This document shows, one piece after another, positions 1 to 64,000 of a stretch of DNA of 64,000 bases. The notes beneath the pieces were generated by a model that saw only the letters and a program-made list of their open reading frames with translations, made no database searches and was not told the origin of the DNA. Both the position numbers and the translations under genes were made by a program. This DNA is from Hydrogenophaga palleronii NBRC 102513. Its GTDB lineage: Bacteria > Pseudomonadota > Gammaproteobacteria > Burkholderiales > Burkholderiaceae_C. Within the stretch, counting starts at the first letter, position 1. Every line of letters starts with the position of its first letter. The stretch is from the NCBI RefSeq assembly GCF_001571225.1, contig NZ_BCTJ01000010.1:62001-126000 (forward strand), given 5' to 3'.

Positions 1-1202
1 AGGAACTCGACATCGAAGATCTGCTGGGCCGTGACCCGGTCCGGCCCAACACCGAATTGCTCAACCACCTGATCCGCGACAAGGTGGTGGCGATCACCGG
101 CGCCGGTGGCAGTATCGGCAGCGAGCTGTGCCGGCAGATCGTGGCCTGCCAGCCGCGTGCCATGCTGCTGGTGGAAAACAGCGAGTTCGCGCTGTACCAG
201 ATCCACCGCGAGCTCGAAACCCTGCTGAGCGCCAGGGGCGAGGGGCTGGAGATGGACAGTCTCCTCGAATGCAGCGCCCCCTCCGTGCAACTGGTGCCGC
301 TGCTGGCCTCGGTGCAGGACGAGGAGCGCATGACGCAGATCATGCAGGCCTGGCGGCCGCAGACGGTGTACCACGCCGCCGCCTACAAACACGTGCCCCT
401 GGTGGAGCACAACCCGGTGCAAGGCCTGCGCAACAACGCCTGGGGCACCTGGGTGTGCGCGCAGGCGGCGCAGGCCGCGGGTGCGTCGCATTTTGTGCTG
501 ATCAGCACCGACAAGGCCGTGCGCCCCACCAACGTCATGGGTGCGAGCAAGCGCCTGGCCGAGATGGTGTTGCAGGCCCTGGCGGCCGATCCCGCCCACC
601 AGGGAACCACCTTCGCCATGGTGCGTTTTGGCAATGTGCTGGGCTCCAGCGGTTCGGTCGTGCCGCTGTTCCGCGAGCAGATCCGCAACGGCGGCCCGAT
701 CACCCTGACCCACCCGGACATCACACGCTACTTCATGACCATTCCGGAAGCGGCCCAGCTGGTGATCCAGGCCGGTGCCATGGCCGAAGGCGGGGACGTG
801 TTCGTGCTCGACATGGGTGAACCGGTGCGCATCATCGACCTGGCGCAACGCATGGTCGAGCTCTCGGGCCTGCAGGTCAAGGACGAACAGAACCCGACTG
901 GCGACATCGAGATCCAGATCACCGGCCTGCGCCCGGGCGAAAAGCTGTACGAAGAACTGCTGATCGGAGACAACCCGCAGCCCACGCAACACCCGCGCAT
1001 CATGAAAGCGCAGGAGGACATGCTGCCCTGGAGCGAAATGCAGCGCCTGCTGACCGCGCTGAACGAGGCCATGGGCCGCAACGACGTGATCGCCGTGCGT
1101 GCGCTGTTGCAGGTGTGTGTGCAGGGTTACCAGCCGGCGGGCGATGTGGTCGACTGGCTGCACTCGCTGCCCGGCAACACGCTCGAAACCACCACCGCCT
1201 GA
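1..1202 (+). CDS. UDP-sugar 4,6-dehydratase, WbpM/CapD type (5' truncated by window)
   Basis: The reading frame is open from the left edge (first whole codon at base 3), so the N-terminal part lies outside the window; 399 codons are visible. A Rossmann nucleotide-binding motif (GAGGSIG, visible residues 33-39) opens an extended SDR domain. The YKHVPLVE stretch and the STDKAV...NVMGASKR block are hallmarks of polysaccharide biosynthesis dehydratases of the FlaA1/WbpM/CapD family; the catalytic Tyr of the usual YxxxK is Met here, which is normal for this family. LRPGEKLYEELL near the C-terminus is also typical. Members convert UDP-GlcNAc to a 4-keto-6-deoxy sugar for O-antigen or capsule. Long WbpM-type members carry N-terminal membrane segments, which would lie upstream. 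Exact substrate cannot be read from sequence. Confidence 0.9.
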   Translation, partial: ELDIEDLLGRDPVRPNTELLNHLIRDKVVAITGAGGSIGSELCRQIVACQPRAMLLVENSEFALYQIHRELETLLSARGEGLEMDSLLECSAPSVQLVPLLASVQDEERMTQIMQAWRPQTVYHAAAYKHVPLVEHNPVQGLRNNAWGTWVCAQAAQAAGASHFVLISTDKAVRPTNVMGASKRLAEMVLQALAADPAHQGTTFAMVRFGNVLGSSGSVVPLFREQIRNGGPITLTHPDITRYFMTIPEAAQLVIQAGAMAEGGDVFVLDMGEPVRIIDLAQRMVELSGLQVKDEQNPTGDIEIQITGLRPGEKLYEELLIGDNPQPTQHPRIMKAQEDMLPWSEMQRLLTALNEAMGRNDVIAVRALLQVCVQGYQPAGDVVDWLHSLPGNTLETTTA

Positions 1203-1227
1203 GCGCATCGGGCAGCGCGCAGCAGGC

Positions 1228-1253
1228 AAAAAAAGAGCCACCTTGCGGTGGCT
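1228..1253 (-). terminator. Rho-independent terminator (minus strand)
   Basis: A perfect 7-bp stem (AGCCACC 1236-1242 with GGTGGCT 1247-1253, loop TTGC) is flanked at 1228-1234 by seven A, which read as a U-tract on the minus strand. It lies 214 bases beyond the stop codon of the histidine kinase gene, so it ends either that operon with a long 3' UTR or a separate small transcript. Confidence 0.75.
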
Positions 1254-1386
1254 GTTGAAAGTCCTTGAAGGGACGTCGTTGGGAGACCCGTTTCAAACAA
1301 CGAGTGTTTGAGTGTGTGTTCGCCGACTTGCTTGTTCTGTTGTGGTGACAGCAACGAAACGAATTGTGCGCTGCCGCATGGATTCG

Positions 1387-1413
1387 GAACATCCCCAATT
1401 TGGGGGATTGTTC
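1387..1413. promoter_or_regulatory. Inverted repeat, operator- or hairpin-like
   Basis: Arms GAACATCCCC (1387-1396) and GGGGATTGTTC (1403-1413) form a near-perfect dyad around an AATTT centre, with one extra base in the right arm. It lies in the otherwise gene-free 1203-1466 interval, between the dehydratase stop and the kinase stop. It could be a protein-binding operator or an RNA hairpin in a minus-strand transcript; no matching known motif is recognised. Confidence 0.4.
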
Positions 1414-1466
1414 TCAAAACTGCCTCTGTCCCGGCAGCGCCAACGTGGGTAAAGGCACCAAACGCC

Positions 1467-2753
1467 TCAGGATGTGGCTTCGGTCGCCGGCAGGTCCACC
1501 ACAAAGCGCGCGCCACCGCCCTCACGGTCTTCGCAGCGCACCGTGCCACCGTGCCGCTCGACGATGGTCTTGACCAGCGACAGGCCCAGGCCCACACCGC
1601 CCTCGCGCTCACTCGCGCCGGGCAAGCGGTAAAACGGCTCGAAGATGCGCTGGCGCAGCGGCGGCGGCACACCGGGCCCGTGGTCTTCCACCCACAGCAC
1701 CACCCTGCGGCCGGCGACGCGCCCACGCTGTTGCAAAGTCGCATCGGGCGTCAGGATGCTCAAGCGCACCTCGGCCCCATCCGCCACACCGTCCGCCGCG
1801 GTGCCGTAGCGCCGGGCGTTTTCCAGCAGGTTGCGCAGCACGCGGCGCAGCAGGCGCGCCTGACCGTGCACCAGCGCCGGCGTGGCGCCGGGATGGATGT
1901 CCAGATCGGCGCCGGTGCGGGCACATTCCTCGGCCGCCAGGCCCACCATGTCGACCTCTTCGGTCGAGCCCAGCGCGGAGGCGTCGCGCGCGTCGATCAG
2001 GTCGAGCCGGCTCGCCAGCAGGATCTCGTCGATCAGTTGATCCAGCTCGTCGATGCTGCGCGCGATTTCGGCACGCTGCGGTGCGCTCGGGCTGCCGTTG
2101 CCCAGCAACTCCAGCCCCATGCGGATGCGCGCCAGCGGCGAGCGCAGTTCGTGCGAGGCGTTGGCCAGCAAGGCCTTGTGGGATTGCAGCAGTGTCTGCA
2201 CGCGTTCGGCCGCGGCATTGAAACGGGTGGCGAGAAACGCCACCTCGTCCTGACCGGTCATTGGCAAGCGCGTGGACAGATCGCCGTCGCCCCAACGCTC
2301 CACACCCTTTTGCAGCGCCTCCAGGCGTTTGGTCAGGCGCCGCACGATGGGGTAAGCGCCGAGTGCCACCGCCAGCGCCACCAGGCCGAGCAACCAGGCG
2401 AAGCCGGTCGGTGTCTGGAACCAATCGGGCGCGCGCCGCCCCGGGTTGCCACTGCCGGCCGGCCGGTTCGGGCGCGGCAGCAACACGTAGAGGGTCTGCC
2501 CGTCCTTCATCACGACCTCGAACTCCCAACCTTCACCGGGAATGCTGACCGCGCGCGCCGGCGCTTCGCCCACGATCTGCCGTGTGCCGTCGCGCACGAT
2601 GATCGTGCGCGTCACCCGCGCCTCGCGTTCGGCCCGGTCTTCGTCGAGCGCCTGCTGCCACAGCCAGCCGGTCACCAGCGTGAGCACGGTGACCGCGGCC
2701 ACCACCGCCAGCCAGATGCGCACATACAGACGGGAGCCGAACAGACTGCTCAT
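1467..2753 (-). CDS. Two-component sensor histidine kinase
   Basis: A 428-residue inner-membrane kinase. Two membrane segments (about residues 10-32 and 116-136) bracket a short periplasmic region of about 80 residues; a HAMP linker follows (about 137-190). HisKA carries the phospho-accepting His201 in HELRSPLARI, and the HATPase domain shows VEDHGPGVP and a GVGLGLSLV G2 box. Layout resembles CpxA/RstB-type kinases partnering OmpR-type regulators. It is downstream of the response regulator gene, 28 bases apart on the same strand, so the two form an operon. The signal sensed is not evident; the sensor domain is too small and generic to assign. Confidence 0.93.
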   Translation of the reverse strand: MSSLFGSRLYVRIWLAVVAAVTVLTLVTGWLWQQALDEDRAEREARVTRTIIVRDGTRQIVGEAPARAVSIPGEGWEFEVVMKDGQTLYVLLPRPNRPAGSGNPGRRAPDWFQTPTGFAWLLGLVALAVALGAYPIVRRLTKRLEALQKGVERWGDGDLSTRLPMTGQDEVAFLATRFNAAAERVQTLLQSHKALLANASHELRSPLARIRMGLELLGNGSPSAPQRAEIARSIDELDQLIDEILLASRLDLIDARDASALGSTEEVDMVGLAAEECARTGADLDIHPGATPALVHGQARLLRRVLRNLLENARRYGTAADGVADGAEVRLSILTPDATLQQRGRVAGRRVVLWVEDHGPGVPPPLRQRIFEPFYRLPGASEREGGVGLGLSLVKTIVERHGGTVRCEDREGGGARFVVDLPATEATS

Positions 2754-2781
2754 GGCGAGGGCTGGCGTAGGGCGGCCGACA

Positions 2782-3504
2782 TCAGTCCTGCTGCTTGGCG
2801 AACACGTAACCCACGCCGCGCACCGTCAGGATGCGTTTGGGGTCCTTGCTGTCGGCTTCGATGGCATTGCGGATGCGGCCGATGTGCACGTCGATCGAAC
2901 GGTCAAAAGCCTCCAGCTCGCGCCCGCGCACCGCCTCCATGATCTGGTCGCGCGTGAGCACGCGCCCGGCGCGCTCGGCCATCGCCACCAGCAGATCAAA
3001 CTGGTAGGAGGTGAGGTCGCACAGTTGCTCTCCGACGCGCACGGTGCGCGCATCGCGGTCGATGTCGAGCGAGCCGAAGCGCAGCACCGGCGTGCTGCGC
3101 GCCACGCTGCTGCCACCCGAGGCGCCGTCGCCGCGGCGGCGCAGCACGGCACGCACGCGTGCCAGCAATTCGCGCGGCTCGAAGGGCTTGGGCAGGTAGT
3201 CGTCGGCGCCGAGCTCCAGGCCGATGATGCGGTCCATGGGGTCGCCCTTGGCGGTGAGCATGAGCACCGGCACGCGCGCGCCTTCGCCAGGCAGGGCGCG
3301 GATGCGGCGGCACACTTCGAGGCCGTCGATGCCGGGCATCATCAGATCCAGGATGACCAGTTGCGGCTGCAGCAGCTGGAACTGTTCCAGCCCGGCTTCG
3401 CCGTCGCTGGCGTGGGTGACCTCGAAGCCCGACTGGCCCAGGTACTCCACCACCATCTGGGCGAGGCGGCCATCGTCTTCAATCATCAGCAGGCGAGGGT
3501 TCAT
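2782..3504 (-). CDS. OmpR/PhoB-family response regulator
   Basis: 240 residues with start MNPRLLMIEDDG at 3504; the open frame runs far upstream, but the receiver domain begins exactly here. The receiver domain has the acidic pair D10/D11, the phospho-acceptor D53 (ILDLMMPG), T84 and K106 (YLPKPFEP). The C-terminal half is a winged-helix DNA-binding domain ending VRGVGYVF, typical of OmpR/RstA regulators. It is the partner of the kinase gene immediately downstream and should be the first gene of the operon. Function is transcriptional control after phosphorylation; regulon unknown. Confidence 0.94.
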   Translation of the reverse strand: MNPRLLMIEDDGRLAQMVVEYLGQSGFEVTHASDGEAGLEQFQLLQPQLVILDLMMPGIDGLEVCRRIRALPGEGARVPVLMLTAKGDPMDRIIGLELGADDYLPKPFEPRELLARVRAVLRRRGDGASGGSSVARSTPVLRFGSLDIDRDARTVRVGEQLCDLTSYQFDLLVAMAERAGRVLTRDQIMEAVRGRELEAFDRSIDVHIGRIRNAIEADSKDPKRILTVRGVGYVFAKQQD

Positions 3505-3605
3505 GGTTTTCAGTGTAGCGGCGGGCGGCCCAGGCCCGCATCGTGGCAGGGGCGTGTGAAGTGCGTGGCCCGGCCACGTAAAGCCATGTAAACGCAGGCC
3601 GTCGT

Positions 3606-5030
3606 TCAGGCCTTGTGGTCCACGGGCGCCAGGCGCATGGCGAGCCAGATCAGCACCAGCACCGGCAAGCCCAGGCAGGCAGTGGCGACGAAGAAGGTGG
3701 GGTAGCCGTACGCGTCGACAAAGGCACCCGAATACCCCGCCAGCCATTTCGGCGCCAGCAGCATCATGGAGCTGAACAGCGCGTACTGCGTGGCCGAATA
3801 GCGGATGTTGGTGAGGCCCGAAAGGTAGGCGATGAAAGCCGCAGAGGCCACGCCCGCGCTCAGGTTGTCGGCCGAGATCACCAGCATCAGCGCACGCACG
3901 TCGTGGCCGTGCCCGGCCAGCCAGGCGAACAGCAGGTTGCTGGCCGCAGACAGCACCGCGCCCAGCATCAGCACGCGCATGACCCCCAGCCGCAGCGACA
4001 GCGCGCCGCCGATGAAGGCGCCCACCAGGGTCATGATGACGCCGAACACTTTCGTCACGGCGGCCACCTCGTCCTTGGTGTAGCCCATGTCCACATAGAA
4101 GGGGTTGGCCATGATGCCCATCACCACGTCGCTGATGCGGTAGACGCCGATCAGCGCCAGGATCAGCAGCGCCTGTTTGCCATAACGCTGCAGAAAGTCG
4201 GCGAAGGGCTCGATCAGCGCGCCGCGCAGCCACTCGGCCAGGCTCTTCGCGGCCGGCATGGCCAGGCGCGCGGGCTCGCGCGAGAACAGCACGGTGAGCA
4301 CCCCCACCAGCATGCTGGCCGCCATCACCAGGTAGGCCGTGGTCCAGGCCGCCTGCTGGTACAGCACGCCGGGCGCAGCCGCCGCGCCGGCCAGGGCCGC
4401 CGTGGCGGCGGGCGGTGCCACTTCGGCACGGGCTGCGATCCACAACACGCCGGCACCGGCCCAGATCATCGCCAGCCGGTAACCGGTCTGGTAGGTGGCG
4501 GCCAGCGCGCCCTGGTGGCGCACGTCGGCCGATTCGATGCGGAAGGCGTCGAGCGCAATGTCCTGTGTCGCCGAGGCAAAGGCCACAGCCAGGGCGCACC
4601 ACACCACCAGGTTGAGGTTGCTGCGTGGATCGGCCAGCGCCATGCCCACCAGCGAAGCCATGATGAGCACCTGCGACAGCAGCAGCCAGCTGCGCCGACG
4701 CCCCAGCCAGCGGGTGAGCAGCGGGATTGGCAAACGGTCCACCAGCGGCGCCCAGCACCACTTGAAACCGTAGGCCAGCCCAACCCAGCTCAGGTAACCG
4801 ATGGTGGTGCGGTCCAGCCCGGCCTCACGCAAACGAAAGCTCAGCGTGCCCAGCACCAGCAGCAGCGGCAGGCCGGCCGAAAAACCCAACGCGAACATGC
4901 GCAGGCTGGCCGGCTCCAGATAAACACGCAGCGTCTCGCCCCAGCTGGGCCGTGCCGCCGTGTCGGTGGCGGCAGCGCTGCCGGAAACCTCTGAAGGTGT
5001 GGTCTTCGGCAGATCGGAAGGGGATGCCAT
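3606..5030 (-). CDS. ampG: AmpG family muropeptide MFS transporter
   Basis: 474 residues with about 12-14 predicted membrane segments. The N-terminal signature FALGFSAGLPLLLVLGTLSF followed by GYLSWVGLAYGFKWCWAPL is characteristic of AmpG, the inner-membrane permease that imports GlcNAc-anhydro-muropeptides for peptidoglycan recycling and, in species with AmpR/AmpC, links recycling to beta-lactamase induction. Length is near that of E. coli AmpG (about 490). It stands alone, 101 bases upstream of the two-component operon on the same strand, with a divergent M48 protease gene on its other side. No ampD, ampR or ampC is seen here. Confidence 0.9.
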   Translation of the reverse strand: MASPSDLPKTTPSEVSGSAAATDTAARPSWGETLRVYLEPASLRMFALGFSAGLPLLLVLGTLSFRLREAGLDRTTIGYLSWVGLAYGFKWCWAPLVDRLPIPLLTRWLGRRRSWLLLSQVLIMASLVGMALADPRSNLNLVVWCALAVAFASATQDIALDAFRIESADVRHQGALAATYQTGYRLAMIWAGAGVLWIAARAEVAPPAATAALAGAAAAPGVLYQQAAWTTAYLVMAASMLVGVLTVLFSREPARLAMPAAKSLAEWLRGALIEPFADFLQRYGKQALLILALIGVYRISDVVMGIMANPFYVDMGYTKDEVAAVTKVFGVIMTLVGAFIGGALSLRLGVMRVLMLGAVLSAASNLLFAWLAGHGHDVRALMLVISADNLSAGVASAAFIAYLSGLTNIRYSATQYALFSSMMLLAPKWLAGYSGAFVDAYGYPTFFVATACLGLPVLVLIWLAMRLAPVDHKA

Positions 5031-5100
5031 GAACGAGAAAAAATAGGGGCGCCTACAGCGCGAACGGGCACAAGCACCCGGCTTTGTCTATTATTCACGC

Positions 5101-5970
5101 ATGTGCCTGCTCTGCGACCTGAAGACCTCCGCCCCCGACGCGCCACCCCGCCCCGAACACGTGTGGTCGGCACGGCGCGCCTTCGTGCTTGCGGGCACCG
5201 CGGCGGCGGCCAGTGCAGCGCTGCCGGCGGCTGCCCAGGTCAACGTGGGCGAAGGTTCTTCGCTGCGCAAGCTGGTGCCGGCGGGTGAACTGGAGAACGC
5301 GGCCAACCAGCAATACGGCCAGATGATGGCCGAGGCCAGCGCCAAGAAGGTGCTGATGCCGGCCAGCCACCCGCAAGTGCAGCGCCTGCGCGGCATCGCG
5401 CAGCGCATCATTCCGCATTCGGCGCAGTGGAACTCGCGCGCCACGCAGTGGAAGTGGGAAGTCAACCTGATCCAGAGCGAGCAGATCAATGCCTTCTGCA
5501 TGCCGGGCGGCAAGATCGCCTTCTTCACCGGCATCCTGGAAAAGCTCGGCCTCAACGACGACGAGACCGCGATGATCATGGGCCACGAAATGGCGCACGC
5601 CCTGCGCGAGCACGCGCGCTCGCGGGTCGCCAAGAGCAATGCCACCGGCATCGGCCTGTCGATCGCGGCCCAGTTGCTCGGCCTGGGCCAGCTCGGTGAC
5701 GTGGCGGCCAACCTGGGCACGCAGCTGCTCACGCTCAAGTTCAGCCGCGAAGACGAGACCGAAGCCGACCTGGTGGGCCTGGAGCTGGCCGCCCGCTCGG
5801 GTTACCAGCCACGCGCCAGCGTGAGCCTGTGGCAGAAGATGAGCGCCAACAGCGGCGGCTCGGGCGCCAGCTTCCTCTCCACCCACCCCAGTGGCCCCAA
5901 CCGTATCCGCGAGCTGGAAGCCAACGTGCCCAAGGTGCAGGGCCTGTACGAACGCGCCCGCAAGGGCTGA
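5101..5970 (+). CDS. Secreted M48 family zinc metalloprotease
   Basis: 289 residues. The zinc site HEMAH is at residues 162-166 and the third ligand is likely E221 in the ETEAD motif, as in M48 peptidases of the BepA/YcaL/LoiP type that act in the periplasm on outer-membrane proteins. An export signal with an Arg pair (ARRAFVLAG) and an Ala-rich core ends near AAAQ at about residue 43, suggesting Tat-like or Sec export. ATG 5101 gives an odd N-terminal extension with a CLLC motif; GTG 5161 would give a plain signal peptide. A TATTAT hexamer at 5089-5094 sits so close to ATG 5101 that the mRNA could be leaderless. Neither start has a clear Shine-Dalgarno. Confidence 0.88.
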   Translation: MCLLCDLKTSAPDAPPRPEHVWSARRAFVLAGTAAAASAALPAAAQVNVGEGSSLRKLVPAGELENAANQQYGQMMAEASAKKVLMPASHPQVQRLRGIAQRIIPHSAQWNSRATQWKWEVNLIQSEQINAFCMPGGKIAFFTGILEKLGLNDDETAMIMGHEMAHALREHARSRVAKSNATGIGLSIAAQLLGLGQLGDVAANLGTQLLTLKFSREDETEADLVGLELAARSGYQPRASVSLWQKMSANSGGSGASFLSTHPSGPNRIRELEANVPKVQGLYERARKG

Positions 5971-6088
5971 CGGCCCGCCGCCCGCCGCAGCGGGCCAGCT
6001 CCCTCCCCTGACAGCCATTCCGGCCTACCGGCCTGCCGGCGGGTGGCGTTTGCACGCCACGCATGCGCGTGATCGCACCACCATCAGA

Positions 6089-6103
6089 TGCGAATGATTT
6101 GCA
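6089..6103. promoter_or_regulatory. Putative Fur box upstream of TonB-dependent receptor
   Basis: TGCGAAT-G-ATTTGCA is a 7-1-7 dyad with six of seven arm pairs matching, close to the Fur consensus TGATAAT-N-ATTATCA, with similar flanking AT-rich repeats (TTTGATGCG) to 6112. It lies about 100 bases before the receptor start, where iron-repressed promoters are expected. Binding is inferred only. Confidence 0.5.
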
Positions 6104-6201
6104 TTTGATGCGATCCGCTGCTAGCATCGTCCAACCCCAGCGCCACCGCCCCGGCGGCACCAGACTCCCCTCTCACAACGGCCACTTCGGGCCGCCCCAA
6201 C

Positions 6202-8370
6202 ATGTCACCACTGCCCTGCACCGCGTCCAGCGCGCGGCTCCGTTTCATCGCCCGCGACCGCCTCGGCCGTGGCCTGCCGACACCGTTTGCGCCCCTGACC
6301 CGCCTGAGCGCCGCCCTGGCCTCCACCGGACTGGCCACCGTGCTGGCCACGCCGGCGCTGGCGCAGCAAGCACCCGCCAGCGAAGAGACAACGCTCAACA
6401 CCGTGGTGGTCACGGCCAGTGGGCGCGAGCAGGCGGTGCGCGAAGCGCCGGCGAGCATTTCCGTCATCACGCGCGAAGAGCTCGACGCCCAGCCGCACGC
6501 GACGCTGAACGATGTGGTGCGCAAGCTCGAAGGCGTGAGCGTGGTCGGCGGCAACCCCAACGAGAACGACATCTCCATCCGCGGCATGCCCGGCGAGTAC
6601 ACGCTGATCCTGGTTGACGGCAAGCGCCAGAACACGCGCGAAACCATGAACCGCGGCACCGGCGGCGTGCAGTCCAACCTGATCCCGCCACTGGAGGCGA
6701 TCGAACGCATCGAGGTCGTGCGCGGCCCGATGTCCTCGCTCTACGGTGCCGACGCCATGGGCGGCGTCATCAACATCATCACGCGCAAGGTGCCCCAGCG
6801 CTGGAGCGGTTCGCTCACGGTGGGTGGCGTCTGGCAGCAGGAGAACAACCAGGGCAACACCGCGCTGGGCGAGTTCTGGGTCGGCGGGCCGATCAAGGAC
6901 GAGGTGCTCGGCCTGCAGATCTACGGCAAGACGCGCGAACGGCGCGAGGACGATTTCTACAACGCCGCCAACGCAACCGCCGGCGCCTACGGCCAGAACG
7001 ACGACAGCCTCACCGTCAAGCTCAGCGCCAGGCCCGCGGCCAACCAGGACGTGGCGCTCGAGTTCGGCCGGGAACGCCTGCAGTACCGCACCACGCCCGG
7101 CCTCACCAGCGCCGACACAGTGCCGGCCACCGCCGTGCTGCGCACCCGGCACGAACGCGAGCACTGGGGCATCACGCACAACGGACGCTGGGACTTCGGC
7201 AGCTCCACGGTGTCGCTCTACGGCGAGACCGGCGAGCAGACCCAGACGCGCGCCAACGGCCCCAACCCGGTGGTGCCCAAGCTCAGCAACACCGTGCTCG
7301 ACGGCGTGCTCAACCTGCCGCTGGGCAACAGCCTGCTCAAGCTGGGTGGGCAGTACAGCCAGAACCGGCTCAGCGGCGTGGCCAACCAGGACGCTGCGCC
7401 CGGCGGTTACGCGCCCAACGCCAACCGCATCCAGCTGACCTCCTGGGCGCTGTTCGCAGAAAACGAGTTCTTCTTCAACGACGCCTTCACACTCACCACC
7501 GGCGTGCGCCTGGACGACGACGAGCGCTACGGCCGCGAATGGACACCGCGTGTGTACGGCGTCTACAAACTCGACCCGGCGTGGACGCTGCGCGGCGGCG
7601 TGGCCAAGGGCTTCAAGCCGCCCACCATCCGACAAAGCACGGCCGGCTACTGCATGACCACCGGCGGTGTCGCCGGTGCGGTGCCCGGCACCCTGTGCGG
7701 CAGCAGCGACCTGAAACCCGAGACCAGCACCACGCAGGAACTCGGCCTGCGTTTCGACCGCGACGGCCGTTACGCCAGCTTCACGCTGTTCAACAACGCC
7801 TTCAAGAACAAGGTCGCGAGCTACGACACCGGTGTGGCCGACCCGCGCTCACCGGGCCGCAACATCTACACCTACGACAACATCGACCGCGTGACCCTGC
7901 GTGGCCTCGAAGTCGGCGCCGGCTTGCCGCTGGCGCGTGCCTGGAAGCTCAGCGGCAGCTACACCTTCACCGACTCCAAACGCAAGGGCGGCGGTGAGCC
8001 GGCCTTCGACGGCAGCTCGCTGGAAGGCCGGCCACTCGACAAATCGCCGCGCCACAAGCTGAGCGCGCAACTGGACTGGGACCCGTCCGACCAGCTCGGC
8101 CTGTTCGTGGGCGCGACCTATACCGGCAAGGAGTACTGGGCTGCGTTCCGCAACAGCGCCGCGCGCACGCGCGAACGCAGCGCGTCCACCACCTTCGACG
8201 TCGGCGGCCACTACCGGCTGCGGTCCAACCTGCTGCTGAAGTTCGCGCTGCTCAACGTCACCAACAAGATGGTGCCGGTGGACCTGCGCGGCCGCACCAG
8301 CGGCCTGGACGGCAACTGGATGCTGGACGAAGGCCGGCGCCTCTCGCTCAGCCTCAACGCCACGTTCTGA
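6202..8370 (+). CDS. TonB-dependent outer-membrane receptor (FepA/CirA-like)
   Basis: 722 residues: a signal peptide ending near residue 54 (TPALAQQ), a TonB box-like stretch (TVVVTAS) just after it, a plug domain (about 65-180) with the conserved IRGMPG, VRGPMSSLYGADAMGG and INIITRKV motifs, and a beta-barrel ending in an aromatic residue (LSLNATF), as expected for outer-membrane insertion. An extracellular loop contains two Cys (in YCMTTGG and GTLCGSS) that may form a disulfide. The family imports ferric siderophores, and catecholates are the usual ligands of close relatives. A putative Fur box upstream supports iron regulation. It stands alone, with no siderophore biosynthesis, exbBD or ABC genes nearby, suggesting xenosiderophore uptake. 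Confidence 0.92.
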   Translation: MSPLPCTASSARLRFIARDRLGRGLPTPFAPLTRLSAALASTGLATVLATPALAQQAPASEETTLNTVVVTASGREQAVREAPASISVITREELDAQPHATLNDVVRKLEGVSVVGGNPNENDISIRGMPGEYTLILVDGKRQNTRETMNRGTGGVQSNLIPPLEAIERIEVVRGPMSSLYGADAMGGVINIITRKVPQRWSGSLTVGGVWQQENNQGNTALGEFWVGGPIKDEVLGLQIYGKTRERREDDFYNAANATAGAYGQNDDSLTVKLSARPAANQDVALEFGRERLQYRTTPGLTSADTVPATAVLRTRHEREHWGITHNGRWDFGSSTVSLYGETGEQTQTRANGPNPVVPKLSNTVLDGVLNLPLGNSLLKLGGQYSQNRLSGVANQDAAPGGYAPNANRIQLTSWALFAENEFFFNDAFTLTTGVRLDDDERYGREWTPRVYGVYKLDPAWTLRGGVAKGFKPPTIRQSTAGYCMTTGGVAGAVPGTLCGSSDLKPETSTTQELGLRFDRDGRYASFTLFNNAFKNKVASYDTGVADPRSPGRNIYTYDNIDRVTLRGLEVGAGLPLARAWKLSGSYTFTDSKRKGGGEPAFDGSSLEGRPLDKSPRHKLSAQLDWDPSDQLGLFVGATYTGKEYWAAFRNSAARTRERSASTTFDVGGHYRLRSNLLLKFALLNVTNKMVPVDLRGRTSGLDGNWMLDEGRRLSLSLNATF

Positions 8371-8419
8371 GCCCCAAGCGCCAGCGCTGCACGCCCTCGC
8401 CTCGGGAGGCCTTGCAGCC

Positions 8420-9058
8420 TCAGGTGCCGCGCACGTAGGGATTGCTCTGCCGCTCGCGGCCAAACGTGCTCTCCGGCCCATGGCCGGGAATGAACACCGT
8501 GTCGTCCCCCATGGGCCACAGCCGCTGGGTGATGCTGTCGAGCAGTTGCTGGTGGTTGCCCTGCGGAAAGTCGGTGCGGCCGATGCCGCCGGCAAACAGC
8601 ACGTCGCCCACAAAGGCGCGCTTGGCCTCGGCCGAATGGAACACCACATGGCCCGGCGTGTGGCCCGGGCAATGCCGCACGTTCAGCGTGCTCTGTCCGA
8701 TCTGCACCGTGTCGCCATCGGCCAGCCAGCGTGTGGGCGTGAAGACCTCGGCAGGTGGAAAGCCGAACATCGCACTCTGCTGCGGCAGGCCGGTGATCCA
8801 GAACTGGTCGCCCGGGTGCGGGCCGATGATGGGCAGGTTCTGCTGCCGCGCAAGCTCGGCCGTGCCGCCGGCGTGGTCGATGTGCGCATGGGTCAGCCAG
8901 ATGGCCTTGAGCTTCAGTCCCAGGCGCTGCACTTCGGCCAGCAGCACGTCGAGCTCCCCACCCGGATCGATCACCGCGGCATCCAGGGTCTGATCACACC
9001 AGACCAGCGAGCAGTTCTGTGCAAAGGCGGTAACGGGAACGGTTTGGTATTGCAGCAT
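8420..9058 (-). CDS. MBL-fold metallo-hydrolase (glyoxalase II-like)
   Basis: 212 residues, with the metal-binding motif THAHIDHAGG placing H57, H59, D61 and H62 in the usual positions, then GHTPGHVVF and a C-terminal PGHGPESTFG. This is the compact YcbL-type glyoxalase II-like branch lacking the extra C-terminal domain of true GloB, so the substrate may be a thioester but is not certain. It is convergent with the TonB receptor gene and has no clear operon partner; the DUF4287 gene lies 78 bases upstream on the same strand. Confidence 0.9.
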   Translation of the reverse strand: MLQYQTVPVTAFAQNCSLVWCDQTLDAAVIDPGGELDVLLAEVQRLGLKLKAIWLTHAHIDHAGGTAELARQQNLPIIGPHPGDQFWITGLPQQSAMFGFPPAEVFTPTRWLADGDTVQIGQSTLNVRHCPGHTPGHVVFHSAEAKRAFVGDVLFAGGIGRTDFPQGNHQQLLDSITQRLWPMGDDTVFIPGHGPESTFGRERQSNPYVRGT

Positions 9059-9136
9059 GGCGGTACGGAATGGGGGGGTATGCCGATCGTAACCAGGGCG
9101 CTGCGGCCCAACGGCTGTCTGTTGAAGGCCGGCGCT

Positions 9137-9358
9137 TTACGGTTGCTGCGGCTTGCAGGCCAGCAACCAGGCGGCCAGTGTGCCGGCGTGACCATGTCCC
9201 GGTGGGTGCTTGGTTTTCAGCTGGCTCACCAGCGCCATGTGCCTGAGCGGAGCGGCTTGTTCCCGCACATGCATCCAATGGGCAATGGACTTGCCATATT
9301 TCACCTTGATCGACGAGAAGCAGGAAGCGGGACCCTTGACCCGTTCGTGGGCAGGCAT
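9137..9358 (-). CDS. Small DUF4287-like protein
   Basis: 73 residues, cytoplasmic, no signal or membrane segment. The pattern KGPASCFSSIKVKYGKS near the N-terminus, a central KHM-like RHMALVSQLKTKH and the C-terminal GHGHAGTLAAWLL match what I know of DUF4287 proteins (KGPAS.FPSIE.KYG...LK..HG.GHGHAN). Function is unknown for the family. Upstream of MBL hydrolase on the same strand. An alternative is that it is a slightly degraded copy, since a few usually conserved positions differ (Cys for Tyr, Lys for Glu). Confidence 0.6.
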   Translation of the reverse strand: MPAHERVKGPASCFSSIKVKYGKSIAHWMHVREQAAPLRHMALVSQLKTKHPPGHGHAGTLAAWLLACKPQQP

Positions 9359-9709
9359 TTCGGGCCTGCTGGCCTTTGGGTTTTACAGGAAGGTACGGGG
9401 GCAGCGCCTCGGGCGAACCACCTTGGCGAAGGTGCGAACCGCTCGCCAGGAGGCGGCCATTCCTGGCCTTCTCGGCACGCACAGAAACGTGCGCCACACG
9501 CCTCAAGATCGCGCACGGCGCGTCGATACCCGTGTGTACGGCGCGCGCGGCCACCTGCCCCCGGGGAATTCGCCGCCTGTCCCGCTTCCCGCCCATTTCT
9601 TCTCCTCCAGGACGACCCCCGCAGACTCTCGCGACTTGCGCACCCGAGGCCCGCGTGGCAGCTGGGGTGATGACGCTCGAAGACGCCTTCTCGCCTCCCT
9701 GTTCTTGCC
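9359..9709. other. Gene-free interval with no recognised feature
   Basis: 351 bases before the MHYT-GGDEF-EAL gene. I find no convincing gene, terminator, repeat or riboswitch in it. It presumably contains the promoter and 5' leader of the c-di-GMP gene and the promoter of the small DUF4287 gene. No cyclic-di-GMP riboswitch core is evident by eye. Confidence 0.4.
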
Positions 9710-11875
9710 ATGACCGTCTTCCTGCCTTCCAGCCACGACCCCTACGTGGTGGCCGCCTCTTTCGCCATTGCCATGCTGGCGTCCTATGTCACGCTGGACC
9801 TGGCACGACGCGTGCGAACCGCGCAGCGCCGGGTGGGCCTGGCATGGTGGGCGGCAGGCTCCATCGTCATGGGCACCGGCATCTGGTCGATGCACTTTCT
9901 GGGCATGCAGGCCTTCAAGCTGCCGATTGCCATCGGCTTTGCCGGTGGACTGACGCTGTTGTCCTGGCTTGCGGCGGTCGGCGCGTCGGGTGTCGCGCTG
10001 GAGCTGGCCAGCCGCCAGGCGTTTGGCCGCCGGCCCCTCGCGCTGGGCGCTCTGGCCATGGGCGCGGGCATCAGCGGCATGCACTACATCGGCATGGCCG
10101 CGCTGGACATGGCGCCCGGCATCGTGTGGGACTACGGCATCGTGGCGCTGTCCGTCCTGATTGCGGTGCTCGCGTCTGCCACGGCACTGCTCATCTTCCA
10201 GTTGCTGCGCCGGGTGCAACCCGGTCAGCGTCGGGCCTATCAGCTGGCGGCATCGCTTGTGATGGCCATCGCCATCTGCGGCATGCACTACACCGGCATG
10301 GCGGCGGCCAGCTTCGCGGTGGGGTCGGTCTGCATGAGCGCAGGGGAGCTGGGCGGCTCGGGCCTCACGGCACTGGTGCTCGTGGCCACCGGCATGCTGC
10401 TGGTGAGCACGCTGTTGACCTCCATCCTGGACGCACGGCTGCAGAGCACCGCGCAGCAGCTCACACGCTCGCTGAAAGAGAGCAATGTGCGCCTGCAGGC
10501 CGCCAACGACGAGTTGCAGCAACGCGCCTTCACCGACGCCCTCACCGGCCTGCCCAATCGCCGGCTGTTCGAAGACCGACTCATCCAGGTCCTGTTGCGA
10601 CTGGGGCGCGTGAACCCGTTGCACGCTCAAGAGCGCCTGGCGGTGCTGTTCGTGGACCTGGACGGTTTCAAACTCATCAATGACTCGTATGGCCATGCGA
10701 CGGGCGACCTGATCCTGTGTGGCGCGGCAGATCGCCTGCAACAGCAAATACGCGATGGCGACACGGCCGCACGCGTTGGCGGGGACGAATTCCTGATCCT
10801 GCTGGAAGACGTGTCCGATGTGGCCGACTGCATCGCCACGGCCCACCGGATACTGGCTGCGCTGTCGCAACCGTTCGAGGTGTCGGGCAGGCAGTTGCAG
10901 ATCACCTGCTCCATCGGCATCGTGGTCCACCCCGATCAGGGTGAGCGCACCAAGCTGGTCGCCAATGCCGATGCGGCCATGTACGCCGCCAAGCGCGCTG
11001 GCGGGGGGTGCTACACACTGTTCGAGCCTCACATGGACTCGAACGCATCCGAGCAACTGGCACTGCAATACGACCTGCGCCATGCTTTGGAACGAGGCGA
11101 ATTGACGCTGCACTACCAGCCCAAAATCGACGGCCGCCGAGGTCAGATCAGCGGCGTGGAAGCGCTCCTGCGCTGGAACCATCCCAAGCATGGCATGGTG
11201 AGCCCGGCCGTGTTCATCGCGCTGGCGGAGCGCTTCGGCCTCATCGGGCGCCTGGGCAACTGGGTCATCAACGAAGCCTGCCGCCAGGTCAGCGAGTGGG
11301 CGAAAAGCGGTGTGCGCATGCGCGTGGCGGTCAACATCTCGGCACACCAGTTGCGCGAGAGCAACCTGGTGGAGCGCATCCAGCATGCATTGCACAGCAA
11401 CAAGCTCCACGCTTCCCAACTGCTGTGCGAAATCACCGAAACGGTGGCCATGGAAGACGTCAAGGCCACTCAGCGCACCTTTGATGGGCTGTCGCGCATC
11501 GGTGTGTTTCTGTCCATCGACGACTTCGGCACGGGTTACTCCAGCCTGAACTATCTGCGCCAACTGCCCGCGCAGCAGCTCAAGATCGACCGCAGCTTCG
11601 TGAAGGACCTGGAGCACAGCGAAGACGCGCGCGCTGTGGTGGTGGCGGTCGTGAGCCTGGCGCATGCGTTGGGCTTGCGTGTGGTGGCCGAAGGTGTCGA
11701 AACGGCGGGCCAGCGCGACATCCTGCTCGCCATGCGATGCGATGAGCTGCAAGGCTACTTCTTCGCCCGCCCGATGTCGGCAGATGCGCTGCTGGCCTGG
11801 GCGAAGGGCAACAAGCCGAAAGGGGCCGCAGACTTCACGCCCTCGATTTTCGGCATGCCGCGGACCGAACTGTGA
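9710..11875 (+). CDS. MHYT-GGDEF-EAL c-di-GMP signalling protein
   Basis: 721 residues. The N-terminal integral membrane MHYT sensor has seven predicted helices with the repeated motifs MHFLGM (about residue 62), MHYIGM (about 124) and MHYTGM (about 192), proposed to bind copper and sense diatomic gases. A GGDEF domain follows (about 275-430) with intact RVGGDEF at about 357, so diguanylate cyclase activity is plausible, then an EAL domain (about 445-700) with intact EALLRW, DDFGTGYSSL and EGVET motifs, so phosphodiesterase activity is plausible. The architecture is that of Pseudomonas MucR/NbdA, linked to biofilm and NO-induced dispersal. It is a single-gene unit. Confidence 0.94.
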   Translation: MTVFLPSSHDPYVVAASFAIAMLASYVTLDLARRVRTAQRRVGLAWWAAGSIVMGTGIWSMHFLGMQAFKLPIAIGFAGGLTLLSWLAAVGASGVALELASRQAFGRRPLALGALAMGAGISGMHYIGMAALDMAPGIVWDYGIVALSVLIAVLASATALLIFQLLRRVQPGQRRAYQLAASLVMAIAICGMHYTGMAAASFAVGSVCMSAGELGGSGLTALVLVATGMLLVSTLLTSILDARLQSTAQQLTRSLKESNVRLQAANDELQQRAFTDALTGLPNRRLFEDRLIQVLLRLGRVNPLHAQERLAVLFVDLDGFKLINDSYGHATGDLILCGAADRLQQQIRDGDTAARVGGDEFLILLEDVSDVADCIATAHRILAALSQPFEVSGRQLQITCSIGIVVHPDQGERTKLVANADAAMYAAKRAGGGCYTLFEPHMDSNASEQLALQYDLRHALERGELTLHYQPKIDGRRGQISGVEALLRWNHPKHGMVSPAVFIALAERFGLIGRLGNWVINEACRQVSEWAKSGVRMRVAVNISAHQLRESNLVERIQHALHSNKLHASQLLCEITETVAMEDVKATQRTFDGLSRIGVFLSIDDFGTGYSSLNYLRQLPAQQLKIDRSFVKDLEHSEDARAVVVAVVSLAHALGLRVVAEGVETAGQRDILLAMRCDELQGYFFARPMSADALLAWAKGNKPKGAADFTPSIFGMPRTEL

Positions 11876-11882
11876 ACGGCGC

Positions 11883-11975
11883 GGCGCCATTCCCTACTGG
11901 TTCCTGATCCTGGGCCTGGCCTGGCTGGTCTACGCCTGGCCGCCGCTGGCGACCTGGCTGCCGTCCCACATCTGA
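11883..11975 (+). pseudogene. Possible C-terminal remnant of TRAP transporter large permease (DctM)
   Basis: Just after the EAL gene, in another frame, 30 codons read like the last membrane helix and tail of a DctM-type permease: GAIPYWFLILGLAWLVY, then PPLATWLPSHI and a stop. TRAP large subunits typically end with a hydrophobic helix followed by a P.L..WLP tail. No start codon or remaining body of such a gene is present, so if correct this is the scar of an older gene cut by insertion of the neighbouring c-di-GMP gene. The match is from memory of the family and is short. Confidence 0.35.
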
Positions 11976-12148
11976 ACTGGGCGCACAACACCGGTACGGA
12001 CGCCTCCCGGTGGCAGCCTGCCGCCGAAACCCCAGCACCGTCCGTCGCCCCAAGCATTTAAAGAGCCGCCCGCTGTAACCGGGCGCGCCGCTGCGCCGAA
12101 CTTCCCTCGCGACCCGGATGGTCTGGGTCGCGTGGTCAGGGAGTTCTC

Positions 12149-12769
12149 ATGCACGGTGCTGCGGCTTTGCGTCCGATCCATCCCTTGTGGATGCGCGTCA
12201 GCCATTGGCTCAATGCCTTCGCGGTGTTGGTCCTGATCACGAGCGGCTGGCGCATCTACAACGCTGCGCCCTTCTTCGCCTTCAGCTTCCCGGCCGGCAT
12301 CACGCTGGGTGGCTGGCTCGCGGGTGCCCTGCAATGGCACTTCGCGGCGATGTGGCTGCTGGTGGGCAATGGCCTGTTCTACCTGGCCATGAACGTGTTC
12401 ACCGGGCGGCTGGCGCGCAAGTTCTTACCGCTGTCACCGCGGGCGGTCTTCCACGATGCGCTGGCGGCCCTGCGCGGCCGGTTGTCGCACGCCGATCCGC
12501 ACCACTACAACGCCGTGCAGCGCCTGGCCTATCTGTTCGTGATGGTCGACCTGCTGTTCATCGTGCTGTCGGGCCTGGTGCTGTGGAAGTCGGTGCAGTT
12601 CCCGGTGCTGCGTGAACTGCTGGGCGGCTACGAGTTTTCCCGCCGCATCCACTTCGTCGGCATGGCGCTGCTGGTGAGCTTCATGGCCGTGCATCTGGTG
12701 ATGGTGGCGCTGGTGCCACGCAGCTTGCTGAGCATGTTGAGCGCCCAGGGCAAGGAGACCACCGCATGA
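12149..12769 (+). CDS. Cytochrome b/b6-type membrane subunit
   Basis: 206 residues with four predicted membrane helices. His residues suited to haem b ligation occur in helix regions (RVSHWLN at about 19, QWHFAAMW, RIHFVGM and VHLVMV). It is a cytochrome b561-like protein of the kind found as quinone-reactive anchor for a periplasmic molybdoenzyme. Its stop overlaps the start of the SUOX-fold gene by four bases, indicating translational coupling and a joint complex: the pair resembles YedZ-YedY (MsrQ-MsrP) in logic although this anchor is not clearly MsrQ. Confidence 0.87.
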   Translation: MHGAAALRPIHPLWMRVSHWLNAFAVLVLITSGWRIYNAAPFFAFSFPAGITLGGWLAGALQWHFAAMWLLVGNGLFYLAMNVFTGRLARKFLPLSPRAVFHDALAALRGRLSHADPHHYNAVQRLAYLFVMVDLLFIVLSGLVLWKSVQFPVLRELLGGYEFSRRIHFVGMALLVSFMAVHLVMVALVPRSLLSMLSAQGKETTA

Positions 12770-13557
12770 GCCTGTTCAAACGCCGCCCACTGCCCCTGGT
12801 TGATGCCGATGCGGCCCTGCTCGATGCCCGCAAGCTGCTCGAGAAACGCATGGCCCCGGCCGCGCGGCGGCACTTCTTGCGCAGCTCGTTGACGCTGGGT
12901 GGCTTGTCCCTGTTGAGCGGTTGCAGCATCAGCAGCAACGAAGACGTCGAAGCCGTGCTCAACCGCATCTCGCGTTTCAACGACCGGGCCCAGGCCTGGC
13001 TGTTCGATCCGAACCGGCTGGCGCCCACCTACAGCAGCGCCGAGATCACCCACCCATTCCCCTTCAACGCCTATTACGGCGAAGACGAGGTGCGGGTGGT
13101 ACCGGAAGCCGGCTACCGCCTGGAGGTCTCCGGCCTCGTGGCCGACCGGCACCGCTGGACGCTGGACGAGTTGCGCGCGATGCCGCAGCAGGAGCAGATC
13201 ACCCGGCACATCTGCGTGGAAGGCTGGAGCGCCATCGGCCGCTGGGGCGGTGTGCCCTTCGGCGATTTCCTGCGCCGCGTCGGCGCGGACCTGAGCGCGA
13301 AATACGTCGGCTTCCAGTGTGCCGACGACTACTTCACCAGCATCGACATGGCCACCGCGCTGCACCCGCAGACGCAGCTCACGCTGCGCTTCGACGGCGA
13401 GCCCCTGCCTCCGAAATACGGCTTCCCGATGAAGCTGCGCATGCCCACCAAGCTGGGCTACAAGAACCCGAAACACATCGTGGCGATGTTCGTCACCAAC
13501 ACCTATCCGGGTGGCTACTGGGAAGACCAGGGCTACAACTGGTTCGGCGGAAGTTGA
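12766..13557 (+). CDS. Molybdopterin-dependent oxidoreductase, sulfite-oxidase fold
   Basis: 263 residues. The Moco-binding Cys is most likely C150 in TRHICVEGWS, followed by RWGGVPFGDFL and a C-terminal KLGYKNPKH region, matching the sulfite oxidase/YedY superfamily. The N-terminus has an Arg pair followed by a hydrophobic core (RRHFLRSSLTLGG, residues 34-46), a Tat-like signal expected for a cofactor-loaded export, and LLSGC at 49-53 could be a lipobox. Starts inside the cytochrome b stop (ATGA). Substrate is unknown: candidates are oxidised methionine in proteins or another S/N-oxide. Confidence 0.88.
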   Translation: MSLFKRRPLPLVDADAALLDARKLLEKRMAPAARRHFLRSSLTLGGLSLLSGCSISSNEDVEAVLNRISRFNDRAQAWLFDPNRLAPTYSSAEITHPFPFNAYYGEDEVRVVPEAGYRLEVSGLVADRHRWTLDELRAMPQQEQITRHICVEGWSAIGRWGGVPFGDFLRRVGADLSAKYVGFQCADDYFTSIDMATALHPQTQLTLRFDGEPLPPKYGFPMKLRMPTKLGYKNPKHIVAMFVTNTYPGGYWEDQGYNWFGGS

Positions 13558-13649
13558 GCAGCTTCCGCTGCCCGGCACCGCCCATGCCGCGACCGTGCCC
13601 ATTCCGGAACACGGCGCATTTTCTCTCGACCTGCTGAAGGAATCCCACC

Positions 13650-13895
13650 ATGAACAAGCTCACCACCGCCCTGCTCACCGCCTGCCTGGCCGCGGGCAGC
13701 GTCTCGGCCTTCGCGGCCGACGACATGATGAAGAAGGACGGCATGGCCAAGGACTCGATGTCCAAGGACTGCATGAAGAACGACCCCATGTACAAGGACT
13801 GCATGGCCCAAAAAGACAAGATAAAAAAAGACGCCATGAAGAAGGATGAGATGAAGAAGGGCGACATGATGCAGAAGGACGAGATGAAGAAATAA
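13650..13895 (+). CDS. Pentapeptide MXKDX repeat protein
   Basis: 81 residues: a Sec signal peptide (MNKLTTALLTACLAAGSVSAFA) cleaved near ADD, then a mature segment made almost entirely of five-residue units of the form M-x-K-D-x, with variants such as SMSKD, CMKND and EMKKG. Very rich in Met and Lys, with two Cys. It matches the secreted betaproteobacterial MXKDX repeat family, whose function is unknown but whose Met/Cys content suggests metal or oxidant interaction. An AAGGA ribosome-binding site precedes the ATG. It lies just ahead of the ECF sigma/NrsF operon, which may control it. Confidence 0.85.
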   Translation: MNKLTTALLTACLAAGSVSAFAADDMMKKDGMAKDSMSKDCMKNDPMYKDCMAQKDKIKKDAMKKDEMKKGDMMQKDEMKK

Positions 13896-13985
13896 GCGGC
13901 CGAACGCTGGCGCCAGCGCTGGCGACGCCAGCCGCGAGAAACCCCGCTCCCGGGGTTCAAGGGCCGGGTGTAAGCTGCGGCTCCC

Positions 13986-14588
13986 ATGGATCGGTATTCG
14001 TCCCGCGACGATGTGATGCACGCCCAGACCGAACAGCTGCTGCGCGGGCTGATGCTCGCCGGCCTGGACGGCGACGCGGCGTCGTACCGCCGCTTCCTCC
14101 AGCTGCTCGGCTCGCGCCTTCGGTCGTTTTACCGCCGGCGCCTGTCCGGCTGGCCCGACGATGTGGAGGACCTCGTGCAAGAGACCCTGCTGGCGATCCA
14201 CAACCAGCGCCACACCTACCTGCCCGACCAGCCGATCACCGCCTGGGTGCACGCCATCGCACGCTACAAAACCATCGACCTGCTGCGCGCGCGCCAGGGC
14301 CGGGAAGCGCTGCACGACCCGCTGGACGACGAAGTCGCGCTGTTCGACACCGCAGACAACGAAGCCGCCGAGGCCCGGCGCGACCTGCACCAGCTGCTGG
14401 CCACCTTGCCCGAGCGCCAGCGCCTGCCGATCGAACAGGTCAAGCTGGCGGGCCGTTCGGTTGCCGAGGTGGCGCTTGAAACCGGCATGTCGGAATCGGC
14501 CGTGAAGATCGGCATCCACCGCGGGCTGAAGGCCTTGGCCGCCCGCATCTCGGCCCTGCCCAAACCCCGGGCGAAAGCGTCCCCATGA
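13986..14588 (+). CDS. ECF-type RNA polymerase sigma factor
   Basis: 200 residues with region 2 (FYRRRLSGWPDDVEDLVQETLLAIH, split across about residues 44-70) and region 4 (LPERQRLPIEQVKLAGRSV, then helix-turn-helix ETGMSESAVKIGIHRGL at about 165-182). The stop overlaps the next gene, an NrsF-type anti-sigma, by four bases. This pairing is that of Caulobacter SigF/NrsF-like systems which respond to heavy metals or oxidants. No reliable ECF promoter could be read before this gene or the MXKDX gene. Confidence 0.9.
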   Translation: MDRYSSRDDVMHAQTEQLLRGLMLAGLDGDAASYRRFLQLLGSRLRSFYRRRLSGWPDDVEDLVQETLLAIHNQRHTYLPDQPITAWVHAIARYKTIDLLRARQGREALHDPLDDEVALFDTADNEAAEARRDLHQLLATLPERQRLPIEQVKLAGRSVAEVALETGMSESAVKIGIHRGLKALAARISALPKPRAKASP

Positions 14589-15226
14589 AAACCGACGACC
14601 TCATTCACCTGCTGGCCACCGACACCGTGCCGGTGCAGCGCCACGTGGCGGCGCGGCGGCTGGCGCTCGGCCTGCTGCTCGCGCTGCCGGTCTCGCTGCT
14701 GCTCATGGCCACCGTGCTCGGCGTCAACCCTGCACTGCGTGGCTACCTCGGGCAACCCATGTTCTGGGTGAAGTTCGGCACGCCCTTGCTGATGGCGCTG
14801 CTGGCCCTGCCGCTGGTGGCCCGGCTCGGCCGCCCCGGCATGAGCACACGCGCGGCCTGGGTGCGTTGGCTGCTGCCGATCACCTTTCTGTGGGCGCTCG
14901 GGCTGGTGGCGGTTGCACAAGCCCCGGCCAGCGAACTGCCGGCCCTGATGCTGAGCCGCACCTGGCGGGTGTGCGCAGAGAACATCGCCGTGCTGTCGCT
15001 GCCGGTGTTCCTCGCCGCCATCTGGGTGTTGCGCTCCCTGGCCCCGGTGCGTCCTGCGCTGGCCGGTGCGGGCGCGGGGGCGCTGGGCGGCGCGTCGGGC
15101 GCCGCGGTGTATGCCATCCACTGCCCGGAACTCGCCGCGCCCTTCATCGCCATCTGGTACGTGCTGGGCATGGCGCTGCCGGTGGCGGCCGGTGCGTTGG
15201 TGGGGCCGCGGCTGCTGCGCTGGTAA
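14585..15226 (+). CDS. NrsF-family (DUF1109) membrane anti-sigma factor
   Basis: 213 residues with a short cytoplasmic N-terminus starting MKTDDLIHLLATD, typical for NrsF, followed by six predicted membrane helices and a C-terminus with HCPELAAPFIAIWY, matching the conserved HCPE-type segment of the family. The family holds its cognate ECF sigma at the membrane and releases it on stress; conserved Cys in relatives are implicated in sensing. Translationally coupled to the sigma gene. Confidence 0.9.
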   Translation: MKTDDLIHLLATDTVPVQRHVAARRLALGLLLALPVSLLLMATVLGVNPALRGYLGQPMFWVKFGTPLLMALLALPLVARLGRPGMSTRAAWVRWLLPITFLWALGLVAVAQAPASELPALMLSRTWRVCAENIAVLSLPVFLAAIWVLRSLAPVRPALAGAGAGALGGASGAAVYAIHCPELAAPFIAIWYVLGMALPVAAGALVGPRLLRW

Positions 15227-15235
15227 CGAGCGTCC

Positions 15236-16138
15236 TCAGGCGCGCCGCTGCGCGCCGGCGTGGCCATGCCCCGCGCGGGCCCGGTACTGCGCTATCCAGC
15301 CGACCGACTGTGCAATGCCGCCGAACGGGAAAAAATGCAGACTCACGGTGCCATGTGCTGCTGTCAGGCCGGCGGCCAGACGGTCCACGAAAAGATCCGG
15401 CCCTGCCGTGCCGAACAGCTTACCGATGGAGATGCCGTAGCTGGACCACATCGACGCGCATGCGCTGACGCCGCACAGGGCCGCATAACGCGCGAGCACC
15501 GCCACGCCCGCCGGGCCCGGCACACCCACGCGTACCGGGTGTTCGATGCCACGTTCGCGCAGCGCTTGCAACCAGGTGAGCACGATGTCGGCATCAAAGG
15601 CGAACTGCGTGACGATCCAGGGCGCCATGCCGCGCTGTTCGATGCTGCGGCACTTGCGTTCCAGCACCGCCCAGCGATCGGCCGCATTCATGACCGGATG
15701 GCCTTCGGGATGCCCGCCCACGCCCACCACCTGAATGCCCGCACGCTCGAAAACGCCTGTGTCGATCAACGAATGGCTGTCCGCAAACGGCCCCGCCGGG
15801 GTGGACGGATCGCCCGCGATCACGAAGCAACGCTTCACGCCGGCTTCGGCCACCGCACGCTCGACAAACGCCTGCAGCTCGGCGAGCGAGGCGATGCGGC
15901 GCGCAGACAGGTGCGGCATCGGCTCAAAGCCGAGTTCGTGCACGGCGCGCGCGGCAGCCAGCCGCGCCTCGTTGTCCTGGTTGGCCAGGTAGGGAATGGA
16001 AATGGTGGAGCCGGTGGCGATGCGCGCCGCCGCGGCGGCCAGCGCGGGCATGTCCTTCGCGTTGACCTCCAACGAACAGGCCTCGGTGATATCGCTGGCG
16101 GGCCCGGGTTTGTCGATATGAATCATCGGTCTTGCCAT
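15236..16138 (-). CDS. MetF-like methylenetetrahydrofolate reductase family protein
   Basis: 300 residues from ATG 16138 (a GTG at 16165 and an ATG at 16126 are alternatives). A TIM-barrel MTHFR-family pattern is visible: CSLEV near the N-terminus in the place of the usual S(F/V)E(F/V), CFVIAGDPS, VGGHPEGHP (compare AxYPExHP in MetF) and IVTQFAFDAD. It is a divergent, short member, so it may not be the housekeeping MetF. Family members reduce 5,10-methylene-THF to 5-methyl-THF using FAD. Its position beside QueH, metR and the mesX-mesD genes is suggestive, but MesD is reported not to need methyl-folate. Confidence 0.8.
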   Translation of the reverse strand: MARPMIHIDKPGPASDITEACSLEVNAKDMPALAAAAARIATGSTISIPYLANQDNEARLAAARAVHELGFEPMPHLSARRIASLAELQAFVERAVAEAGVKRCFVIAGDPSTPAGPFADSHSLIDTGVFERAGIQVVGVGGHPEGHPVMNAADRWAVLERKCRSIEQRGMAPWIVTQFAFDADIVLTWLQALRERGIEHPVRVGVPGPAGVAVLARYAALCGVSACASMWSSYGISIGKLFGTAGPDLFVDRLAAGLTAAHGTVSLHFFPFGGIAQSVGWIAQYRARAGHGHAGAQRRA

Positions 16139-16250
16139 CCTCGGCCATGGTGTGGAGGGCTTCACAACGTCAGCGCCGCTCGGGCTGGCGGCGAGCCAGG
16201 GAACACGTTCAGGAAGCTCGGAGGAAGCGTTGCTCCCCCCGCAAGGCGCA

Positions 16251-16919
16251 TCAGTCTTTGGTCGGCGCTTCGTCGCCGTAGAACATCACGCCCAGCTGGA
16301 TGCGTTCGCGGCCGCTGTCCACCCGGTGGCGGTTGGTATCGCGCAGCGAATAGACGCAGCCGCAGTACTCCTGCTGGTAGAAGTTCTCGCGCTTGCTGAT
16401 CTCGATCATGCGCGCGGAGCCGCCGCCCTTGCGCCAGTTGTATTCCCAGTACATCAGGCCGGGGTACCTGGCTGCCGCACGCACACCGCAGTCGTTGATC
16501 TGCTGCATGTTCTTCCAGCGCGAGATGCCCAGCGAACTGGTGATCACCGGAAAGCCGTGCTCATGCGCATACAGCGCCGTGCGCTCGAAACGCATGTCGA
16601 AGCACATGGTGCAGCGCACGCCGCGCTCGGGCTCGTTCTCCATGCCGCGGGCGCGCTCGAACCAGTTGTCGCGGTCGTAGTCTGCGTCGATGAAGGGCAC
16701 GCCGAACTGCTCCGCGAAACGGATGTTCTCGTTCTTGCGCAGCTCGTATTCCTTGAGCGGATGGATGTTGGGGTTGTAGAAGAAGATGGTGTAGTCGATG
16801 CCGGAGGCCAGCATGGCCTCCATGACCTCGCCCGAGCACGGCGCGCAGCAGGAATGCAGCAGCACCTTCTGATGGCCGCCGGGCAGCGGCAGCGGTTGGC
16901 GGTCGACGGTGGTGTTCAT
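16251..16919 (-). CDS. queH: Epoxyqueuosine reductase QueH
   Basis: 222 residues from ATG 16919. The QueH (DUF208) Cys sets are present: HSCCAPCS near residue 27, CTMCFD in the middle and YCGCVY near the C-terminus, which bind a [4Fe-4S] cluster and a second metal site. QueH reduces epoxyqueuosine to queuosine in tRNA wobble positions without cobalamin, replacing the B12-dependent QueG. The start codon overlaps the metR stop by four bases (ATGA), so it is cotranscribed with and translationally coupled to metR, an unusual partner. Its B12 independence echoes the B12-free methionine synthase across the promoter. Confidence 0.9.
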
Positions 16920-17830
16920 GTGTTGGCTCCTTTCGCAAAGGCGGTGGCCGCAGGCGTGCGGGCCAGTTCGATGAAGGCCCGCACGTAGTCGATGGCGGTG
17001 TCCGCCTCGCGTGCCCCCAGGAAGATCTGCTTGGCGATGCCGCGCGCGCCCAGCCGCACCGGCACCACGTCCATCCTGGCCGCGTACTCCTCCACCAGCC
17101 AGCGCGGCAGGGCAGCCACGCCGCGGCCGCTGGCCACCATCTGCAACATGATGTCGGTGGTTTCGATGGCCTTGTGCCGCCTGGGCGTGACACCGGCGGG
17201 CAACAGGAACTGGTTGTAGATGTCCAGGCGCTCGATGTCCACGGGGTAGCTGATGAGCACTTCCCTGGTCAGCTGCTGGGGCTTCACGTAGGCCGCAGAG
17301 GCCAGGGCATGGCCCTTGGCCACGACCAGCACCTGCTCGTAGTCGAACACGGGCTCGAACTTCAGGCCCGGCTTGTAGAGCGGGTCGGGCGTGACGAGCA
17401 GGTCGATCTCGTAGCCGAAGAGCGCGCCGATTCCGCCGAACTGGAATTTCTGCTTCACGTCCACATCCACGTCGGGCCAGGCCGCCAGATAGGGCGAGAC
17501 CACCTTGAGCAGCCACTGGTAACAAGGGTGGCATTCCATGCCGATGCGCAGTGCACCGCGCTCGCCCTGCGCGAACTGGCCCAGGCGTTCTTCGGCCAGG
17601 TCCAGTTGCGGCAGCACGCGGTTCGCCACCGCCAGCAGGTACTGGCCTGCCTGCGTCAGGCGCAGGCTGCGACCTTCGCGCAGCCAGACGTCGGTGCCCA
17701 GTTGCTGCTCCAGCTTTTTCATGCTGTGGCTCAGGGCCGACTGGGTGAGGTTCAGCACGCCCGCGGCGGCCGTCAACGACCCTTGTTTCTCGACCTGCTG
17801 AACGATGCTGAGGTGGATGCGCTCAAGCAT
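16916..17830 (-). CDS. metR: LysR-family regulator MetR
   Basis: 304 residues with an N-terminal winged helix (about 1-60; [19 protein letters not shown]) and a periplasmic-binding-like effector domain. The segments [42 protein letters not shown] and [11 protein letters not shown] closely parallel E. coli MetR (AIECHSCIQWL; YPVQRSRLDVW..FLQPAGV; MVAARMGIAALP). MetR activates methionine synthase genes with homocysteine as coeffector. It is divergent from the flavin reductase-mesX-mesD genes with a dyad in between, and its stop is coupled to queH. Confidence 0.88.
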
Positions 17831-17856
17831 TCAAATGAACTCGGCTCATGGATTGG

Positions 17857-17879
17857 TGAAATAAAACCATTTTACTTCA
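17857..17879. promoter_or_regulatory. Putative MetR operator between metR and the mes genes
   Basis: A 23-bp dyad, outer arms TGAA/TTCA and inner arms TAAAA/TTTTA around a CCA centre. The outer arms fit the MetR half-site pair TGAA...TTCA. A second short palindrome TTCAAATGAA at 17830-17839 overlaps the metR start codon. This location is right for a LysR-type regulator that controls itself and a divergent target. Confidence 0.5.
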
Positions 17880-18006
17880 TGAGCACACATCCATACCATC
17901 CGCGTCCATGGATCGTTTGCGTTCTCGGGAGCGGTCCCAAGATCTGCGCGAGCCATGACGGCGGCGCTCTTCGGCACGGCGCAGATCCATCCATACGAAA
18001 GCAAGC

Positions 18007-18588
18007 ATGACACGTCCACTCCGTTTGGTCGCCGTTTCCGGCGGACTGCAACGCCCTTCCAAATCTGCGGCCCTGGCAGAGCACCTGATGGACCTGGTCG
18101 CCGACGCACTGCCGTGCGAGCAGCGCCTGGTCGAACTGGGTCAGCTCGCGCCGCGGCTTGCCGGTGCCACCTGGCGCAGCCACCTGCCCGACTCGGTGGA
18201 GCGGGAGCTGGCGGCGGTCGAGCAGGCTGACGTTCTGGTGGTGGCCACACCGGTCTTCCGTGGTTCCTACACCGGACTGTTCAAACACTTCTTCGACTTC
18301 ATCGACCAGGACGCCCTGATCGACAAACCGGTGTTGTTGGCTGCCACCGGTGGCAGCGAGCGCCATGCCCTGGTGATCGACCACCAGTTGCGGCCGCTGT
18401 TCAGCTTCTTCCAGGCGCGCACATTGCCGCTGGGTGTCTATGCGACCGACAAGGATTTCGCCGACTACCGCCTGCAGAACGCCGCCCTGATCGAGCGGGC
18501 CAGGCAGGCCGTCCAACGGGCATTGCCGTTGGTGGATCTGGCGCGCCACACAAGGCCCGCCCGGGCCGAGGAAGTGCTTGCGGCCTGA
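18007..18588 (+). CDS. NAD(P)H-dependent FMN reductase (SsuE/MsuE-like)
   Basis: 193 residues in a flavodoxin-like fold: N-terminal LVAVSGGLQRPSKS phosphate-binding loop, ATPVFRGSYTGLFKHFFDF (the family's PVY.gsytG.lK.F.D signature) and a TGGSERHA loop. The family supplies reduced FMN to two-component monooxygenases, as SsuE and MsuE do in sulfonate use. Here it is the first gene of the unit leading to mesX and mesD, 45 bases before mesX. Since MesD activity is reported to need MesX and oxygen, supply of FMNH2 to MesX is an attractive inference. Confidence 0.88.
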   Translation: MTRPLRLVAVSGGLQRPSKSAALAEHLMDLVADALPCEQRLVELGQLAPRLAGATWRSHLPDSVERELAAVEQADVLVVATPVFRGSYTGLFKHFFDFIDQDALIDKPVLLAATGGSERHALVIDHQLRPLFSFFQARTLPLGVYATDKDFADYRLQNAALIERARQAVQRALPLVDLARHTRPARAEEVLAA

Positions 18589-18633
18589 CACACGGATCGG
18601 TCTTCTCTTAAAAAATCAGCTCACTGAATCGCC

Positions 18634-19617
18634 ATGAACACAGAACTCAGCTTCCACCTCAAGAGCATTTGCTTCGATGAGAACTACCACCCATCGAACA
18701 GCACGCGCATCACCACCAACTTTGCCAACCTGGCCCGGGGCACGAGCCGGCAGCAGAACCTGCGCAACACGCTGAGGATGATTGACAACCGCTTCAACGA
18801 CCTGGCGCACTGGGACAACCCGACGGGCGACCGTTACTCGGTCGAACTCGAGATCGTCTCTGTCGAGATGAACATGGATGCCAAGGGCAGCGGCGATGTG
18901 TTCCCGCTGATCGAGATACTGAAGACCAGCATCCTCGACCGGAAAGAGAACAAGCGCATCGACGGCATCGCAGGGAACAACTTCTCCTCCTACGTGCGCG
19001 ACTACGACTTCAGCGTCCTGCTGCCGGCATACAACGCCCATCGGGCGGAATTCAGCACGCCGGACGACTTTGGCGACCTGCACGGCAAGCTGTTCCAGCA
19101 GTTTGCCAACTCGAGCACCTACAAGCAGCACTTCAACAAGCCGCCGGTCATCTGCATCAGCGCCTCGACCAGCAAGACCTATCAGCGGACCGGCAACCAG
19201 CACCCGGTGCTGGGTGTCGAGTACCAACAGAATGAACTGTCCTCGACCGACCGGTACTTCGAAAAAATGGGGATGCAGGTTCGTTTCTTCATGCCGCCGA
19301 ATGGCGTTGCACCACTGGCCTTCTACTTTCACGGCGACCTGCTGGCCGACTACACGAATCTCGAACTGATCGGCACCATCAGCACGATGGAGACCTTCCA
19401 GAAGATTTACCGCCCCGAGATCTACAACGCCAACTCTGCAGCCGGGAAGCTCTACCAACCGAGCCTGAAGAACCAGGACTATTCGTTGACGCAGATCGTC
19501 TACGACCGGGAAGAGCGCAGCCAGCTGGCGGTTCAGCAGGGGAAGTTCGCCGAGGAGCGCTTCATCAAGCCGTACAAGAACGTCCTCGAACAATGGGTGG
19601 CCAACTGCGCGGCCTGA
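18634..19617 (+). CDS. mesX: DUF1852 protein, MesX: partner of core methionine synthase
   Basis: 327 residues, cytoplasmic, no signal peptide or membrane segment. Recognised as DUF1852 from its start (MNTELSFHLKSICFDENYHP), the central ICISASTSKTYQRTGNQHP block and its position immediately ahead of a core methionine synthase. In published genetic work on aerobic bacteria, MesD requires this protein family and oxygen, and neither 5-methyl-THF nor cobalamin, to make methionine from homocysteine; the methyl donor is not established. It has no recognisable cofactor motif. The neighbouring FMN reductase suggests a flavin-dependent oxygenase role, which is an inference. It is followed by two hairpins before mesD. 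Confidence 0.85.
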   Translation: MNTELSFHLKSICFDENYHPSNSTRITTNFANLARGTSRQQNLRNTLRMIDNRFNDLAHWDNPTGDRYSVELEIVSVEMNMDAKGSGDVFPLIEILKTSILDRKENKRIDGIAGNNFSSYVRDYDFSVLLPAYNAHRAEFSTPDDFGDLHGKLFQQFANSSTYKQHFNKPPVICISASTSKTYQRTGNQHPVLGVEYQQNELSSTDRYFEKMGMQVRFFMPPNGVAPLAFYFHGDLLADYTNLELIGTISTMETFQKIYRPEIYNANSAAGKLYQPSLKNQDYSLTQIVYDREERSQLAVQQGKFAEERFIKPYKNVLEQWVANCAA

Positions 19618-19628
19618 CCTGCCTGCAC

Positions 19629-19677
19629 ACAGACCGTTCCTCCTGAAGAAACGGTCTGTCGTCATGCCCCGCATGAC
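19629..19677 (+). other. Two adjacent perfect hairpins between mesX and mesD
   Basis: A 10-bp perfect stem (ACAGACCGTT 19629-19638 with AACGGTCTGT 19650-19659) is followed one base later by a 7-bp perfect stem (GTCATGC 19661-19667 with GCATGAC 19671-19677). Neither is followed by a U-tract, so they are not simple terminators. In a 142-base gap inside an apparent operon they may set RNA stability, mark a processing site, or be part of a regulatory RNA. Confidence 0.55.
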
Positions 19678-19759
19678 GCGCCACCCCGCGGCGGCTCGGG
19701 CAGAACGCGCCCGACACGCGCGCTCGCCACATCCATTTTTTCTTGAAAGGCATTCTCAG

Positions 19760-20785
19760 ATGTTCGAAACCTCCATCGCCGGCAGCCTGCCGAAGCCCGC
19801 CTGGCTGGCCGAAACCAACAAGCTCTGGCCGCAGTGGCAGGCGGAAGGCGATGCGCTGCGGCAAGCCAAGGCCGACGCGACCCTGCTGTGGATCAAGGCC
19901 CAGGAAGACGCGGGCCTGGACATCGTGTGCGACGGCGAGCAATCGCGCCAGCACTTCGTGCACGGTTTCCTGGAGCAGGTCGAGGGCATCGACTTCGAGC
20001 ACAAGGTGAAGATGGGCATCCGCGACAACCGCTACGACGCGATGGTGCCGCAGGTGGTGTCGGCCCTGCGCCTGAAGGGCCGCGTGCATGCCTTCGAAGC
20101 CCAGCTGGCGCGCGCGCACACAAAGAAGAAGCTGAAGTTCACCCTGCCCGGCCCGATGACCATCGTCGACACCGTGGCGGACCGCTTCTACGGCAACAAG
20201 ATCAAGATGGCCTTCGCCTTCGCCGAGCTGCTCAACCAGGAAGCCCTGGCGTTGCAGGCCGACGGCGTGGACATCATCCAGTTCGACGAGCCCGCGTTCA
20301 ACGTGTACATGAAGGACGCCGCCGACTGGGGCGTGCAGGCGCTCGAGCGCGCCGCGCAGGGCCTGACCTGCACGACGGCGGTGCACATCTGCTACGGCTA
20401 CGGCATCAAGGCGAACACCGACTGGAAGAGCACCCTGGGTGAAGAATGGCGCCAGTACGAGGCGGTGTTCCCCGCGCTGGCCAAGAGCCGCATCGACCAG
20501 GTGAGCCTGGAATGCATCCACTCCCACGTGCCGCCCGACCTGATGAAGCTGCTGGCCGGCAAGGACGTGATGGTTGGCGTGATCGATGTGGCCAGCGACG
20601 TGGTCGAGACACCCGAGGAAGTGGCGGACACCATCGGCCGGGCACTGCAGTTCGTGCCGAAGGAGCGGCTGTTCCCGTGCACGAATTGCGGCCTGGCACC
20701 GATGGGGCGGGACGTGGCCTGGCGCAAGCTGAAGGCGCTGGCAGAAGGCACGAAGCTGGCCAAGGAGCGCCTCGCCTCGGCGTGA
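19760..20785 (+). CDS. mesD: Core methionine synthase MesD (MetE C-terminal-like)
   Basis: 341 residues from ATG 19760. It corresponds only to the zinc-containing catalytic half of MetE; the N-terminal folate-binding half (about 350 residues in MetE) is absent. Likely Zn ligands are H209 and C211 (HICYGYG), a Glu such as E251, and C310 in PCTNCGLAPM. DEPAF at about 176-180 matches the D(E)P motif of the family. It methylates homocysteine; adjacency to DUF1852/mesX assigns it to the MesD family, found in aerobes and independent of methyl-folate and B12. Start is placed at MFETSIAGSLPKP; an in-frame ATG at 19664 gives an implausible Arg-rich extension across the hairpins. Confidence 0.87.
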   Translation: MFETSIAGSLPKPAWLAETNKLWPQWQAEGDALRQAKADATLLWIKAQEDAGLDIVCDGEQSRQHFVHGFLEQVEGIDFEHKVKMGIRDNRYDAMVPQVVSALRLKGRVHAFEAQLARAHTKKKLKFTLPGPMTIVDTVADRFYGNKIKMAFAFAELLNQEALALQADGVDIIQFDEPAFNVYMKDAADWGVQALERAAQGLTCTTAVHICYGYGIKANTDWKSTLGEEWRQYEAVFPALAKSRIDQVSLECIHSHVPPDLMKLLAGKDVMVGVIDVASDVVETPEEVADTIGRALQFVPKERLFPCTNCGLAPMGRDVAWRKLKALAEGTKLAKERLASA

Positions 20786-20794
20786 CGCCCACCC

Positions 20795-20818
20795 TGCCGC
20801 GCCGTGGGTGGCGCGGCA
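20795..20818 (+). terminator. Likely terminator between convergent mesD and xthA
   Basis: TGCCGCGCC (20795-20803) and GGCGCGGCA (20810-20818) form a perfect 9-bp GC-rich stem with loop GTGGGT, 10 bases after the mesD stop. The following CGTTGTT is only a weak U-tract, so efficiency is uncertain. Confidence 0.4.
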
Positions 20819-20879
20819 CGTTGTTCCGCATCAGCCCGCGTCAACCCAGGTGTGGGCGGCGGACGCGGGCCTCACCGGA

Positions 20880-21671
20880 TCAAAGGTCGAAGTCGTAGTC
20901 GATGGTCAGCGGCGCGTGGTCGCTGAACTTCACGTCCTTGTAGATCGACTCGCTGCGCGCCAGCGCCGCCAACGTCGGCGTGGCCAGGTGGTAGTCCAGC
21001 CGCCACCCCACGTTGTTGGCATAGGCCTGGCCGCGGTTGCTCCACCACGTGTAGCAGGCGTCGGTGGCGTCGGGCTGCAGGCGGCGGTAAACGTCCACCA
21101 GGCCCGCCTCGTCCAGCAACTGGGTCATCCAGGCGCGCTCCTCGGGCAGGAAGCCGCTGTTCTTCTGGTTGCTGCGCCAGTTCTTCAGGTCTTTCTGCTG
21201 GTGCGCGATGTTGACGTCGCCACACAGGATGAACTCGCGCCCGGCCTTGAGCGCCTGCAGGTGCGGGTAAAAGCCGGCCAGGAAACGGTACTTGGCTTCC
21301 TGCCGCTCGGGGCCGGACGAACCGCTGGGGAAATACACGCTCAGGATGGACAGCTTGCGCGTCGGCGTGTCGAAGCGCAGTTCGGTGAAGCGGCCCTCGT
21401 CGTCGAACTCGGTCGCGCCGTAGCCGGCGATCACCTCGCTCGGTTCGTGGCGGGTGTACACCCCCGTGCCCGAATAGCCCTTTTTCTGCGCGTAGTGGAA
21501 ATGGCCCTTGAGACCGGCAAGCTCTTCAAAACGGCCGCTCACATCGGGTGCCTGGGCCTTGACCTCCTGCACGCAAATACAATCGGGCCGGTGCGCGGCG
21601 AGCCACGGCTCCAGCCCTTTGCTGGTGGCCGAACGGATGCCGTTGAGGTTGAGGCTGGTGAGTTTGAACAA
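20880..21671 (-). CDS. xthA: Exodeoxyribonuclease III
   Basis: 263 residues. Begins MFKLTSLNLNGIRSA and carries the endonuclease/exonuclease/phosphatase motifs: CVQEVKAQ with the catalytic Glu, GTGVYTR, CGDVNIAHQ and the C-terminal SDHAPLTIDYDF with the catalytic Asp-His pair. It acts as AP endonuclease and 3'-5' exonuclease in base excision repair. It is divergent from pyrE, with only ten bases between the two start codons, so the promoters overlap the opposite coding region. Confidence 0.94.
   Translation of the reverse strand: MFKLTSLNLNGIRSATSKGLEPWLAAHRPDCICVQEVKAQAPDVSGRFEELAGLKGHFHYAQKKGYSGTGVYTRHEPSEVIAGYGATEFDDEGRFTELRFDTPTRKLSILSVYFPSGSSGPERQEAKYRFLAGFYPHLQALKAGREFILCGDVNIAHQQKDLKNWRSNQKNSGFLPEERAWMTQLLDEAGLVDVYRRLQPDATDACYTWWSNRGQAYANNVGWRLDYHLATPTLAALARSESIYKDVKFSDHAPLTIDYDFDL
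21578..21583 (+). promoter_or_regulatory. Possible -10 element of pyrE inside xthA
   Basis: TACAAT at 21578-21583 lies 99 bases before the pyrE start and inside the divergent xthA gene. A TTGACC at 21559-21564 is only 13 bases upstream, too close for a standard -35, so the promoter is tentative. The very short gap between the two start codons requires it to be in this region. Confidence 0.35.
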
Positions 21672-21681
21672 GGATCACTCC

Positions 21682-22398
21682 ATGGTGTGGGATGCGGGAG
21701 CGGCGAAAGCCGATACGCCAGAAGCTGCGCTTGCGCAGGAATTTGTGCAGTTTTGCGTGGATGCCGGCGTGCTGCGCTTTGGTGAATTCAAAACCAAGGC
21801 GGGGCGTATGAGCCCCTATTTCTTCAACGCCGGTCTGTTCGACGACGGCGCCAAGCTGGGCCGACTGGCGCAATTCTATGCAAAAGCCCTGGTGGCCAGC
21901 GGCATCGAGTTCGACATGATCTTCGGCCCCGCCTACAAGGGCATCCCGCTCGGCGCAGCCGTCTCCATCGAACTCGCGCGGCTCGGCCGCAACGTGCCCT
22001 TTGCCTACAACCGCAAGGAAGCCAAGGACCACGGCGAAGGCGGCACGCTGGTGGGTGCGCCGCTCAAGGGCCGCGTGCTGATCGTCGACGATGTCATGTC
22101 CGCCGGCACCGCGGCGCGCGAATCGATCGCGCTGATCCGCGCCGCGGGCGCCACGCCACATGCCATCGCGATTGCACTCGACCGCCAGGAAAAAGCCACC
22201 GAGGTCGGCGCCGACGGCCGTGTGCAGGATGTGGACCACAGCGCCGTGCAGTACGTGCAGCGCGAACTCGGCATGCAGGTTTGCACGATTGCGAGGCTGG
22301 CCGATTTGTTGCAGTATCTGGCGGCCCACACCGGTGGTGAGCACGATGCCCACCGCGAGCGTGTGCAGGCCTACCGCGAGCGCTACGGCGTGTCCTGA
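21682..22398 (+). CDS. pyrE: Orotate phosphoribosyltransferase
   Basis: 238 residues from ATG 21682. The PRPP-binding loop VLIVDDVMSAGTA (about residues 133-145) and the N-terminal FKTKAGRMSPYFFNAG are diagnostic for PyrE, which joins orotate and PRPP to make OMP in pyrimidine synthesis. Slightly longer than E. coli PyrE (213) owing to N- and C-terminal extensions. An upstream in-frame ATG would overlap xthA and is not preferred. A DUF4124 gene follows 12 bases later, probably cotranscribed. Confidence 0.95.
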   Translation: MVWDAGAAKADTPEAALAQEFVQFCVDAGVLRFGEFKTKAGRMSPYFFNAGLFDDGAKLGRLAQFYAKALVASGIEFDMIFGPAYKGIPLGAAVSIELARLGRNVPFAYNRKEAKDHGEGGTLVGAPLKGRVLIVDDVMSAGTAARESIALIRAAGATPHAIAIALDRQEKATEVGADGRVQDVDHSAVQYVQRELGMQVCTIARLADLLQYLAAHTGGEHDAHRERVQAYRERYGVS

Positions 22399-22410
22399 AC
22401 CTCCTTCACC

Positions 22411-23115
22411 ATGCACCCGCTGCCGCCCACTCCACCCGCTGCCTTCCCGCACCGCCGCCTGTGGCTCGCGGGCGCTGCGGTGCTGCTGGGCGCCAGCTTC
22501 TGGAGCAGTGCGGTACAGGCGCAGCAGATCTACAGCTGCGTGGACGCCAAGGGCCGGCGCCTCACCTCCGACCGGCCCATCGTCGAGTGCCTCGACCGTG
22601 AACAGAACCAGCACGGCAGCACCGGCATCGTGCGCAAGACCCTGCCGCCGAGCTACACCGCCGACGAGCGCGCGCGCCTGGATGCCCAGCGCAGGCAGGA
22701 AGCCGACCAGCAAGCGCGTTTGCAGGAAGAGAAACGCCGCGAGCGCGCGCTGATGATCCGCTACCCCAACCAGGCCGTGCACGACAAGGAGCGGGCCGAG
22801 GCGCTGGCGCAGATCGACGAGGTGATCAGCGCGGTGAACAAACGCGAACTCGCGCTGGCGGCGCAGCGCAAGGACATCGACGTCGAGTTGGAGTTCTACC
22901 AGGGCGACACGAGCAAGGCGCCGAGCTGGCTCAAGCGCAAGATTGACGACAACGAAGCCCAGGTGCTGGTGCAGAAACGTTTTCTGGACGAGCAGTCGCG
23001 CGAGAAGCAGCGCGTCAACGCGCGTTTCGACGAAGAGCTGGCCAAGCTGCGCCAGCTCTGGGTGGCGGCCGGTGGCAGCCGCACCGGCAGCACACCCGCC
23101 CCCCTCTCACGCTGA
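22411..23115 (+). CDS. DUF4124-type periplasmic protein
   Basis: 234 residues. A long signal sequence (hydrophobic stretch about 20-37) ends near QAQQ, followed by IYSCVDAKGRRLTSDRP, the short domain of DUF4124-type proteins, with C-terminal partner Cys in VECLDRE. The remainder is an Arg/Glu/Gln-rich, likely coiled-coil region (about 80-215). Function is unknown. It follows pyrE closely and may share its transcript. It is convergent with gatB, leaving 46 bases without an obvious terminator. Confidence 0.8.
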   Translation: MHPLPPTPPAAFPHRRLWLAGAAVLLGASFWSSAVQAQQIYSCVDAKGRRLTSDRPIVECLDREQNQHGSTGIVRKTLPPSYTADERARLDAQRRQEADQQARLQEEKRRERALMIRYPNQAVHDKERAEALAQIDEVISAVNKRELALAAQRKDIDVELEFYQGDTSKAPSWLKRKIDDNEAQVLVQKRFLDEQSREKQRVNARFDEELAKLRQLWVAAGGSRTGSTPAPLSR

Positions 23116-23161
23116 TCGCTCGCCGACCTCGCGCCGCGGGCGCGGTCGGTCCATCGATGGA

Positions 23162-24631
23162 TCAGCCAGCCAGCTTCTGGCGCAGCAGGTCGTTGACCTG
23201 TTGCGGGTTGGCCTTGCCCTTGCTCGCCTTCATCACCTGACCGACCAGCGCGTTGAAGGCCTTGTCCTTGCCGGCGCGGAACTGGGCCACGTTGTCGGCG
23301 TTGGCGGCCATCACCTCGTCGATGATCTTTTCCAGCGCGCCGGTGTCGTTCATCTGCTTGAGGCCCTTGGCCTCGATCACAGCATCGACCTCGCTGCCCT
23401 CGCCGGTCCACAGGGCATCGAAGACTTGCCGGGCGGCGTTGTTCGACACCGTGCCGTCCGCGATGCGGCCGACCAGCGCGGCGAGTTGCGTGGCGCTCAC
23501 AGGCACGCTGGTGATGTCGCCCTCGTCGGCGTTGAGCCGGCGCGAGACCTCGCCCATGATCCAGTTGCTCACCAGCTTGGCGCTGCCGCTGGCCTTGGCC
23601 GCGGTCTCGAAGTAGGCCGCCATCGCCGGGCTTTGCGTCAGCGTGGTGGCGTCGTACTCGGGCAGGCCGTAGTCGCGCACCAGGCGCTCGGCCATGGCGC
23701 GCGGCAGCTCGGGCATCGCGGCCTTCACCTGCTCCACCCAGTCGCGGCCGATCACCAGCGGTGGCAGGTCGGGGTCTGGGAAGTAGCGGTAGTCGGCCGC
23801 GTCTTCCTTGGTGCGCATGGCGCGGGTTTCGCCGGTGTCGGGATCAAACAGCACGGTGGCCTGCTGGATGCTGTGGCCGTCCTCGATTTGTTCGATCTGC
23901 CAGCGCACCTCGAAGTCGATCGCCTGCTGCATGAACTTGAAGCTGTTCAGGTTCTTGATCTCGCGCCGCGTGCCCAGCGGTGCGCCGGGCTTGCGCACCG
24001 AGACGTTGGCGTCGCAGCGGAACGAGCCTTCCTGCATGTTGCCGTCGCAGATGCCGATCCAGGTGACGATCTTGTGCAGCTCTTTCGCATACGCCACGGC
24101 CTCGGCGCTGGAGCGCATGTCGGGCTCGGTCACGATCTCCAGCAGCGGCGTGCCGGCGCGGTTGAGGTCGATGCCGCTCTGGCCGATGAAGTCTTCGTGC
24201 AGCGATTTGCCGGCGTCTTCTTCCAGGTGGGCGCGCACCAGGCGCACGGTCTTTTTCTCTTCACCGAGGAAGAACGAGACCTCGCCGCCCTGCACCACCG
24301 GAATCTCGAACTGGCTGATCTGATAACCCTTGGGCAGGTCGGGGTAGAAGTAGTTCTTGCGCGCGAACACGCTCTCTTCGGCGATGTGCGAACCCAGCGC
24401 CAGCCCGAGGCGGATCGCCAGCTCGACCGCACCGCGGTTCATCACCGGCAGGGTGCCGGGCAAGGCCAGATCGACTGCGCTGGCCTGGGTGTTGGGCTCG
24501 GCGCCGAAGGCGGTGGGCGAGCGGCTGAAGATCTTGGACTGCGTGGCCAGCTGGGTGTGGGTTTCGAAGCCGATCACGACTTCGTAACCGTGCACCAGCA
24601 GCGAGGCTTCCTTGTTGTGTTTCTGGTTCAT
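23162..24631 (-). CDS. gatB: Asp/Glu-tRNA amidotransferase subunit B
   Basis: 489 residues. [13 protein letters not shown] near the start, FDYNRAG-like [19 protein letters not shown] and [15 protein letters not shown] are standard GatB signatures; a C-terminal YqeY-like domain ends in [17 protein letters not shown]. GatB binds the misacylated tRNA and transfers ammonia produced by GatA, making Asn-tRNA and/or Gln-tRNA. Last gene of the gatC-gatA-gatB operon, one base after gatA. Confidence 0.96.
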
Positions 24632-24632
24632 C

Positions 24633-26123
24633 TCAGTAGCCCTGCGGTGCGCGGGTGTGCCAGTCGGTCGCTTGCTGGAACGCGTGGGCGGCCTGCAGCA
24701 TCGCGCCTTCCTGGAAGTAGTTGCCGACCAGTTGCAGGCCCACCGGCAGGCCGCCCGCGCCGAAACCGGCGGGCACGCTCATGCCGGGCAGGCCGGCCAG
24801 GCTGGTGGACAGGGTGTAGATGTCGGCCAGGTAGTTGGCCATGGGGTCGGTGCTCTTCTCGCCGATCTTCCAGGCCACGCTGGGCGCCACCGGCCCGGCG
24901 ATCAGGTCGCACTGCGTGAACGCGGCCTGGAAGTCCTGCGCGATCAGGCGCCGGATTTTCTGCGCCTGCAGGTAATAGGCGTCGTAGTAACCGTGGCTCA
25001 GCACGTAGGTGCCGATCAGGATGCGGCGCTGCACCTCGGGCCCGAAGCCTTCGCTGCGCGACTTCTTGTACATGTCGACCAGGTCTTCGTATTGCGCCGC
25101 GCGGTGGCCGAACTTCACGCCGTCGAAACGGCTCAGGTTGGAGCTGGCCTCGGCCGGGGCGATGACGTAGTACACCGGGATCGACAGCTCGTTGCGCGGC
25201 AGCGAGATGTCGACCAGCGTGGCACCCAGCTTCTCGTACTCGGCGAGCGCACCACGCACAGCGTTGATCACGTCGGGCGCGCAACCGGCGCCGAAGTACT
25301 CCTTCGGCAAACCGATGCGCAGGCCCTTGAGCGGCTGTGCGGCGCTCGCGCCTTCGCGCGGCTGGCCGAGCAGCGCGCTGTAGTTCTCGGCCGGGCGGTC
25401 CACGCTGGTGGAGTCGCGGTCGATGTCGGGGCCGGCCATGGCGCTGAGCAGCAGCGCGCAGTCGGCGGCGCTGCGCGCCATCGGGCCGGCCTGGTCCAGG
25501 CTGGAGGCAAAGGCCACCATGCCGTAGCGCGAGCAGCGGCCGTAGGTGGGCTTGATGCCGGTGATGCCGCAGAAGCTGGCGGGCTGGCGGATCGAGCCAC
25601 CGGTGTCGGTGCCGGTGGCGGCCGGCAGCAGGCGCGCGGCCACCGCGGCGGCCGAGCCGCCCGAGGAACCACCCGGCACGTGCGCCAGCTCCCAGGGGTT
25701 ATGCGCCGGGCCGTAGGCCGAGTTGTCGTTGCCCGAGCCCATGGCGAACTCGTCGCAGTTGAGCTTGCCCAGCGTCACCGCGCCCTGCTCGGCCAGCCGC
25801 CGCACCACGGTGGCGTCGAACGGGCTCTGGTAGGCCTGCAGCATCTTCGAACCGGCGGTGGTCGGGAAATCCTGGGTGACGAACACGTCCTTGTGCGCCA
25901 GCGGCACGCCCAGCAGCGGCGTGCGCTCGCCGGCGGCGATGCGCGCGTCGGCCGCACGCGCCTGGGCCAGCGTGGCTTCTTCGTTGAAGGCCAGGTAGGC
26001 GCCCAGTTCGGCGTGCTGGTGCGCGCGCGCCAGCAGCTGCTGCGCGGCTTCGACGCTGCTGGTCTTCTTGTCGGCAATGGCGCTGGCCAGTTCGGCCACG
26101 CCCAGGGTGTGCAGTTCGTTCAT
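24633..26123 (-). CDS. gatA: Asp/Glu-tRNA amidotransferase subunit A
   Basis: 496 residues, amidase signature family. Catalytic Lys in PLAHKDVF, and the Gly/Ser-rich [13 protein letters not shown] and [12 protein letters not shown] blocks hold the cis-Ser and nucleophile Ser. It hydrolyses glutamine to supply ammonia to GatB. Start overlaps the gatC stop by four bases. Confidence 0.96.
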
Positions 26124-26419
26124 TCGATCACCTTGGGCACGAGGAACAGGCCGCGCTCCACCGCCGGCGCGCTTTTCTGGTTGGCGTCACGCTGGTTGGG
26201 TTCGCTCGCCACGTCCGGGCGCAGGCGCAGGGCGACGTGGTCGATCACCGCGGTCGGATGGGCCAGCGGCTCGACGCCGGTGGTGTCGACGGCGTTCATC
26301 TGTTCGACGGTGTCGAAAAAGCCATTGAGCTGGGTCAGCAGCGTCTCGCTCTGGGCGGCGGACACTTCCAGGCGCGCCAGGTTGGCGATGCGCCCGATGT
26401 CGGACAGGGTCAGGGACAT
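26120..26419 (-). CDS. gatC: Asp/Glu-tRNA amidotransferase subunit C
   Basis: 99 residues: [20 protein letters not shown] and the C-terminal [19 protein letters not shown](R)PD pattern match GatC, which stabilises the GatA-GatB assembly. First gene of the operon, divergent from mreB with 272 bases between. Confidence 0.92.
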
Positions 26420-26539
26420 GACAGAAACGGTTCCGGGTGGAAAGAAGACACCGCTTCAGGGGCGGCATTCGCCCCTGAAAAGGCCTGGAAGCATCAAAAA
26501 TGCGCGCCAATTGCGTGCAGTTGTGCACAGGGGATACGT

Positions 26540-26545
26540 TATTAT
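26540..26545 (+). promoter_or_regulatory. Possible -10 element of mreB operon
   Basis: TATTAT at 26540-26545 in the 272-base gap between divergent gatC and mreB. The surrounding 26500-26560 is the most AT-containing part of the gap. No good -35 is spaced at 16-18 bases (TTGTGC is 13 bases upstream), so the assignment is tentative. Confidence 0.3.
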
Positions 26546-26607
26546 CCAGGGTTTAACGGCGCTTCCTCAGTGCCGTTGCGGTTTTCGCCTTGGAATCAAC
26601 CACTTAG

Positions 26608-27735
<1,128 letters not shown>

Positions 27736-27796
27736 ACCCCGGCCAACCCGTTCAACGGCGCGGCCCCAACCCCAGAACAGCCCCCTCCCGAGCGCC

Positions 27797-28741
27797 ATGC
27801 CACTGGGCACCCTGGACCGCACCCCTCCCCCGTTTTTCAAGCAGGGCCCTTCGGCCCTGTCCAAGCTGGTGGTGTTCAGCGCCGTGGCGCTGTTCCTGAT
27901 GGTGGCCGACCTGCGTTTTCGCGTCGCCGCCCCCCTGCGCACCGCCATGGCCGCGGTGCTCTACCCGGCGCAATGGGCGGTGCTCCAGCCGGTCGAGCTG
28001 GCGGGCGGAGCCGCCACTTACTTCACCTCGCTGCACGCAGCGCAGAAGAGCGAAAGCGAAGCGCTGCAGCGGCTGTCGGTGCAGGCCGAGCGCAGCCTGC
28101 AGCTGGAGCAGATCACGCTGGAGAACCAGCGCCTGCGCGAGCTGCTGGCGATGCGCGAGCGCATCGGCGTCCAGGCCACCGGCGCCCAGGTGCTGTACGA
28201 CGCCGCCGATCCCTTTTCGCGCAAGATCGTGATCGACCGCGGCCAGACCCATGGCATCGAGCCCGGCTCGCCGGTGGTGGACGAGAGCGGCGTGCTCGGC
28301 CAGGTCACACGGGTCTACCCGCTGGTGTCCGAGGTGACGCTGCTGATCGACCGCGACCAGGCCATCCCCGTGCTCAACACCCGCACCGGTGTGCGCAGCG
28401 TGGCTTACGGCGAACCCTCGGCCACCGGCGACGGCCTGGAGCTGCGCTACACCCTGTCCAGCGCCGACATCGCCGAGGGTGATCTGCTGTCCACCAGCGG
28501 TGTCGACGGCGTCTACCCGGCCGGCCTGCCGGTGGCGCGCGTCACGCGCGTCGAGCGCCAGGCCGAGTCGTCCTTCGCGCGCATCCGCTGCGAACCCCTG
28601 GCCCGGGTGCAGGCCGCCCTGCACGTGCTGGTGCTGGCCTCCACCTCGGCCCAGCTGCCGCCCTCGCCACTGGCCGCAACGGCGGACACGCCGCGCCCGG
28701 CCCGCACCAACCGCCCCGGCGTCCGGAGCAACGCGCCATGA
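27797..28741 (+). CDS. mreC: Rod shape-determining protein MreC
   Basis: 314 residues: one N-terminal membrane anchor (about 25-47), a coiled coil (about 70-115) and a periplasmic beta domain with DRGQTHGIEPGSPVV and GLLGQV-like GVLGQVTRVYPLVSEV motifs typical of MreC, the scaffold for PBP2. A Pro/Ala-rich tail extends past the folded part. Stop overlaps mreD start by four bases. Confidence 0.95.
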   Translation: MPLGTLDRTPPPFFKQGPSALSKLVVFSAVALFLMVADLRFRVAAPLRTAMAAVLYPAQWAVLQPVELAGGAATYFTSLHAAQKSESEALQRLSVQAERSLQLEQITLENQRLRELLAMRERIGVQATGAQVLYDAADPFSRKIVIDRGQTHGIEPGSPVVDESGVLGQVTRVYPLVSEVTLLIDRDQAIPVLNTRTGVRSVAYGEPSATGDGLELRYTLSSADIAEGDLLSTSGVDGVYPAGLPVARVTRVERQAESSFARIRCEPLARVQAALHVLVLASTSAQLPPSPLAATADTPRPARTNRPGVRSNAP

Positions 28742-29268
28742 TCATGCGTCCCGGCCAGCAGTTGCTGCTGCCTGCCAACCCGGTCTTCATCTGGCTCAGC
28801 CTGATCGCCGCGCTGCTGTTCAACATGCTGCTGAACATGGGCCTGTTCGGGCGCGCTGCCTGGGTGCCCGACCTGCTGGCGGTGGTGCTGGTGTTCTGGA
28901 GCGTGCACCAGCCGCTGCGCATCGGCGTCGGCGTGGCCTTTGCCTTCGGCCTGGCGATGGACGTGCACCAGGGCGCCCTGCTCGGCCAGCACGCGCTGGC
29001 CTACACGGTGCTGGGTTTCATGGGCATCTCCATGCACCGGCGCCTGCTCTGGTTCGGCGTGCCCAACCAGTCGGTGCAGGTGCTGCCGCTGTTCGTCGCC
29101 GCCCACGTGCTGGAGCTGTTGGTGCGCATGGTCTCCGGCGGCAGCTTTCCAGGCCTGATCTACCTGCTGGCGCCGCTGATCGAAGCCGCGCTCTGGCCGG
29201 TGGTGAGCGTGCTGCTGCTGGCGCCGCAGCGCCGGGCGCCGAACCCTGACGACAACCGGCCGCTGTAG
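28738..29268 (+). CDS. mreD: Rod shape-determining protein MreD
   Basis: 176 residues, five to six predicted membrane helices, small polytopic MreD. PDLLAVVLVFWSVHQP, GVAFAFGLAMDVHQGALLGQHAL and FPGLIYLLAPLIEA are the expected motifs. Translationally coupled to mreC by an ATGA overlap; followed by a 166-base gap with a dispersed repeat before mrdA. Confidence 0.94.
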   Translation: MIMRPGQQLLLPANPVFIWLSLIAALLFNMLLNMGLFGRAAWVPDLLAVVLVFWSVHQPLRIGVGVAFAFGLAMDVHQGALLGQHALAYTVLGFMGISMHRRLLWFGVPNQSVQVLPLFVAAHVLELLVRMVSGGSFPGLIYLLAPLIEAALWPVVSVLLLAPQRRAPNPDDNRPL

Positions 29269-29275
29269 CCATGGC

Positions 29276-29362
29276 CCCCACGCTCCACCGCTGCGCGGGT
29301 CGCTGCCCCCCCAAGGGGGCTGTTTCGCCTTGGGGCGGCCCGGCGAAGCCGGTTCCACGCAA
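29276..29362 (+). repeat. Dispersed GC-rich intergenic repeat, copy 1
   Basis: Contains CCCCCCC-AAGGGGGC and CTTGGGGCGGCCCGGCGAAGCCGG, a pair of hairpin-forming blocks. The same architecture (C-run/G-run hairpin, then a GGGGCnGGC...GCCGG block) recurs at 56980 and, inverted, at 34925 and 57165. Such elements are widespread between genes in Comamonadaceae. Confidence 0.55.
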
Positions 29363-29434
29363 GCACTGGATGGGTTGCCTCGCGCCGACAGCGAGTGTTG
29401 CGCGCCACTCTGCCTTTGAGATAGAACCACGGAC

Positions 29435-31405
29435 ATGACCGAGATCCGCAACGTCGAAGCCGACCTGGCGCAGTTCCGCACCCGGGTGCTGCTGATCGGC
29501 CTGACCGTGGTGTTCGGGTTCGGGCTGATCGCCGCGCGCATGGTGTACCTGCAGGTGGTGCGGCACGACGACTTGCTGGCCCAGGCCGAGAGCAACCGCA
29601 CGGCGGTGCTGCCGGTGGTGCCCAACCGGGGCCAGATCCTGGACCGCAACGGCCGTGTGCTGGCCACCAACTACTCGGCCTACACGCTGGAGATCACACC
29701 CTCGCGCGTGCAGGACATGGACGAGACCATCGCCGGCCTCGGCCAGCTGCTGGAAATCACACCGCGTGACCAGCGGCGCTTTCGCAAGCTGCTGGAGGAG
29801 TCGCACCGGTTTGATTCGCTGCCGCTGCGCACCCGCCTGACCGACGAGGAAGTGGCGCGCTTCACCGCGCAGCGTTACCGTTTCCCCGGTGTGGACGTGC
29901 GCGCGCGCCTGCTGCGCCAGTACCCCAACGGCGACGTCGCCAGCCACGTGATCGGCTACATCGGCCGCATCAACCAGCGCGAGACCGAAGCCATCGCCGA
30001 CTGGCCGGAAGAAGAGCAGGCCAACTACCGCGGCACCGAATACATCGGCAAGCTCGGCGCCGAGCAGAGCTACGAGCGCGAGCTGCACGGCACCACCGGC
30101 TTCCAGCGCGTGGAAACCTCGGCCGGCGGGCGCGCCGTGCGCGCGCTGGCCAACACGCCCGCCACCCCGGGCAACACGGTGGTGCTGTCGATCGACATCC
30201 AGCTGCAGAAGCTGATCGAAGACATGTACGGCGAGCGGCGCGGCGCGCTGGTGGCGATCGACCCGCGCTCGGGCGAGGTGCTGGCCTTCGTGAGCAAGCC
30301 CACCTTCGACCCCAACCTGTTCGTCGAAGGCATCGACGTGGAGAACTGGCGCGCGCTCAACGAGTCGGTGGACAAGCCGCTGCTCAACCGCGCGCTGCGT
30401 GGCACCTACCCGCCGGGCTCCACGTACAAGCCCTTCATGGCACTGGGCGCGCTGGAGACCGGCACGCGCAGCGCCTCCATGGTGATGAACGATCCCGGCG
30501 TCTGGACCTTCGGCGGCCACAACTTCCGCAGCCATGGCGCGCTCGGCCCGGTCGACATGCACCGCAGCATCGTCAAGTCGAGCAACACCTACTACTACTC
30601 GCTGGCCAACGACATGGGCGTGGACACGATGCACGACTTCATGAAGCCGCTCGGCTTCGGCCAGATCACCGGCATCGACCTGCGTGGCGAGGTGCGTGGC
30701 GTGTTGCCCAGCCAGGCCTGGAAGCGCAACACCTACAAACGCCCCGAGCAGCAGCGCTGGTACCCGGGCGAAACCATCTCGCTGGGCATCGGGCAGGGCT
30801 ACAACAACTTCACCATGCTGCAGCTCGCGCAAGCCATGGCCACGCTGGCCAACGGCGGCGTGCAGTACAAGCCGCACCTGACCATGGCGACCGAAAACGT
30901 GCTCACGCGCGAACGTGTGCCCCTGCCCGGCCCGCCGCCGGTGAACCTGGGCTACAAGCCTGAGAACGTGCGCGTGGTGCTCAACGCCATGCAGGCCGTG
31001 ACCACCGACGGCACCTCCACCCGCGTGTTCGCCGGCGCCGGTTACACCAGCGGCGGCAAGACCGGCACCGCGCAGGCCGTGACCATCGGCCAGAAGGACC
31101 GCTACGACAGCCGCCGCCTGGAAGAACACCAGCGCGACCACTCGCTCTACCTCGCCTTCGCACCGGCCGACAAACCGCGCGTGGCGCTGGCGCTGATCGT
31201 GGAAAACGCCGGCTTCGGCGCCGCACACGCCGCGCCCATTGCACGCCGCGTGTTCGACTACCTGCTGATGGACCAGTACCCGAATCCGCAAGACCTGGCC
31301 GCCGTGCGCGTGGGCCAGGCCAGTTCGCCCATCGGCACACCGCTCAAGGCCAGTGCCATGCCCTGGCCACCAGAAGCCCCGGCGAGCGCCGCCTCCGTGC
31401 CCTGA
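29435..31405 (+). CDS. mrdA: Penicillin-binding protein 2, peptidoglycan transpeptidase
   Basis: 656 residues: one N-terminal membrane segment (about 20-42), a pedestal/dimer domain, and a transpeptidase domain with SxxK as STYK (in GSTYKPF, about residue 330), SSN (SSNTYYY) and KTG (GGKTGTAQ). It crosslinks lateral wall peptidoglycan with MreBCD and RodA. The partner rodA, usually directly downstream, is absent; instead a convergent TspO gene follows after six bases. Confidence 0.95.
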   Translation: MTEIRNVEADLAQFRTRVLLIGLTVVFGFGLIAARMVYLQVVRHDDLLAQAESNRTAVLPVVPNRGQILDRNGRVLATNYSAYTLEITPSRVQDMDETIAGLGQLLEITPRDQRRFRKLLEESHRFDSLPLRTRLTDEEVARFTAQRYRFPGVDVRARLLRQYPNGDVASHVIGYIGRINQRETEAIADWPEEEQANYRGTEYIGKLGAEQSYERELHGTTGFQRVETSAGGRAVRALANTPATPGNTVVLSIDIQLQKLIEDMYGERRGALVAIDPRSGEVLAFVSKPTFDPNLFVEGIDVENWRALNESVDKPLLNRALRGTYPPGSTYKPFMALGALETGTRSASMVMNDPGVWTFGGHNFRSHGALGPVDMHRSIVKSSNTYYYSLANDMGVDTMHDFMKPLGFGQITGIDLRGEVRGVLPSQAWKRNTYKRPEQQRWYPGETISLGIGQGYNNFTMLQLAQAMATLANGGVQYKPHLTMATENVLTRERVPLPGPPPVNLGYKPENVRVVLNAMQAVTTDGTSTRVFAGAGYTSGGKTGTAQAVTIGQKDRYDSRRLEEHQRDHSLYLAFAPADKPRVALALIVENAGFGAAHAAPIARRVFDYLLMDQYPNPQDLAAVRVGQASSPIGTPLKASAMPWPPEAPASAASVP

Positions 31406-31411
31406 GACGCC

Positions 31412-31906
31412 TTACAGCACGCCGGGGTTGGCCTGCCAGACCGCCCAGGTGAGCGCGCTGGCAAACGCCACCCACACAAGATAAGGCACCAGCAGCCACG
31501 CGGCCAGCGGGCGCACCCGGCGGAACAGCACCACGGTGAGCACGATCAGCCCCAGCAGGAGCAACACGTCGGCGAACGCCCAGGCGCCTTGGTGCCAGGC
31601 AAAAAACAGCCACGACCAGAGCGCGTTGACGGCCAGCTGTAGCACGAACGCCACCAGGGCGGCGCGGCGCGCGCGCGAGGGCGCCTCGCGCCAGACGAGC
31701 CAGGCGGCCACTCCCATCAGCACGTAGAGCGCCGTCCACACCGGTCCGAACACCCCCGCCGGAGGCGCCCAGGACGGCTGGTTCAGCTGCGCATAAAAGG
31801 ACACGGCGTTGACAGAGGCGACGGCGCCCAGGCCACCGGCCAGCAGGCTCAGCGCCAGCCAGCCCAGCAGGCCGAAGGCTTGTGCACCGGTGGAACGATT
31901 CGACAT
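31412..31906 (-). CDS. TspO/MBR family membrane protein
   Basis: 164 residues with five predicted helices. LNQPSWAPPAGVFGPVWTALY is the core TspO signature (P-x-W-x-PP...FxPVWTxLY), and NALWSWLFF matches the conserved WS.lFF segment. The family binds porphyrins and is linked to tetrapyrrole and redox stress control. It is convergent with mrdA, and 28 bases downstream of the TauE/SafE gene, so they may form one unit. Confidence 0.92.
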   Translation of the reverse strand: MSNRSTGAQAFGLLGWLALSLLAGGLGAVASVNAVSFYAQLNQPSWAPPAGVFGPVWTALYVLMGVAAWLVWREAPSRARRAALVAFVLQLAVNALWSWLFFAWHQGAWAFADVLLLLGLIVLTVVLFRRVRPLAAWLLVPYLVWVAFASALTWAVWQANPGVL

Positions 31907-31933
31907 GGCAACTCCTTGGGGTGATGGGGCAGC

Positions 31934-32704
31934 TCAGGCCCGCAACCAGGCGTCGTAGGTCGTCTTGAGGATCAGCGCGCTGACCACGAAGATGAACACG
32001 ATGCGCACGAAGCCGCTGCCGTGCTTGAGCGCCAGCCGCGTGCCCAGCACGCTGCCGACCACGTTGGCGATGGCCATCGCCAGCACGAAGTGCCACCACA
32101 CATGGCCCTTCCAGGCGAACAGCAGCAAGGCAGCAAGGTTGGTTGCGGTGTTGAGCAGCTTGGCGCTGGCGCTGGCGTGCAGGAAGTCGTAGCCCAGCCA
32201 GCGCACGAACAGGAAGACGAAGAAGCTGCCGGTGCCGGGGCCGAAGAAGCCGTCGTAGAAACCGATCACGCCGCCCAGCAGGCTGGCCGCCAGCATCTCG
32301 CGCCGGCCCTCGAAGCGCGGCGTGTGGTGCCGGCCCAGCTCCTTGCGCGCCAGCGTGTAGCCCAGCACCAGCAGCAGCACCAGGGGCAAGGCCCGGCGCA
32401 GGAAGTCGGGCGAGATCACGGTGACCGTCCAGGCGCCGGCCATGGAGCCGGCAAAGCCCACCGCCGCCGCCGGCAGCAGCGCCCCCCAGGGCATCTGCAC
32501 GCGGCGCGCGTACTGCAGCGTGGCCGCCGCCGTGCCCCAGACCGAGGCGCCCTTGTTCACGCCGAACAGGGTCGCCGGGTGGGTGGCGGGGAACATCGAG
32601 AACAGGGCCGGCACCAGGATGAGGCCACCGCCGCCCACGATCGAATCGACAAAGCCGGCGAACATCGACGCCAGCGAAACCAAGAGCAATTCCATGCCGG
32701 GCAT
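31934..32704 (-). CDS. TauE/SafE (TSUP) family permease
   Basis: 256 residues from ATG 32704 (ATG 32695 is equally possible). About eight membrane helices; the repeated motif FVDSIVGGGGLILVPAL near the start and GFYDGFFGPGTGSFF in the second half are diagnostic of TSUP permeases. The antisense frame upstream stays open for long but has no membrane character, so this internal start is right. Substrates in the family include sulfite, sulfoacetate and other small anions. A strong terminator lies only 22-31 bases before the start codon. Confidence 0.9.
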   Translation of the reverse strand: MPGMELLLVSLASMFAGFVDSIVGGGGLILVPALFSMFPATHPATLFGVNKGASVWGTAAATLQYARRVQMPWGALLPAAAVGFAGSMAGAWTVTVISPDFLRRALPLVLLLVLGYTLARKELGRHHTPRFEGRREMLAASLLGGVIGFYDGFFGPGTGSFFVFLFVRWLGYDFLHASASAKLLNTATNLAALLLFAWKGHVWWHFVLAMAIANVVGSVLGTRLALKHGSGFVRIVFIFVVSALILKTTYDAWLRA

Positions 32705-32725
32705 TGTCGCCGCCCGGCTGCGGGC

Positions 32726-32757
32726 AAAAAAAAACCGACCCCGGTAAGGGTCGGTTT
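32726..32757 (-). terminator. Strong Rho-independent terminator just ahead of the TSUP start
   Basis: Perfect 10-bp stem (32732-32741 with 32748-32757, loop CGGTAA on the plus strand) followed on the minus strand by nine U (A-run 32726-32734). It lies upstream of the TSUP start codon with no coding region above it on this strand, so it would end a leader RNA or small RNA starting in the amtB promoter region. Confidence 0.75.
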
Positions 32758-32879
32758 GAAGAATCCTGCATCTCTGGGGACGCTGAAACCGTTGTTCGAA
32801 TTGGACTGGGTTGTCTCCTCGGTCCCCCGCGGTCACCAGCGCTGGGCGCTGTCGGCGAGTGAGGGAACTGTAACGGACC

Positions 32880-32894
32880 GCACCACCGATGTGC
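32880..32894. promoter_or_regulatory. Putative NtrC binding site
   Basis: GCAC-N7-GTGC (GCACCACCGATGTGC) matches the core spacing of NtrC sites. It lies 33 bases upstream of the -24 element of the putative amtB sigma-54 promoter, closer than typical enhancers but workable. Confidence 0.4.
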
Positions 32895-32926
32895 ATCCGG
32901 GCTTTCCCTTGGGTGACAGTTGTCCG

Positions 32927-32941
32927 TGGCACAGGAAATGC
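32927..32941 (+). promoter_or_regulatory. Putative sigma-54 promoter of amtB
   Basis: TGGCAC-N5-ATGC (32927-32941) has GG and GC at the invariant -24/-12 spacing (ten bases between) and differs from TGGCAC-N5-TTGC at one position. Transcription would begin near 32953, about 22 bases before the amtB start. This fits nitrogen-controlled expression of an ammonium transporter. Confidence 0.55.
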
Positions 32942-32974
32942 GGAAGGGGCCGGGTCGTTGGAAAAGGTCCCCAC

Positions 32975-34378
32975 ATGCACCAGAACCTGCACCCGAACCG
33001 CATCGTTTCCGCCCGCCCGAACGCAACAGACCCTCGAAAGTATCCATTTCTCACCACAACGGCCGCCCTGTTTTTGTGCCCTCTGGCCGCCAGCGCCCAG
33101 GCGGTGGCAAGTGCAGCGCCGGCACTGACGGCCCCCGGGCTGGTGGACGCCGGCACGGTTCAGGGTGCGGACACGGCCTGGCTGATGGTCAGCACCGCAC
33201 TCGTCCTGCTGATGACGCTGCCGGGCATTGCGCTGTTTTACGGCGGCATGGTGCGCCGCCTGAACGTCATCAACACCATGGCCAGCGTGGTCGGCATCGC
33301 GGCCGTCGTCAGCGTGCTGTGGTTCGGCCTGGCCTACTCGCTCGCCTTCACGCCAGGTGGTGTGCTCGGCGGTTTCATCGGCGGCCTGGATCGCATCGGC
33401 TTTGCCGGCATGGAGTACCTGGGCGGCACGGCGCAGGTGGCGGTGAGCCACATCGCACCGCACGTGCCGGAATCGGTGTTCGCCATGTTCCAGCTCACCT
33501 TCGCCATCATCACCTGCGCGTTGGTGGTGGGCGCGCTGGTCGAGCGCATGCACTTCGGTGCGCTGCTGCTGTTCTCCGGCCTGTGGTTGCTGCTGGTGTA
33601 CGCGCCGGTCGCGCACTGGGTCTGGGAGCCGGGCGGCTGGCTCGCGCAGCTGGGGGCGCTGGATTTCGCGGGTGGCTCGGTGGTGCACATCAACGCGGGC
33701 GCTGCCGCCCTGGTCTGCGCCTACGCGCTCGGCCCGCGCGCGGGTTACGGACGTGAACCTTTCGTGCCCTTCAATCTGGGCCTGACCATGGCCGGCACCG
33801 GCCTGCTGTGGGTGGGCTGGTTCGGCTTCAACGCCGGCTCGGCGCTGAGCGCCGACGGCCGCGCCGGGCTGGCCCTGCTGGTCACCCACGTGGCGGCGGC
33901 CGCGGGCGCCATCGGCTGGACCGCCGCCGAATGGCTGACGCGCAAACGCGCCTCGCTGCTGGGCCTGTGCTCGGGCGTGGTGGCCGGCCTGGTGGCGATC
34001 ACGCCGGCCGCCGGTTTCGTCACGCAGCGCAGCGCGCTCATCATCGGGCTGGTGGCGGGTGTGGCCTGTTACTGGGGTGCGACCGCGCTCAAGCGCAAGC
34101 TGCGCGCCGACGACTCGCTGGACGTGTTCGGCGTGCACGGCGTGGGTGGCCTGGTGGGCGCCCTGCTCACCGGGGCACTGGCCGACCCGGCGATCTCGGG
34201 CGTGCAACCGAGCATGCTGGCGCAGCTGATCGCCTGCGCGGCGGTGCTGGCCTACAGCCTGGTGATGACCGCCGTGGTGCTGTGGATCACCTCGCGCTTT
34301 GCCACCCTGCGCGTGCGCGAAGGCGAAGAGCGTTTGGGGCTGGACGTGTCGCTGCACAACGAACAACTCGGGCACTAA
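32975..34378 (+). CDS. amtB: Ammonium transporter AmtB
   Basis: 467 residues from ATG 32975, with a signal peptide (cleaved near SASAQA) and eleven predicted helices. GIALFYGGMVRR, the twin-His residues in VVHINAGAAAL and DVFGVHGVGG, and NTMASV mark the Amt/Mep/Rh family. No glnK adjoins it, unlike most amtB genes, so interaction with a PII protein encoded elsewhere is assumed. The upstream sigma-54 and NtrC-like motifs indicate induction under nitrogen limitation. A second amtB is partly visible at the window end. Confidence 0.93.
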   Translation: MHQNLHPNRIVSARPNATDPRKYPFLTTTAALFLCPLAASAQAVASAAPALTAPGLVDAGTVQGADTAWLMVSTALVLLMTLPGIALFYGGMVRRLNVINTMASVVGIAAVVSVLWFGLAYSLAFTPGGVLGGFIGGLDRIGFAGMEYLGGTAQVAVSHIAPHVPESVFAMFQLTFAIITCALVVGALVERMHFGALLLFSGLWLLLVYAPVAHWVWEPGGWLAQLGALDFAGGSVVHINAGAAALVCAYALGPRAGYGREPFVPFNLGLTMAGTGLLWVGWFGFNAGSALSADGRAGLALLVTHVAAAAGAIGWTAAEWLTRKRASLLGLCSGVVAGLVAITPAAGFVTQRSALIIGLVAGVACYWGATALKRKLRADDSLDVFGVHGVGGLVGALLTGALADPAISGVQPSMLAQLIACAAVLAYSLVMTAVVLWITSRFATLRVREGEERLGLDVSLHNEQLGH

Positions 34379-34381
34379 GCC

Positions 34382-34840
34382 ATGAGCAGCACAGCGTCAC
34401 CGCCCGACCCCTTTGCCATTGCGGCCCATCTGCACGTGCTGCTGCGGCGCAAGACCGGGCGCGTGACCGATACCGAGTGGATGGCCACCAACCCCGACTA
34501 CGCGCGCGAGATCGTGCGCCATGCGCTGGAGAAAGCCGCCAGCGACAACCTGCCCGAGCTGCGGCCCTGGGCCGAGAAGCTGGAACGCGCCATTTCGCAC
34601 ATGGCGAAGCAACCACCGCCCAAGCCCTTGCTGCAAGCCGCGGCCGACGCGCTGCACGCGGGCCGGGTGACCCCCGACGCCGCACGCGGCATGCCGACAC
34701 CCCGCGCCGGCGGCTTCGCGCATTCAATGCCAGGCCACACCAGCGGTTTCATCGAATCCACACTCAACTCGGTGCTGGGTACCACGCGCAAGGACGGCGA
34801 CGACTCACCGGAAGGGCGCTACGTCGGCGGGTTGCGGTAG
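34382..34840 (+). CDS. Conserved hypothetical protein
   Basis: 152 residues, cytoplasmic, start three bases after the amtB stop, so probably cotranscribed. N-terminal half is helical (HLHVLLRRKTGRVTDTEWM; YAREIVRHALEK), suggesting a small all-alpha domain; the C-terminal half is Pro/Gly-rich and likely disordered. No motif or family recognised. Its tight coupling to amtB may hint at a nitrogen-related role but nothing in the protein shows it. Confidence 0.65.
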   Translation: MSSTASPPDPFAIAAHLHVLLRRKTGRVTDTEWMATNPDYAREIVRHALEKAASDNLPELRPWAEKLERAISHMAKQPPPKPLLQAAADALHAGRVTPDAARGMPTPRAGGFAHSMPGHTSGFIESTLNSVLGTTRKDGDDSPEGRYVGGLR

Positions 34841-34924
34841 CCCGGGACACGCAACCCGACGGACAGGCGCCTTTGCCCAGGGTCACCGGCGCACGACCCG
34901 CACCGCGTTGAGATCACGCAGACC

Positions 34925-35035
34925 AGAGGCGCCGAGGGTCCGGCTGTGCCGGCCCCAGGCGCCGTCTCCCTCGAAGCGCCGAAGGCGCGCCACGGAGGGG
35001 GAAGCCGCGTCAGCGGCGCGGGGGGGAGTCACCCC
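34925..35035 (-). repeat. Dispersed GC-rich repeat, copy 2 (inverted)
   Basis: The block CCGAGGGTCCGGCTGTGCCGG (34933-34953) is nearly the reverse complement of 57039-57061. It is followed by a C/G-run hairpin segment and a GGCGCGGGGGGGAG end. The last part runs into the end of the GMC oxidoreductase gene and supplies its final codons. Confidence 0.6.
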
Positions 35036-36683
35036 CCGTCATCCAGGCCGCCGCCTTCTCCGCAATCATCAGCGTCGGGCTGTTGGTGTTGCCGCTGGTG
35101 ATGGTGGGCATCACGCCCGCGTCCACCACACGCAGCCCCGCCACGCAGTGCACGCGCAAGTGGCTGTCGACCACGGCCATCGGGTCGTCGGCGCGGCCCA
35201 TCTTCGTGGTGCCGACCGGGTGGAAGATGGTGCTGGCGATGTCGCCCGCCAGGCGCGCGAGTTCTTCGTCGCTCTGGTACTGCGGCCCGGGTTTGTACTC
35301 TTCGGGCCGGTACTTCGCCAAGGCCGGCTGCGCGACGATGTTGCGTGTCACGCGCAGGCTGTCGGCGGCCACCTGCCGGTCTTCCGGTGTGCTGAGGTAG
35401 TTGGGCGCGATGGCCGGCGCGTCTTCGAACTTCGCGCTGCGGATGTTCACCGTGCCGCGGCTGGTCGGGTTGAGGTTGCAGACGCTGGCGGTGAAAGCCG
35501 GGAAGTTGTGCAGCGGTTCACCGAAAGCGTCCAGCGACAGCGGTTGCACGTGGTACTGCAGGTTGGGGTGCGCCTGGCCCGGGTCGCTGCGCGTGAAGGC
35601 GCCCAGCTGCGAGGGCGCCATGCTCATCGGCCCGCTGCGTTTGAACAGGTATTCGAGCCCGATGCGCGCCTTGCCCACCATCGACGACGACAACACGTTG
35701 AGCGTGGGTGCACCGTTGACCTTGTAGATGGCGCGGATCTGCAGGTGGTCCTGCAGGTTGGAGCCGACGCCGGGCAGGTCGGCCACGACCTCGATGCCGT
35801 GCTGGCGCAGCAGCGCGGCCGGGCCGATGCCGGAGAGCTGCAGGATCTGTGGCGAACCGATGGCGCCGGCGCACAACACCACCTCGGCGGTGGCTTCGGC
35901 CGTCACGTGCGCCGTGCCGTCCCAGACTTCGACGCCGGTGCAGCGCAGTTGCCCGTCGTCGCCACGCTGCGTCACCAGGCGCGTCACCTGGGCGCTGCTC
36001 CAGAGTTCGAAGTTGGGCCGGCCATAACAGGTCGGGCGCAGGAAGGCGCGCGCGGTGTTCCAGCGGAAACCGTCTTTCTGGTTGACCTGGAAATAACCCA
36101 CGCCCTCGTTGTCACCGCGGTTGAAGTCGGTGCTGTGCGGAATGCCGGCCTGCTGCGCGGCGTCGGCAAAGGCATCAAGCAAATCCCAGCGCAGGCGTTG
36201 TTTCTCCACCCGCCATTCGCCGCCGTGGCCGTGGTACGCGCGAAAGTTCGGGTCTCGCTGGGCCGCGTTCTGCTCGTCGCCCAGGTAGTGGTTTTCGTGT
36301 TTCTTGAAGTCGGGCAGCGCGTTCTCCCAGCGCCAGGCGTCGTCGCCGGTGAGCGAGGCCCAGTGGTCGTAGTCACGTGCCTGGCCGCGCATGTAGATCA
36401 TGCCGTTGATGCTGGAGCTGCCGCCCAGCGTCTTGCCGCGCGGGTAGCGCAGCGCGCGGCCGTTCAAGCCCGGCTCGGCCTCGGTCTGGTAGAGCCAGTC
36501 GGTGCGCGGGTTGCCGATGCAGTACAGGTACCCGACCGGGATGTGGATCCAGTGATAGTCGTCCTTGCGGCCGGCCTCGATGAGCAGCACGCGCTTGCGG
36601 CGGTCTGAGGACAGGCGGTTGGCCATCAGGCAGCCGGCGCTGCCGCCACCGATCACGATGTAGTCGAAGGTGTTGTCGCTCAT
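35010..36683 (-). CDS. GMC family FAD oxidoreductase (choline dehydrogenase-like)
   Basis: 557 residues from ATG 36683. FAD-binding YIVIGGGSAGCLMANRLS at 8-25, the GMC signature GGSSSINGMIYMRGQARDYD at about 87-106, and the C-terminal FHPVGTTKMG with the active-site His followed by NSPTLMIAEKAA. The family oxidises alcohols, including choline, long-chain alcohols or polyethylene glycol; the substrate here is not evident. No signal peptide. The C-terminal DSPPRR is encoded by a dispersed repeat overlapping the gene end. Confidence 0.92.
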   Translation of the reverse strand: MSDNTFDYIVIGGGSAGCLMANRLSSDRRKRVLLIEAGRKDDYHWIHIPVGYLYCIGNPRTDWLYQTEAEPGLNGRALRYPRGKTLGGSSSINGMIYMRGQARDYDHWASLTGDDAWRWENALPDFKKHENHYLGDEQNAAQRDPNFRAYHGHGGEWRVEKQRLRWDLLDAFADAAQQAGIPHSTDFNRGDNEGVGYFQVNQKDGFRWNTARAFLRPTCYGRPNFELWSSAQVTRLVTQRGDDGQLRCTGVEVWDGTAHVTAEATAEVVLCAGAIGSPQILQLSGIGPAALLRQHGIEVVADLPGVGSNLQDHLQIRAIYKVNGAPTLNVLSSSMVGKARIGLEYLFKRSGPMSMAPSQLGAFTRSDPGQAHPNLQYHVQPLSLDAFGEPLHNFPAFTASVCNLNPTSRGTVNIRSAKFEDAPAIAPNYLSTPEDRQVAADSLRVTRNIVAQPALAKYRPEEYKPGPQYQSDEELARLAGDIASTIFHPVGTTKMGRADDPMAVVDSHLRVHCVAGLRVVDAGVMPTITSGNTNSPTLMIAEKAAAWMTGGDSPPRR

Positions 36684-36742
36684 GTTTTTTGTCTCCAGTC
36701 TCTTTTGTTTGTTGTCGTTCGATCTGTCACTCGCGCGTCGCG

Positions 36743-37045
36743 TCACTCGCTCGACACACCATCCGCTGGCGGCGGGTCGTCGGGCAGGCTGAAGTCGCCC
36801 CGCTCGAACGCGGCCACCACGCCCTCGGCTTCGGCCAGCCGGCTCTGCGGCACCAGCACCCGCACCGGAATCGCACCCGCCAGCAGGGTGTGCGTCTGCA
36901 CCAGGTGCGCATCGGCCACCGCCGCCGGCACACCCCCGGCCTGCAGGCAGCCGCGCAGCAGAAAAGCCTCGGTCGGGCTGAAAAAAGTCACCAGGGTGGT
37001 CCAGTCACCCAGGTCCGGGTCGTAGTCGCTGTTCCCGTCTTGCAT
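36743..37045 (-). CDS. DUF2007-like small protein
   Basis: 100 residues. The core WTTLVTFFSPTEAFLLRGCLQAGGVPAAVADAH, followed by IPVRVLVPQSRLAEAEGVV, reads as a DUF2007 (putative signal-transducing) alpha/beta domain: residues after a strand start F.sp.eA...+..L...Gi.a and end v.V...d...A..il. Function unknown. Lies between mmsA and the GMC gene on the same strand. Confidence 0.7.
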   Translation of the reverse strand: MQDGNSDYDPDLGDWTTLVTFFSPTEAFLLRGCLQAGGVPAAVADAHLVQTHTLLAGAIPVRVLVPQSRLAEAEGVVAAFERGDFSLPDDPPPADGVSSE

Positions 37046-37084
37046 TCACCATTGCCTCCATTGAAGTGGCGCCCCTCCAGTGGA

Positions 37085-37113
37085 AACGGGGACCGGCAAG
37101 GCCGGTCCCCGTT
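37085..37113. terminator. Perfect 13-bp hairpin between mmsA and DUF2007 gene
   Basis: AACGGGGACCGGC-AAG-GCCGGTCCCCGTT is a perfect inverted repeat, 46 bases past the mmsA stop. U-tract is minimal (three T on the minus strand), so it may act as a terminator, a transcript-stabilising end, or both. Confidence 0.5.
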
Positions 37114-37159
37114 GCTGTGTGTCACGCGAGGGGACACGACGGCGGCACGCAGGAGGAGC

Positions 37160-38677
<1,518 letters not shown>

Positions 38678-38763
38678 GAGCGGTCTCCGTTGAGGTTGCA
38701 GGGAAAGGTGAAGCTCAGTTTAGGCAGCCACCCGGCGCCCGCCTAGTGGCTGGACTTGAATTG

Positions 38764-38785
38764 ATTGTTTGCAATGGTGAACAAT
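38764..38785. promoter_or_regulatory. LysR-type operator dyad upstream of the LysR gene at 38792
   Basis: ATTGTT-N10-AACAAT is a perfect 6-bp dyad just before the LysR start and about 87 bases from the divergent mmsA start. The spacing and AT-rich arms fit a LysR recognition site (T-N11-A class) serving autoregulation and control of mmsA. Confidence 0.45.
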
Positions 38786-38791
38786 AGGGGC

Positions 38792-39748
38792 ATGGACGAC
38801 CAAAAAATCGAAAGCCTCTGGATACACCTGCACTGGCTCACCGTCCTGGCGCAGCAGGGCAGCTTCACCGCCTCGGCCCAGCGCCTGGGCGTGAGCAAGG
38901 CGTCGATGAGCCAGCGCATCAGCGAGCTCGAACGCGCCGCCGGCGTGCCTTTGGTGCAGCGCACCACGCGCAGCGTGCGCCTGACCGAGGCCGGGCAGCA
39001 ACTGGTGGACGGCATGCGCGAGCCGTTCGAGCGCATCGCACAAAGTTTCTCCAGCGTGCGCGACCTCGCCGACGTGCCGGCGGGCCGCGTGCGTGTCACC
39101 GCACCGGTGGCGTTTGCGCGCCAGCAGCTGGTGCCGCGCATTCCCGAGTTCCTGCGCGCGCACCCGCAGATCCGCATCGAGCTGGAGCTGTCCGACCGTT
39201 TGAGTTCATTGGCCATCGAAGGTTTTGACCTGGCGATCCGCCACACCGCCACGCCCCCGGACACGCACGTGGCCTGGCCGCTGTGCAGCACGCGCACCGT
39301 GCTGGTGGCCAGCCGCGCCTACCTGCGCCGGCGCGGCACACCGCAGAAGCCGGAGGATCTGGCCCAGCACGACTGCCTGCACTACCCACGCGCGCAGGAC
39401 ACGCCGGCCTGGCATTTCACGGCGGTGGGCGGGCGCCCGCGGAACCGGCCCGAAGCGCCGCGCGTCACGGTGCCGGTGTCGGGGCCGTTCGGCGCCAACA
39501 ACAGCGAGGCCCTGCGCGACGCGGCCGTTGCCGGTTTGGGCATCGCGCTGCTGCCGGATTTCAGCGCGCAGTCGGCGCTGCAGTCGGGCAAGCTGGTGGA
39601 GGTGCTCGACGGCTGGGAATCGGTCGGCACCTTCAGCCACCAGATCTACGCCATCCGGCCCTACGCCAGCCACGTGCCACGCGCGGTGTCGGCCTTCGTG
39701 GCCTGGCTGCGCGTGGCGCTGGCAGACGGTTTCGCGGTGCGCGCCTGA
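38792..39748 (+). CDS. LysR family transcriptional regulator
   Basis: 318 residues from ATG 38792; an upstream ATG at 38774 is inside the operator dyad and less likely. N-terminal helix-turn-helix (QGSFTASAQRLGVSKASMSQRISELE, split at about residues 19-45) and the CrgA-like effector domain (GRVRVTAPVAFARQQLVPRIPEFL; GFDLAIRHT). Divergent from mmsA and so a candidate regulator of it. Effector unknown. Confidence 0.9.
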   Translation: MDDQKIESLWIHLHWLTVLAQQGSFTASAQRLGVSKASMSQRISELERAAGVPLVQRTTRSVRLTEAGQQLVDGMREPFERIAQSFSSVRDLADVPAGRVRVTAPVAFARQQLVPRIPEFLRAHPQIRIELELSDRLSSLAIEGFDLAIRHTATPPDTHVAWPLCSTRTVLVASRAYLRRRGTPQKPEDLAQHDCLHYPRAQDTPAWHFTAVGGRPRNRPEAPRVTVPVSGPFGANNSEALRDAAVAGLGIALLPDFSAQSALQSGKLVEVLDGWESVGTFSHQIYAIRPYASHVPRAVSAFVAWLRVALADGFAVRA

Positions 39749-39819
39749 ACTCAGGCGGCGTCGAGCTGCAGCACCTCGGGGCCTTGCAGCGACACGCGCG
39801 CAATGCCCAGGCGCTGGCG

Positions 39820-40770
39820 CTACTGGAGCCGCCCCCCGACGGTCTTTGATGCCCCGGCCGATTGCGCCAGAAAGGTGTGCAGGGCCGCAGCACCCGCGCC
39901 CGCGGGCACGGCGTCGTCCACGGTGCAGAGCAGCAGGCGGCGTGTCGCCCAGTCGTCGCTGAGCGGGCGCACCCACACGCGCCCGTCGGCCAGGCGCTGT
40001 GCCGTGGCCTGCGGCACCACCGCCACGCCCACGCCTTCGCCCACCAGTTGCATCACCACGTCCAGGCCACGCACGCGCAGCCGATGGTGCAGGCCACGGC
40101 CGTGCTGCAAGGCCTTGTCGTGCAGCAGGCGGCTGATGCCGCTGTCGCTCGGCAGGCCGACGAAGGGCCGCTCCAGCAGGTCCGCAAACGCCAGCGTGCG
40201 GCGCGGCGCGCGTGCGCCCTGGCGCGGCAGCACGGCCACCAGCCGGTCTTCGCGGAAGAAACGGGTGTGCAGGCCTTCGGTGCCGACGTGGTCGGTCACG
40301 ATGCCGATGTCGGCCTGCTCGCGCCGCATCGCCAGCAGCACGTCGTGGCTGCTGAGTTCGCGCAGCTCGACGTCGATGTCCGGGTGCGCCACCAGAAACC
40401 TGCCCAGCAATTGCGGCAGGTGTTCGGTCATGGCCGCGGTGTTGCAGAGCAGGCGCACCGTGCTGCGCACGCCGTGCGCGTGGGCCGCCATGTCGGCGTG
40501 CAGCGCCTCCATGCCCCGCTGCAACCGCCCCGCGTGCAGCAGCAGCGTGCGCCCGGCGTCGGTGGTGTGCACGCCACGTTTGGAGCGCACCAGCAGGCTG
40601 GCGCCCACGGCATGTTCGAGCTGCTGCAGGCGGGTGCTGGCGGCGGCCAGCGACAGGTGGATGTGGCGCGCGCCAGCAGTGATCGAACCGTGTTCGACGA
40701 TGGCCGAGAACAGGCGCAGGTCAAACGGGTCTATGCGGTAGCTGGCGGTGTGGCGCGGGGCAGCGGTCAT
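39820..40770 (-). CDS. LysR family transcriptional regulator
   Basis: 316 residues from ATG 40770 (ATG 40779 is the alternative). HTH about residues 14-60 (GSITAGARHIHLSLAAASTRLQQLE), substrate-binding domain with LLCNTAAMTEHLPQLLGRFL and VGEGVGVAVVPQ. Divergent from a TSUP permease gene 83 bases away, so likely its regulator, as LysR-TSUP pairs are frequent. Its end abuts a short C-terminal-like remnant at 39751-39819. Confidence 0.9.
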   Translation of the reverse strand: MTAAPRHTASYRIDPFDLRLFSAIVEHGSITAGARHIHLSLAAASTRLQQLEHAVGASLLVRSKRGVHTTDAGRTLLLHAGRLQRGMEALHADMAAHAHGVRSTVRLLCNTAAMTEHLPQLLGRFLVAHPDIDVELRELSSHDVLLAMRREQADIGIVTDHVGTEGLHTRFFREDRLVAVLPRQGARAPRRTLAFADLLERPFVGLPSDSGISRLLHDKALQHGRGLHHRLRVRGLDVVMQLVGEGVGVAVVPQATAQRLADGRVWVRPLSDDWATRRLLLCTVDDAVPAGAGAAALHTFLAQSAGASKTVGGRLQ

Positions 40771-40853
40771 CGGGTGCATCCTCCGGAATCGCCGAAGGAT
40801 ACCTCTGGCGCTGCGCGATGGACAAGCCACGACCCGGCCCGCACCATGCCGCC

Positions 40854-41594
40854 ATGGACCTCCTGCACATCTGGCTCATCGGCGCCGTGTTTCTCTCGGC
40901 CGGCGTCGTCAAGGGCGTCTCCGGCATGGGCTTGCCGACCTTCTCCATCGCGCTGCTCGGCCTCGCCATGCCACCGGCCACTGCCGCCACGCTGGTGCTG
41001 CTGCCTTCGCTGGTGACGAACGTTGCCCAGTGCCTCGGCCCGAACACGCTCGCGCTGCTGCGCCGCCTGTGGCCGCTCTGGCTGGGCAGCGCCCTGGCCA
41101 CCGTGTTCAGCCCCCTGCCCGACCTGGGCAGCGCCGGCCCGGCCACGCGCATCACGCTCGGCGCGGTGCTGGTGGCATACGGCCTCTGGGGTCTGGCGCG
41201 ACCCGGCTTGCCCGACTTTTCACGCCACCCGCGCGCGGCCAGCGGTGTGGCCGGCGTGTTGTCGGGCCTGCTCACCGCCGCCACCGGCGTGTTCGTGATG
41301 CCGCTGGTGCCTTATCTGCAGACGCTGCGGCTGGAGAAAGACGCCTTCGTGCAGGCGCTGGGCATCAGCTTTCTGGTGGCCACACTGGCGCTGGCGGTGC
41401 GGCTGGGCCACATCGCCGCCAGCTCGGGCGCGTCGGTGCCGCTGGCCGGCCACGCACTGGCCCTGGTGACGGCCTGTGCGGGCGTGTGGCTCGGCGCGCG
41501 GCTGCGCCAGCGCCTGCCGGTGCCGGTGTTCCAGCGCGCGTTGTATGGCGTGTTCATCGCCCTGGGTGCGCTGATGCTGGCGCGGGCCTGGTAA
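40854..41594 (+). CDS. TauE/SafE (TSUP) family permease
   Basis: 246 residues from ATG 40854; the in-frame ATG 40818 adds a Pro/His-rich leader lacking function. Eight predicted helices in two repeats: VVKGVSGMGLPTFSIALLG near the N-terminus and GLLTAATGVFVMPLVPYLQ in the second half. Divergent from a LysR regulator; a 66-codon gene follows after 21 bases. Substrate unknown, probably a small anion such as sulfite or an organosulfonate. Confidence 0.88.
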   Translation: MDLLHIWLIGAVFLSAGVVKGVSGMGLPTFSIALLGLAMPPATAATLVLLPSLVTNVAQCLGPNTLALLRRLWPLWLGSALATVFSPLPDLGSAGPATRITLGAVLVAYGLWGLARPGLPDFSRHPRAASGVAGVLSGLLTAATGVFVMPLVPYLQTLRLEKDAFVQALGISFLVATLALAVRLGHIAASSGASVPLAGHALALVTACAGVWLGARLRQRLPVPVFQRALYGVFIALGALMLARAW

Positions 41595-41615
41595 GGGCGT
41601 TCTGGAGACCCCTGC

Positions 41616-41816
41616 ATGCCCACCGAGCCCGGCATCCTGCCATTGGCCGAAGCGCTGGAGCGCGCTTACCGGCTGGCGCTGGCGATGGAGGCGTTGGCCA
41701 AAACGCCCGCAGACCGTGCGGCCTTGTCGGCAACGGCGTCGGAGCTTCTGGGTGTGCTGGACCGGGCCCGGGCGTCGATGTTGCGGCCCGGCGCCAACCG
41801 GCCTGCCGGCTGGTGA
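41616..41816 (+). CDS. Small hypothetical protein
   Basis: 66 residues, preceded by a TGGAG ribosome-binding site. Highly helical (LAEALERAYRLALAMEALA) and acidic/Ala-rich with no motif recognised. Starts 21 bases after the TSUP stop, so it is probably in its operon. A chance open frame cannot be excluded. Confidence 0.5.
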   Translation: MPTEPGILPLAEALERAYRLALAMEALAKTPADRAALSATASELLGVLDRARASMLRPGANRPAGW

Positions 41817-41908
41817 CACGCGGCGTGGCCCTACGGGCAGGGCGCTTCGATGGTGGGGAAACGGTATCGGCCTCATACTGCGGCCGTCAGCCACTTCACA
41901 TCGCCTCC

Positions 41909-43126
41909 ATGACCGAGCCCACCGCCGCCCCGACGCCCCCGATCCCGACCACCGATCCAGCCCCGCCCGCCCCCACACTCGCACCGCCCACCATGGCCCC
42001 GATCTCCGGGTCGCTGATGCTGCGCGTGCTGCTGGTGGCGGCCACCGCGGCCTTCGTCTGGATCATGCTGCCGTTCTACGGCACCATCCTCTGGGGCTCG
42101 ATCATCGCGATGCTGTTCATGCCGCTGAACCGCTGGCTGCTGCCGCGCATGGGCCAGCGCCGCAACCTGGCCGCGCTGACCACCCTGCTGGCGGCCCTGG
42201 TGGTGGTGGTGCTGCCGGCCGTGGTGGTGGTGAGTTCGCTCACCCGCGAGGCCAGCCAGCTCTACACGCGCATCGAATCGGGTGAACTCAAGCCGGCCCT
42301 GCTGCTGCGCAGCCTGTTCGACGCCCTGCCGGGCTGGCTCACCGACGTGCTCGACCGTTTCGGCCTCGGCAATTTCGACCTGCTGCAGCGCAAGCTCACG
42401 CAGGCCGTCACGCAAGGCAGCCAGTTCATTGCCACGCAGACCTTCAACCTCGGGCAGGACGTGCTGACCCTGGTGATCAGCCTGGGCATCGCGCTCTACC
42501 TGGCCTTCTTCCTGGTGCGCGACGGCGGCCCGCTGATGCGCTCGATCCGCACCGCCATTCCGCTGCCGCCCGACGTCAAGCAGGAACTGCTGCAACAGTT
42601 CGGCACCGTGCTGCGCGCCACCGTCAAGGGCAACCTCGTGGTGGCCCTGGTGCAGGGTGCGCTGGGTGGCCTGGCGTTCTGGTTCCTGGGCGTCAACGCC
42701 GCGCTGCTATGGGCGGTGCTGATGGCCGTGCTCTCGCTGCTACCGGCGGTGGGCGCGGGCCTGGTGTGGGGGCCGGTTGCCATCTGGCTGTTCGTCTCCG
42801 GCGACGTGGTGCAGGGCGTGGGCCTGGCGCTGTACGGCGTGCTGGTGATCGGTCTGGTCGACAACCTGCTGCGCCCGCTGCTGGTCGGCAAGGACACCGG
42901 CATGCCCGACTACCTGGTCCTGATCAGCACCATCGGCGGCATCGCGGTGATGGGCATCAACGGCTTCGTGATCGGCCCGGCGATCGCCGCCATGTTCGTG
43001 GCGGTCTGGGGCATCCAGACCGAGACCCGCCTGAAAGCGCGGGCGGCCGCGGCCTCAGCAGTGGCCACCACCACGGCACAAGACACCGCCCCCGTACCGA
43101 CCGAGAACAACACCACCACACGCTGA
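41909..43126 (+). CDS. AI-2E family (PerM/TqsA-like) transporter
   Basis: 405 residues from ATG 41909, with a Pro/Thr-rich N-terminal tail of about 35 residues, seven to eight predicted membrane helices, and the family motifs GIALYLAFFLVRDG, GALGGLAFWFLGVNAALLWAVLM and LLPAVGAGLVWGPVAIW, DNLLRPLLVG(K). Some members export AI-2, others are Na+/H+ antiporters or have unknown cargo. A small lipoprotein gene follows two bases later. Confidence 0.9.
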   Translation: MTEPTAAPTPPIPTTDPAPPAPTLAPPTMAPISGSLMLRVLLVAATAAFVWIMLPFYGTILWGSIIAMLFMPLNRWLLPRMGQRRNLAALTTLLAALVVVVLPAVVVVSSLTREASQLYTRIESGELKPALLLRSLFDALPGWLTDVLDRFGLGNFDLLQRKLTQAVTQGSQFIATQTFNLGQDVLTLVISLGIALYLAFFLVRDGGPLMRSIRTAIPLPPDVKQELLQQFGTVLRATVKGNLVVALVQGALGGLAFWFLGVNAALLWAVLMAVLSLLPAVGAGLVWGPVAIWLFVSGDVVQGVGLALYGVLVIGLVDNLLRPLLVGKDTGMPDYLVLISTIGGIAVMGINGFVIGPAIAAMFVAVWGIQTETRLKARAAAASAVATTTAQDTAPVPTENNTTTR

Positions 43127-43127
43127 C

Positions 43128-43394
43128 ATGACACGGCACGCCCCACGGAGCCTGCACGCCATGCACCGCGCCCGTTTCTGCTTCGCCCTCTGCGCTGGCG
43201 CACTGAGCCTGGGCCTGGCGGCCTGCGCGAACAGCGAAAAGATCAGCCCCCCACCACCCGCCGCCGAACGCTCGCCCATCGTGTGCACGCAGGACGTGCT
43301 GCAGTGCCCCGACGGCCGCTTCGTCCGCCGCACGCCTCCAGGGTGTGTGTTCGTGTGTCCGGCGGCGAGCACGAAGGCGCATGGGGTGCGCTGA
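43128..43394 (+). CDS. Small Cys-rich lipoprotein
   Basis: 88 residues from ATG 43128 (ATG 43161 gives a tighter signal). Lipobox LAAC ends the signal peptide; the mature part has four Cys in a CTQDVLQCPDGRF...PPGCVFVCP pattern that may form two disulfides in a small compact domain. Function unknown. It starts two bases after the AI-2E gene stop, so cotranscription is likely. Confidence 0.7.
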   Translation: MTRHAPRSLHAMHRARFCFALCAGALSLGLAACANSEKISPPPPAAERSPIVCTQDVLQCPDGRFVRRTPPGCVFVCPAASTKAHGVR

Positions 43395-43552
43395 AGCGAT
43401 TGGGGTGTGGTGTTCAAGGCGGGCCTTGCGATTCAGGAGCGCACCCGGCCCGGCACCTTCTTTCGCTTTTCAAGGCGTTCCTTGCCGACTTATGCTCGGC
43501 ACCTTGCCCATGGGGGCTCGGATGCCACATCCTCAAGAAGGCTGGATCTCTC

Positions 43553-43663
43553 ATGCACATCACCCATCCCACCAACAGCCCGTCGGCCAACGACCACGAA
43601 ACCCAGGGCAAAGCCACCCTGCTGAACACGCTCCGCAGCAACCACGCCGGAGTACAACCATGA
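43553..43663 (+). CDS. Possible 36-residue upstream ORF
   Basis: An AGAAGG sequence sits about ten bases before ATG 43553; the frame ends TGA at 43661-43663, overlapping ATG of the next gene by the ATGA arrangement. This suggests translational coupling rather than chance. The peptide (MHITHPTNSPSAND...) is hydrophilic and unfamiliar. Confidence 0.3.
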   Translation: MHITHPTNSPSANDHETQGKATLLNTLRSNHAGVQP

Positions 43664-44064
43664 AGGCGCTGATCTGGGGTGTGTTCGGCCTGCTCGCCCT
43701 GTGCTGGACGGGCATTGCCGCGGCCTCGGTGCAGATCACCGGCTGGCTGCTGACCATGGTGGCTTCGGGTGAGGGCGTTGACGCGGTCATCGCGGCGCAA
43801 CAATGGCCGGAGCCGGGCTGGCTGGCGGCGTGGATCGATCCGGCCTGGCTCAAGACGCTGCAGGGTGCCTGGGTCGGCATGGTGCAGTGGCTGGCGCAGG
43901 TGCTGCCTGGCGCGGGCGGGCTGATGGCCTGGGTCACGCCGCTGGTGTGGACCGTGTGGGCGCTGGGCTTGTTGTGCCTGCTGGTGCCGGCGCTGGCGCT
44001 GCATTGGTTGTCGGGCCAACTGAAGACGCCGGCCTCGCTGCGCAGCACGCCTCCGCCGCGATAG
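43660..44064 (+). CDS. Hypothetical membrane protein
   Basis: 134 residues with two to three predicted membrane helices (about 4-30 and 95-120) and Trp-rich interhelix segments (DPAWLKTLQGAWVGMVQWLAQ). No family recognised. Starts at the overlapping ATGA of a 36-codon upstream frame. Followed by the HAD-UbiA gene, with a separate promoter-like TAGAAT between. Confidence 0.6.
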   Translation: MKALIWGVFGLLALCWTGIAAASVQITGWLLTMVASGEGVDAVIAAQQWPEPGWLAAWIDPAWLKTLQGAWVGMVQWLAQVLPGAGGLMAWVTPLVWTVWALGLLCLLVPALALHWLSGQLKTPASLRSTPPPR

Positions 44065-44107
44065 CAGCGGCGGGGCGCGGTGGTGCCCGGGAATGGAGGT
44101 CCGCCAC

Positions 44108-44113
44108 TAGAAT
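44108..44113 (+). promoter_or_regulatory. Possible -10 of HAD-UbiA gene
   Basis: TAGAAT at 44108-44113 would start transcription near 44120. It lies inside the frame if ATG 44080 is used, which argues for the TTG start at 44143. No good -35 is visible. Confidence 0.35.
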
Positions 44114-44142
44114 CGGCCCATCCCTTCCTTGGACTGCCTCGC

Positions 44143-45621
44143 TTGACGCCTCCCGCCCACGCCGCGCCACCCGACCACAGCCCGCTGTATGTGGATCTGG
44201 ACGGCACGCTCACTCCCAGCGACACCCTGCACGAATCGGCCATGCTGTTCGTGCGGCGCAACCCGCTCAACCTGCTGCGCATGCTGGCCTGGCTGCCGCT
44301 GGGCAAGGCGCGCTTCAAGCAGCGCCTGGCCGACGCCGTGCGGCCCGCGCCCGAGCACCTGCCGTACCACGAGCCCTTCCTGCAATACCTGCGCGACGAA
44401 CACGCCCGCGGCCGCCCGCTGGTGCTGGCCAGCGCGGCCGATGCGCGCATCGTGCGCGACGTGGCCTCCCACCTTGCGATCTTTGACGACAGCCTGGGCA
44501 GCAACGCGCCGGGTGAGGCCGACGGCGTCAACCTGAGCCGCGGCAACAAACGCGCCGCCATCGACGCCCACGCCAAAGCCCATGGCCACGACCACTGGGC
44601 TTACGCCGGCAACAGCCGCGACGACCTCGAGGTCTGGTCCGGCAGCGCCGAAGCGGTGGCGGTGAACACTCCGGCCGGCGTGCTCGACACGCTGCAACGC
44701 ACCCACCCGCAGGCGCGTGTGTTCGAACGCGAACCGCTGAGCCTCAAGACCGTGCTGCGCGCGATCCGCCTGCGGCAGTGGTCCAAGAACGGCCTGCTGT
44801 TCGTGCCGCTGCTGGCCGCGCATTCGCTCAACCCGCAACTCTGGGGCGCGGTGCTGATGGCCTTCGTGGCGTTTGGCCTGTGCGCCTCGGCCACCTACCT
44901 GGTCAACGACCTGCTCGACCTGCCGAACGACCGCACGCACCGCATCAAGCGCCACCGGCCGCTGGCCTCGGGCGCCATCGGCATCCCGGCCGCGGTGGCG
45001 CTGGGCACGGTGATGCTGGTGCTGGCCTTCGTGATCGCCGTCGCCGTGTCACCCGGTTTTGCGTGGATGCTGCTGGCCTACACCGCGACCACGCTGGCGT
45101 ACTCCATCTACCTCAAGCGGCTGGCGCTGATCGACGTGCTGGTGCTCTCCAGCCTGTACACGCTGCGCATCGGCGCCGGCGCGGTGGCCTCGGGCGTGGA
45201 CCTGTCCAACTGGCTGCTGGCGATCTCGATCTTCCTGTTCCTCAGCCTGGCGCTGGTGAAGCGCTGCGCCGAACTGGAGGAGCTGGAAGACGACAACGCG
45301 GTGCTGGCGCCCGGGCGCGGTTACCAGGCGCGAGACCTGGCCTCGCTGCGCGCGATGGGCATGGCCAGCGGTTTCCTCGCGGTGCTGGTGCTGGCGCTCT
45401 ACATCGACAGCCAGAACAGCCAGAAGCTGTACGCCCACCCCGACTGGCTCTGGGCCGCCGCGCCCGTGCTGCTGCTGTGGGTGATGCGCATCTGGCTCAA
45501 GACCGGGCGCCGCGAGCTGCACGGCGAAGACCCGTTGCAGTTCGCCCTGAAAGACCCGTTCAGCTGGATCACGCTGATCGTGATGGGTGGCATCGGCCTG
45601 TTCGCCACCGTCGGTTTCTGA
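44143..45621 (+). CDS. HAD phosphatase-UbiA prenyltransferase fusion
   Basis: 492 residues from TTG 44143 (ATG 44080 adds 21). Domain 1 (about 10-200) is a HAD phosphatase: VDLDGTLTPSDT nucleophile motif, ASAADARIVRDVA and a GNSRDDLEV motif. Domain 2 (about 220-490) is a UbiA-type intramembrane prenyltransferase with NDLLDLPNDRTHRIKRHRPLASG (NDxxDxxxD Mg site) and nine helices. In mycobacteria UbiA-type DPPR synthase adds 5-phosphoribose to decaprenyl phosphate, and a phosphatase then acts; here both could be fused. It is followed by SMR and GT39 genes, supporting a lipid-linked sugar pathway. Confidence 0.85.
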   Translation: MTPPAHAAPPDHSPLYVDLDGTLTPSDTLHESAMLFVRRNPLNLLRMLAWLPLGKARFKQRLADAVRPAPEHLPYHEPFLQYLRDEHARGRPLVLASAADARIVRDVASHLAIFDDSLGSNAPGEADGVNLSRGNKRAAIDAHAKAHGHDHWAYAGNSRDDLEVWSGSAEAVAVNTPAGVLDTLQRTHPQARVFEREPLSLKTVLRAIRLRQWSKNGLLFVPLLAAHSLNPQLWGAVLMAFVAFGLCASATYLVNDLLDLPNDRTHRIKRHRPLASGAIGIPAAVALGTVMLVLAFVIAVAVSPGFAWMLLAYTATTLAYSIYLKRLALIDVLVLSSLYTLRIGAGAVASGVDLSNWLLAISIFLFLSLALVKRCAELEELEDDNAVLAPGRGYQARDLASLRAMGMASGFLAVLVLALYIDSQNSQKLYAHPDWLWAAAPVLLLWVMRIWLKTGRRELHGEDPLQFALKDPFSWITLIVMGGIGLFATVGF

Positions 45622-45642
45622 ACCCGCCCCAGCACCACCACC

Positions 45643-46011
45643 ATGAAATCCATCGCCCTGGGCCTGGCCCTGTTCTGCGTGCTGCTGTCTTCGGCGGCGC
45701 AACTCGCCATGAAGCGCGGCATGGCCGCGTCGGGCGCCACCAGCGCCGCCGACGTCGGCAGCACCTACCTGCAGGCGCTCGGCAGCCCGCTGGTGTGGCT
45801 CGGGCTGGTGCTGTACGGCGCCAGCGCGGTGCTCTGGCTGTGGGTGCTGTCGCGGCTGGACGTGAGCGTGGCCTACCCGCTGGTGAGCCTGGGCTTCGTG
45901 GTCACGCTGGCGCTCGGCGTGTGGTGGCTCGGCGAACCGTTTTCATGGTTGCGCGTGGCCGGCTGCACGCTGATCGTGGTGGGCGTGAGCCTGCTGGCCC
46001 TGGACGCCTGA
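45643..46011 (+). CDS. SMR/EamA-type flippase subunit (ArnE/ArnF-like)
   Basis: 122 residues, four predicted helices, small multidrug resistance fold: LSSAAQLAMKRGM at the start and YPLVSLGFVVTLALGVWWLGE matching ArnE/F-like lipid flippases. In ArnE/F the substrate is undecaprenyl-phosphate-aminoarabinose. Sits 21 bases after the UbiA fusion and before a GT39 gene, so a flippase for polyprenyl-phosphate sugar is the natural inference. Confidence 0.75.
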   Translation: MKSIALGLALFCVLLSSAAQLAMKRGMAASGATSAADVGSTYLQALGSPLVWLGLVLYGASAVLWLWVLSRLDVSVAYPLVSLGFVVTLALGVWWLGEPFSWLRVAGCTLIVVGVSLLALDA

Positions 46012-46140
46012 CATGACACCCACCCCGGTTGCTGGCTCACGGCGGCCCGCCCTGAGTTTGTTGAGGGATGGGTCTGCGGCGTTTCTGATGTGTGACCCTT
46101 TCTTTCGCGGCTGATCTCCCCCAACGGATCGAACCTTCAC

Positions 46141-47682
46141 ATGCGCGCTTCTGAATTCTCCGCCCACGCCTCGCGCCAGATCTTCTGGGGCGCGTTCGCC
46201 ATCACCCTGTTGCTGAAGATCGCACTCGCCGCCGGTTTCCCCATGACCGGTGACGAAGCCTTCTTCTACCAGTGGGGCGTGTTCCCGGCCTGGGGTTACT
46301 CCGACCACCCGCCCATGGTCGGCTGGCTGATCGCCGCGCTGCGCCAGATCAGCGACCATCCGCTTGCATTGCGCAGCTTCACGCTGCTGCTCACCAGCTT
46401 CATCGCACTCGGCGTGGTGGACATGTTGCGCCGCCTGCTGCCCGAAGACCGCGAGGCCAGCGCCTGGCTGGCGGGTGCGGTGTACCTGGCGATGCCGTGG
46501 TCGTGGCTCTTCGTGCTGGTGACCACCGACACACCGCTGATCTTCTTCATGGTGCTCTCGGCCTGGTGCTACCTGCGCGCCGACACCAGCGAGCAGCGAA
46601 GCGTGCCCTGGTACGCGCTGGCCGGCGCCTTCCTGGGCCTGGCCTTCCTGTCCAAGTACTTCGCCGCCCTGCTCGGTTTTGCCTACGCGGTGCACTGCTT
46701 CGGCTGGCGGCGCGAGCGCTGGTGGGCGCCGTTCCTGATCTTCGTGCTCGCCCTGCCCTCCATCGGGCTCAACGTGGCCTTCAACGCCACGCACGGCTGG
46801 AGCAACGTGATGTTCAACGTGTTCAACCGCAACGAGGGGTCGAGCTGGAACCTCGAAACCTTCGGCGTGTACATCGCCATGGCGCTCTACCTGCTCACGC
46901 CCTGGCTGCTGTGGCGCGGTGCGGCCGCGCGTGTGGTGCCCGGTGTCTCGCTGCGCACCTCGCGCACGCTGGCGGTGCTGTGGCTGTTCCCGCTGATCGT
47001 GTTCGCCGTGCTCAGCACGCGCCGCACCATCGGCCTGCACTGGGTGCTGGGCTTCGTGCCGCTGTTCGTGGTCTGGGCCGGCCTGCGGCTGGACGCACGC
47101 CCGCTGCGGCGCTGCCTGGGCTGGACGGTGGCGCTGTCGGTGCCGCACCTGCTGGTGGTGGCGGCAGTGGCGTGGGCGCCGCTGTCGTGGTGGCAGCCGT
47201 TCAAGATCTACGACCGCGCGGTGTTCCTGCGCGAGACCGGTGCCATCGTGAAGGCCCTGGAGCAAGACCTGCCGGCCGGCGCCACGCTGATGGGCCGCAC
47301 CTACAACCCCGCGGCCATGCTGGCTTACCACCACCGCCAGTACGTGCCGGTGTTCGGCCTCGGCAAACACCATGCTCGGCAGGACGACCAGATCGTCGAC
47401 TTCCGCCGCTACGACGGCCAGCCGATCCGCGTGTTCCTCTACGACGAACCCAACCTGGCCGACTTCGCGCCCTACTTCAACGAGGTGCGCAGCAAACGTT
47501 TCGAGGTGGACGGCGTGGCCTTCTTCGCGGTGGATGGCAGCGGCTTCAAGTACCAGGCCTTCCACGACACGGTGCTGGCCGAAGCCGCGCGCGAGTTCCA
47601 CGACATCCCGCGCTGGCTGCCCGTGCGGGGCAACCCGTTCTGCGAACGCTACGGCTTCGCGGCGTGTTCGCCGGGGCGCTGA
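46141..47682 (+). CDS. GT39/ArnT-like membrane glycosyltransferase
   Basis: 513 residues, about ten to twelve helices, GT-C fold. The first periplasmic loop carries TGDEAFFYQW (Asp-Glu catalytic motif) followed by GYSDHPPMVGWL, as in ArnT and related dolichyl-phosphate-mannose-like transferases; the C-terminal 150 residues form a soluble periplasmic domain. It would transfer a sugar from polyprenyl phosphate to a lipid or protein in the envelope. 129 bases after the SMR gene. Confidence 0.87.
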   Translation: MRASEFSAHASRQIFWGAFAITLLLKIALAAGFPMTGDEAFFYQWGVFPAWGYSDHPPMVGWLIAALRQISDHPLALRSFTLLLTSFIALGVVDMLRRLLPEDREASAWLAGAVYLAMPWSWLFVLVTTDTPLIFFMVLSAWCYLRADTSEQRSVPWYALAGAFLGLAFLSKYFAALLGFAYAVHCFGWRRERWWAPFLIFVLALPSIGLNVAFNATHGWSNVMFNVFNRNEGSSWNLETFGVYIAMALYLLTPWLLWRGAAARVVPGVSLRTSRTLAVLWLFPLIVFAVLSTRRTIGLHWVLGFVPLFVVWAGLRLDARPLRRCLGWTVALSVPHLLVVAAVAWAPLSWWQPFKIYDRAVFLRETGAIVKALEQDLPAGATLMGRTYNPAAMLAYHHRQYVPVFGLGKHHARQDDQIVDFRRYDGQPIRVFLYDEPNLADFAPYFNEVRSKRFEVDGVAFFAVDGSGFKYQAFHDTVLAEAAREFHDIPRWLPVRGNPFCERYGFAACSPGR

Positions 47683-47981
47683 GCGTTGATGCACCGAACA
47701 CGGGTGCGGCAGGCGCGGCGGTGGTGCGAGGAGCTGGAACGCTTTACCATGCAGCTGGTCATGGCCCTGGTGAACGCCACCATGGCCACGCCACCGATGG
47801 CCATTTTCTCCCACAGCCAGCCGACGCCGCCACACGAAAACGCACGCAGCCTGACGCACCTACCCCCCGGGGCTACGGCGCAGCAAGCTGCGTTACCCTG
47901 CAAGCCGGTCGCGGTGGCCACTGCGCTACCCGACCCGTTTCCCATCCACCCTTCACGGCCTCTGGCCCCAGGAGCAGACCT

Positions 47982-48728
47982 TTGACCGAGCCGACCAACC
48001 CGCACCTGCCACACACCCCTCTGCCGGCCTACTACCGCGACGAGGCAGACCATGCGCGCTACGTGCGCCGCATCTTCGACGAGACCGCTGTCGACTACGA
48101 CCGCATCGAACGCGCCATGGCCTTCGGATCGGGTGGCTGGTACCGGCGTGAAGCCCTGGTCCGCGCGGGCCTGGCGGCTGGCGACAAGGTGGTGGACGTG
48201 GGCATCGGCACCGGGCTGCTGGCGCGCCAGGCCCGCGCCCTGATCGGCGAGCAGGGCAACCTGATCGGCGTCGACCCCAGCCCCGGCATGCTGGCGCAGG
48301 TGGACATCCCCGGCGTTGAGCTGCGCGCCGGGCGCGCCGAGCAGCTGCCGTGCGCCAGCGGTGAAGCCGACTTCCTGAGCTTTGGTTATGCCTTCCGGCA
48401 CGTGTCGGACGTGGACGCCGCGCTGCAGGAGTTCCACCGCGTGCTGCGGCCAGGCGGCCGTTTGCTGATCCTGGAAATCAGCCAGCCCGAGAGCCGTGTG
48501 TCGCGCGCCCTGGTCAAGTTCTACATGCGCCGCGTGGTGCCGACGCTGGCGCGCGTCGTGGCGCGCGAGCGCGGCAGTGCCGAGCTGTGGCGCTACTACT
48601 GGGACACCATCGAGAGCTGCATCCCGCCGGCGCAGATTCTGCAGGCCATGGAACGTGCGGGTTTCCTGCAGGTGAAGCGCCACACCGAACTGGGCGTGTT
48701 CTCGGAATACACGGCCATCCGCCCCTGA
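47982..48728 (+). CDS. UbiE-like SAM-dependent methyltransferase
   Basis: 248 residues from TTG 47982 (AGGAGCA ribosome-binding site at the right distance; no ATG fits). Class I methyltransferase: VVDVGIGTGLLARQA (motif I), GVDPSPGML (acidic motif), FLSFGYAFRHV and LRPGGRLLILEIS. Domain order and the FD(E)T start of the catalytic region (FDETAVDYDRI) resemble UbiE/COQ5-type methylases acting on quinones. Whether it modifies a quinone or a lipid-linked sugar is not determinable. Convergent with the halogenase-like gene; 299 gene-free bases precede it. Confidence 0.82.
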   Translation: MTEPTNPHLPHTPLPAYYRDEADHARYVRRIFDETAVDYDRIERAMAFGSGGWYRREALVRAGLAAGDKVVDVGIGTGLLARQARALIGEQGNLIGVDPSPGMLAQVDIPGVELRAGRAEQLPCASGEADFLSFGYAFRHVSDVDAALQEFHRVLRPGGRLLILEISQPESRVSRALVKFYMRRVVPTLARVVARERGSAELWRYYWDTIESCIPPAQILQAMERAGFLQVKRHTELGVFSEYTAIRP

Positions 48729-48762
48729 GTGGCCCTGCGTGGCCCTGCGTGGCCCGGAAGGT

Positions 48763-48781
48763 GGCGGGCCCTCGGCCCGCC
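48763..48781. terminator. Hairpin between convergent genes
   Basis: GGCGGGCC-CTC-GGCCCGCC, an 8-bp perfect stem between the methyltransferase and halogenase-like genes; no U-tract on either strand. Directly before it (48729-48756) TGGCCCTGCG is repeated two and a half times. Confidence 0.4.
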
Positions 48782-48789
48782 AACCACCT

Positions 48790-50112
48790 TCACTTCATGA
48801 TGGTCTCGCCGCGCAAGGCACCCATGTCGCGGATGTTGTGGCGGTGCCGCTTCCAGCCGGCATAGGTGCGGCGCCAGTTCGCCAACGACACCACGTAATA
48901 GATCACCTTGAACATCACCAGCGACATGCGGTAAGACGGACCGTGGTGGATGTCGGCGGCCAGCAATGACATCAGCCCCTGCTTGACCTTGAAGCGGTTG
49001 TTCGGGTGCATGAACATGTCCCGGATGGTCGGGTTGGTCACGCGGTAGATGAACCACGAGTAATCGCGCGGGCCGACGCGCAAGCGCTTCTCCAGCGCCA
49101 CGCGGGCCGCGGGCAGTTGCTCGGGCTGGTCCAGCGCGGTGGCGACGAGCTTCGCGCCGTCGAAGGCGCTCTGCATTGCCAGGAACACGCCGGAGGAGAA
49201 CATCGGGTCGATGAAGGTGAAGGCGTCGCCCACCATCAGGTAACGGTTGCCGGTGGCGTGCGTGCTGGAGTAGGAGAAGTTGCCGGTGGCGTGCACGCGG
49301 TCGTCCTCCAGCGTGGCGTCCTTGAGCCGGTCGTGCAGCTCGGGGCACAGCGCGATGGTGTCGTAGAAGTATTCCTTCAGCGGCTTGTCGCGCGCCTTCA
49401 GGTAGTAGGCCCAGCAGACCGCGCCCACGCTGGTGGTGCCGTCGGCCAGCGGGATGAACCAGAACCAGCCGTGCTCGAACCAGCAGATGCTGATGTTGCC
49501 TTCGCGCTTGCCTTCCAGGCGCCGCGCACCACGGAAGTGGCCGAACAGCGCCGTGCTGTTGTGGTCCTTGTTCTTTTCCTTGCACTTGAACTTGTTCGCC
49601 AGCAGCGTGTCGCGGCCCGATGCGTCGACCACGAAGCGCGCGCGCCAGCGGCGCTTTTCACCGCTGTCGAGCACCGCCTGCGCCGAGGCACCGTCGTCAT
49701 CGAAAGCGACCTCGGTGACCTTCGCGCCCTCCAGCGTTTCGGCGCCCAGCGTGGCGGCATGGCGGAACAACACCTCGTCCATCTCGGAGCGGCGCACCTG
49801 CCAGGCCGACGCCATCTCCGGGTTCCAGCCCTCGGCGAAATCGACGTAGCTGCAATAGTCCAGGTCGGGCGGCACGAATTCGATGCCGTACTTCGGCATG
49901 CCGATCTTCTCGATCTGATCGCGCACACCGAGCTTCTCGAACAAGGCCACGTTGCCGGGCAACAGCGACTCGCCGATGTGGAAGCGCGGATGGTGGTCCT
50001 TCTCCAGCAACACCACCTTGCGGCCTTCGCGTGCGAGCAGCGCCGCAATGGTCGACCCGGCGGGGCCCCCTCCAACCACCAGAACGTCGCAATTCTCTTC
50101 AGGCTGCAGCAT
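48790..50112 (-). CDS. Flavin-dependent halogenase-like oxidoreductase
   Basis: 440 residues from ATG 50112, preceded by GGAGAGG. N-terminal FAD-binding GGGPAGS at 14-20, then FHIGESLLPG at 44-53, and HGWFWFIPLADG at about 212-223: this contains the WxWxIP motif of flavin-dependent halogenases. K74 in PKYGIEF sits where the halogenase catalytic lysine is expected. FSSGVFLAMQSA resembles the family's C-terminal FAD region. Halogenases of this size (phenol/pyrrole type) halogenate aromatic rings using FADH2 and O2. No biosynthetic cluster adjoins it, so the substrate is unknown; a geranylgeranyl-reductase-like role is possible. Confidence 0.75.
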   Translation of the reverse strand: MLQPEENCDVLVVGGGPAGSTIAALLAREGRKVVLLEKDHHPRFHIGESLLPGNVALFEKLGVRDQIEKIGMPKYGIEFVPPDLDYCSYVDFAEGWNPEMASAWQVRRSEMDEVLFRHAATLGAETLEGAKVTEVAFDDDGASAQAVLDSGEKRRWRARFVVDASGRDTLLANKFKCKEKNKDHNSTALFGHFRGARRLEGKREGNISICWFEHGWFWFIPLADGTTSVGAVCWAYYLKARDKPLKEYFYDTIALCPELHDRLKDATLEDDRVHATGNFSYSSTHATGNRYLMVGDAFTFIDPMFSSGVFLAMQSAFDGAKLVATALDQPEQLPAARVALEKRLRVGPRDYSWFIYRVTNPTIRDMFMHPNNRFKVKQGLMSLLAADIHHGPSYRMSLVMFKVIYYVVSLANWRRTYAGWKRHRHNIRDMGALRGETIMK

Positions 50113-50301
50113 CGAATCCTCTCCTTCCTCTACGGGTTGTGCCACTCACAGGCAAGCCCCGGAAAATACCATGTTCAACGGCGATGCAGGCACCGTGGCC
50201 ATCCGCGCGCCAGCCCCACATCGCGTGGCCAACATGTTTCCGATCTCAAACCGCGGATCGATGCGGTTTGTTCAGTGGTTTGCTCCGTTGTTTTCTCAGC
50301 C

Positions 50302-51048
50302 TTACGTGAGATTCAACCCACCATCGGACAGCAGGATTTCGCCCGTCAAATAGTGGGATTCGATGAGCATGGACACTGCCTGTGCAATGTCTTCCGGGCT
50401 CGCCGCCCGCCGCATCGGCGCGCGCTCCCGCCACAGCTGCTGAGCCTGCGTCCAGTCCGCGGTCAACGGCGTGTCCACCAGCCCGGGAGCGACGGCGTTC
50501 ACACGAATGTCGGGCGCCAGCGAGACCGCCAGCAAGCGCGTGACATGGTTCAACGCCGCTTTCGTCGCGGCATAAGGAATGGAAGCCCCTTTCGGACGCA
50601 CACCGGCATGCGAACTCACGTTGACCACGCAAGCCGGCGTGCCCGCCGTTGCGGCAGACGCCCGCAATGCGGCCTCGGCTTCAGCGACGATGCGAAACGG
50701 CGCAATGACATTCACCTCATGCAGCTCGCGCCACAGGTCAGGCGTCGCGGCCGCCAGGTCGGCATGCGGCACCACGCGGCTGATGCCCGCGTTGTTCACG
50801 ACAACGTCCAAGCGGCCCCATTGCGCAACCGCCTCCCGCACCAATCGAATCCGGTCTGCATCGTCGGCAAGGTCGGCCTGCACATAAGCCGCCAGACCCA
50901 GCTCACGCACCATGGCGTTGCCGGCATCCGCAGAACTGCGTGAATGCAGAACGACGGCATACCCATCCCTGGACAACCGGCGCGCTATCGCCGCGCCAAT
51001 ACCTGAGGTTGATCCGGTGACAAGCGCAACGCGCTGGGGTTGTGGCAT
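50302..51048 (-). CDS. SDR family oxidoreductase (FabG-like)
   Basis: 248 residues: TGSTSGIG at 11-18, NNAGIS at about 85-90, catalytic Ser in VVNVSSHAG, and YAATK (YxxxK) with the GLVDTPLT loop after it. The C-terminal DGGLNLT is typical of SDRs in the FabG/glucose dehydrogenase group. Substrate not inferable. The halogenase-like gene lies 189 bases downstream. Confidence 0.92.
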   Translation of the reverse strand: MPQPQRVALVTGSTSGIGAAIARRLSRDGYAVVLHSRSSADAGNAMVRELGLAAYVQADLADDADRIRLVREAVAQWGRLDVVVNNAGISRVVPHADLAAATPDLWRELHEVNVIAPFRIVAEAEAALRASAATAGTPACVVNVSSHAGVRPKGASIPYAATKAALNHVTRLLAVSLAPDIRVNAVAPGLVDTPLTADWTQAQQLWRERAPMRRAASPEDIAQAVSMLIESHYLTGEILLSDGGLNLT

Positions 51049-51171
51049 GGGGAAGTCAATCGGAATGGAAAGGCATGCACTTTACCGGCAGCGGGTCATG
51101 CTGCCTGTTCGGGAAATGCCTGTCGCCGTTGGCGCAACGGGCTTGGAAAGTTGGCTTCTGGCCAATCTGCG

Positions 51172-51624
51172 TCAACGCTCATCACCCGTGTTGGCACGGT
51201 AACTGAGCCAGCCAGCCGTCATCGCCACGCCGTCGACCCGATCGTTGGGGTGGTTTCGGCCGTCCATCACAGGCACTTCACCCAGGTCAAACGGACTCAG
51301 TCCCGCAATGCATGCCACGTTCACACCGTATTGGTCCGGGACAGAGCGCCGGGAGTGAAAGGTGTAGATGCCGCACACCGAGCAAAAGTAATGCTTCGCC
51401 TGTCCGGTATTGAACTGGTAGAGCGTCAGCTTGTCTTTGCCTTGCACGACATGGATGTCGTCCAGGTGGGCCGAGACGGCCACGGCACCGCGCATGCTGC
51501 AATACGTGCAGTTGCACCGGCGCATGCTGCGCAGGCCATCGGCCAGTACCAGGCGAAAGCGCACGGCACCACAATGGCAAGCCGCCTCAAGCTCCCGGCG
51601 TTCGTCAAAGTCAGAGGGGGCCAA
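51172..51624 (-). CDS. GFA family (Gfa-like) protein
   Basis: 150 residues with the Zn-binding Cys pattern of glutathione-dependent formaldehyde-activating enzyme-like proteins: ACHCGAVRF, CNCTYC and FCSVCGIYTFH. The fold is a beta-tent around zinc. In Paracoccus, Gfa was proposed to speed glutathione-formaldehyde adduct formation; most members are of unknown function. Convergent to no neighbour; 582 gene-free bases lie between it and the EF-G-like gene, which is on the other strand. Confidence 0.9.
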   Translation of the reverse strand: MAPSDFDERRELEAACHCGAVRFRLVLADGLRSMRRCNCTYCSMRGAVAVSAHLDDIHVVQGKDKLTLYQFNTGQAKHYFCSVCGIYTFHSRRSVPDQYGVNVACIAGLSPFDLGEVPVMDGRNHPNDRVDGVAMTAGWLSYRANTGDER

Positions 51625-51883
51625 GAGTGCAATCCTTCCAAACAGGCGTTGAGCCCAGAAACCGTGGCCATTCCGCTCGATGTTTTGAGGTCACCAAAAC
51701 CTCCGTCCGGTGTGTCTTGGGACCCTGACGGTCCGGTGCTGGCCAAGAGCCGCCATCGTAGCTCCACATAAGGCCGTGATTACCAGGGGGCCTGACCGCA
51801 GGCGCCAGCCGAGCGCGTGAAAGATCGAACGGCATCCAGCCCTACTGACGTTCAGGTCACTCCAGTTCCAGGAAAATACCGGC

Positions 51884-51925
51884 ATGTTCAATTTCAACGT
51901 CGTCCAACCTGCGTTCGCTGCATAG
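51884..51925 (+). CDS. Possible 13-residue leader peptide before EF-G-like gene
   Basis: ATG 51884 to TAG 51923-51925 encodes MFNFNVVQPAFAA, with an AGGA about ten bases before the start. It lies 48 bases ahead of a Rho-independent terminator, 282 bases ahead of the gene. This layout resembles a leader-peptide attenuator but could be chance. Confidence 0.25.
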   Translation: MFNFNVVQPAFAA

Positions 51926-51973
51926 CTGCGTCCTTTCGATGGCATTCGGAAGGCGATGACCTTCCGGCCCCTC

Positions 51974-52011
51974 AACCCCGGCAGGCATGGTCTTCCGGGG
52001 TTTTGTTTTTT
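51974..52011 (+). terminator. Rho-independent terminator in the leader of the EF-G-like gene
   Basis: AACCCCGG (51974-51981) pairs with CCGGGGTT (51995-52002), followed by TTTTGTTTTTT (51999-52011 region). It lies 196 bases before the start of the EF-G-like gene on the same strand, with no gene ahead of it on that strand since the far-away operon at 44-48 kb. It may be an attenuator or may end a small RNA. Confidence 0.65.
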
Positions 52012-52176
52012 CAGGTTCCAACATGTTCACGCGCACTTACGACAAGCTGATCGCCACGATTTCCGCCCGCCGGAGCGTGGGATACGTGCGCGCGCGCCCG
52101 TGGTCCGGCCGAACCATTCCATCCTGAGTCAGCCCTGGTGAATTCATGCCGGGGCGGCTTGATCGTCCTGACATGT

Positions 52177-52193
52177 GGACCCTCGAAGGGTCC
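52177..52193 (+). other. Hairpin directly before ribosome-binding site of EF-G-like gene
   Basis: GGACCCT-CGA-AGGGTCC, a perfect 7-bp stem ending one base before the GGAAAG region at 52194, which precedes ATG 52207. Could modulate translation initiation. Confidence 0.5.
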
Positions 52194-52206
52194 GGAAAGA
52201 TTCACC

Positions 52207-54231
52207 ATGAACCGCATCAACAACAACGGCATCCGCAACATCGGCATCATTGCCCATGTGGACGCGGGCAAGACCACGACCAGCGAACGCATCCTCTACT
52301 ACACGGGCGAAAGCCACCGCATGGGCGAAGTGCACGACGGCGCTGCCCACATGGACTTCGACCCCGAGGAACGCCGACGCGGCATCACCATCAACAGTGC
52401 CGCCACCACCGTGCATTGGCGCGGCGTGCAGATCAACCTGATCGACACCCCCGGCCACATCGACTTCAACATCGAGGTGGGCCGCGCGTTGCGCGTGCTC
52501 GACGGCGCCGTGGTGGTGCTGGACGGTGTGGCCGGCGTGGAGCCGCAGACCGAAACCAACTGGCGTCTGGCGGACCGGCACGAGGTGCCGCGCATCGCCT
52601 TCGTCAACAAGCTCGACCGCACGGGCGCGAACTTCGAACGCGTGATCGCGTCGATGCGCGAGCGCCTGGGCGTGCAAGCCATCCCGGTACATCTGCCCAT
52701 CGGCGCCGAGGGCGAATTCCGCGGCGTCGTGGACCTGGTGCGCATGCGTGCACTGCGGTGGGAGCGTGACGATGCATCGCAGCCGGTGCAGGAAACCGCC
52801 ATCCCCGCTGAACACCTGGCCCATGCCCAGGCGGCACGCGCGCGTCTGCTGGAAACCGTGGTCGAGCAGGACGATGAGGCCCTGGAGGCCTGGCTGCGCG
52901 GCGAAGAGCCGTCGGTGGAACTGCTGCAACGCTGCATCCGTGCGGGCGTGCGAACGCGTGCCTTTGTGCCCGTACTGGCAGGTTCGGCCTTCCGCAATCG
53001 CGGTGTCGAGCCGCTGCTGGATGCGGTGGTCGACTGGTTGCCCGCACCTGGAGAGCGCGAAGGCACGATCACGGGCCTCGACAGCGCGCCGCTGGCCGCC
53101 CTGGCATTCAAGGTGGTGACCGACGAGCACGGCAGCATGGTCTTCGTTCGCCTGTATTCGGGCCGGTTGCGGCGTGGCGACTCGGTGCTCAATACCAGCA
53201 CCGGGCGCATGGAGCGCGCGGCACGCCTTTACGAAGTGCACGCGGACAAGCGCGTCGAACGCGACGAACTCGTGGCAGGCGAGATCGCCGCGGTGGTTGG
53301 CTTCAAGGACACACTCACGGGCCAGACCCTGAGCGACCCCAAGCACCCGGTGCAACTGGAGTCCATCGCCGTGCCGGAGCCGGTGATCCACATGGCGCTG
53401 GAGCCGCGCACCAAGGCGGATCAGCAGGGCCTGTCCAAGGCGCTGCAGAACATGCTGCGCGAGGACCCGAGCCTGCGCCTGCGCCAGGACGAGGAATCGG
53501 GGCAGACCATTCTGTCCGGCATGGGCGAGCTGCAGCTGGAGGTCGCTGTGCACAAGCTGCAAGAGCGCTACGGCGTGGGCGTGGTGGTGGGCCGTCCCCA
53601 GGTGGCCTACCGCGAGACCATTGCCACGCCAGCGGAGCTGACGCACGTGCACAAGAAGCAGACCGGCGGCCCGGGCCAGTTCGCGCAGCTCACGCTGCGC
53701 CTGGAGCCTCTGGAACGCGGTGCAGGCGTTCAGTTCGAGAGCCGCATCGTCGGCGGCGCGATTCCCCGCGAGTTCATTCCCGCGGTGGAAGCGGGTGTGC
53801 GGCGCGCGGCCGAAGCCGGGCCGGCTTCGGGCTACCCGGCCGTGGACTTCCGCGCCGTGCTGCTGGATGGCGCTTTCCACGAGCGCGATTCCTCGGCCAT
53901 GGTCTTCGAGCTGGCAGCCAGCCATGCGCTGCGCGATGCCTTCGCCAAGGCCGGGCCGCAAGTGCTCGAGCCGGTGATGGCCGTGGAGGTGATCACGCCC
54001 ACCGAATACCTGGGCGACGTGATCGGCGATCTGCACCGCCGCCGTGGCCAGGTGCATGGGCATGAAGTGCGCGGCACGGCCACGGTGGTCGATGCGCTGG
54101 TGCCGCTGAAGGAGATGTTCGGCTACATCAGTACGCTGCGCGCACTTTCATCGGGCCGTGCGCAGTACACGATGCAGTTCGACGGCTACCAGGTGGCGCC
54201 GCCGGCTGTGGCCGAGTTGGCTGCAGCTTGA
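52207..54231 (+). CDS. Elongation factor G paralogue
   Basis: 674 residues, slightly shorter than housekeeping EF-G (about 700). GTPase motifs: AHVDAGKTT (G1), DTPGH (G3), NKLDR (G4); domains II to V follow, with TGGPGQFA and MFGYISTLRALSSGRAQY-type sequence in domains IV-V. This is an EF-G2-type or ribosome-protection-like paralogue, since a standalone copy outside the str operon is typical for secondary EF-G genes. It does not have clear TetM hallmarks. The 283-base leader contains a possible peptide, a terminator and a hairpin. Ends with a strong terminator. Confidence 0.88.
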   Translation: MNRINNNGIRNIGIIAHVDAGKTTTSERILYYTGESHRMGEVHDGAAHMDFDPEERRRGITINSAATTVHWRGVQINLIDTPGHIDFNIEVGRALRVLDGAVVVLDGVAGVEPQTETNWRLADRHEVPRIAFVNKLDRTGANFERVIASMRERLGVQAIPVHLPIGAEGEFRGVVDLVRMRALRWERDDASQPVQETAIPAEHLAHAQAARARLLETVVEQDDEALEAWLRGEEPSVELLQRCIRAGVRTRAFVPVLAGSAFRNRGVEPLLDAVVDWLPAPGEREGTITGLDSAPLAALAFKVVTDEHGSMVFVRLYSGRLRRGDSVLNTSTGRMERAARLYEVHADKRVERDELVAGEIAAVVGFKDTLTGQTLSDPKHPVQLESIAVPEPVIHMALEPRTKADQQGLSKALQNMLREDPSLRLRQDEESGQTILSGMGELQLEVAVHKLQERYGVGVVVGRPQVAYRETIATPAELTHVHKKQTGGPGQFAQLTLRLEPLERGAGVQFESRIVGGAIPREFIPAVEAGVRRAAEAGPASGYPAVDFRAVLLDGAFHERDSSAMVFELAASHALRDAFAKAGPQVLEPVMAVEVITPTEYLGDVIGDLHRRRGQVHGHEVRGTATVVDALVPLKEMFGYISTLRALSSGRAQYTMQFDGYQVAPPAVAELAAA

Positions 54232-54235
54232 CCAG

Positions 54236-54272
54236 AAGGGTGCAATCTTGCGGGATTGCACCCTTTTCTTTG
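54236..54272 (+). terminator. Strong Rho-independent terminator after EF-G-like gene
   Basis: Perfect 12-bp stem AAGGGTGCAATC (54236-54247) with GATTGCACCCTT (54254-54265), followed by TTTTCTTT. It begins four bases after the stop codon. Confidence 0.9.
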
Positions 54273-54394
54273 GCGCATGCCCGCTATCCGGGAAGCCCCA
54301 CCCCGCGAGGTCCCGGCTCCTTGACTGCAAGGCGTACGCCGAACGCCAGCTTCTGACCGCGGATGTTGTCGGTCACAACGTCCAGTCGGCGCGT

Positions 54395-55507
54395 TCACCC
54401 CGCCACAAAGTTGACACGCGGCGCCACCGCGCACATCAGCTCGTAGCTGATGGTGCCGGCGGCTGCGGCCACTTCGTCGATGGGCAGCACGGCATCGCCC
54501 GATGACGCGTGGCCCCACAGGATCACTTCGGCGCCGACGCCGGCATCGGGCACCGGCGTGAGGTCGAGCGTGATCATGTCCATGCTCACGCGGCCGATGA
54601 TGCGGGTGCGCACGCCGTCCACCAGCACCGGTGTGCCGGAGGGTGCGTGGCGCGGGTAACCGTCGGCGTAGCCGCAGGCCACCACGCCGATGCGCAGTGG
54701 GCCCTCTGCGGTGAAGGTGGAGCCATAACCCACGGTGTCGCCGGCCTGCAGCGACTGTGTACCGATGATGCGGCTGGACAACGTCATGGCCGGTTGCAGG
54801 CCCCAGTGCGCGGCGCCGTGCTCGGGGAAATCGGGCGCGCTGCCGTACAGCGCGATGCCTTCGCGCACCCAGTCGGCGGCGAGGTTCTGCGCGCCGCGCA
54901 GTGCGCTGCTGGCGTGGCGCAGCATGGCCGCGCTGTTGCTCACGGTGCGCTCGCCCGGCAGGTCGGCGGTGGCGGCTTCGAACGCCGCCACCTGGTGCGC
55001 AATGCCGCGTGCGCCGTCGGCGTCGCTGAAGTGGGTCATGTGCGAGATCTCTTCCACCTGCGGCAGCGCATTGAGCCGCGCCCAGGCGCTGCGGTAGGCC
55101 GCGGGCGTGAAGCCCAGGCGGTTCATGCCGCTGTTGAGCTTGAGGAAGACGCGGTGCGGCACCTGCGTCTTGTGCGCCGCAAGCCAGTCGATCTGTTCGG
55201 TGCAGTGCACGGAGTGCCAAAGCTGCAGGCGCGAGCACAGCTCCAGGTCGCGCGGTTCGAACACGCCTTCGAGCAGGTGGATCGGGCCGCGCCAGTCGAG
55301 TGCGCGCAGGCGCTCGGCTTCGGCCAGGTCGAGCAGGGCAAAACCGTCGGCGCTGCGCAGGGCGTCGAAACAACGCTCGATGCCGTGGCCGTAGGCGTTG
55401 GCCTTGACCACCGCCCAGACGCGGGCATCGGGTGCGAAATGGCGCGCGCGCTCCAGGTTGTGACGCAGGGCTTCGGGGTGGACGGTGGCAACGATGGGGC
55501 GGGGCAT
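54395..55507 (-). CDS. alr: Alanine racemase
   Basis: 370 residues from ATG 55507. PLP Lys in [10 protein letters not shown] (about residue 33), [10 protein letters not shown], and the catalytic Tyr region VGYGSTF, with GYADGYPR and [12 protein letters not shown] at the C-terminal domain. Converts L-Ala to D-Ala for peptidoglycan. Divergent from lplT, 187 bases apart. Confidence 0.95.
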
Positions 55508-55559
55508 GGGCGTGAACAAGTCGTCAAGAGGGCGTGCACCAGAGGGTTTTCCGGGGCAT

Positions 55560-55594
55560 ACCCTCCAGGGTTCTGGAGGGTGGCGTGCTATAAC
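55560..55594 (+). promoter_or_regulatory. Operator-like dyad and -10 upstream of lplT
   Basis: ACCCTCCAG-GGTT-CTGGAGGGT (55560-55581) is a perfect 9-bp dyad, followed by TATAAC (55589-55594) as a possible -10. The dyad would cover the -35 position and is well placed for a repressor. Transcription would begin near 55601, 94 bases before lplT. Confidence 0.45.
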
Positions 55595-55694
55595 CCGGGA
55601 TCGTCTGGAGACCCGTCAACTGTCGCATAAAAAGGCCGGCGCCCGCCCCGCAGCCCCTCAGAGCTGAAACGCACCGGCACACAAAATCATCGCC

Positions 55695-56978
55695 ATGAAG
55701 CGCGGCTTCTACACCATCATGACGGCGCAGTTCTTCAGTTCGCTGGCGGACAACGCGCTGTTCGTGGCTGCGATCGAACTGCTGCGCACCCGCGGTGCGC
55801 CCGAATGGCAGAGCGCGGCGCTGGTGCCGCTGTTTGCGTTGTTCTATGTCGTGCTGGCGCCCTTCGTGGGGGCTTTTGCCGACGCCAGGCCCAAGGGCCA
55901 GGTCATGTTTCTCAGCAACGCCATCAAGGTGGCGGGCTGCCTGCTGATGCTGGCGGGTGTGCACCCGCTGCTGGCCTACACCCTGGTGGGCCTGGGCGCC
56001 GCGGCTTACTCGCCGGCCAAGTACGGCATCCTCACCGAGTTGCTGCCGCCTTCGCAGCTGGTCAAGGCCAATGGCTGGATCGAGGGCCTGACGATCTCCT
56101 CCATCATCCTCGGCGTGCTGCTCGGCGGCCAGCTGGTCAGCCCCTGGGTGTCGGCCAAGCTGATGGCGATCGAGTTGCCCGGCCTGCACCTCGGCATCCA
56201 GCACCCGGCAGAAGCGGCGGTGGCCGCGCTGGTGGTGGTGTACGCGCTGGCGGCCTGGTTCAACACCCGCATCCCGCGCACCGGCGTGACACCGCGCCCG
56301 ATGCCGAAGAACCCGCTGGCCCTGCTGCCCGATTTCTGGCGCTGCAACAGCCGCCTGTGGCGCGACCGCCTGGGCCAGATTTCGCTCGCCACCACCACGC
56401 TGTTCTGGGGTGTCTCGGGCAACCTGCGCTACATCGTGCTGGCCTGGGCCGGTGCCGCCCTCGGCTACGGCACGACGCAGGCGTCCTCGCTGGTGGGCGT
56501 GGTGGCGCTGGGCACGGCGGTGGGTGCGGTGGTGGCCTCGATGCGCATGCGGCTGGACCAGGCCACGCGCGTGATGCCGCTGGGCATTGCCATGGGTGTG
56601 CTGGTGATCCTGATGAATTTCATCGACAACGTCTGGGTGGCCGCACCGTTCCTGGTGCTGCTGGGTGGCCTGGGCGGGTTCCTGGTGGTGCCGATGAACG
56701 CGCTGCTGCAGCACCGCGGCCACAACCTGATGGGCGCGGGCCGTTCCATCGCGGTGCAGAACTTCAACGAGCAGGCCTGCATCCTGTTGCTGGGCGCGCT
56801 CTACAGCCTCTCCACCGGCATGGGCTGGTCGGCCTTTGCGGCCATCACCGCCTTCGGCGTGCTGGTGGCGGGTTTCATGGCGGTCATCGCGCTCTGGCAC
56901 CGCCACAACCAGCGCCACCACCCGCACGAGCTGGAGCGCCTGCTGGAAATCGCGCGCCGCGACGACCTGCACGGCTGA
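55695..56978 (+). CDS. lplT: Lysophospholipid transporter LplT
   Basis: 427 residues, 12 predicted helices, MFS fold. Opening FYTIMTAQFFSSLADNALFVAA and PAKYGILTELLPPSQLVKANGWIEG are close to E. coli LplT, which flips lysophosphatidylethanolamine for Aas reacylation. The aas partner is not adjacent. Divergent from alr, an arrangement common in Burkholderiales. Confidence 0.93.
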   Translation: MKRGFYTIMTAQFFSSLADNALFVAAIELLRTRGAPEWQSAALVPLFALFYVVLAPFVGAFADARPKGQVMFLSNAIKVAGCLLMLAGVHPLLAYTLVGLGAAAYSPAKYGILTELLPPSQLVKANGWIEGLTISSIILGVLLGGQLVSPWVSAKLMAIELPGLHLGIQHPAEAAVAALVVVYALAAWFNTRIPRTGVTPRPMPKNPLALLPDFWRCNSRLWRDRLGQISLATTTLFWGVSGNLRYIVLAWAGAALGYGTTQASSLVGVVALGTAVGAVVASMRMRLDQATRVMPLGIAMGVLVILMNFIDNVWVAAPFLVLLGGLGGFLVVPMNALLQHRGHNLMGAGRSIAVQNFNEQACILLLGALYSLSTGMGWSAFAAITAFGVLVAGFMAVIALWHRHNQRHHPHELERLLEIARRDDLHG

Positions 56979-56979
56979 C

Positions 56980-57075
56980 AAGGCTCCCCCCCGCGCCGCA
57001 CCTGCGGTGCGTCCCCCCCCTCAGGGGGCAACACCTGGGGCCGGCAGAGCCGGACCCTCGGTGTTTCTGGAATGG
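56980..57075 (+). repeat. Dispersed GC-rich repeat, copy 3
   Basis: CCCCCCCC-TCA-GGGGG hairpin followed by GGGGCCGGCAGAGCCGGACCC and GTGTTTC. Directly follows lplT. An inverted partial copy lies at 57165-57247, the pair facing each other across about 90 bases. Confidence 0.6.
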
Positions 57076-57164
57076 CGTTGCTTCGCCCGCTGTGAATCCA
57101 GCTCCGGCCACGGTTGAACACCCGCCATGCCAGCACTCATGCGCAGGCTTGAGAAGGCTTGGGC

Positions 57165-57247
57165 CAGAAACACCGCGGAACTGGCTTTGCCAGGCCGCAG
57201 GTGTTGCCCCCTTGAGGGGGTCGCGCGCAGCGCGGCGGGGGTGGGTC
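57165..57247 (-). repeat. Dispersed GC-rich repeat, copy 4 (inverted)
   Basis: GAAACACCG...GCCAGGCCGCAGGTGTTGCCCCC-TTGA-GGGGG resembles the reverse complement of 56980-57075. It overlaps the end of the receiver-like gene. Confidence 0.55.
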
Positions 57248-58479
57248 TAGAACCCGACGTTCGTGGGCGCGAAGCCGTTCAGGCTCACCAGCCGGTGCTG
57301 CGCGAGCACCTTGTACAGCTCGGCTTCGCCGACCGAGCGCGAGAGGTAGGCGTCGCTGCCGGCCAGGCCGGCTTTCATGCGGTCCATGCTGCCGGCGCTG
57401 GGCGCGAACATGATGACCACCGGCGCGCCCTTGGGGCCCTTGGTCTGTTTGGCGACCCGGCAGACCTGGTTGGCGTCGGGGTCGCCCTTCAGGCGGTCGA
57501 TCACCACCACGCGGTAGGCATGGGCCTTGAGCATCACCAGAGACTGCGCCGCTTCGCGAGACCAGTCCACCGTGAGGCCGTATTTCCGGAAGCGCTTGAG
57601 CAGGATGCGGCCTTCGATCAGGCTCTCGGCCACCAGCAGCATGTCGCCGCGCGCCACCTCGGGAGCCTCGGTCTTGTTGCCTGGTTGCGTCGTGGGCTTG
57701 CCGGCGCGGCGCTCGCGCGGGGCTGCGGGTGCGGGCAGCGGCAGGTCTTCGAGCGCACCGAAGTCGGTCATGCGCATCACACCCGGACGCTGCCGCACGG
57801 CCGGCGCCGCCGCAGCGAGCGCTTTCCGGGGGGTGGCCGGCGGCGGTGTGGGTGGCGTGGGGGGCGACAAATGCACCGGGTCGCTTCTGATCATCGGCCG
57901 CGTGGGCGGGAACTCGCTGTCGGCGCTGGCCGGCGGCTGGCCGGCACCGGGCTTGGGCTGCAGGGCCGGCAGCGCCCGGGCGTCAAAGGGTTGGGTGTGG
58001 GCAAAGCTGCGGTCGGCACCGTGGCCGCGCGGCAACACCGGCGCATGCTGCACCACGCCCATGCGCCCGCTGGCCAGCCGCATGCTCGCGTCCAGCCCGT
58101 GCAACTGGGACACCTGAAATGCTTCGACGGGTGCGGCCGGCGGCGGCGCCGCGGCATCGCGCCCGCCACTGTGCGCGCCCACCAGCTTGTCGAGTGCGGC
58201 CAGCATGGACACAAGCCTCACCGGTTTGCGCTGCAGGGGCCAGCCGGTGCCGGCATCGGAACTACCGACCAGCATCACGCGGCCCGGCAGCTCCGCATCG
58301 CGCACCAGCATCACGGCCTGCACGTTGTCGGCGTTGACCATCAGGATCTGCGCGTCCATGACCTCGTCCTGCACCTGGTACCCGGGTGGGCGGCGCGCGG
58401 CCAGACGGAAAAAAGACTCGAATGTGGCGGATTCGGCTTGGGAAAACCCCACCAGCGCCACCGTGTATGCAGCGGTCAT
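57247..58479 (-). CDS. Receiver-like protein with long Pro-rich linker
   Basis: 410 residues. An N-terminal alpha/beta segment (about 1-100; AYTVALVGFSQAE, LMVNADNVQAVMLVRDA) looks like a degenerate receiver-type domain; a disordered Pro/Ala linker (about 105-270) follows; and a C-terminal receiver-like domain (about 278-400) has VVVIDRLKGDPD with an Asp where the phospho-acceptor would be. No output domain. This layout suggests a two-lobed signalling adaptor. No partner kinase adjoins. It is a conserved-hypothetical-class call. Confidence 0.6.
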   Translation of the reverse strand: MTAAYTVALVGFSQAESATFESFFRLAARRPPGYQVQDEVMDAQILMVNADNVQAVMLVRDAELPGRVMLVGSSDAGTGWPLQRKPVRLVSMLAALDKLVGAHSGGRDAAAPPPAAPVEAFQVSQLHGLDASMRLASGRMGVVQHAPVLPRGHGADRSFAHTQPFDARALPALQPKPGAGQPPASADSEFPPTRPMIRSDPVHLSPPTPPTPPPATPRKALAAAAPAVRQRPGVMRMTDFGALEDLPLPAPAAPRERRAGKPTTQPGNKTEAPEVARGDMLLVAESLIEGRILLKRFRKYGLTVDWSREAAQSLVMLKAHAYRVVVIDRLKGDPDANQVCRVAKQTKGPKGAPVVIMFAPSAGSMDRMKAGLAGSDAYLSRSVGEAELYKVLAQHRLVSLNGFAPTNVGF

Positions 58480-58656
58480 GCCTGCCCCCGGAACTATTGT
58501 TATTGAATGTTACTTCTGCCAGTATGCCCGCATTGCCCTGCATTTCGGCGTACTTCAACCCGGATACAGCGGCCCGATTGCCGGGCCAATCGTCCGGCCG
58601 CTGCGCCCCACGTGCGATCTGTCACAGTGCAGCCTTCCCCTTCAGGAGCCACCACC

Positions 58657-59142
<486 letters not shown>

Positions 59143-59164
59143 GGCAGGCGCCCCGGGCCGCGCC

Positions 59165-59857
59165 TCAAGCCAGGGTGCTGCGGCCGGTTTCGCGCCGCAG
59201 CAGGTCGGCCAGCCGTTTGCCGGGTTCGTCCGGAAAGCGTTCGTCGCTCGGCTCCACCGACACCATGCGGTCGAGGCGGAAGCTGCGAAAGTCCTGGCGC
59301 TGTTCGCACCATGCGGCCAGGGTCCAGACCTTGCCCCAGAAGAAGCAGCCCAGCGGCCACACCTGGCGTTCGCTCTGCCGGTCGTCCTGGTCGCGGTAGC
59401 GCAGGCCGATCCGGCGGCGCTGCTGTGCCGATTCGCGCAACAGTTGAAGGCGTTCGGCCAGCACCAGATCAAGCCCGGCCGTCACCGCCACGACCTGCTG
59501 GCTCTCCACCTCGGTGCGGACCCTCGGCGGCAGCACCGACAGCACACGCGACATGGCGTCCGAGGCGGCCAGCGCCAGCGCCGGGTCCAGCCACTGCCGC
59601 GCCATCTGCGTCGCCAGTGCCAGGGCTCGCGCCTCCTCCTGCGTGAACATCAGCGGCGGCAGGTCGAAGCCCTTGCCCAGCCGGTAACCGACACCGGCCT
59701 CACCTTCGATGGGCACACCGCGCGCCTGCAAGTCGGCGACATCGCGGTAGACCGTGCGCGGCGACACCTCCAGCCGCGCGGCGAGCCATGCGGCTGTCGA
59801 CAACCGGCGGCCGCGGATCAGCTGAACAAGGGCAAAGAGTCGGTCGGCGCGTCGCAT
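59165..59857 (-). CDS. YafY-type regulator (HTH plus WYL domain)
   Basis: 230 residues: HTH_11 winged helix at 1-55 (LAARLEVSPRTVYRDVADLQARG) and WYL-type ligand-sensing domain (about 135-210) with RIGLRYRD, RQVWPLGCFFWGKVWTLAAWCE and DFRSFRLDRM. Such regulators bind nucleotides or ssDNA and control stress or phage-defence loci. Its start lies inside the EVE gene by 40 bases, so it is translated from the same mRNA as VOC and EVE. Confidence 0.9.
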   Translation of the reverse strand: MRRADRLFALVQLIRGRRLSTAAWLAARLEVSPRTVYRDVADLQARGVPIEGEAGVGYRLGKGFDLPPLMFTQEEARALALATQMARQWLDPALALAASDAMSRVLSVLPPRVRTEVESQQVVAVTAGLDLVLAERLQLLRESAQQRRRIGLRYRDQDDRQSERQVWPLGCFFWGKVWTLAAWCEQRQDFRSFRLDRMVSVEPSDERFPDEPGKRLADLLRRETGRSTLA

Positions 59858-60327
59858 GCTTCGGCCATGCTATCCCAGCCCATCGAAGTGGTGTCGGCCT
59901 GCATCGCCTGCGCGATGCGCCGCATGTCGGCGGTGCTGATTTCAAACAGCCCGAAGCGGAACTTGTAGCCCCAGTGCTGCCGGTCTTCAACGAACTCCAG
60001 CGCATCGAGCAGCGGCGCGATGGGAGCGGGCCGTGCGCGAGCGTAGCGCACATCGCGCCGGTGCGGCACGAAGCCGCCGCCCATGTCCACCGTGTAAGGC
60101 GCACGCGGCTGCACCACGCCGATGCTGACGAAGCTCTGCAGCCGGTCCTTGCCGCCCTGGCTGCGGGCGGGTGCGTAGTACGCCACCACATCACCGGCAC
60201 GCAGCCGCTGCAGTGGCGCGCGTTTGCCATGGCAGACCTGCATGAAGCCCACCGGGGTGTGGTCGCGGCCGCGCAGCGCGTGGTCGGCGCTGGCGACGGC
60301 GATCCAGCAGCGAGGCGTGGTCTGCAT
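59818..60327 (-). CDS. EVE domain protein (UPF0310)
   Basis: 169 residues from ATG 60327. EVE/PUA-like fold: CWIAVASADHALRG at the start, GFMQVCHGKRAPLQRLRAGDVVAYY, RLQSFVSIGVV and GYKFRFGLFEIS. The family binds modified bases or nucleic acids and is related to YTH domains. Two bases separate it from the VOC gene and it overlaps the WYL regulator, so all three are cotranslated. Confidence 0.87.
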   Translation of the reverse strand: MQTTPRCWIAVASADHALRGRDHTPVGFMQVCHGKRAPLQRLRAGDVVAYYAPARSQGGKDRLQSFVSIGVVQPRAPYTVDMGGGFVPHRRDVRYARARPAPIAPLLDALEFVEDRQHWGYKFRFGLFEISTADMRRIAQAMQADTTSMGWDSMAEACDAPTDSLPLFS

Positions 60328-60329
60328 GT

Positions 60330-60707
60330 TCAGGCCAGTGCGTGCAGGCCGACGCGGTTGCCTTCGCTGTCGATGATGTGGGCGAAGCAGCCCATGCCAT
60401 CGGGCAGGATCACCTTGGGTTGCGCCACGCGCGCGCCGGCGGCCACGGCCCGCTCCAGGCACACGTCCAGCGACGGCGATGCGTTGAGGTACACCAGGGT
60501 GCCATCGGCAGTCGGCCGGCTGGCCGGGCTCTGCAGCAGCGCGCCTTTGACGTCGTCGCTGCTGTCCACATCGAACACGCCCATCTCACTGCCGGGCGCG
60601 CCGAAGGCCTCGCGCCGCAAGGGCCGGCCGGTCAGCGCGGTGTAGAACCGCAGCGCGCGGTCCATGTCGGTCACGGGAATCTCGAACCAGTTCAGCGCAT
60701 GCGCCAT
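60330..60707 (-). CDS. VOC family (glyoxalase-like) protein
   Basis: 125 residues from ATG 60707, preceded by TGGAGAAA. One beta-alpha-beta-beta-beta metal-binding fold repeat pair: ALNWFEIPVTDMDRALRFYTALTG, MGVFDVDS and IIDSEGNRVGLHA (final Glu/His metal positions). Small YjdF/PhnB-like; substrate unknown. First gene of VOC-EVE-WYL operon. Confidence 0.9.
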   Translation of the reverse strand: MAHALNWFEIPVTDMDRALRFYTALTGRPLRREAFGAPGSEMGVFDVDSSDDVKGALLQSPASRPTADGTLVYLNASPSLDVCLERAVAAGARVAQPKVILPDGMGCFAHIIDSEGNRVGLHALA

Positions 60708-60785
60708 CGTTTTCTCCAGGGGGTTGAACAAGCCCCGGAGTCTGCGCGGCCCCTGCTGACAGCGTGCTGGCAGCAGCCTGTGCGG

Positions 60786-62048
60786 TCAGCCGGTGAGCGC
60801 CTCGTCCAGCAGCTCGACCCAGTGCCGCACCGGCGTGCTGGTGCCGCTCTGCAGGTGGGTGATGCAGCCGATGTTGGCGCTGGCGATCACCGCGGGCTGC
60901 AGCTCGTCCAGGTGGCCGAGCTTGCGGTCGCGCAGGGTGTGCGCGATCTCGGGGTTGAGCACCGAGTAGGTGCCGGCCGAGCCGCAGCACAGGTGGGCTT
61001 CGTTGTTCGCCACCTGCACGGTGAAACCGAGCGCGGCCAGGTGTTGCTCCACACCGCCCTTGAGCTTCTGGCCGTGCTGCAGCGTGCAGGGCGGGTGGAA
61101 CGCCACCACGCGCGCGGCGTCGGGCGCCTGCTGGAGCTTCGGGCGCAGCAGCGGCACCAGCTCGGGCAGCAGCTCGCTCAGGTCGCGCGTGAGTGCGCTC
61201 ACGCGCGCGGCCTTGGCGGCATAGGCCGGGTCGTCCTGCAGGATGTGGCCGTACTCCTTCACCGTCACGCCGCAGCCCGAGGCGTTCATCACGATGGCCT
61301 CGACACCGGCGGTGGCGTCCGGGCCCTTGCCGCCCTCGCCTTCGATCAGCGGCCACCAGGCGTCGATGTTGGCGCGCATCTGCGCCTTGCCGCCGTCCTG
61401 GTCGTTCAGGTGGAACTTCACCGCGCCACAGCAACCGGCTTTGGGCGCGAGCACGCCCTGGATGCCGGCGGCATCGAGCACGCGCGCGGTGGCGTTGTGG
61501 ATGCCGGGCATCATGGCCGGCTGCACACAACCGGCCAGCAGCAGCACGCGGCGCGCATGGGTGCGGGTGGGCAAGGGGCCGGCGGCACGTGGCGCGGGCA
61601 CCTTGTCCTTGAGCACGCCCGGCAGCAGCGGGCGCACCATCTGCCCGAGCTTCATGGCCGGCGCGAACAGGGGCGAGGTGAGGCCTTCCTTCAGCGCCCA
61701 GCGCAAGGCTTTTTCGCTGGCCGGGCGCGGCACTTTTTCGTCCACGATCTGGCGCCCGATGTCGACCAGGTGGCCGTAGTCCACACCACTCGGGCAGGTG
61801 CTCTCGCAGTTGCGGCAGGTGAGGCAACGGTCCAGGTGCAGCTGCGTCTTGCGCGTCGGCTCGGCACCTTCGAGCACCTGCTTCATCAGGTAGATGCGGC
61901 CACGCGGGCCGTCGAGTTCGTCACCGAGCAACTGGTACGTGGGGCAGGTGGCGGTGCAGAAGCCGCAGTGCACGCACTTGCGCAGGATGGCCTCTGCCGC
62001 GCGGCCATCGGCACGCGCCTGGTATTCGGGGGAGAGCTGGGTTTGCAT
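60786..62048 (-). CDS. glcF: Glycolate oxidase iron-sulfur subunit GlcF
   Basis: 420 residues from ATG 62048. Two [4Fe-4S] motifs at CVHCGFCTATCPTY and CLTCRNCESTCPSG, then two CCG domains (GCCGAVKFHL; CCGSAGTYSV). With GlcD and GlcE it forms the glycolate dehydrogenase passing electrons to quinones. Follows glcE after 16 bases. glcD is not within the window. Confidence 0.95.
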   Translation of the reverse strand: MQTQLSPEYQARADGRAAEAILRKCVHCGFCTATCPTYQLLGDELDGPRGRIYLMKQVLEGAEPTRKTQLHLDRCLTCRNCESTCPSGVDYGHLVDIGRQIVDEKVPRPASEKALRWALKEGLTSPLFAPAMKLGQMVRPLLPGVLKDKVPAPRAAGPLPTRTHARRVLLLAGCVQPAMMPGIHNATARVLDAAGIQGVLAPKAGCCGAVKFHLNDQDGGKAQMRANIDAWWPLIEGEGGKGPDATAGVEAIVMNASGCGVTVKEYGHILQDDPAYAAKAARVSALTRDLSELLPELVPLLRPKLQQAPDAARVVAFHPPCTLQHGQKLKGGVEQHLAALGFTVQVANNEAHLCCGSAGTYSVLNPEIAHTLRDRKLGHLDELQPAVIASANIGCITHLQSGTSTPVRHWVELLDEALTG

Positions 62049-62064
62049 TGCGGCGTCCGTTTCG

Positions 62065-63192
62065 TCAGCCCATGCGGCCAGGGTTGAAGATGCCGGCCGG
62101 GTCGCAGGCAGCGCGCAGGCGCTGCGTGATCGCGGTGATGGCCGGAGAGGTGCGGTCGAAGCGCGGCACACCGGGCGCGCCATCGGCGCCGGCGCGGAAC
62201 AAGGTGGCATGGCCGTTCACTGCAACAGTGGCGGCGCGGATCTGCGCGGCGGCGCCGGCAGGCGCCCAGAGCCAGCGCTGCGCACCCTGCCACTCGATCA
62301 GTTGTGCCCACGGCAGGTCCAGCACCGGTGCGGTCTGCGGCACGGACAGGCGCCACAGGCTCTGGCTGGCATCGGGGCTCTGGAAAAACGGCAGGCGCTG
62401 GTCGCGGCAATCGGCCCAGTCGGAGGCCGCCTGCGCGTTGTCCATGCGCGTGCCCGCGGCCTCGCGCGCCAGCCGCTCGCAAGCGGACTCGACCGCCGCC
62501 ACCGCGCCGCGCAGGCGCACGAAGAGCAGCTCGGGTGCGTCGGCCAGCGTGCTGTCTTTCACCCAGCAGGAGGCGTTGATCGGCAGCGGCTGGCCGCCCC
62601 AGCGGTGCAGCTGTTCCAGCGCGTCGTGCTGGCCGAGCGCAAACACCAGCGTGGCCTCGGCCGGCGCCACCGGCATCACCTTCAGGCTGAGCTCGGTGAT
62701 CAGGCCCAGCGTGCCCATGGAGCCGCCGAGCGAACGGCTGATGTCGTAACCGGCCACGTTCTTCATGACCTGCCCGCCGAAGGTGAGCAGCTCACCAGCA
62801 CCGTTGACGAAGCGCGCGCCGAGCACGTGGTCGCGCACCGAACCGACGCTGGCGCGCGCCGGGCCGGTGAGGCCGGCCGCCACCATGCCGCCCACGGTGC
62901 CACCGGGGGCGAAGTGCGGTGGCTCGAACGGGAAACACTGGCCACGCTCGGCCAGCACGGCCTCCAGCTCGGCCAGCGGCGTGCCGGCGCGCACGGTAAC
63001 CACCAGCTCAGTGGGCTCGTAGCTCACGATGCCGGCCCAGCCACGGGTCGACAGCGGCTCGCCCGTGCCGACGGGTTCGCCGTAAAAAGCCTTGGTGTTG
63101 CCACCGACGATGCGCAGCGGCGCGCGCGCGGCGGCCGCGTCACGGACCCGGTCGATGAGCTCGCCGGGGTGTTCTGGGGGTGGGGACGACAT
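62065..63192 (-). CDS. glcE: Glycolate oxidase FAD-binding subunit GlcE
   Basis: 375 residues, FAD_binding_4 fold with RIVGGNTKAFYG, VTVRAGTPLAELEAVLAERGQ and GGTVGGMVAAGLTGPARASVGSVRD. It is a subunit of glycolate dehydrogenase. Upstream on this strand lies a PsiF-like gene rather than the usual glcD, 85 bases away. Confidence 0.94.
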   Translation of the reverse strand: MSSPPPEHPGELIDRVRDAAAARAPLRIVGGNTKAFYGEPVGTGEPLSTRGWAGIVSYEPTELVVTVRAGTPLAELEAVLAERGQCFPFEPPHFAPGGTVGGMVAAGLTGPARASVGSVRDHVLGARFVNGAGELLTFGGQVMKNVAGYDISRSLGGSMGTLGLITELSLKVMPVAPAEATLVFALGQHDALEQLHRWGGQPLPINASCWVKDSTLADAPELLFVRLRGAVAAVESACERLAREAAGTRMDNAQAASDWADCRDQRLPFFQSPDASQSLWRLSVPQTAPVLDLPWAQLIEWQGAQRWLWAPAGAAAQIRAATVAVNGHATLFRAGADGAPGVPRFDRTSPAITAITQRLRAACDPAGIFNPGRMG

Positions 63193-63276
63193 GGCAACGA
63201 TGGTAGTCGCCCGTCCTCGCGCCGGTTTTGAATTTTCTGCACAGCCGGCTGCAATCCAGCCGGCGGGCCAGCGTCG

Positions 63277-63522
63277 TCAGCGGCTGGCGTAGCCCAGGCA
63301 CATGCCGGCGTTCGGCCGCCCCTTGCACTCGCGCGTCAGGCGCTTGGCACGCGCGGCCGGGCTTTCTTCGGACGGGGCCTTCAGAAACTTCACGCTGCCC
63401 GCGGCTTTGCGGGGCGTAGGGTGATGGGTTCCGTGGTTGGCGCCTTGGTTGGCCGCCTGCACGCCCAGCGTGGCACAAGTGAGCACGGCGGCGGCGAGCA
63501 GCCGCATGGTGGTTCCGGACAT
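63277..63522 (-). CDS. PsiF-like small secreted protein
   Basis: 81 residues: signal peptide (MRLLAAAVLTCATLGVQAA) and a short mature domain ending RAKRLTRECKGRPNAGMCLGYASR, with two Cys that may form a disulfide, resembling half of a PsiF repeat. PsiF is induced on phosphate starvation but its role is unknown. A terminator for the next amtB lies 61 bases upstream, so it has its own promoter. Confidence 0.6.
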   Translation of the reverse strand: MSGTTMRLLAAAVLTCATLGVQAANQGANHGTHHPTPRKAAGSVKFLKAPSEESPAARAKRLTRECKGRPNAGMCLGYASR

Positions 63523-63582
63523 GGGTTCTTTCCTCCTGAATGTTGTGGTGTCCCGCCCCGCATCTTAAGAAAAGCGCAGGCG

Positions 63583-63617
63583 AAAAAAAACCCGCGTGCC
63601 GGGTGGCAGCGCGGGTT
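63583..63617 (-). terminator. Rho-independent terminator of amtB (minus strand)
   Basis: AACCCGCG (63589-63596) pairs with CGCGGGTT (63610-63617), with eight A at 63583-63590 giving a U-tract on the minus strand. It lies 89 bases past the amtB stop. Confidence 0.85.
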
Positions 63618-63705
63618 GAACATCCAAAGGAGACTCGGTGTCAGCGTGGCGGCGGTATCGGTCTGGTGAAGACGGTCAGCGCGCCACGCTGGAGACTCGG
63701 GAGGC

Positions 63706-64000
63706 TCAACGGTTGTAGGCCGTTTCGCCGTGCGAGGTGATGTCCAGGCCTTCGCGTTCGGCTTCTTCGCTGACGCGCAGACCGACCATCATGTCGACGA
63801 TCTTGTAGGCGACGAACGAGACCACACCCGACCAGACGATGGTCAGCAGCACGCTCTTGACCTGGACCCAGATCTGGGCGCCCATGACGTAGTCGTCACC
63901 CTTGACACCACCCAGGCTGGCGGCGGCGAACACTGCGGTCAGGATGGCACCAACGATGCCGCCGACACCGTGCACGCCGAACACGTCGAACGCGTCGTCC
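63706..64000 (-). CDS. amtB: Ammonium transporter AmtB, C-terminal part (window edge)
   Basis: 98 codons, continuing past the right edge. DAFDVFGVHGVGGIVGAILTAVF contains the second twin-His region, and the C-terminal SEEAEREGLDITSHGETAYNR matches the cytoplasmic tail of GlnK-associated AmtB. A glnK is expected farther upstream, outside the window. It is a second ammonium transporter besides the one at 32975. Confidence 0.93.
   Translation of the reverse strand, partial: DDAFDVFGVHGVGGIVGAILTAVFAAASLGGVKGDDYVMGAQIWVQVKSVLLTIVWSGVVSFVAYKIVDMMVGLRVSEEAEREGLDITSHGETAYNR

Follow-up and report, generated by a model that had tools for sequence, protein, structure and literature searches.

A flavin reductase-mesX-mesD locus of Hydrogenophaga palleronii as a probable B12-free backup for the methionine synthase MetH

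The window analyzed here, a 64,000-nucleotide stretch of DNA from Hydrogenophaga palleronii NBRC 102513, contains a flavin reductase-mesX-mesD gene cluster that probably serves as a B12-free backup for the methionine synthase MetH, and that sometimes lies within a larger B12-independence island. This reading builds on gene content, linkage, co-occurrence and the riboswitches of relatives, all of which can be read directly from the sequences. In the proposed explanation, two divergent arms would be arranged around a MetR-type control region. In the right arm, FMN would be reduced by MsuE, MesX, with O2 and the reduced flavin, would generate an activated methyl group from a compound that is presumably a small central metabolite, and MesD would hand this group to zinc-bound homocysteine. 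The left arm would contribute MetR, QueH (B12-free final step of tRNA queuosine formation) and an MTHFR-like protein. The MesD/MesX system itself is not new here: Price 2021 (PMC7857596) had already noted the flavin-reductase neighbor and proposed MesX to be a flavin-using, methyl-generating oxygenase. As described there, E. coli can form methionine through MesD and MesX in the presence of O2 and the absence of MetF, and folate independence was tested for the canonical MesD of Acinetobacter baylyi and Sphingomonas koreensis; the original prediction, which held that MesD needs MesX and oxygen but neither methyl-folate nor cobalamin, represents this literature accurately.

Profile searches of the window confirmed the predicted gene order with its divergent metR. 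The right arm begins with the gene for an MsuE-type NAD(P)H:FMN reductase (18007..18588, + strand; PF03358, 100.5 bits), followed after 45 nt by mesX (DUF1852; 18634..19617, + strand), encoding a putative oxygenase and putative methyl supplier, and after a further 142 nt by mesD (19760..20785, + strand; NF006589, 585.5 bits, over the cut-off), encoding a core methionine synthase. Although the mesD reading frame is open from 19664 onward, homology is seen only from the ATG at 19760, and the gene is therefore placed at 19760-20785. The left arm contains a metR-like gene for a LysR regulator (16916..17830, - strand; PF03466, PF00126), for which the best NCBIfam model is MetR (NF011950, 225.1 bits, below the cut-off of 382), overlapping by ATGA (16916-16919) with queH, the gene for a B12-independent epoxyqueuosine reductase (16251..16919, - strand; PF02677, 221.7 bits against a cut-off of 23.5). 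Next to queH lies a divergent MTHFR-family gene (15236..16120, - strand, with a possible alternative ORF start at 16165; PF02219, 45 bits, cut-off 24), which scores below the cut-offs of TIGR00676 and TIGR00677. A 23-bp imperfect palindrome (17857..17879, no strand assigned) is a candidate MetR operator, and its pattern recurs in relatives, where 24/30 metR-linked sequences (with one duplicate pair among them) have it at 25-28 nt from the start of metR in the alignment. A cobalamin riboswitch was searched for in the window and none was found. The window copy may be under B12 or methionine control.

Relatives were compared at 97 loci, counted after removal of the duplicates L044, L143 and L149 (L046 was also left out of the trees); the genome loci number 80 and represent the best 80 of at least 591 confirmed stretches, those nearest to the window. 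Many of the loci are near kin, and the Fisher values given below are uncorrected for descent, the QueH test alone being repeated within families. As controls, 40 stretches of 13 kb were taken at hand-picked, round-number positions from 19 MesX-bearing genomes. At an E value of 1e-8, these contained one MetR homolog (54%, L205), weaker LysR matches and, at L190, a single class I RNR pair that at 23-24% falls short of the 60% threshold for an NrdE call. In every one of the 29 MesX loci taken from other genomes (L088-L116), MesD adjoins MesX, and this pairing is therefore not due to chance.

The window MesD (341 aa) is related to the catalytic half of the cobalamin-independent methionine synthase MetE (PF01717, 109.6 bits over 2-320 of 324) and is without its folate-binding half, in agreement with its original description as a MetE-catalytic-half protein. 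Alignment to 3rpd (414.5 bits by sequence; Foldseek 3.7e-37) shows that the zinc ligands (H209, C211, E251, C310) and the homocysteine-binding substrate residues (S9, E60, D176) named for MetE and MesD in Price 2021 (PMC7857596) are present. It falls in a clade of 18, with a median identity of 56% (at most 60%) to 79 canonical MesD proteins; measured against these 79 rather than against ACIAD3523, this value is near one published identity cut-off to ACIAD3523 (~55%) and under that of another survey (~72%) (PMC7857596). MesD thus comprises two discrete subfamilies (median 56% between them), while MesX shows no such split (71%, at most 85%). The MesX tree needs four changes of MesD type, at least two of them forced by starred branches, and the idea of a tight MesX-MesD fit is weakened. 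By analogy, the window subfamily may work like the tested one. The locus resembles those of A. baylyi and S. koreensis in the adjacency of mesX and mesD, the nearby flavin reductase, the MesD residues and the aerobic host (PMC7857596). It differs in that its MesD belongs to the second subfamily (56% identity), its MsuE-type reductase gene comes first, whereas Acinetobacter relatives have a PF01613-type reductase after mesD, and metR is coupled to queH on the opposite strand.

The reductase had been predicted to be an SsuE-like FMN reductase encoded first in the operon. Its position and its assignment as an FMN reductase (nearest solved relative, 4c76) stand, but ‘MsuE-type’ is more exact, because it exceeds the cut-off of the MsuE model (TIGR03566, 259.6 bits against 212.5) and scores under that of the SsuE model (TIGR03567, 102.6 bits against 164.05). 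MsuE-type reductases are present at 22 of the 97 mesXD loci and PF01613-type reductases at 26 (25 adjacent); the two types are unrelated and non-homologous, never occur together (0/97), always sit on the operon strand, and are both absent from the control regions (0/40). The MesX tree implies a minimum of 18 changes in reductase state. The recruitment of two unrelated reductases, never both, supports reduced flavin as a MesX co-substrate, a role to which we give an even chance. The remaining 49/97 loci have neither type, so that the suggested co-occurrence of FMN reductase genes with DUF1852 holds for only part of the loci, and a strict need for a dedicated reductase at the mesXD locus is weakened. 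It is improbable that the MsuE-type enzyme strayed in from sulfonate metabolism and has no tie to MesX: it does pass the MsuE equivalog cut-off, but the link is repeated at the 22 loci, always on the mesX strand, the reductase gene lies between mesX and mesD at L145, and the stretch of L158, the one annotated relative with the MsuE-type reductase, lists no sulfonate monooxygenase in its (incomplete) gene table. The context of the window reductase points to a role with mesXD rather than with a methanesulfonate monooxygenase. Two-component flavin monooxygenases work with an FMN reductase, such as MsuE or SsuE. A similar pairing is suggested by the neighboring genes for the MsuE-type reductase and the putative O2-requiring oxygenase of the window; MesX differs from these monooxygenases in that neither its sequence nor its modeled fold could be linked to any solved protein.

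MesX is encoded by a single-copy gene and is a full-length member of PF08908 (‘Putative oxygenase MesX’, 621.7 bits, 1-323 of 323). Its structure model (pLDDT 84) gave no Foldseek matches at E ≤ 0.001 in the PDB or in BFVD, compared with 57 PDB matches for the MesD control, which found 3RPD by the same route. Such a negative result is no proof of a different fold, and MesX may have an undescribed one. The proposed structural comparison with flavin oxygenases thus came out negative: without a similar fold in the PDB, the model does not point to any known flavin-oxygenase family. Relationship to a solved family was also rejected by sequence, as a profile search against PDB sequences gave one match (E 0.42) and a single-sequence search none up to E 1. 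Membership in another curated family was likewise rejected, with PF08908 in 78/78 MesX proteins and eight other Pfam families in only 1-3 of these each (best E 0.0071). An apparent MesX-reductase fusion, the 475-aa open frame of L109, was discounted, its extra N-terminal stretch resembling, by eye, an untranslated upstream frame.

The lack of a PDB fold match, and hence of an indicated flavin enzyme family, would also fit an oxidase or oxygenase function of MesX that depends on a different cofactor (a metal, or peroxide acting as the oxidant), in which case the nearby reductases would have a side role, for example in stress handling or in supplying FMNH2 generally; this is a possibility of limited probability. 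Many near-invariant residues of MesX are possible ligands (e.g. H150, C174, H190, E196), 49/97 loci have neither reductase, and mesX and mesD alone suffice in E. coli (PMC7857596). Against it stands the presence of two unrelated reductases in the same operon and on the same strand, never both. Because E. coli itself encodes flavin reductases, the result in that host is compatible with flavin use. Moreover, B12 co-represses mesX and a flavin reductase, ABUW_3196, in A. baumannii (log2 -8.3 and -2.5, respectively; PMC12892962). The original view of MesX as a flavin-dependent oxygenase fed by the reductase is thus favored by the recurrent reductases and left short by the loci that lack them and by the missing fold match. 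For flavin-dependent MesX, one speculative route, to which we give very little probability, would be N5-alkylation of reduced flavin by a one-carbon unit, from which O2 would generate a methyl-flavinium usable by MesD; this would explain the need for reduced flavin and O2 but not for MetF.

The host genome contains MetH and MetF, while the MetE folate-binding half (PF08267) is absent from it, which rules out an ordinary MetE; housekeeping metE/metH as the full explanation of methionine synthesis, raised as a potential refutation, is therefore partly live for MetH and not for MetE. The host has MetH and QueG, both B12-requiring, CbiC (marker of de novo B12 synthesis) was not found in it, and the best match of a riboswitch-led gene is a B12 receptor, so that both arms of the locus make sense if B12 is short or inactivated. 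Nitrous oxide inactivates MetH, and two strains with MesD homologs are reported to grow under N2O (PMC13059711). It is unlikely that mesXD is idle or marginal and that MetH makes the methionine: MetH, MetF and the B12-receptor-like gene would allow it, but msuE, mesX and mesD are all intact with conserved residues, and, because CbiC and the MetE folate domain are lacking, the only other candidate methionine synthase without outside B12 is a PRK06520-type paralog.

Beyond methionine, some related loci place mesXD beside genes for class Ib NrdEF (ribonucleotide reduction) or the 2-methylcitrate cycle (propionate use), suggesting a recurrent island that would bring together replacements for the four commonest B12 enzymes, with MesXD replacing MetH, QueH replacing QueG, class Ib NrdEF replacing NrdJ and the 2-methylcitrate cycle replacing methylmalonyl-CoA mutase. 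The island would be plasmid-borne in part, and its switch would be MetR in the window and, in alphaproteobacteria, a cobalamin riboswitch. QueH is present in 16/44 MesX+ and 16/354 MesX- genomes (p 5.6e-9; within-family permutation p 0.0074, a modest excess of 16 seen over 11.7 expected), with a QueH-MesX spacing of ≤3 kb in only 2 of the 16 genomes having both. QueG is kept with QueH in 14/16 MesX+ but 3/16 MesX- genomes (p 2.4e-4), a contrast that is weaker per family (present in 4/6 MesX+QueH+ families), and CbiC is rarer with MesX (6/44 against 143/354 genomes, p 4e-4). The mesXD genes adjoin 2-methylcitrate genes at 7/97 loci and class Ib NrdE at 3/97; a B12-free partner (QueH, Prp or NrdE) occurs at 15/97 loci and in the window, compared with 0/40 control regions, and 82/97 loci have none within the stretch examined. 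The partner families were picked after some loci had been inspected, and the comparison is therefore not unbiased.

A cobalamin riboswitch (RF00174) is present at 18/99 related loci, in 17 cases in the mesX upstream intergenic region, and at 0/45 control stretches; it is usual at alphaproteobacterial mesXD loci and carried by all three NrdE loci. In the open-licence literature covered here, no report of DUF1852 with a cobalamin riboswitch was found. Repression of B12-independent isozymes by B12 riboswitches is known, with a B12-free enzyme likewise present alongside a B12-dependent one (PMC545781). Many alphaproteobacterial mesX loci and the three NrdE loci follow this scheme, while mesXD differs in clustering B12-free enzymes of unrelated pathways, and the window copy in having MetR and no riboswitch.

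The neighbors might instead share only regulation (B12 or methionine control) or transfer on plasmids, drifting together without forming a working unit, which we consider rather doubtful. The highly variable arrangements of mesXD loci, the occurrence of mesX on 209 plasmid records (34 conjugative, 40 mobilizable), the missing partner at most loci and the modest within-family QueH excess agree with such drift; on the other side, each kind of partner is a B12-free replacement for one of three other B12 enzymes, as expected of a unit, metR and queH overlap, and each of the three NrdE loci has its own cobalamin riboswitch. The broader claim, that MesX is a methyl-generating oxygenase using reduced flavin and the first representative of a new fold and, jointly, that mesXD is the nucleus of a B12-independence island, is put forward tentatively.

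In methionine synthesis, the source of the methyl group used by MesD/MesX is an unsolved question, which is narrowed here, with reduced flavin favored by the two unrelated reductases and a MesX fold that may be undescribed. Linkage to QueH, class Ib RNR, the 2-methylcitrate cycle and cobalamin riboswitches indicates the purpose of mesXD and makes its neighborhood a route to further B12-free enzymes, with relevance to B12 dependence in microbial communities and to nitrous oxide tolerance (PMC13059711).

In the 2021 report by Price, Deutschbauer and Arkin, which named MesD and MesX, MesD, MesX and O2 were needed and MetF was not when the genes were tested in E. coli, and a putative flavin reductase was often found near mesXD (PMC7857596). 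In the window, the forward strand carries an MsuE-type FMN reductase gene (18007-18588), mesX (18634-19617, a full-length PF08908 match of 621.7 bits) and mesD (start 19760 by homology, ORF start 19664), spaced 45 and 142 nt apart. Divergent from them lies a LysR gene whose best model is MetR (16916-17830, reverse strand). Coordinates and family models thus confirm the originally predicted order of FMN reductase, mesX and mesD with a divergent MetR; the reductase, described there as SsuE-like, is indeed an FMN reductase but of another type, with TIGR03566 (MsuE) over its cut-off and the SsuE model under. By alignment, all zinc ligands and substrate residues listed for the published MesD are found in the window protein, and the window mesX-mesD pair belongs to the published system as a new variant. 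A short inverted repeat seen by eye in the mesX-mesD gap (19633-19660, arms of ~9 bp) lies close to the false upstream start of mesD and may be an attenuator or a repeat element.

The pair was compared across 97 mesX loci, comprising the 80 genome loci closest to the window (best 80 of 591), 11 plasmid regions and 9 longer genome stretches, less three duplicates. The window MesD belongs to an 18-member clade (SH-aLRT 100) whose members are at least 89% identical to one another and have a median identity of 56% (60% at most) to the other 79, whereas for MesX the median between these two groups is 71% (at most 85%). MesD type needs 4 changes on the MesX tree, at least 2 of them forced by starred branches, and from these observations the MesD methyltransferase next to MesX has probably been exchanged. 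A published survey that required ~72% identity to ACIAD3523 would probably have missed the window MesD subfamily.

The suggested check for co-occurrence of FMN reductase genes with DUF1852 gave two flavin reductase types, MsuE at 22/97 loci and PF01613 at 26/97, and neither type in 40 control stretches (13 kb each, taken from 19 genomes that carry MesX). The two are never found together at the 97 loci, always share the mesXD strand, and differ in position: msuE precedes mesX, except in L145 (between mesX and mesD), and the PF01613 gene follows mesD, adjacently at 25 loci because in L159 it lies 3 kb off, beside an annotated LLM-class oxidoreductase. Reductase state changes at least 18 times on the MesX tree. 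In A. baumannii, B12 is reported to lower mesX by 8.3 log2 units and the flavin reductase ABUW_3196 by 2.5 (PMC12892962, consulted in part). The recurrent reductases and the B12 response are read as support for reduced flavin as MesX co-substrate, to which we give about an even chance; the 49 of 97 loci with neither reductase would have to use reductases encoded elsewhere. That MesX instead uses another oxidant or metal is a less probable reading, though a serious one. The original prediction that MesX is flavin-dependent and makes the methyl group is favoured by the reductase linkage as far as reduced flavin is concerned, but is not new, since the 2021 report already proposes that MesX supplies the methyl group through redox chemistry involving a flavin (PMC7857596). 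Later MesX biochemistry was not found in the open-licence literature searched.

Structure prediction did not link MesX to flavin oxygenases. An AlphaFold2 model from 78 aligned sequences (pLDDT 84.3, pTM 0.86) gave no Foldseek match at E <= 0.001 in either PDB (best E 0.16) or BFVD (best E 0.065), with rmsd at least 15 A for most of the listed matches, whereas a MesD model (31 sequences) taken through the same steps matched 3rpd at 3.7e-37 among 57 matches at E <= 0.001. MesX therefore has either a new fold or one beyond Foldseek's reach. The lowest pairwise identity among 97 MesX sequences, Rhodococcus included, is 55%, and 90 positions are at least 99% conserved, including D123, D125, H150, C174, H190 and E196.

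On the reverse strand, queH starts inside the metR stop codon (ATGA overlap) and is followed by an MTHFR-family gene (15236-16120, reverse strand, PF02219, 45 bits); because of this overlap and order, metR, queH and the MTHFR-like gene look like one transcription unit facing msuE-mesX-mesD. Next past the MTHFR-like gene is an ECF sigma factor gene followed by an NrsF-type anti-sigma gene (13986-15226, forward strand). A 23-bp imperfect palindrome (17857-17879, unstranded), 25-28 nt from the aligned metR start, is a candidate MetR operator; its pattern occurs in 24 of 30 metR-linked sequences (one pair duplicates), also at loci where no msuE was found (e.g. L007, L014, L029). The MetR-like protein is 92-97% identical in several other genera including Xanthomonas, with MesX at those loci at ~69-83%, suggesting either unusually slow change or separate transfer. 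MTHFR genes of the window type lie beside metR or msuE at 9 loci, and L160 has one that is split; two Acinetobacter plasmids carry another type, which has a PF12225 domain (verified in L153) and a relative of which is divergent from mesX in L114 and L115. In a single draw of 398 genomes from the phylum, close orthologs (at least 67%) of the window's MTHFR-like protein occur in 5 genomes, all MesX-positive, and relatives at 48-55% in four further genomes, none MesX-positive. A link of MTHFR-family genes to the methyl source is possible; they are dispensable in E. coli. Another repeated neighbour of mesXD is a TauE/SafE-type exporter gene, seen in marine gammaproteobacteria, in Cellvibrio and on a plasmid of Acinetobacter (L037, L063, L064, L065, L066, L068, L071, L073, L075, L080, L153).

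QueH is the B12-independent counterpart of B12-dependent QueG (PMC11906303, PMC5372724, both consulted in part), and alternatives to four B12 enzymes are seen at mesXD loci. Besides the window, QueH occurs at 5/97 (near full length in L003, L025 and L153, cut short in L145, a 58-residue piece in L160), 2-methylcitrate cycle genes at 7/97 (L006, L013, L014, L036, L042, L144, L158) and class Ib NrdE at 3/97 (L023, L024, L056). Five of eight Prp proteins exceed NCBIfam cut-offs (PrpB and PrpC of L036 and L144, PrpF of L158), the expected model being best but under cut-off for PrpB of L158 and L042 and PrpD of L036; class Ib models are over cut-off for NrdE of L056 and NrdF of L023. The queH gene follows metR in the window and L003, mesX-mesD-reductase in Pseudomonas L025 and mesX-msuE-mesD in L145, and is on the other strand in L153, an Acinetobacter plasmid. 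Any such partner is present at 15/97 loci plus the window vs 0/40 control stretches (p 0.006). In the 398-genome draw, QueH over cut-off is found in 16/44 MesX-positive vs 16/354 MesX-negative genomes (p 5.6e-9), and in a within-family shuffle 11.7 are expected vs 16 seen (p 0.0074). QueG accompanies QueH in 14/16 MesX-positive vs 3/16 MesX-negative genomes (p 2.4e-4), a contrast that is weaker counted once per family (4/6 MesX-positive families), and its retention agrees better with a conditional backup than with a replacement; CbiC is found in 6/44 MesX-positive vs 143/354 MesX-negative genomes (p 4e-4). Against an island of clustered B12-free enzymes, QueH lies within 3 kb of mesX only in genomes G000 and G082. 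Extra MesX pieces, present in addition to the full copy (G082:C1:2175963-2176446, L153:896-1033), one with an in-frame stop, look as if they were decayed second copies.

Rfam places cobalamin riboswitches at many mesX loci. A covariance model built from 18 of these was used to scan 99 mesX loci as well as the window; it gave 23 matches in 18/99, and none in the window or 45 control stretches. For most loci, whose riboswitches had gone into building the model, this is a recount; the riboswitches of L005, L018 and L151 were new to it and Rfam-confirmed, and those of L024, outside the training set, were found by Rfam. The riboswitch is on the mesX strand ~100-165 nt upstream at 6 loci (L036, L144, L151, L154, L156, L159). 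At 11 further loci it lies in mesX's upstream intergenic region but points away from mesX: at 8 of them the genes it faces are a 4HBT thioesterase and metR (L016, L018, L019, L032 with a short thioesterase match, L033, L038, L039, L056), at L023 and L024 metR alone, and at L157 neither. A further one precedes the nrdE side at each of the 3 NrdE loci. A 4HBT gene near mesX with a riboswitch in front is seen at those 8 loci other than L032, and at L154 and L005; perhaps the thioesterase clears acyl-CoA built up when a B12-dependent mutase stalls. The upstream region has a riboswitch at 11 of the 12 genome loci labelled Alphaproteobacteria, with none by Rfam in L034, so labelled; the background is 17 in 15.6 Mb of three alphaproteobacterial genomes, including three at mesX. 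B12 repression of B12-free isozymes is a known principle (PMC545781, consulted in part); clustering of B12-free substitutes and cobalamin riboswitches around mesXD was not found in the open-licence literature searched.

MesX has matches in 209 of 72,556 plasmid records (34 typed conjugative, 40 mobilizable). At the DNA level, the segment running from the MTHFR-like gene through mesD is matched in 61 plasmid records, in no case over as much as 80% of its length. The mesX of L028, titled Bacillus subtilis, is 77% identical to the window's in a rhizobial arrangement, and this assembly is probably contaminated or mislabelled. G019, a genome of the host's genus, has no match to mesX, queH or the MTHFR-like protein.

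The host genome (4.84 Mb, 110 contigs, labelled 100% complete) contains MetH, found as two coding pieces, MetF and B12-dependent QueG; neither the MetE folate-binding domain nor CbiC, which marks de novo B12 synthesis, was found in it, and it encodes a second, PRK06520-type Meth_synt_2 protein. Two cobalamin riboswitches lie outside the window, one followed by a gene, read in part, whose best model is the TonB B12 receptor (322 bits, under cut-off). In this organism, mesX-mesD is most likely a B12-free backup for MetH, with a control region in common with a second such backup, one for QueG.
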